Below, piece by piece: positions 1-8,676 of a stretch of DNA of 8,676 nucleotides. Origin of the DNA: an uncultured Mycoplasma sp. (GTDB lineage: Bacteria > Bacillota_I > Bacilli_A > RF39 > UBA660); NCBI GenBank assembly GCA_947388575.1, contig CANDSI010000032.1, forward strand, positions 1-8,676. Direction: 5' to 3'. Numbering within the stretch: position 1 is the first letter of the stretch; every line of letters starts with the position of its first letter. The notes below the pieces were generated by a model. That model saw only the letters and a list, made by a program, of their open reading frames with translations. It made no database searches and had not been told where the DNA came from. The translations under genes were made by a program, and so were the position numbers.

Positions 1-68
1 GTTCTTCTATGAAACATCATAAACAATTAATTGTAATAGGAAATATATTTGATAAGGGAGTGGAATAA
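1..68 (+). CDS. C-terminal end of a probable YopX-family phage protein (partial)
   Basis: The reading frame with codons beginning at position 3 is open from the left edge to TAA at 66-68, and its stop touches the start of the next gene at 69. It encodes about 21 residues ending IVIGNIFDKGVE. The core VIGNI(F/Y)D is the usual tail of YopX proteins, which are small phage and mobile-element proteins of unknown function. Only the tail is visible, so the family assignment rests on one short motif. An internal ATG at 9 would give a 19-residue peptide but has no ribosome site in front of it, so a truncated larger gene is more likely. The tail lacks the longer PELL-type ending I associate with many YopX proteins. 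Confidence 0.5.
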   Translation, partial: SSMKHHKQLIVIGNIFDKGVE

Positions 69-461
69 ATGGAATATAGAAAATGGTTAGAATATATACA
101 AGTTAATAATGCTAGAAAAATAAACAAGAAAATAAAAAAATTAAAAGATAAAAACTTAATTAATGAAGAAATGATAAGCGATACTTTTCATACATTTGAA
201 AGCTTATATTTTCAAAGACTTATATTATTTGCAACTATTTGTAAGAAAAACAAAGACAAAGCATATAGAAGTAAACTACATGCAGATGGAACTATGTTTA
301 CAGATTATTTTATAGTAGGAATAGAAACACCAAGAGGCAATTACACTTATCATTATCATAAACAATATTGGGGATATTTTAAAGATATTAAAATACTAGA
401 TAAAGCACCAGAATGGGATGGGCATACAGAACAAGATGTAACTAGGTTATTAGATTTATAG
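69..461 (+). CDS. WDGH-domain phage protein
   Basis: A 130-residue protein with a GGGAG ribosome site at 56-60, eight bases before the ATG. The N-terminal third is lysine-rich and helical (residues 1-50). The C-terminal third carries an aromatic/His stretch (YHYHKQYWGYF, about residues 94-104) followed by APEWDGHTEQDVTRLLDL at 113-130. This ending is the signature of the WDGH domain, seen alone or at the C-terminus of many Gram-positive phage proteins of unknown biochemical role. The central part (about residues 66-95) includes HADGTMFTDYFIVGIET, likely a beta-rich fold that continues into the WDGH tail. It sits in a head-to-tail early-type operon; the preceding stop codon directly abuts its start, so coupled translation is expected. 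Family recognition is good; the function is unknown. Confidence 0.8.
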   Translation: MEYRKWLEYIQVNNARKINKKIKKLKDKNLINEEMISDTFHTFESLYFQRLILFATICKKNKDKAYRSKLHADGTMFTDYFIVGIETPRGNYTYHYHKQYWGYFKDIKILDKAPEWDGHTEQDVTRLLDL

Positions 462-473
462 GAGATGATATTA

Positions 474-701
474 ATGAAATTATGGATAAGAAGTCAAGAT
501 AAAAGAACGTTAGTTGCAGTTAAAGAACCTATTACACAATTTTGTAATTGTATATTTTACAAAGGATATATATTAGGAGATTATAAAGATGAAAAGAGAG
601 CATTAAAAATACTTGATAATATAGAAGAACATATCTCTAACATAAATGATGAAGAGGATGGAAACAGTTATTATCCAATATTTCAAATGCCTAAGGAGTA
701 A
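474..701 (+). CDS. Conserved small phage protein (MKLWIRSQDK type), unknown function
   Basis: A 75-residue protein. Two in-frame ATGs exist, at 465 and 474. The GGAG at 461-464 touches the first ATG and is correctly spaced (nine bases) for the second, so 474 is chosen. The protein begins MKLWIRSQDK and ends YPIFQMPKE. A middle segment (DEKRALKILDNIEEHI, about residues 38-53) is a predicted helix. I recognise this layout, in which an N-terminal IRSQDK strand is followed by an ERAL.(V/I)LD.IE helix and an MP(K/E)E tail, as a recurrent hypothetical family in Bacillota phages and conjugative elements. No catalytic motif is visible. It lies between the WDGH gene and another small unknown gene, separated by a 12-base gap and a 3-base gap, so it is part of the same operon. 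Confidence 0.75.
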   Translation: MKLWIRSQDKRTLVAVKEPITQFCNCIFYKGYILGDYKDEKRALKILDNIEEHISNINDEEDGNSYYPIFQMPKE

Positions 702-704
702 TAT

Positions 705-938
705 ATGAAATATTTAAAAATAAAAGATAATGTAGATTTAAAAGAGTTAGAAAAGTTTGGGTTTAAAAAGAAATATTATTACAATGGTTATGTTCTTTGT
801 AGTGAAAATAGAGATACAAGACAAGATATATTTTTTGATTTAAAAACAAGAAAAATGTTATTTTGCAATTATGGTTATGATATATTATTTGATTTAATAA
901 AAGCTGATTTAATTGAGGTGGTGGAAAATGACAATTAA
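705..938 (+). CDS. Small hypothetical phage protein
   Basis: A 77-residue basic, aromatic-rich protein that I do not recognise beyond its general type. An AAGGAG-type ribosome site at 694-698 overlaps the end of the preceding gene, and the start ATG at 705 lies three bases after that gene's stop. The sequence opens MKYLKIKDNVDLKELEKFGFK, then runs through alternating aromatic residues (KKYYYNGYVLCS) and a segment DIFFDLKTRKMLFC that reads as two beta strands, ending in an acidic helix (LIKADLIEVVEND). The pattern of a short helix, a beta hairpin and a final strand is common among small phage accessory proteins that score as alpha/beta folds. There is no signal peptide or membrane segment. Its last 11 bases overlap the next gene. 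Confidence 0.7.
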   Translation: MKYLKIKDNVDLKELEKFGFKKKYYYNGYVLCSENRDTRQDIFFDLKTRKMLFCNYGYDILFDLIKADLIEVVENDN

Positions 939-1197
939 TTTTAATGATGAAGATATTAAAAACGCAAAGATAGGCTTAGCAAATCAAACTTTAACATCGT
1001 TGCAGAGTGCTTTCTTAATGCAATATATAATTAATTTGGAACAAAAAGAGGTAAATCTAATAAAGTATTTAGAAGATAAGATAAAATATATTAAATCAAA
1101 TTGTAGTCAAATAGGTGGTAATTGGTTTAATATGAGCTATATGATAGAAGCATACGAAGATATTTTAGAAAGAGTAAAGAGTGGTAAGTATGATTGA
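928..1197 (+). CDS. Small helical hypothetical phage protein
   Basis: An 89-residue, mostly helical, acidic/lysine-rich protein starting MTINFNDEDIKNAKIG. An in-frame TTG at 913 would add five residues, but the GAGGTG ribosome site at 915-920 lies inside that extension and is properly spaced for the ATG at 928, so 928 is chosen. The start overlaps the end of the previous gene by 11 bases, which implies translational coupling. Residues 25-60 (LMQYIINLEQKEVNLIKYLEDKIKYIK) look like one long amphipathic helix or coiled coil, and a second helix follows at the C-terminus (MIEAYEDILERVKSG). No enzymatic motif is seen and I do not recognise the family. It may be a small scaffold or regulatory protein, but that is a guess from secondary structure only. 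Confidence 0.7.
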   Translation: MTINFNDEDIKNAKIGLANQTLTSLQSAFLMQYIINLEQKEVNLIKYLEDKIKYIKSNCSQIGGNWFNMSYMIEAYEDILERVKSGKYD

Positions 1198-1591
1198 TAA
1201 AATAATAGAACTATTTGAAAAAGGTTATTGTAATGATTGTAATGAGCTAAATTGTTTAGGAGGAGAACCATCTTCTAAAATAGTAGCAAAGGCTATTAAA
1301 AAATTACAACAAGAAAATGAAACTCTCAAGCAAACGCATGATTATGATTTAAAGATGATAGACGAAGTAAAAAGAAATTCGGCAGAACTTCTTCAAGAAA
1401 ATAGACGACTAAAAGAACAACTCAAACAAAGAGATGAAGTTATTGATGAGGCAATAAATAAATGTGAATTAGAAATAAGAGCCAGTTCCTATCAGTATGA
1501 AAAAAATCATAAACAACAAGAACTTTGCTATAAAGTAGCACATGAAAGAATTATGGAGATTCTAAACAAATACAAAGGAGATAACAAATGA
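1190..1591 (+). CDS. Coiled-coil hypothetical protein with N-terminal Cys motif
   Basis: A 133-residue protein. A GTG at 1181 is in frame, but AAAGAGTGG at 1177-1183 is better placed as a ribosome site for the ATG at 1190, so that start is used. It overlaps the preceding gene by eight bases. The N-terminus has C14-x2-C17-x4-C22 followed by GGEPSSK, which could bind a metal but lacks an obvious fourth ligand nearby. Residues about 40-100 form a strong coiled coil (LQQENETLKQ, LLQENRRLKEQLKQRDEVIDEA). Similar proteins with a short N-terminal domain and QENxxLKEQL heptads are common in the early regions of Bacillota phages and have no assigned role. The next gene starts inside its stop codon (ATGA overlap at 1588-1591). 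Confidence 0.75.
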   Translation: MIDKIIELFEKGYCNDCNELNCLGGEPSSKIVAKAIKKLQQENETLKQTHDYDLKMIDEVKRNSAELLQENRRLKEQLKQRDEVIDEAINKCELEIRASSYQYEKNHKQQELCYKVAHERIMEILNKYKGDNK

Positions 1592-1998
1592 ATAAAGAAG
1601 AATGTATGTTAGCACTAGAGCAAATGATATTAGAATTGCCACAATATAGAAAAATAACAAATGAACTATGTAACAGGTTTATTCCTATGTATGTAAGAAA
1701 TAATTATGAACAAGAGCAAATTTACATAGAAGGAGATCATAGTTCAAGTAAAAATTATTGTTGGGATATATATGATACTATTCCTATTAGCATTATAGAG
1801 TCAATATTAGATAATTTTAAAGAGCAAGATGACATTAAAGAAGAAAACACCAATTTAAAACAAGCACTATATGAAATAAAGGAATATATAAAAGGAGCTT
1901 ATGAAATGGCAACTTATACAAAAAGTGTAAGTTTGGATAAAGAAAATATAGAAGATATTCTACAAATAATAGATAAATATATGAAAGAAGATGATTAA
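1588..1998 (+). CDS. Hypothetical phage protein with C-terminal coiled coil
   Basis: A 136-residue protein with a strong AAAGGAGAT ribosome site at 1574-1582 and an ATGA overlap with the preceding stop, indicating coupled translation. The N-terminal half (residues 1-75) mixes helices with a Tyr/Trp-rich patch (SSSKNYCWDIYDTIPISIIESILDNF). From about residue 80 it becomes a coiled coil with EENTNLKQALYEIKEYI. It shares this 'ENxxLKQAL' helix with its upstream neighbour, so the two may interact through coiled coils; this is inference. No active-site motif, membrane segment or signal peptide is visible, and I do not recognise a named family. The last eight bases overlap the following gene. Confidence 0.7.
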   Translation: MNKEECMLALEQMILELPQYRKITNELCNRFIPMYVRNNYEQEQIYIEGDHSSSKNYCWDIYDTIPISIIESILDNFKEQDDIKEENTNLKQALYEIKEYIKGAYEMATYTKSVSLDKENIEDILQIIDKYMKEDD

Positions 1999-2398
1999 AA
2001 TTGATATATTAGAAACTATAATAGTAGTTATACAATATTTAGATGAACTAGAAAATTATATAAATACCTTAGAAGATAAGTATATTAAAATTAATCAAAA
2101 TCAACAAGATTTACTTCATTTAATAGAAAATAATAAATTAAAAACTAATGAATGTTATAGAGTAATAAAAGAACTTCATAAAGTAAGATTGGAACGCAGA
2201 AAAATAAAAAATGATATGGAATTAGCAAATACATTTAAGTTACATAAAACTCAATTATTAAGTATAAGTAATAGAGAATTTTTAAAAGGCTTACTAACAA
2301 AAAAACAAGAGCAATTAGTAACAAGCAAGTATAAAAATAGAATCTATACAGAAGATGAGTTAAAGGAGATGATGGGTAGTGAAAGAGAAGATATTTAA
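1991..2398 (+). CDS. Conserved helical phage protein (LELxxYI...ERRKIKND type)
   Basis: A 135-residue, nearly all-helical, basic protein. The ATG at 1991 overlaps the previous gene by eight bases, with only a weak ribosome site (AAAGAAG at 1983-1989), so coupling probably drives its expression. The sequence YLDELENYINTLEDKYIKINQNQQDLLHLIENNKLKTNE, then IKELHKVRLERRKIKNDMEL, and a C-terminal KNRIYTEDEL segment matches a hypothetical family I have seen repeatedly in Bacillota phage early regions: QQDxLHxIE, followed by L...R.ERRxIKN(D/E). No function is established for that family to my knowledge. Its helical-hairpin shape would suit nucleic-acid or protein binding, but no motif proves this. 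The downstream nucleotidyltransferase begins 20 bases before its stop. Confidence 0.75.
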   Translation: MIKIDILETIIVVIQYLDELENYINTLEDKYIKINQNQQDLLHLIENNKLKTNECYRVIKELHKVRLERRKIKNDMELANTFKLHKTQLLSISNREFLKGLLTKKQEQLVTSKYKNRIYTEDELKEMMGSEREDI

Positions 2399-3248
2399 AA
2401 CTTTATCACAATATAAAAAAATATTAGAAGATAAAGGGCTTAAGGTTATTTATATAGGTTTATATGGTAGTCAAAATTATAATGTGAGTGATGAAATTAG
2501 TGATATTGATGTTAAGGCTATTATATTACCTAGTTTACACGATATAATATTTAGAAAAGTAACTAGCACAATTATTGAATGTGAAAATGGTTCAATAGAT
2601 GTCAAAGATTTAATTACTTTTTACGATGTTATCAAAAAAGGTAATTTTAGTTATATAGAGGCAATAGATACAGAATACTCAATAGGAGACAAATATATTA
2701 AAAATCTATTTAAACAATTTAGGCCAAATTTAAAATCAATATTGGGTGCTATGTATGAAAAGCGAAAAGCTTTAACTCACGAATATCCAAGTAAAAAAGA
2801 AGAATTTAAAAAATGGGGTTTTGACCCTAAACAGTTTCATCACATTATTAGATTATTGGAATTATTGGAATCCAAAACTGATAAAAGTTATTTAGTATAT
2901 AATAACGCAAAAGGCAAAATTATGTTAAAAATTAAAAGAAATGCTTATAATTATCCCAAAGATTTTGTAGAGTATACTAGTGATTTAGCAATAGAGAAAG
3001 CTAAAGATTTAATACCCGAAGATTATAAGTATGAACCTATAAATATTGATAGCGAAATATATAGTTATATAGAAACTAATTTAGCAAAAGAATTGATAAA
3101 TGCAGATGAAATAAGCTATGTAGAAACTTTTAGAACTAGAGGAAATAATATTTCAAAGCAACATTTAAAAAAATTTCCTATATTAAAAGAATTAAAAGGT
3201 AGTGATGATGTGAGATACACTATATATGAAAGCATAGAAATATTATAG
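2379..3248 (+). CDS. Polymerase-beta superfamily nucleotidyltransferase (RlaP/YcgL-like)
   Basis: A 289-residue protein starting at GTG 2379; AAGGAG at 2363-2368 is spaced correctly, and the nearby ATGs at 2369 and 2372 are in the frame of the upstream gene. The N-terminal domain has the nucleotidyltransferase signature: G30-S31 in IGLYGSQNYNV, then SDID with D42 and D44 as metal ligands, and a plausible third carboxylate at D74 (GSIDVKDL). The ILP after the motif and the downstream KGNFSYIEAI helix resemble predicted nucleotidyltransferases of the RlaP/YcgL group, some linked by gene context to RNA repair. The C-terminal half (residues 110-289) is helical with HxxRLLELL and is likely a substrate-binding region. 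Substrate (tRNA end, RNA, protein or small molecule) cannot be read from the sequence. It is the only clear enzyme in the early gene run. Confidence 0.85.
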   Translation: MKEKIFKTLSQYKKILEDKGLKVIYIGLYGSQNYNVSDEISDIDVKAIILPSLHDIIFRKVTSTIIECENGSIDVKDLITFYDVIKKGNFSYIEAIDTEYSIGDKYIKNLFKQFRPNLKSILGAMYEKRKALTHEYPSKKEEFKKWGFDPKQFHHIIRLLELLESKTDKSYLVYNNAKGKIMLKIKRNAYNYPKDFVEYTSDLAIEKAKDLIPEDYKYEPINIDSEIYSYIETNLAKELINADEISYVETFRTRGNNISKQHLKKFPILKELKGSDDVRYTIYESIEIL

Positions 3249-3260
3249 AGAGGTCTAATA

Positions 3261-3437
3261 ATGAAAATAAGATGTAAGAAGTGCAATGATATAATTGAGG
3301 GAGATAAAAAAGGTACACCTATAACTTGCAAGTGTGGAGCTGTATCTATTGATGAAACTGAATATATTTATGTAATTAATGGTAATTATGGAGATTTTGA
3401 AGAAATAATTGAAGATAAAAAAGAAATTGAAAATTAA
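3261..3437 (+). CDS. Zinc-ribbon small phage protein
   Basis: A 58-residue gene between the nucleotidyltransferase and the late regulator. ATG at 3261 follows GAGAGG at 3248-3253 with normal spacing; the stop is TAA at 3435-3437. Four cysteines form C5-x2-C8 (RCKKCND) and C23-x-C25 (TCKCGAVSID), a compact zinc-ribbon pattern. The order RCKKC..II......CKCGAVSID followed by an aromatic strand and an acidic tail (DFEEIIEDKKEIEN) matches a small zinc-ribbon family (of the DUF7695 kind) found widely in Bacillota phages near regulatory genes. The role is unknown; zinc-stabilised protein or nucleic-acid contact is plausible. Codon usage and A/T content match the neighbours, supporting a real gene despite its size. 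Confidence 0.82.
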   Translation: MKIRCKKCNDIIEGDKKGTPITCKCGAVSIDETEYIYVINGNYGDFEEIIEDKKEIEN

Positions 3438-3443
3438 AAGGTG

Positions 3444-3475
3444 TGTCATTTAAAAAGGAAGGCTTTTAAATGATA
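3444..3475 (+). promoter_or_regulatory. Hairpin displaying the ribosome site of the late-regulator gene
   Basis: Bases 3446-3455 are perfectly complementary to 3464-3473 (10 bp), extended by a G-U and a T-A pair to 3444/3475. The eight-base loop at 3456-3463 is AGGAAGGC, which is the Shine-Dalgarno sequence of the gene starting at 3470. The start codon (3470-3472) sits in the 3' arm. In RNA this would expose the ribosome site but pair the start codon; in DNA it is a palindrome that a dimeric protein could bind. The symmetry is directly seen; a control function is inferred. Confidence 0.6.
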
Positions 3476-3889
3476 AATGGAAAAGAATTAACAGTACAAG
3501 AAATTTTAGAAGAAATGGATGAATTAAAAGAAAGATATTATTATGTTGCAAATTTATTACATAAAAATTTTCTTTCAATTAGATTAAAAGGTGTAGAATT
3601 AAAAGATATTATGGTTAAAGGTGGAAGAAAAACGTCAGATAAAATATTATTATCAATAGCTAGAAGCGAAGATTTAAATATAGAATTAGAAAGTGCTAGG
3701 GAAAGTTATTACTCTTATAAAGATTTATTAATTGATAAAATAATAGAAATGAAGAAAACTAAAAGTGTAGATGAAATGATAGCATTTTATAGAGATACTA
3801 TGCACTATAAATTTGAAGATATAGGAATACTAGTAAATTATAGTACTAAACAAGTTAAAAGAAAATATTATAAATTAAAAGAAAAATAA
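3470..3889 (+). CDS. Sigma-like HTH protein, probable late-gene activator (ArpU/RinA-type position)
   Basis: A 139-residue basic protein with AGGAAGG at 3456-3462 before ATG 3470. Residues 8-40 (EILEEMDELKERYYYVANLL) form a helix or coiled coil. Residues about 70-100 form a second long helix. The C-terminus (about 108-139, YKFEDIGILVNYSTKQVKRKYYKLKEK) has the shape of a sigma-70 region-4 helix-turn-helix: DIG.L...S...V.R...K. Small proteins with this layout, placed immediately before terminase genes, are phage late regulators such as ArpU and RinA in Bacillota. Directly downstream lie two ATGTCCC repeats and an extended -10 box (3893-3935), a reasonable target. The DNA-binding reading is good; the activator role comes from position and architecture. 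It is not assigned to a specific named family because no full-length motif decides between them. Confidence 0.75.
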   Translation: MINGKELTVQEILEEMDELKERYYYVANLLHKNFLSIRLKGVELKDIMVKGGRKTSDKILLSIARSEDLNIELESARESYYSYKDLLIDKIIEMKKTKSVDEMIAFYRDTMHYKFEDIGILVNYSTKQVKRKYYKLKEK

Positions 3890-3892
3890 AAG

Positions 3893-3935
3893 ATGTCCCC
3901 CAATGTCCCTAAAATTTGTGTTAATATGGTATCAT
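3893..3935 (+). promoter_or_regulatory. Candidate activator-dependent late promoter with TGTCCC direct repeats
   Basis: The seven-base word ATGTCCC occurs at 3893-3899 and again at 3903-3909, exactly 10 bp apart, so both copies face the same side of the helix. Downstream is TGGTATCAT (3927-3935), an extended -10 box whose hexamer TATCAT matches TATAAT at five of six positions. No -35 consensus is present at the normal distance; the second repeat would sit near -39 to -33 for a start around 3942. This is the arrangement expected of a promoter driven by an activator bound next to RNA polymerase. The likely activator is encoded immediately upstream. Transcription from here would cover the large RNA, both tRNAs and possibly the late genes. 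Confidence 0.5.
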
Positions 3936-3956
3936 AAGATATTTTTAATATCTTAT
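3934..3956. repeat. 10-bp perfect inverted repeat at the predicted transcription start
   Basis: ATAAGATATT at 3934-3943 and AATATCTTAT at 3947-3956 are perfect complements separated by TTT. No T-tract follows on either strand, so it is not an intrinsic terminator. It overlaps the -10 box end and the predicted start of the candidate late promoter, the place where a repressor operator would lie; alternatively it caps the 5' end of the transcript. Confidence 0.55.
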
Positions 3957-3984
3957 ATGGCGCACTTTTGACTTCATAATCTAA

Positions 3985-4044
3985 ACACTATCATTAGTTG
4001 ATAGTGTACTGATAGTTAGTTGCCCTTGATTAACTAACTATCGG
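3985..4044 (+). promoter_or_regulatory. Two adjacent hairpins with exchangeable arms upstream of the large RNA
   Basis: Hairpin one pairs ACACTATC (3985-3992) with GATAGTGT (4000-4007). Hairpin two pairs 4009-4021 with 4032-4044 (13 bp including one wobble), with a ten-base loop at 4022-4031. Both contain the same ACTATC/GATAGT core, so arms could swap partners. The 3' arm of the second hairpin (CTAAC at 4034-4038) is also complementary to GTTAG at 4073-4077 in the closing helix of the large RNA. This leader may be a folding or processing domain of that RNA, or an independent switch; the sequence does not decide. Confidence 0.5.
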
Positions 4045-4056
4045 TGCCCTGTTAAT

Positions 4057-4654
4057 TAATTGTTCTTTGAAAGTTAGATAACGAACCATATGAAAGGTAA
4101 CAAGACAATGTTATATGGATATAACCATAACTTTTTACTTTCGAGAGAGATTTTGAAAGGGATAGAGATTTTATTACTAGCAATAGTAGTAAGATGACCT
4201 ACAAAGTAGGTAACTTGGTTATAGTGGTTTATTATAAAGGTTTATAAGGTACAAAACTGAACGTGATAATCACAAAACTCACCTATACAGTAAAGGGTGG
4301 ATAAAAGATATATGGAATACTATCTTTGGCAAGATAGAGTGAAGTATAAATGCCAATAAGTCATTTTGTAGTTGATGTCTAGTAATAGACTATAAGTTCA
4401 GAAGTTGGTTAAAGTAGCACAAATCTACAAGTAATGGTTAGGAACTAATTTTCGATTAAGCGAAAAAGAAAATGAAAGAAACCTATGTGTGTGAAATTTG
4501 GGAGTGCAAGCCTCCTCTAGTATTAAAAGGTAAATGAAGAATAGTGGTCGCTCCATTATGAGGGCATTTACTGGCTATTGACTGAAATAAAAAATAGATT
4601 TTTATAATAAATTAATGTGAGAAACATCTTTATCTAATTTTTAAAGAACAATTA
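4057..4654 (+). ncRNA. Large ornate structured RNA, probably ROOL class
   Basis: This roughly 600-base stretch has no credible open reading frame. Its ends are complementary: 4057-4081 pairs with 4630-4654 as a 25-bp helix with only two G-U wobbles. Inside are many hairpins: 4171-4179/4184-4192 with a GCAA (GNRA) tetraloop; 4377-4381/4386-4390 with a GUAA (GNRA) tetraloop; 4197-4202/4206-4211; 4320-4326/4331-4337; 4449-4454/4461-4466; and 4541-4547/4553-4559 nested in 4530-4536/4565-4571. The loop at 4326-4330 (TTGGC) is complementary to 4352-4356 (GCCAA), a possible pseudoknot. Two multibranch domains can be drawn (4086-4118 and 4121-4223). ROOL RNAs are about 580 nt, occur in phages and prophages of Bacillota, often lie beside tRNA genes, and form large RNA-only cages; length, context and complexity all fit. 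GOLLD RNAs share the context but are usually longer. Class naming is inference; the structured-RNA call is strong. Confidence 0.75.
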
Positions 4655-4666
4655 TTTAATACAAAT

Positions 4667-4741
4667 GGTTCGTTGGTATAATGGTTATTATGCTTGACTG
4701 TCTATCAAGCGACAAGAGTTCAATTCTCTTACGGACCGCCA
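4667..4741 (+). tRNA. tRNA-Asp (GUC)
   Basis: A complete 75-base tRNA with encoded CCA. The acceptor stem pairs 4667-4673 with 4731-4737 (one U-G wobble). The D arm is 4676-4691 with GG in the loop; the anticodon stem 4693-4697/4705-4709 encloses loop CUGUCUA with anticodon GUC at 4700-4702. The T arm is 4714-4718/4726-4730 with loop UUCAAUU. The discriminator is G4738, the aspartate identity base, followed by CCA at 4739-4741. The gene starts 12 bases after the large RNA's closing helix, so RNase P cutting at 4667 would also define that RNA's 3' end. The D stem has only three pairs (13-22 is U-U). Confidence 0.93.
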
Positions 4742-4747
4742 AATGTT

Positions 4748-4891
4748 TTTATTCAAGAGTATAAGTAACCCCCTTTAACTTAACAAAAAAATAAACTTAA
4801 CCTAACTGAATAATATAAATAATTCAATGTATATACCAAATTCTTAAAATGAAATTTTTTCTTTTTTTAATTACTTATACTCTTGAATAAA
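4748..4891. repeat. Inter-tRNA element bounded by a 21-bp perfect inverted repeat
   Basis: Positions 4748-4768 are the exact reverse complement of 4871-4891. The arms begin six bases after tRNA-Asp and end ten bases before tRNA-fMet, filling the whole spacer. The 102-base interior has no reading frame, holds AACTTAAC twice (4777-4784 and 4794-4801), and a T-rich tract with one C at 4855-4868. In the transcript this would fold as one long stem, a good substrate for RNase III and a way to release both tRNAs. It could instead be a small mobile palindrome or a second small RNA. Confidence 0.65.
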
Positions 4892-4901
4892 TTTATTATA
4901 T

Positions 4902-4977
4902 CGCTCGATGGAGTAGAGGCTATCTCGGTTGGCTCATAACCAACAGAACGTGGGTTCAAGTCCCACTCGAGCAACCA
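4902..4977 (+). tRNA. Initiator tRNA-fMet (CAU)
   Basis: A 76-base tRNA with encoded CCA. The acceptor stem pairs 4903-4908 with 4967-4972, while the first position is C4902 facing A4973: the C1-A72 mismatch that marks bacterial initiator tRNAs for formylation. The D stem has A11-U24 (4912 and 4925), another initiator feature. The anticodon loop CUCAUAA (4933-4939) is that of tRNA-fMet. The anticodon stem is GUUGG/CCAAC, so two of the three conserved G-C pairs (30-40, 31-39) are present and the third (29-41) is U-A. The T arm is 4950-4954/4962-4966, discriminator A4974, CCA 4975-4977. An elongator tRNA-Met or a lysidine tRNA-Ile would have a paired first position, so initiator is preferred. 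Confidence 0.9.
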
Positions 4978-4988
4978 ATTAGATAATT

Positions 4989-5012
4989 AGATACTAATAG
5001 TATCTTTTTTTT
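4989..5012 (+). terminator. Intrinsic terminator after the RNA/tRNA unit
   Basis: AGATACT (4989-4995) and AGTATCT (4999-5005) form a perfect seven-base stem with an AAT loop, followed by an unbroken T run to 5012. The stem is A/T-rich and so probably leaky. It ends 11 bases after the tRNA-fMet CCA and five bases before the ribosome site of the ParB-domain gene. No good promoter is visible between it and that gene. Confidence 0.75.
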
Positions 5013-5028
5013 AATTTAGGAGGTAAAA

Positions 5029-5583
5029 ATGGACATAATTAATAAACAACTAAAAGAAATTAAAACATACGAAAAGAATCCTAGGAAAAATGATAAAGCG
5101 ATAGAAAGTGTAGCTAATTCTATTAAAGAATTTGGTTTTAAAGTTCCTATTATACTTGATAAAAATAATATCATTATAGCAGGACATACAAGGTATAAAG
5201 CAGCTTTAAAATTAAATTTAAAAGAAGTTCCTTGTTTAATAGCAGACGATTTAACAGAAGAACAAGTTAGAGCTTTTAGAATTGCAGATAATAAAGTAAG
5301 TGAATTAGCAGAATGGGATTTTGATTTATTAAATTTTGAATTAGAAAATATAGTAGACATAGATATGAGTAAATTTGGCTTTAATGAAAGTGATTTTAGC
5401 GCCATAGATGATTTACTTAATGAAGATTTTGTAGAAAGAGCAAATAACCCAATAGAATTTTCAGTAACTTTTAATTTTCCAACAAACAAACAATTTGAAA
5501 TAGAAAAGTTTATAAAAGATAAAGGGAAAGAGTATATAGTAGATAAAATTATAGAAATGGCAGTTGATAATAATGGCAATTAA
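5029..5583 (+). CDS. Stand-alone ParB/Srx-domain phage protein
   Basis: A 184-residue protein with a near-perfect AGGAGG at 5018-5023. Residues 8-90 form a ParB N-terminal/Srx domain: the NPRKND stretch (17-22), the SIKEFGFKVPIIL segment, the nucleotide-binding GHTR motif (52-55), then DDLTEEQ (73-79) and ADNK (86-89). The region WDFDLLNFELENI continues the pattern found in phage proteins where this domain is fused to a DNA methyltransferase. Here the methyltransferase is absent: after residue 140 there is only a short beta/alpha tail (EFSVTFNFPTNKQFEIEKFI). ParB-fold domains use CTP or ATP and act in DNA binding, nuclease or kinase roles; which applies here is unknown. Its end overlaps the radical SAM gene by 11 bases, so the two products probably act together. 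Confidence 0.85.
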   Translation: MDIINKQLKEIKTYEKNPRKNDKAIESVANSIKEFGFKVPIILDKNNIIIAGHTRYKAALKLNLKEVPCLIADDLTEEQVRAFRIADNKVSELAEWDFDLLNFELENIVDIDMSKFGFNESDFSAIDDLLNEDFVERANNPIEFSVTFNFPTNKQFEIEKFIKDKGKEYIVDKIIEMAVDNNGN

Positions 5584-6589
5584 ATGTGGTAGTCAATGTA
5601 TTTTATGTGATTTACCTTTAAGATTAGATACATATAAAGGCTGTTCTCATGCGTGTAAATATTGTTTTGTTAAAAAAAGTGTTGATATTTCTAAAATAGA
5701 AAAAGACAATTGTGTTAATAGTTTAAAAAACTTTATAGCAGGTAAAAGAAATTCAGAAACAAATTGGTGCGATTGGAATATCCCTATACATTGGGGTGGA
5801 GTAAGCGACCCGTTTCAACCAATAGAAGCTAAACATAAAATAAGTTTAGAATGCTTAAAAGTTTTTGCTGAAACTAAATACCCTTTTGTTGTATCTACTA
5901 AAGGGAAGTTATTAGCTACTAAGGAATATTTAGATGTATTAAATGAGTGTAATGCAGTAGTTCAAATTTCAATGGTATGTGATAAATATGATGTTTTAGA
6001 AAATGGTGCACCTACTTATCAAGAAAGATTAGAAATGATTAAGAAAATAGTTCCTAATTGCAAAAGAGTAATAGTAAGAATACAACCTTATATGACAGAA
6101 ATTAAACAAGATTTATTAAATAATTTACCTAAATTAAAAGAAGCTGGAGCTTATGGAATAACAATAGAGGGAATGAAATTTGCAAAAAAGAAGAGCGGTT
6201 TAGTAAAAGTTGGAGCAGATTGGTGTTATCCTAAAGACATATTAGAAAGAGATTATACTTTAATAAAAAATGAATGTCACAAAATAGGCTTAGCTTTCTT
6301 TTGTGCCGAAAATAGATTAAGAGCTATGGGTGATGATATGTGTTGTTGTGGTATAGCAGGCTTAAGTGGATTTACTCCTAACAAGTTTAACTTATGCCAT
6401 ATATTAAACGGAGATATAGTTGAACCAACTTCTAAAATGTGTGAAAAAGGAACAGCATATTGCTTTAAAAGTATGTCGCAAGATACAATAAGTGGCAGAT
6501 TTTATTCTAAAGAAGATTTTAAAAGTGCTATGGCTTATGCTTATAAGAAGAATCCAAATGGAACTAAAGAGATGTTTGGCAAAAAATAG
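5573..6589 (+). CDS. SPL-like radical SAM protein
   Basis: A 338-residue protein from ATG 5573; a TTG at 5564 would add three residues. No strong ribosome site is present, so coupling with the overlapping ParB-domain gene is likely. The radical SAM cluster motif is C24-x3-C28-x2-C31 (GCSHACKYCF). The glycine motif GGVSDPFQPIE (75-85) and this GCxHxCxYC form resemble the spore-photoproduct-lyase-like branch. A second CX3CX2C (C5, C9, C12) precedes it, and the C-terminus has further cysteines at 244, 257-259, 275, 290 and 297 that could hold an auxiliary iron-sulfur cluster. Such enzymes cleave S-adenosylmethionine to make a radical that modifies DNA, RNA, protein or small molecules. The substrate is not readable from sequence; pairing with a ParB-domain protein in a phage suggests nucleic acid, as inference. 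Confidence 0.88.
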   Translation: MAIKCGSQCILCDLPLRLDTYKGCSHACKYCFVKKSVDISKIEKDNCVNSLKNFIAGKRNSETNWCDWNIPIHWGGVSDPFQPIEAKHKISLECLKVFAETKYPFVVSTKGKLLATKEYLDVLNECNAVVQISMVCDKYDVLENGAPTYQERLEMIKKIVPNCKRVIVRIQPYMTEIKQDLLNNLPKLKEAGAYGITIEGMKFAKKKSGLVKVGADWCYPKDILERDYTLIKNECHKIGLAFFCAENRLRAMGDDMCCCGIAGLSGFTPNKFNLCHILNGDIVEPTSKMCEKGTAYCFKSMSQDTISGRFYSKEDFKSAMAYAYKKNPNGTKEMFGKK

Positions 6590-6604
6590 AAAGAGGAAAT
6601 ACAA

Positions 6605-6763
6605 ATGAATTTAAACGGATATGAATCAAAAATATTAGGAAGAGATTTATATTTAGCAATAGCTAAGAAAAATAATTTATCAACTAAAAAATGGACTATT
6701 GGAAGATATAAACAATTTAAGAAAGAAATAAAAGAAGCGATAGAAAATAAAGTGAGGTTATAA
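6605..6763 (+). CDS. 52-residue hypothetical protein
   Basis: A short gene filling the space between the radical SAM and metallopeptidase genes. AGAGGA at 6591-6596 precedes ATG 6605 with good spacing; stop TAA is at 6761-6763. The product is strongly basic and probably all-helical: MNLNGYESKILGRDLYLAIAKKN, then KKWTIGRYKQFKKEIKEAIENK. The second half looks like a recognition-type helix pair that could contact nucleic acid, but there is no diagnostic motif. I do not recognise the family. The following gene begins two bases after its stop and uses the GTGAGG inside this gene's last codons as a ribosome site. Confidence 0.68.
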   Translation: MNLNGYESKILGRDLYLAIAKKNNLSTKKWTIGRYKQFKKEIKEAIENKVRL

Positions 6764-6765
6764 AA

Positions 6766-7143
6766 TTGAAAGTAAATGTATTAGGAACTGAATATACAAT
6801 AATAACAAATGCTGAAGAAAAATACTATCCAAAACTAATAAATTTATTAGGATACACAGATTTTTCTATAAAACAAATAGTAGTAAGAAAAATCGAACCT
6901 GATAATGAAAGTTTAGAAAATTTAAAAGTATGCGAAAGAGAAACATTAAGACATGAACTTATTCATGCTTTTTTATTTGAAAGTGGTTTAGATAATAATA
7001 GTTGGGGCAGAAATGAAGAAATAATTGATTGGATAGCTTTACAATTCGAGAAAATGTTAGAAGTATTCAGAAAAACAGATGCTTTAACTAATGATTATGA
7101 AAAAAGTAAATTAACAATAGATGCTGTAATGAGTGCTAAATAA
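6766..7143 (+). CDS. Putative phage zinc metallopeptidase (HExxH)
   Basis: A 125-residue protein. The start is TTG at 6766; GTGAGG at 6752-6757 gives the right spacing, and no in-frame ATG lies nearby. The HELIH motif (63-67, in ERETLRHELIHAFLFESGL) is a zinc-binding HExxH site, and E84 or E85 in NEEIIDWIA, about 18-20 residues further on, could be the third ligand, as in gluzincin-type enzymes. The N-terminal half is beta-rich (VNVLGTEYTIITNAEE, IKQIVVRKIEPD). Small proteins with this RHE.IHAFL.ESGL pattern occur beside packaging genes in Bacillota phages; SprT-like and ImmA-like peptidases are more distant alternatives. Substrate and need in the life cycle are unknown. No signal peptide is present, so it should act in the cytoplasm. 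Confidence 0.8.
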   Translation: MKVNVLGTEYTIITNAEEKYYPKLINLLGYTDFSIKQIVVRKIEPDNESLENLKVCERETLRHELIHAFLFESGLDNNSWGRNEEIIDWIALQFEKMLEVFRKTDALTNDYEKSKLTIDAVMSAK

Positions 7144-7158
7144 AAGAGGTGAATTAAT

Positions 7159-7524
7159 ATGAGTAATCTAATAGTTCCAACATCGGAACAAGCTCGAGTA
7201 AATGGTTCTAAAGGTGGTAAGAAAAGAGCAGAAAATGCTCGTAAGCGAAAAGCATTAAAAGAACAATTAGAAATATTCTTAAATTTACCATTAAAAAGCG
7301 AAGAAGCAAAGAAAACTTTAAAGAACTTAGGCATTGAAACAGATAGTATTGATAATCAAATGGCAATAACTGTAGCACTATGTCAAAAAGCGCTTAAAGG
7401 AGATACTAGAGCTTATGAACTTATCAGGGATACTGTTGGAGAAAAGCCAGTAGAAACCATTAATAATATAAACTTAAATTATGAGGATACCTTAAAAAAA
7501 GTAACTGATGAAAATGAGTACTAA
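7159..7524 (+). CDS. Probable terminase small subunit (KGG-motif)
   Basis: A 121-residue protein with AAAGAGGTG at 7143-7151 before ATG 7159. The N-terminus is basic with NGSKGGKKRAENARKRKALKEQLE (15-38), the KGG-type motif typical of one class of small terminase-like or DNA-binding phage proteins. The middle is helical (MAITVALCQKALKGDTRAYELIRDTVGEKPVETI, about 71-104); the DTVGEKP stretch recurs in this class, whose genes lie directly before the large subunit. The small subunit recognises the packaging start site on concatemeric DNA and stimulates the large subunit. The last 17 bases overlap the large-subunit gene. The function is assigned by motif and gene position. Confidence 0.8.
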   Translation: MSNLIVPTSEQARVNGSKGGKKRAENARKRKALKEQLEIFLNLPLKSEEAKKTLKNLGIETDSIDNQMAITVALCQKALKGDTRAYELIRDTVGEKPVETINNINLNYEDTLKKVTDENEY

Positions 7525-8676
7525 TTTAAAGATAAATACAAAAAAATATATTGAAAATTTTATAAAAATTAGAAATAAAGAAAGTAAGATTATTCCTCTA
7601 ATTTTAAATGAACCACAATTAAGGTTATATAACGAAGTAAAAAGGCAAAAAGAACTAGGGAAACCTGTTCGTATAATAATTCTTAAAGCTAGACAAATGG
7701 GTTTTAGTACAGAAACAGAAAGTATTATATTTAAAGATACAGCCACACACTTCAATGTTAATAGTGGAATAGTGGCTCATAAAGACGATTCTAGTAATAA
7801 CTTATTTAATATGAGTAAGTTAATGTATGAATGTCTACCTGATGAAATAAAGCCTAGTAAAAAAGCTTCTAATGCTAAAGAATTAATATTTGACACCAAA
7901 GACGGTAAAGGTTTAAAAAGTAAAATTAAAGTAATGACAGCAGGTGGGGATGGTATTGGACGTTCTGATACATTTAATAATTTACATATATCAGAGTATG
8001 CCTTTTGGGGCAAGAATAAAAAAGAACTTCTCATAGGTCTATTACAATCAGTACCTAATTTACCTAATACAATGATTATAATTGAATCAACAGCTAATGG
8101 TTATGATGATTTTAAAGATATGTGGGATAAGGCAGTAGCAGGAGAAAATGACTTTATACCTTTATTTGTTGGCTGGCATGAACTTAAAGAATATAGTATG
8201 CCTTATAGTGGTTTTGAATTAACTATTGAAGAACAACAATTAAAAGATAATTACAACTTAACTAACGACCAATTAGAGTGGCGTAGATGGTGCATAAGAA
8301 ATAATTGTAATAGTGATATAAATTTATTTAAACAAGAATATCCAATATGTTCTGAAGAAGCGTTCTTGTCTACTGGAGAATGTATATTTGATAAAGAGAT
8401 TTTAATAAATAGAATAGCAGAATTGAAAAAAGAAAAAGGACCACTTAGACAAGGTTCTTTTGTTTATGATTTTCATAATAATGTTATTTCTAATATTAAA
8501 TGGGTAGATGACCCTAAAGGTATTATTAAAATATATGAAAAGCCTAAAAGTGGTATTCAATATGGAATTGGTGGTGATACTGCTGGAGAGGGTAGCGATA
8601 AATTTGCAGGGCAAGTCATCGAAAAATTTACTGGAAAACAAGTAGCAGTATTATGGGGTAAGATAGATGAAGATTT
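7508..8676 (+). CDS. terL: Terminase large subunit (partial at right edge)
   Basis: At least 389 residues, running off the window. ATG 7508 and ATG 7514 are both possible starts; neither has a strong ribosome site, so coupling with the small subunit is likely. The ATPase domain is complete: an adenine-binding region near NEPQLRLYNEV (34-44), Walker A variant KARQMGFST (60-68), Walker B HISE (160-163, E163 catalytic) and coupling motif ESTANG (193-198). The RNase H-like nuclease domain begins at GIGGDTAGEGSD, with D357 as the first metal-binding aspartate; the remaining acidic residues lie beyond the edge. The enzyme packages DNA into the prohead and cuts concatemers. No frameshift or intron is seen in the visible part. 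Confidence 0.93.
   Translation, partial: MKMSTNLKINTKKYIENFIKIRNKESKIIPLILNEPQLRLYNEVKRQKELGKPVRIIILKARQMGFSTETESIIFKDTATHFNVNSGIVAHKDDSSNNLFNMSKLMYECLPDEIKPSKKASNAKELIFDTKDGKGLKSKIKVMTAGGDGIGRSDTFNNLHISEYAFWGKNKKELLIGLLQSVPNLPNTMIIIESTANGYDDFKDMWDKAVAGENDFIPLFVGWHELKEYSMPYSGFELTIEEQQLKDNYNLTNDQLEWRRWCIRNNCNSDINLFKQEYPICSEEAFLSTGECIFDKEILINRIAELKKEKGPLRQGSFVYDFHNNVISNIKWVDDPKGIIKIYEKPKSGIQYGIGGDTAGEGSDKFAGQVIEKFTGKQVAVLWGKIDED

Follow-up and report, generated by a model that had tools for sequence, protein, structure and literature searches.

The window, by which we mean the whole 8,676-nucleotide stretch of DNA analysed here, contains a long interval without recognizable protein genes. From the end of an ORF at 3889 to the start of a ParB-like gene at 5029 there is no plus-strand ORF of at least 50 amino acids. 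An earlier note, made from the sequence, had described a gene-free stretch of about 600 bases holding a large structured RNA; the absence of genes is confirmed, since neither strand carries an ORF of at least 50 amino acids across 3890-5015. The interval holds an RNA of the ROOL class (Rumen-Originating, Ornate, Large) and two tRNA genes, and its features are as follows (loci elsewhere are given by L numbers).

3470..3889, + strand: ORF directly upstream; putative late-transcription regulator, from its similarity to an ORF in L366
4050..4661, + strand: ROOL RNA gene including its extended closing helix (RF03087 model match 4062-4646, fold z -9.3, covariation in relatives)
4050..4081, + strand: closing helix P1, 5' strand (pairs with 4630-4661 in the fold; covariation)
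4138..4159, + strand: hairpin with GAGA (GNRA) loop 4147-4150 (consensus helix 6; loop GNRA in 10 of 12 RNAs)
4170..4193, + strand: hairpin with GCAA (GNRA) loop 4180-4183 (consensus helices 7-8; loop GNRA in 11 of 12)
4226..4245, + strand: second long-range helix, 5' strand, with its 3' strand at 4594-4613 (consensus helix 10; inverted repeat I4)
4317..4340, + strand: hairpin with kissing loop UUGGCA 4326-4331, taken as L8 (loop and partner change together in relatives)
4351..4356, + strand: kissing partner UGCCAA, taken as J6/8 (letters change with the loop across ROOLs)
4378..4389, + strand: hairpin with GUAA (GNRA) loop 4382-4385 (consensus helix 16; loop GNRA in 12 of 12)
4419..4490, + strand: variable linker (not alignable between relatives; no T-arm in the window)
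4542..4558, + strand: hairpin with loop GGUCGCUCC (4546-4554), taken as L18, the bridge B6 site (consensus helix 20)
4630..4661, + strand: closing helix P1, 3' strand (fold, covariation, inverted repeat)
4667..4741, + strand: tRNA-Asp (gtc), from a tRNA search; starts 5 nt past the closing helix
4902..4977, + strand: tRNA-Met (cat), from a tRNA search

Genomic setting

The protein encoded at 3470-3889 shares 54% identity with the product of the ORF that immediately precedes ROOL in L366, and 36% with its counterpart in L243/L353. It has no Pfam match and just two PHROG matches, at E 0.2-0.4. The L366 upstream protein matches phrog_36 ('transcriptional regulator') with E 0.006 and the L231 upstream ORF does so with E 4e-7; this regulator family was matched by two of the ten ROOL-upstream ORFs tested. 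Terminase genes lie downstream in the window (7159-8674). With these genes, and an upstream ORF related to a weak phage-regulator match, the earlier description of a phage late region is a fair one. Among the first downstream ORFs, the terminase large subunit was identified in L231, L243, L251, L272 and L381, and L386 has a portal gene; length decided which ten downstream ORFs were tested, so these finds give no rate. Of two phages with mainstream ROOLs, one has its ROOL between portal and minor-head genes and the other behind an exonuclease gene, about 4 kb before terminase, and gene order varies around the ROOLs looked at. The window ROOL would stand at the head of a late operon. Sigma-70-like promoters were not above chance (6 found, 6.2 expected).

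Proximity to tRNA genes is common among ROOLs and not universal. Among 42 other distinct ROOLs a same-strand tRNA lies within 100 nt in 12 and within 1.5 kb in 25. The ten RNAs in that set from the AT-rich branch described below include two with a same-strand tRNA within 1.5 kb (L344 and L341, the latter flanked by tRNAs 6 nt upstream and 16 nt downstream of ROOL) and eight with none in the available flanks. A second set of 39 distinct loci, for which the geometry of the window served to estimate the RNA ends, gave counts of 14 within 120 nt, 18 within 1.5 kb and 21 with none in the available flanks; in seven (L358, L367, L369, L374, L377, L380 and L390) the estimated ROOL start lies 12-16 nt past the end of a tRNA. 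Since a neighbouring tRNA is not general in the branch, release of the RNA 3' end by RNase P is proposed for this phage and not as a rule. Relaxed ARAGORN calls inside ROOL bodies were discarded as noise.

Just before ROOL lies a long imperfect hairpin with arms 3993-4021/4032-4060, which is terminator-like (hairpin 4006-4047). Because this hairpin's outer arm shares positions with the outer closing helix, the two structures could compete.

Identity and fold of the RNA

A covariance-model scan of 3880-4680 with permissive filters matched Rfam RF03087 (ROOL) at 4062-4646 (+) with 156.3 bits, compared with a gathering score of 99.1. The match covers the full model (1-574 of 574, E 7.2e-35); the window RNA lacks 11 of the model positions, which form a hairpin past the linker. 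The earlier note had called the element a ROOL-like ornate large RNA and had proposed comparison with the Rfam models of ROOL and GOLLD. This end-to-end match above the gathering score upholds the assignment: ROOL is significant, and neither GOLLD nor OLE is found among the matches listed for 3880-4680 at E up to 10. The RNA is almost certainly a ROOL. A mir-449 match at 3985-4068 fell under the cut-off and was taken as a chance match of the inverted repeat. A gathering-threshold Rfam scan of the whole window missed ROOL and returned two tRNAs alone, which is a property of the scan filter and not of the RNA.

The plus strand from 4040 to 4665 folds with -157.4 kcal/mol, compared with -118.2 +/- 4.2 in 20 shuffles (z -9.3); the opposite (-) strand gives z -1.8. 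The minimum-energy fold pairs 4057-4081 with 4630-4654. These are exactly the ends of the 25-bp closing helix described earlier, to which the fold adds 6 bp outward (4050-4055 with 4656-4661). An inverted-repeat search recovered the arms of this helix at 4052-4084/4627-4659, 88% complementary. The GNRA hairpins described earlier are also real, but there are three of them rather than two, and the letters of the three loops differ among 12 aligned RNAs. One long helix is mis-registered in the Rfam alignment, in which three of its eight pairs are canonical; the second long-range helix (4226-4245/4594-4613) is registered better in the branch alignment than in the Rfam alignment. A stem flanking the linker, GCACA/UGUGU, is possible in the window, with five of six test positions pairing, and the published P10/P13 numbering cannot be mapped onto it with certainty.

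An AT-rich branch of ROOL RNAs

The nearest virus record compared, IMGVR_UViG_3300006217_000303 (G001), shares half of the window's sampled words and carries the same RNA (147 bits with the ROOL model). Conserved-core patterns led to 79 virus records besides G001, 56 of which carry ROOL (37 of 50 and 19 of 29). The ROOL set, including the window and G001, comprises 59 RNAs, 44 of them distinct. Their scores fall into two groups, mainstream ROOLs at 256-385 bits and the window's side together with intermediates at 136-187 bits. Identity to the window RNA (MAFFT) is 57-67% for branch RNAs, 47-49% for five intermediates and 39-45% for mainstream ROOLs, and GC is 0.30 in the window's AT-rich branch. 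The window ROOL is a further member of a known RNA class, in an AT-rich branch of it.

A branch pattern was found in 26 contigs from metagenome-assembled genomes. Fifteen are titled uncultured Bacilli and three Tenericutes, the remainder being Bacillales, Clostridia, Firmicutes and others. Isolate names suggest that the branch contigs come from animal guts, and those within bacterial genome assemblies may be phage contigs rather than host DNA. The same pattern was found in 28 virus contigs, 14 of them new, and all 14 match the ROOL model at 136-196 bits. The exact pattern occurs in 12 of 385 genomes of one order around genome G181. Taken with its setting, the 600-base gene-free stretch is very probably the gene of a ROOL RNA in a phage, itself probably of Bacilli, and this is the best explanation overall.

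The branch is partly missed by default scans. At the default gathering threshold ROOL was found in 12 of 20 branch or intermediate loci, compared with all 20 mainstream loci, and seven of the eight loci missed score more than 99 bits elsewhere (the window, L325, L345, L346, L348, L351 and L353). L351 scored 142.4 bits in one scan and was missed in another, so that a scan miss is weak evidence. Among 31 of 40 newly found loci run against the Rfam model, 28 match and L355, L361 and L362 do not. ROOL counts from default scans are therefore likely to be too low.

Other searches returned less. A first DNA pattern, built on the kissing loop, gave chance matches, with ROOL in none of 50 records tested of at least 120 hits. 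ROOL was likewise found in none of 50 records tested from 89 virus records with ParB or radical-SAM relatives, one source list of which was the best 80 of 431. A BLAST search of phages with the region matched at a tRNA-Asp stretch alone. A mainstream ROOL as query gave no phage hits and matched five Paraclostridium plasmids over an 85-nt piece. One 402-kb virus record, IMGVR_UViG_3300032167_000002, has two distinct ROOL genes, separated by about 203 kb (L308 and L354, 327.8 and 312.6 bits).

Covariation and selection on structure

Compensatory change was assessed in an alignment of 12 distinct branch RNAs including the window and G001, with four duplicates and the five intermediates (47-49% identity) left out. 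The consensus structure has 144 pairs, 84 of which show double changes. Pairing holds in 97.2% of cells and falls to 39-47% once the partners are slid by 1-3 columns. Double-change cells number 230, compared with 64 after shuffling and 20-35 after sliding, and none of 500 shuffles reaches the observed value on any of five measures. The consensus structure was derived from this same alignment, which favours it over the slid versions, and the shuffles ignore sequence relatedness. Despite both biases, the double changes are still far beyond the shuffled and slid controls.

In the closing helix, 13 of the 24 consensus pairs show double changes among the 12 RNAs and 91% of cells are paired, so the compensatory changes among homologs that the earlier note had looked to are present. 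Across the RNA they include pairs spanning about 540 nt and loop-loop pairs. Consensus helices 15 and 17, both devoid of double changes, are not claimed; helix 15 also overlaps with the kissing partner. The ROOL architecture is present, and its helices and loop-loop contact are kept by compensatory change in the window RNA and its relatives.

These data bear on a reading in which the repeats act as DNA, or as terminators or recombination sites, rather than as folded RNA. The region does contain five inverted-repeat pairs and the terminator-like hairpin at 4006-4047. The folding excess is however strand-specific (z -9.3 compared with -1.8), and compensatory changes join positions some 540 nt apart as well as loops, which leaves the DNA reading with next to no probability beside that of a folded RNA.

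Comparison of the window with G001 shows 11 substitutions in the aligned RNA, all within 4073-4177. Eight of these are in consensus pairs, of which seven keep the pair and one breaks it; two of the seven together turn a single U-A pair into C-G. The two sequences are identical across 4178-4745, whereas divergence is 2-5% in the three long aligned blocks and 15% in a short one. The broken pair could be taken as the mark of a decaying remnant on which selection has been lost in this phage. Such decay is very improbable given the seven pairs kept and the identity of 4178-4745 next to the divergence of the other blocks; an RNA maintained by selection fits better.

A kissing loop and a conserved UCGC loop

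Published ROOL structures contain a pairing of L8 with J6/8 that joins neighbouring chains, termed bridge B4 (PMC12286853). The earlier note had suggested a loop-loop pairing of 4326-4330 with 4352-4356. This pairing is real and slightly longer, 4326-4331 with 4351-4356, and loop and partner change together in relatives. By analogy, the UUGGCA/UGCCAA pairing corresponds to the inter-chain kissing loop B4, with L8 and J6/8 assigned from helix order.

The base that follows GG and the one that precedes CC co-vary across ROOLs, as C-G, U-A or A-U. An automatic rule could score 50 of 83 distinct RNAs and gave 40 Watson-Crick pairs, two G-U pairs and eight of neither kind; 2,000 shuffles under this rule gave a mean of 24.4 and a maximum of 33. 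The rule picks the wrong hairpin in several RNAs including the window and errs both ways: a fitting loop exists by inspection for each of its eight failures, and a wrong hairpin underlies part of the 40 successes, L312, L320 and L348 among them. In a second test the best hairpin loop of 45 branch RNAs was paired with each RNA's own partner stretch, the loop being misplaced in a number of them. At least four consecutive Watson-Crick pairs were found in 25 RNAs, whereas 2,000 permutations of the partners averaged 13.8 and reached 21 at most, and mean pairing length was 3.49 with the own partner compared with 2.97 permuted (maximum 3.29). Some of the RNAs that lack CCAAUAA carry changed letters in loop and partner alike, UUCGCA/UGCGAA in L363 and L379, UAGCA/UGCUA in L387 and UGGCAU/AUGCCA in L361. 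The letter search for loop and partner is usable for L361, L363, L376, L379 and L387 alone (5-7 nt), matches of 4 nt being at chance level; long matches in L355, L378, L386 and L388 were discarded because they resemble ordinary helix strands. In the branch the letters of an inter-chain contact vary and the contact persists, which speaks for selection on assembly in nature.

The second contact is kept by sequence. UCGC is retained in the loop GGUCGCUCC in 12 of 12 RNAs. From its place in the fold, this loop may be L18 of bridge B6, which connects half-shells in published ROOL structures (PMC12286853).

These contacts also bear on whether the ROOL might be a cis element, a leader that protects or times the late transcript, with cage formation incidental. 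Its position between a putative regulator and the tRNA and terminase genes would suit a leader, as would the lack of a separate promoter above chance and the overlap of the upstream inverted repeat (3993-4021/4032-4060) with the outer closing helix. Against a leader stand the B4 contact kept by co-change and the B6 loop kept by sequence in the branch; elsewhere ROOL is described as a very abundant RNA (PMC12286853), and gene order is not constant around the ROOLs looked at. We consider the leader unlikely.

Comparison with known systems

The window RNA has in common with ROOL (RF03087) the full-length match, the closing helix and the GNRA hairpins, and further the B4 contact, the loop placed at B6, the variable linker and the phage and tRNA setting (PMC12286853). 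It differs in being AT-rich, in its 39-45% identity to mainstream ROOLs, in the 11 deleted model positions and in being missed by the default scan. GOLLD resembles it as a large phage RNA near tRNAs that forms a 14-mer cage with a disordered internal loop (PMC12286853), the cage of the window RNA being predicted. In sequence and secondary structure GOLLD is described as distinct from ROOL (PMC12286853), and it is absent among the window matches at E up to 10. OLE (Ornate, Large, Extremophilic) is likewise a large structured RNA that forms a homo-oligomer, in its case a dimer (PMC12286853). In contrast to ROOL, OLE is absent among the window matches listed at E up to 10. OLE is not known to be tied to phage tRNA regions.

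A score that is low for a ROOL, the default-scan miss and the low identity to mainstream members could mean that the RNA belongs to another class (GOLLD, OLE or one without a name) and merely resembles ROOL. The model match is however full-length, the five intermediates at 47-49% identity bridge the window RNA and the mainstream, the kissing-loop logic and the conserved UCGC loop are shared with ROOLs, and GOLLD and OLE are missing from the matches listed at E up to 10. Membership of another class is thus highly unlikely, and we treat the RNA as a ROOL.

tRNA T-arms in some linkers

In ROOL cages the linker is the disordered part in the interior (PMC12286853). We searched 83 distinct RNAs (6.8 kb of linker and 45.8 kb of other sequence) for T-arms, defined as a stem of at least 4 bp around a TTCRANY loop. 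T-arm-like hairpins were found in the linkers of six RNAs, L344, L363, L370, L375, L376 and L379, compared with 0.14 hits per set of mononucleotide-shuffled linkers. Of four hits outside linkers, one is just past the linker in L384, and the other three fall at the distal ends of L382, L385 and L391, in places where ARAGORN calls tRNA genes. The window linker (4419-4490) has no T-arm.

All six loci match the ROOL model, and none has a whole tRNA in its linker. Since L363 and L379 are 92% identical and L370 and L375 95% identical, the six RNAs represent four lineages. Between L363 and L379 the T-stem is kept by a change from G-C to A-U. The L344 linker also has anticodon-arm-like and D-arm-like hairpins. 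A scan of all viral contigs for linker T-arms gave three hits, none of them a ROOL; a branch-specific scan gave none, with a gap limit that would miss L344; and a linker T-arm was found in one of 146 genomes of one order, that of L363 itself. So few finds in viral contigs and 146 genomes indicate that the feature is rare. In a literature search that lacked the founding ROOL paper, we found no published report of tRNA pieces in ROOL linkers.

The plain explanation is that linker T-arms are the decay of tRNAs inserted from neighbouring arrays. A bolder reading, which we hold to be a long shot, is that branch linkers took up T-arm modules (4-8 bp stem, TTCRANY loop) in four lineages, that factors handling tRNA, such as EF-Tu, TruB, TrmA or RNase P, would meet T-arm bait or tethered pieces of tRNA in the cage interior, and that ROOL would be a phage device for gathering or shielding tRNA machinery late in infection. 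As its own linker is without a T-arm, the window RNA at best shares the linker site. In GOLLD, tRNAs are sometimes present in the linkers (PMC12286853), which would suggest a gathering or shielding of tRNA machinery for GOLLD, a cage unrelated to ROOL.

Branch linkers are said to be without conserved sequence, yet a run GATAGTAAA or close variants of it recurs in many, by eye and uncounted in those of L359, L367, L374, L380, L381, L383, L387 and L388. This run might pair with UUUAC of the next hairpin.

A proposed mechanism

We propose that the late operon would be transcribed with the ROOL at its head, in common with the tRNA genes that follow. Cleavage by RNase P at the tRNA-Asp 5' end would leave a ROOL 3' end 5 nt past the closing helix, and the freed RNA would assemble with copies of itself into a hollow cage. 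Other members of the class self-assemble into octamers or hexamers (PMC12286853; PMC12191101), Lactobacillus salivarius ROOL being reported as a hexamer (PMC12191101), and by analogy the window RNA probably does form a cage. More speculatively, the cage might hold or shield translation-related molecules late in infection, the linker inside tethering cargo. The branch offers two leads, the place of the RNA before tRNA and terminase genes and the linker T-arms of some relatives. A role with the tRNA machinery strikes us as doubtful. Prophage GOLLD RNA is reported as dispensable for phage production (PMC7567579) and ROOL as non-essential in one Ligilactobacillus strain (PMC12286853), so that any function would be conditional.

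Other features of the neighbourhood

Between the two tRNA genes lies a perfect 21-bp inverted repeat (4748-4768/4871-4891) enclosing 102 nt, with fold z -5.4. Its arms are largely kept in G001, and it has no Rfam match at the gathering score. The nearest relative has an extra tRNA-Phe between tRNA-Asp and this repeat (L215 5426-5501), which the window (4742-4745) is without. Genes for tmRNA lie within about 1.5 kb of ROOL at L298 3127-3538, L301 2233-2657, L348 1206-1623 and L240 13570-13988, so that in several contigs ROOL sits in translation-related clusters.

The ParB-like gene that follows ROOL in the window (5029-5583) has a counterpart in L389 (8645-9118, 53% identity) that likewise follows a ROOL, 726 nt downstream. 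That ROOL is of the branch, so the two genes are sometimes neighbours; the contig is also record L037 of the list with ParB or radical-SAM relatives, outside the 50 records tested from it. A radical SAM protein (5564-6589) overlaps the end of the ParB-like gene; its Rv2578c/PA0069-type matches are far below cut-offs, and a pattern search placed relatives at 13 loci in viral contigs. Further downstream, the protein at 6766-7143 (phrog_1233) carries a motif that we take to be HEXXH-like, and has a 42% identical counterpart that likewise comes after ROOL in a mainstream ROOL phage (L331 2314-2625).
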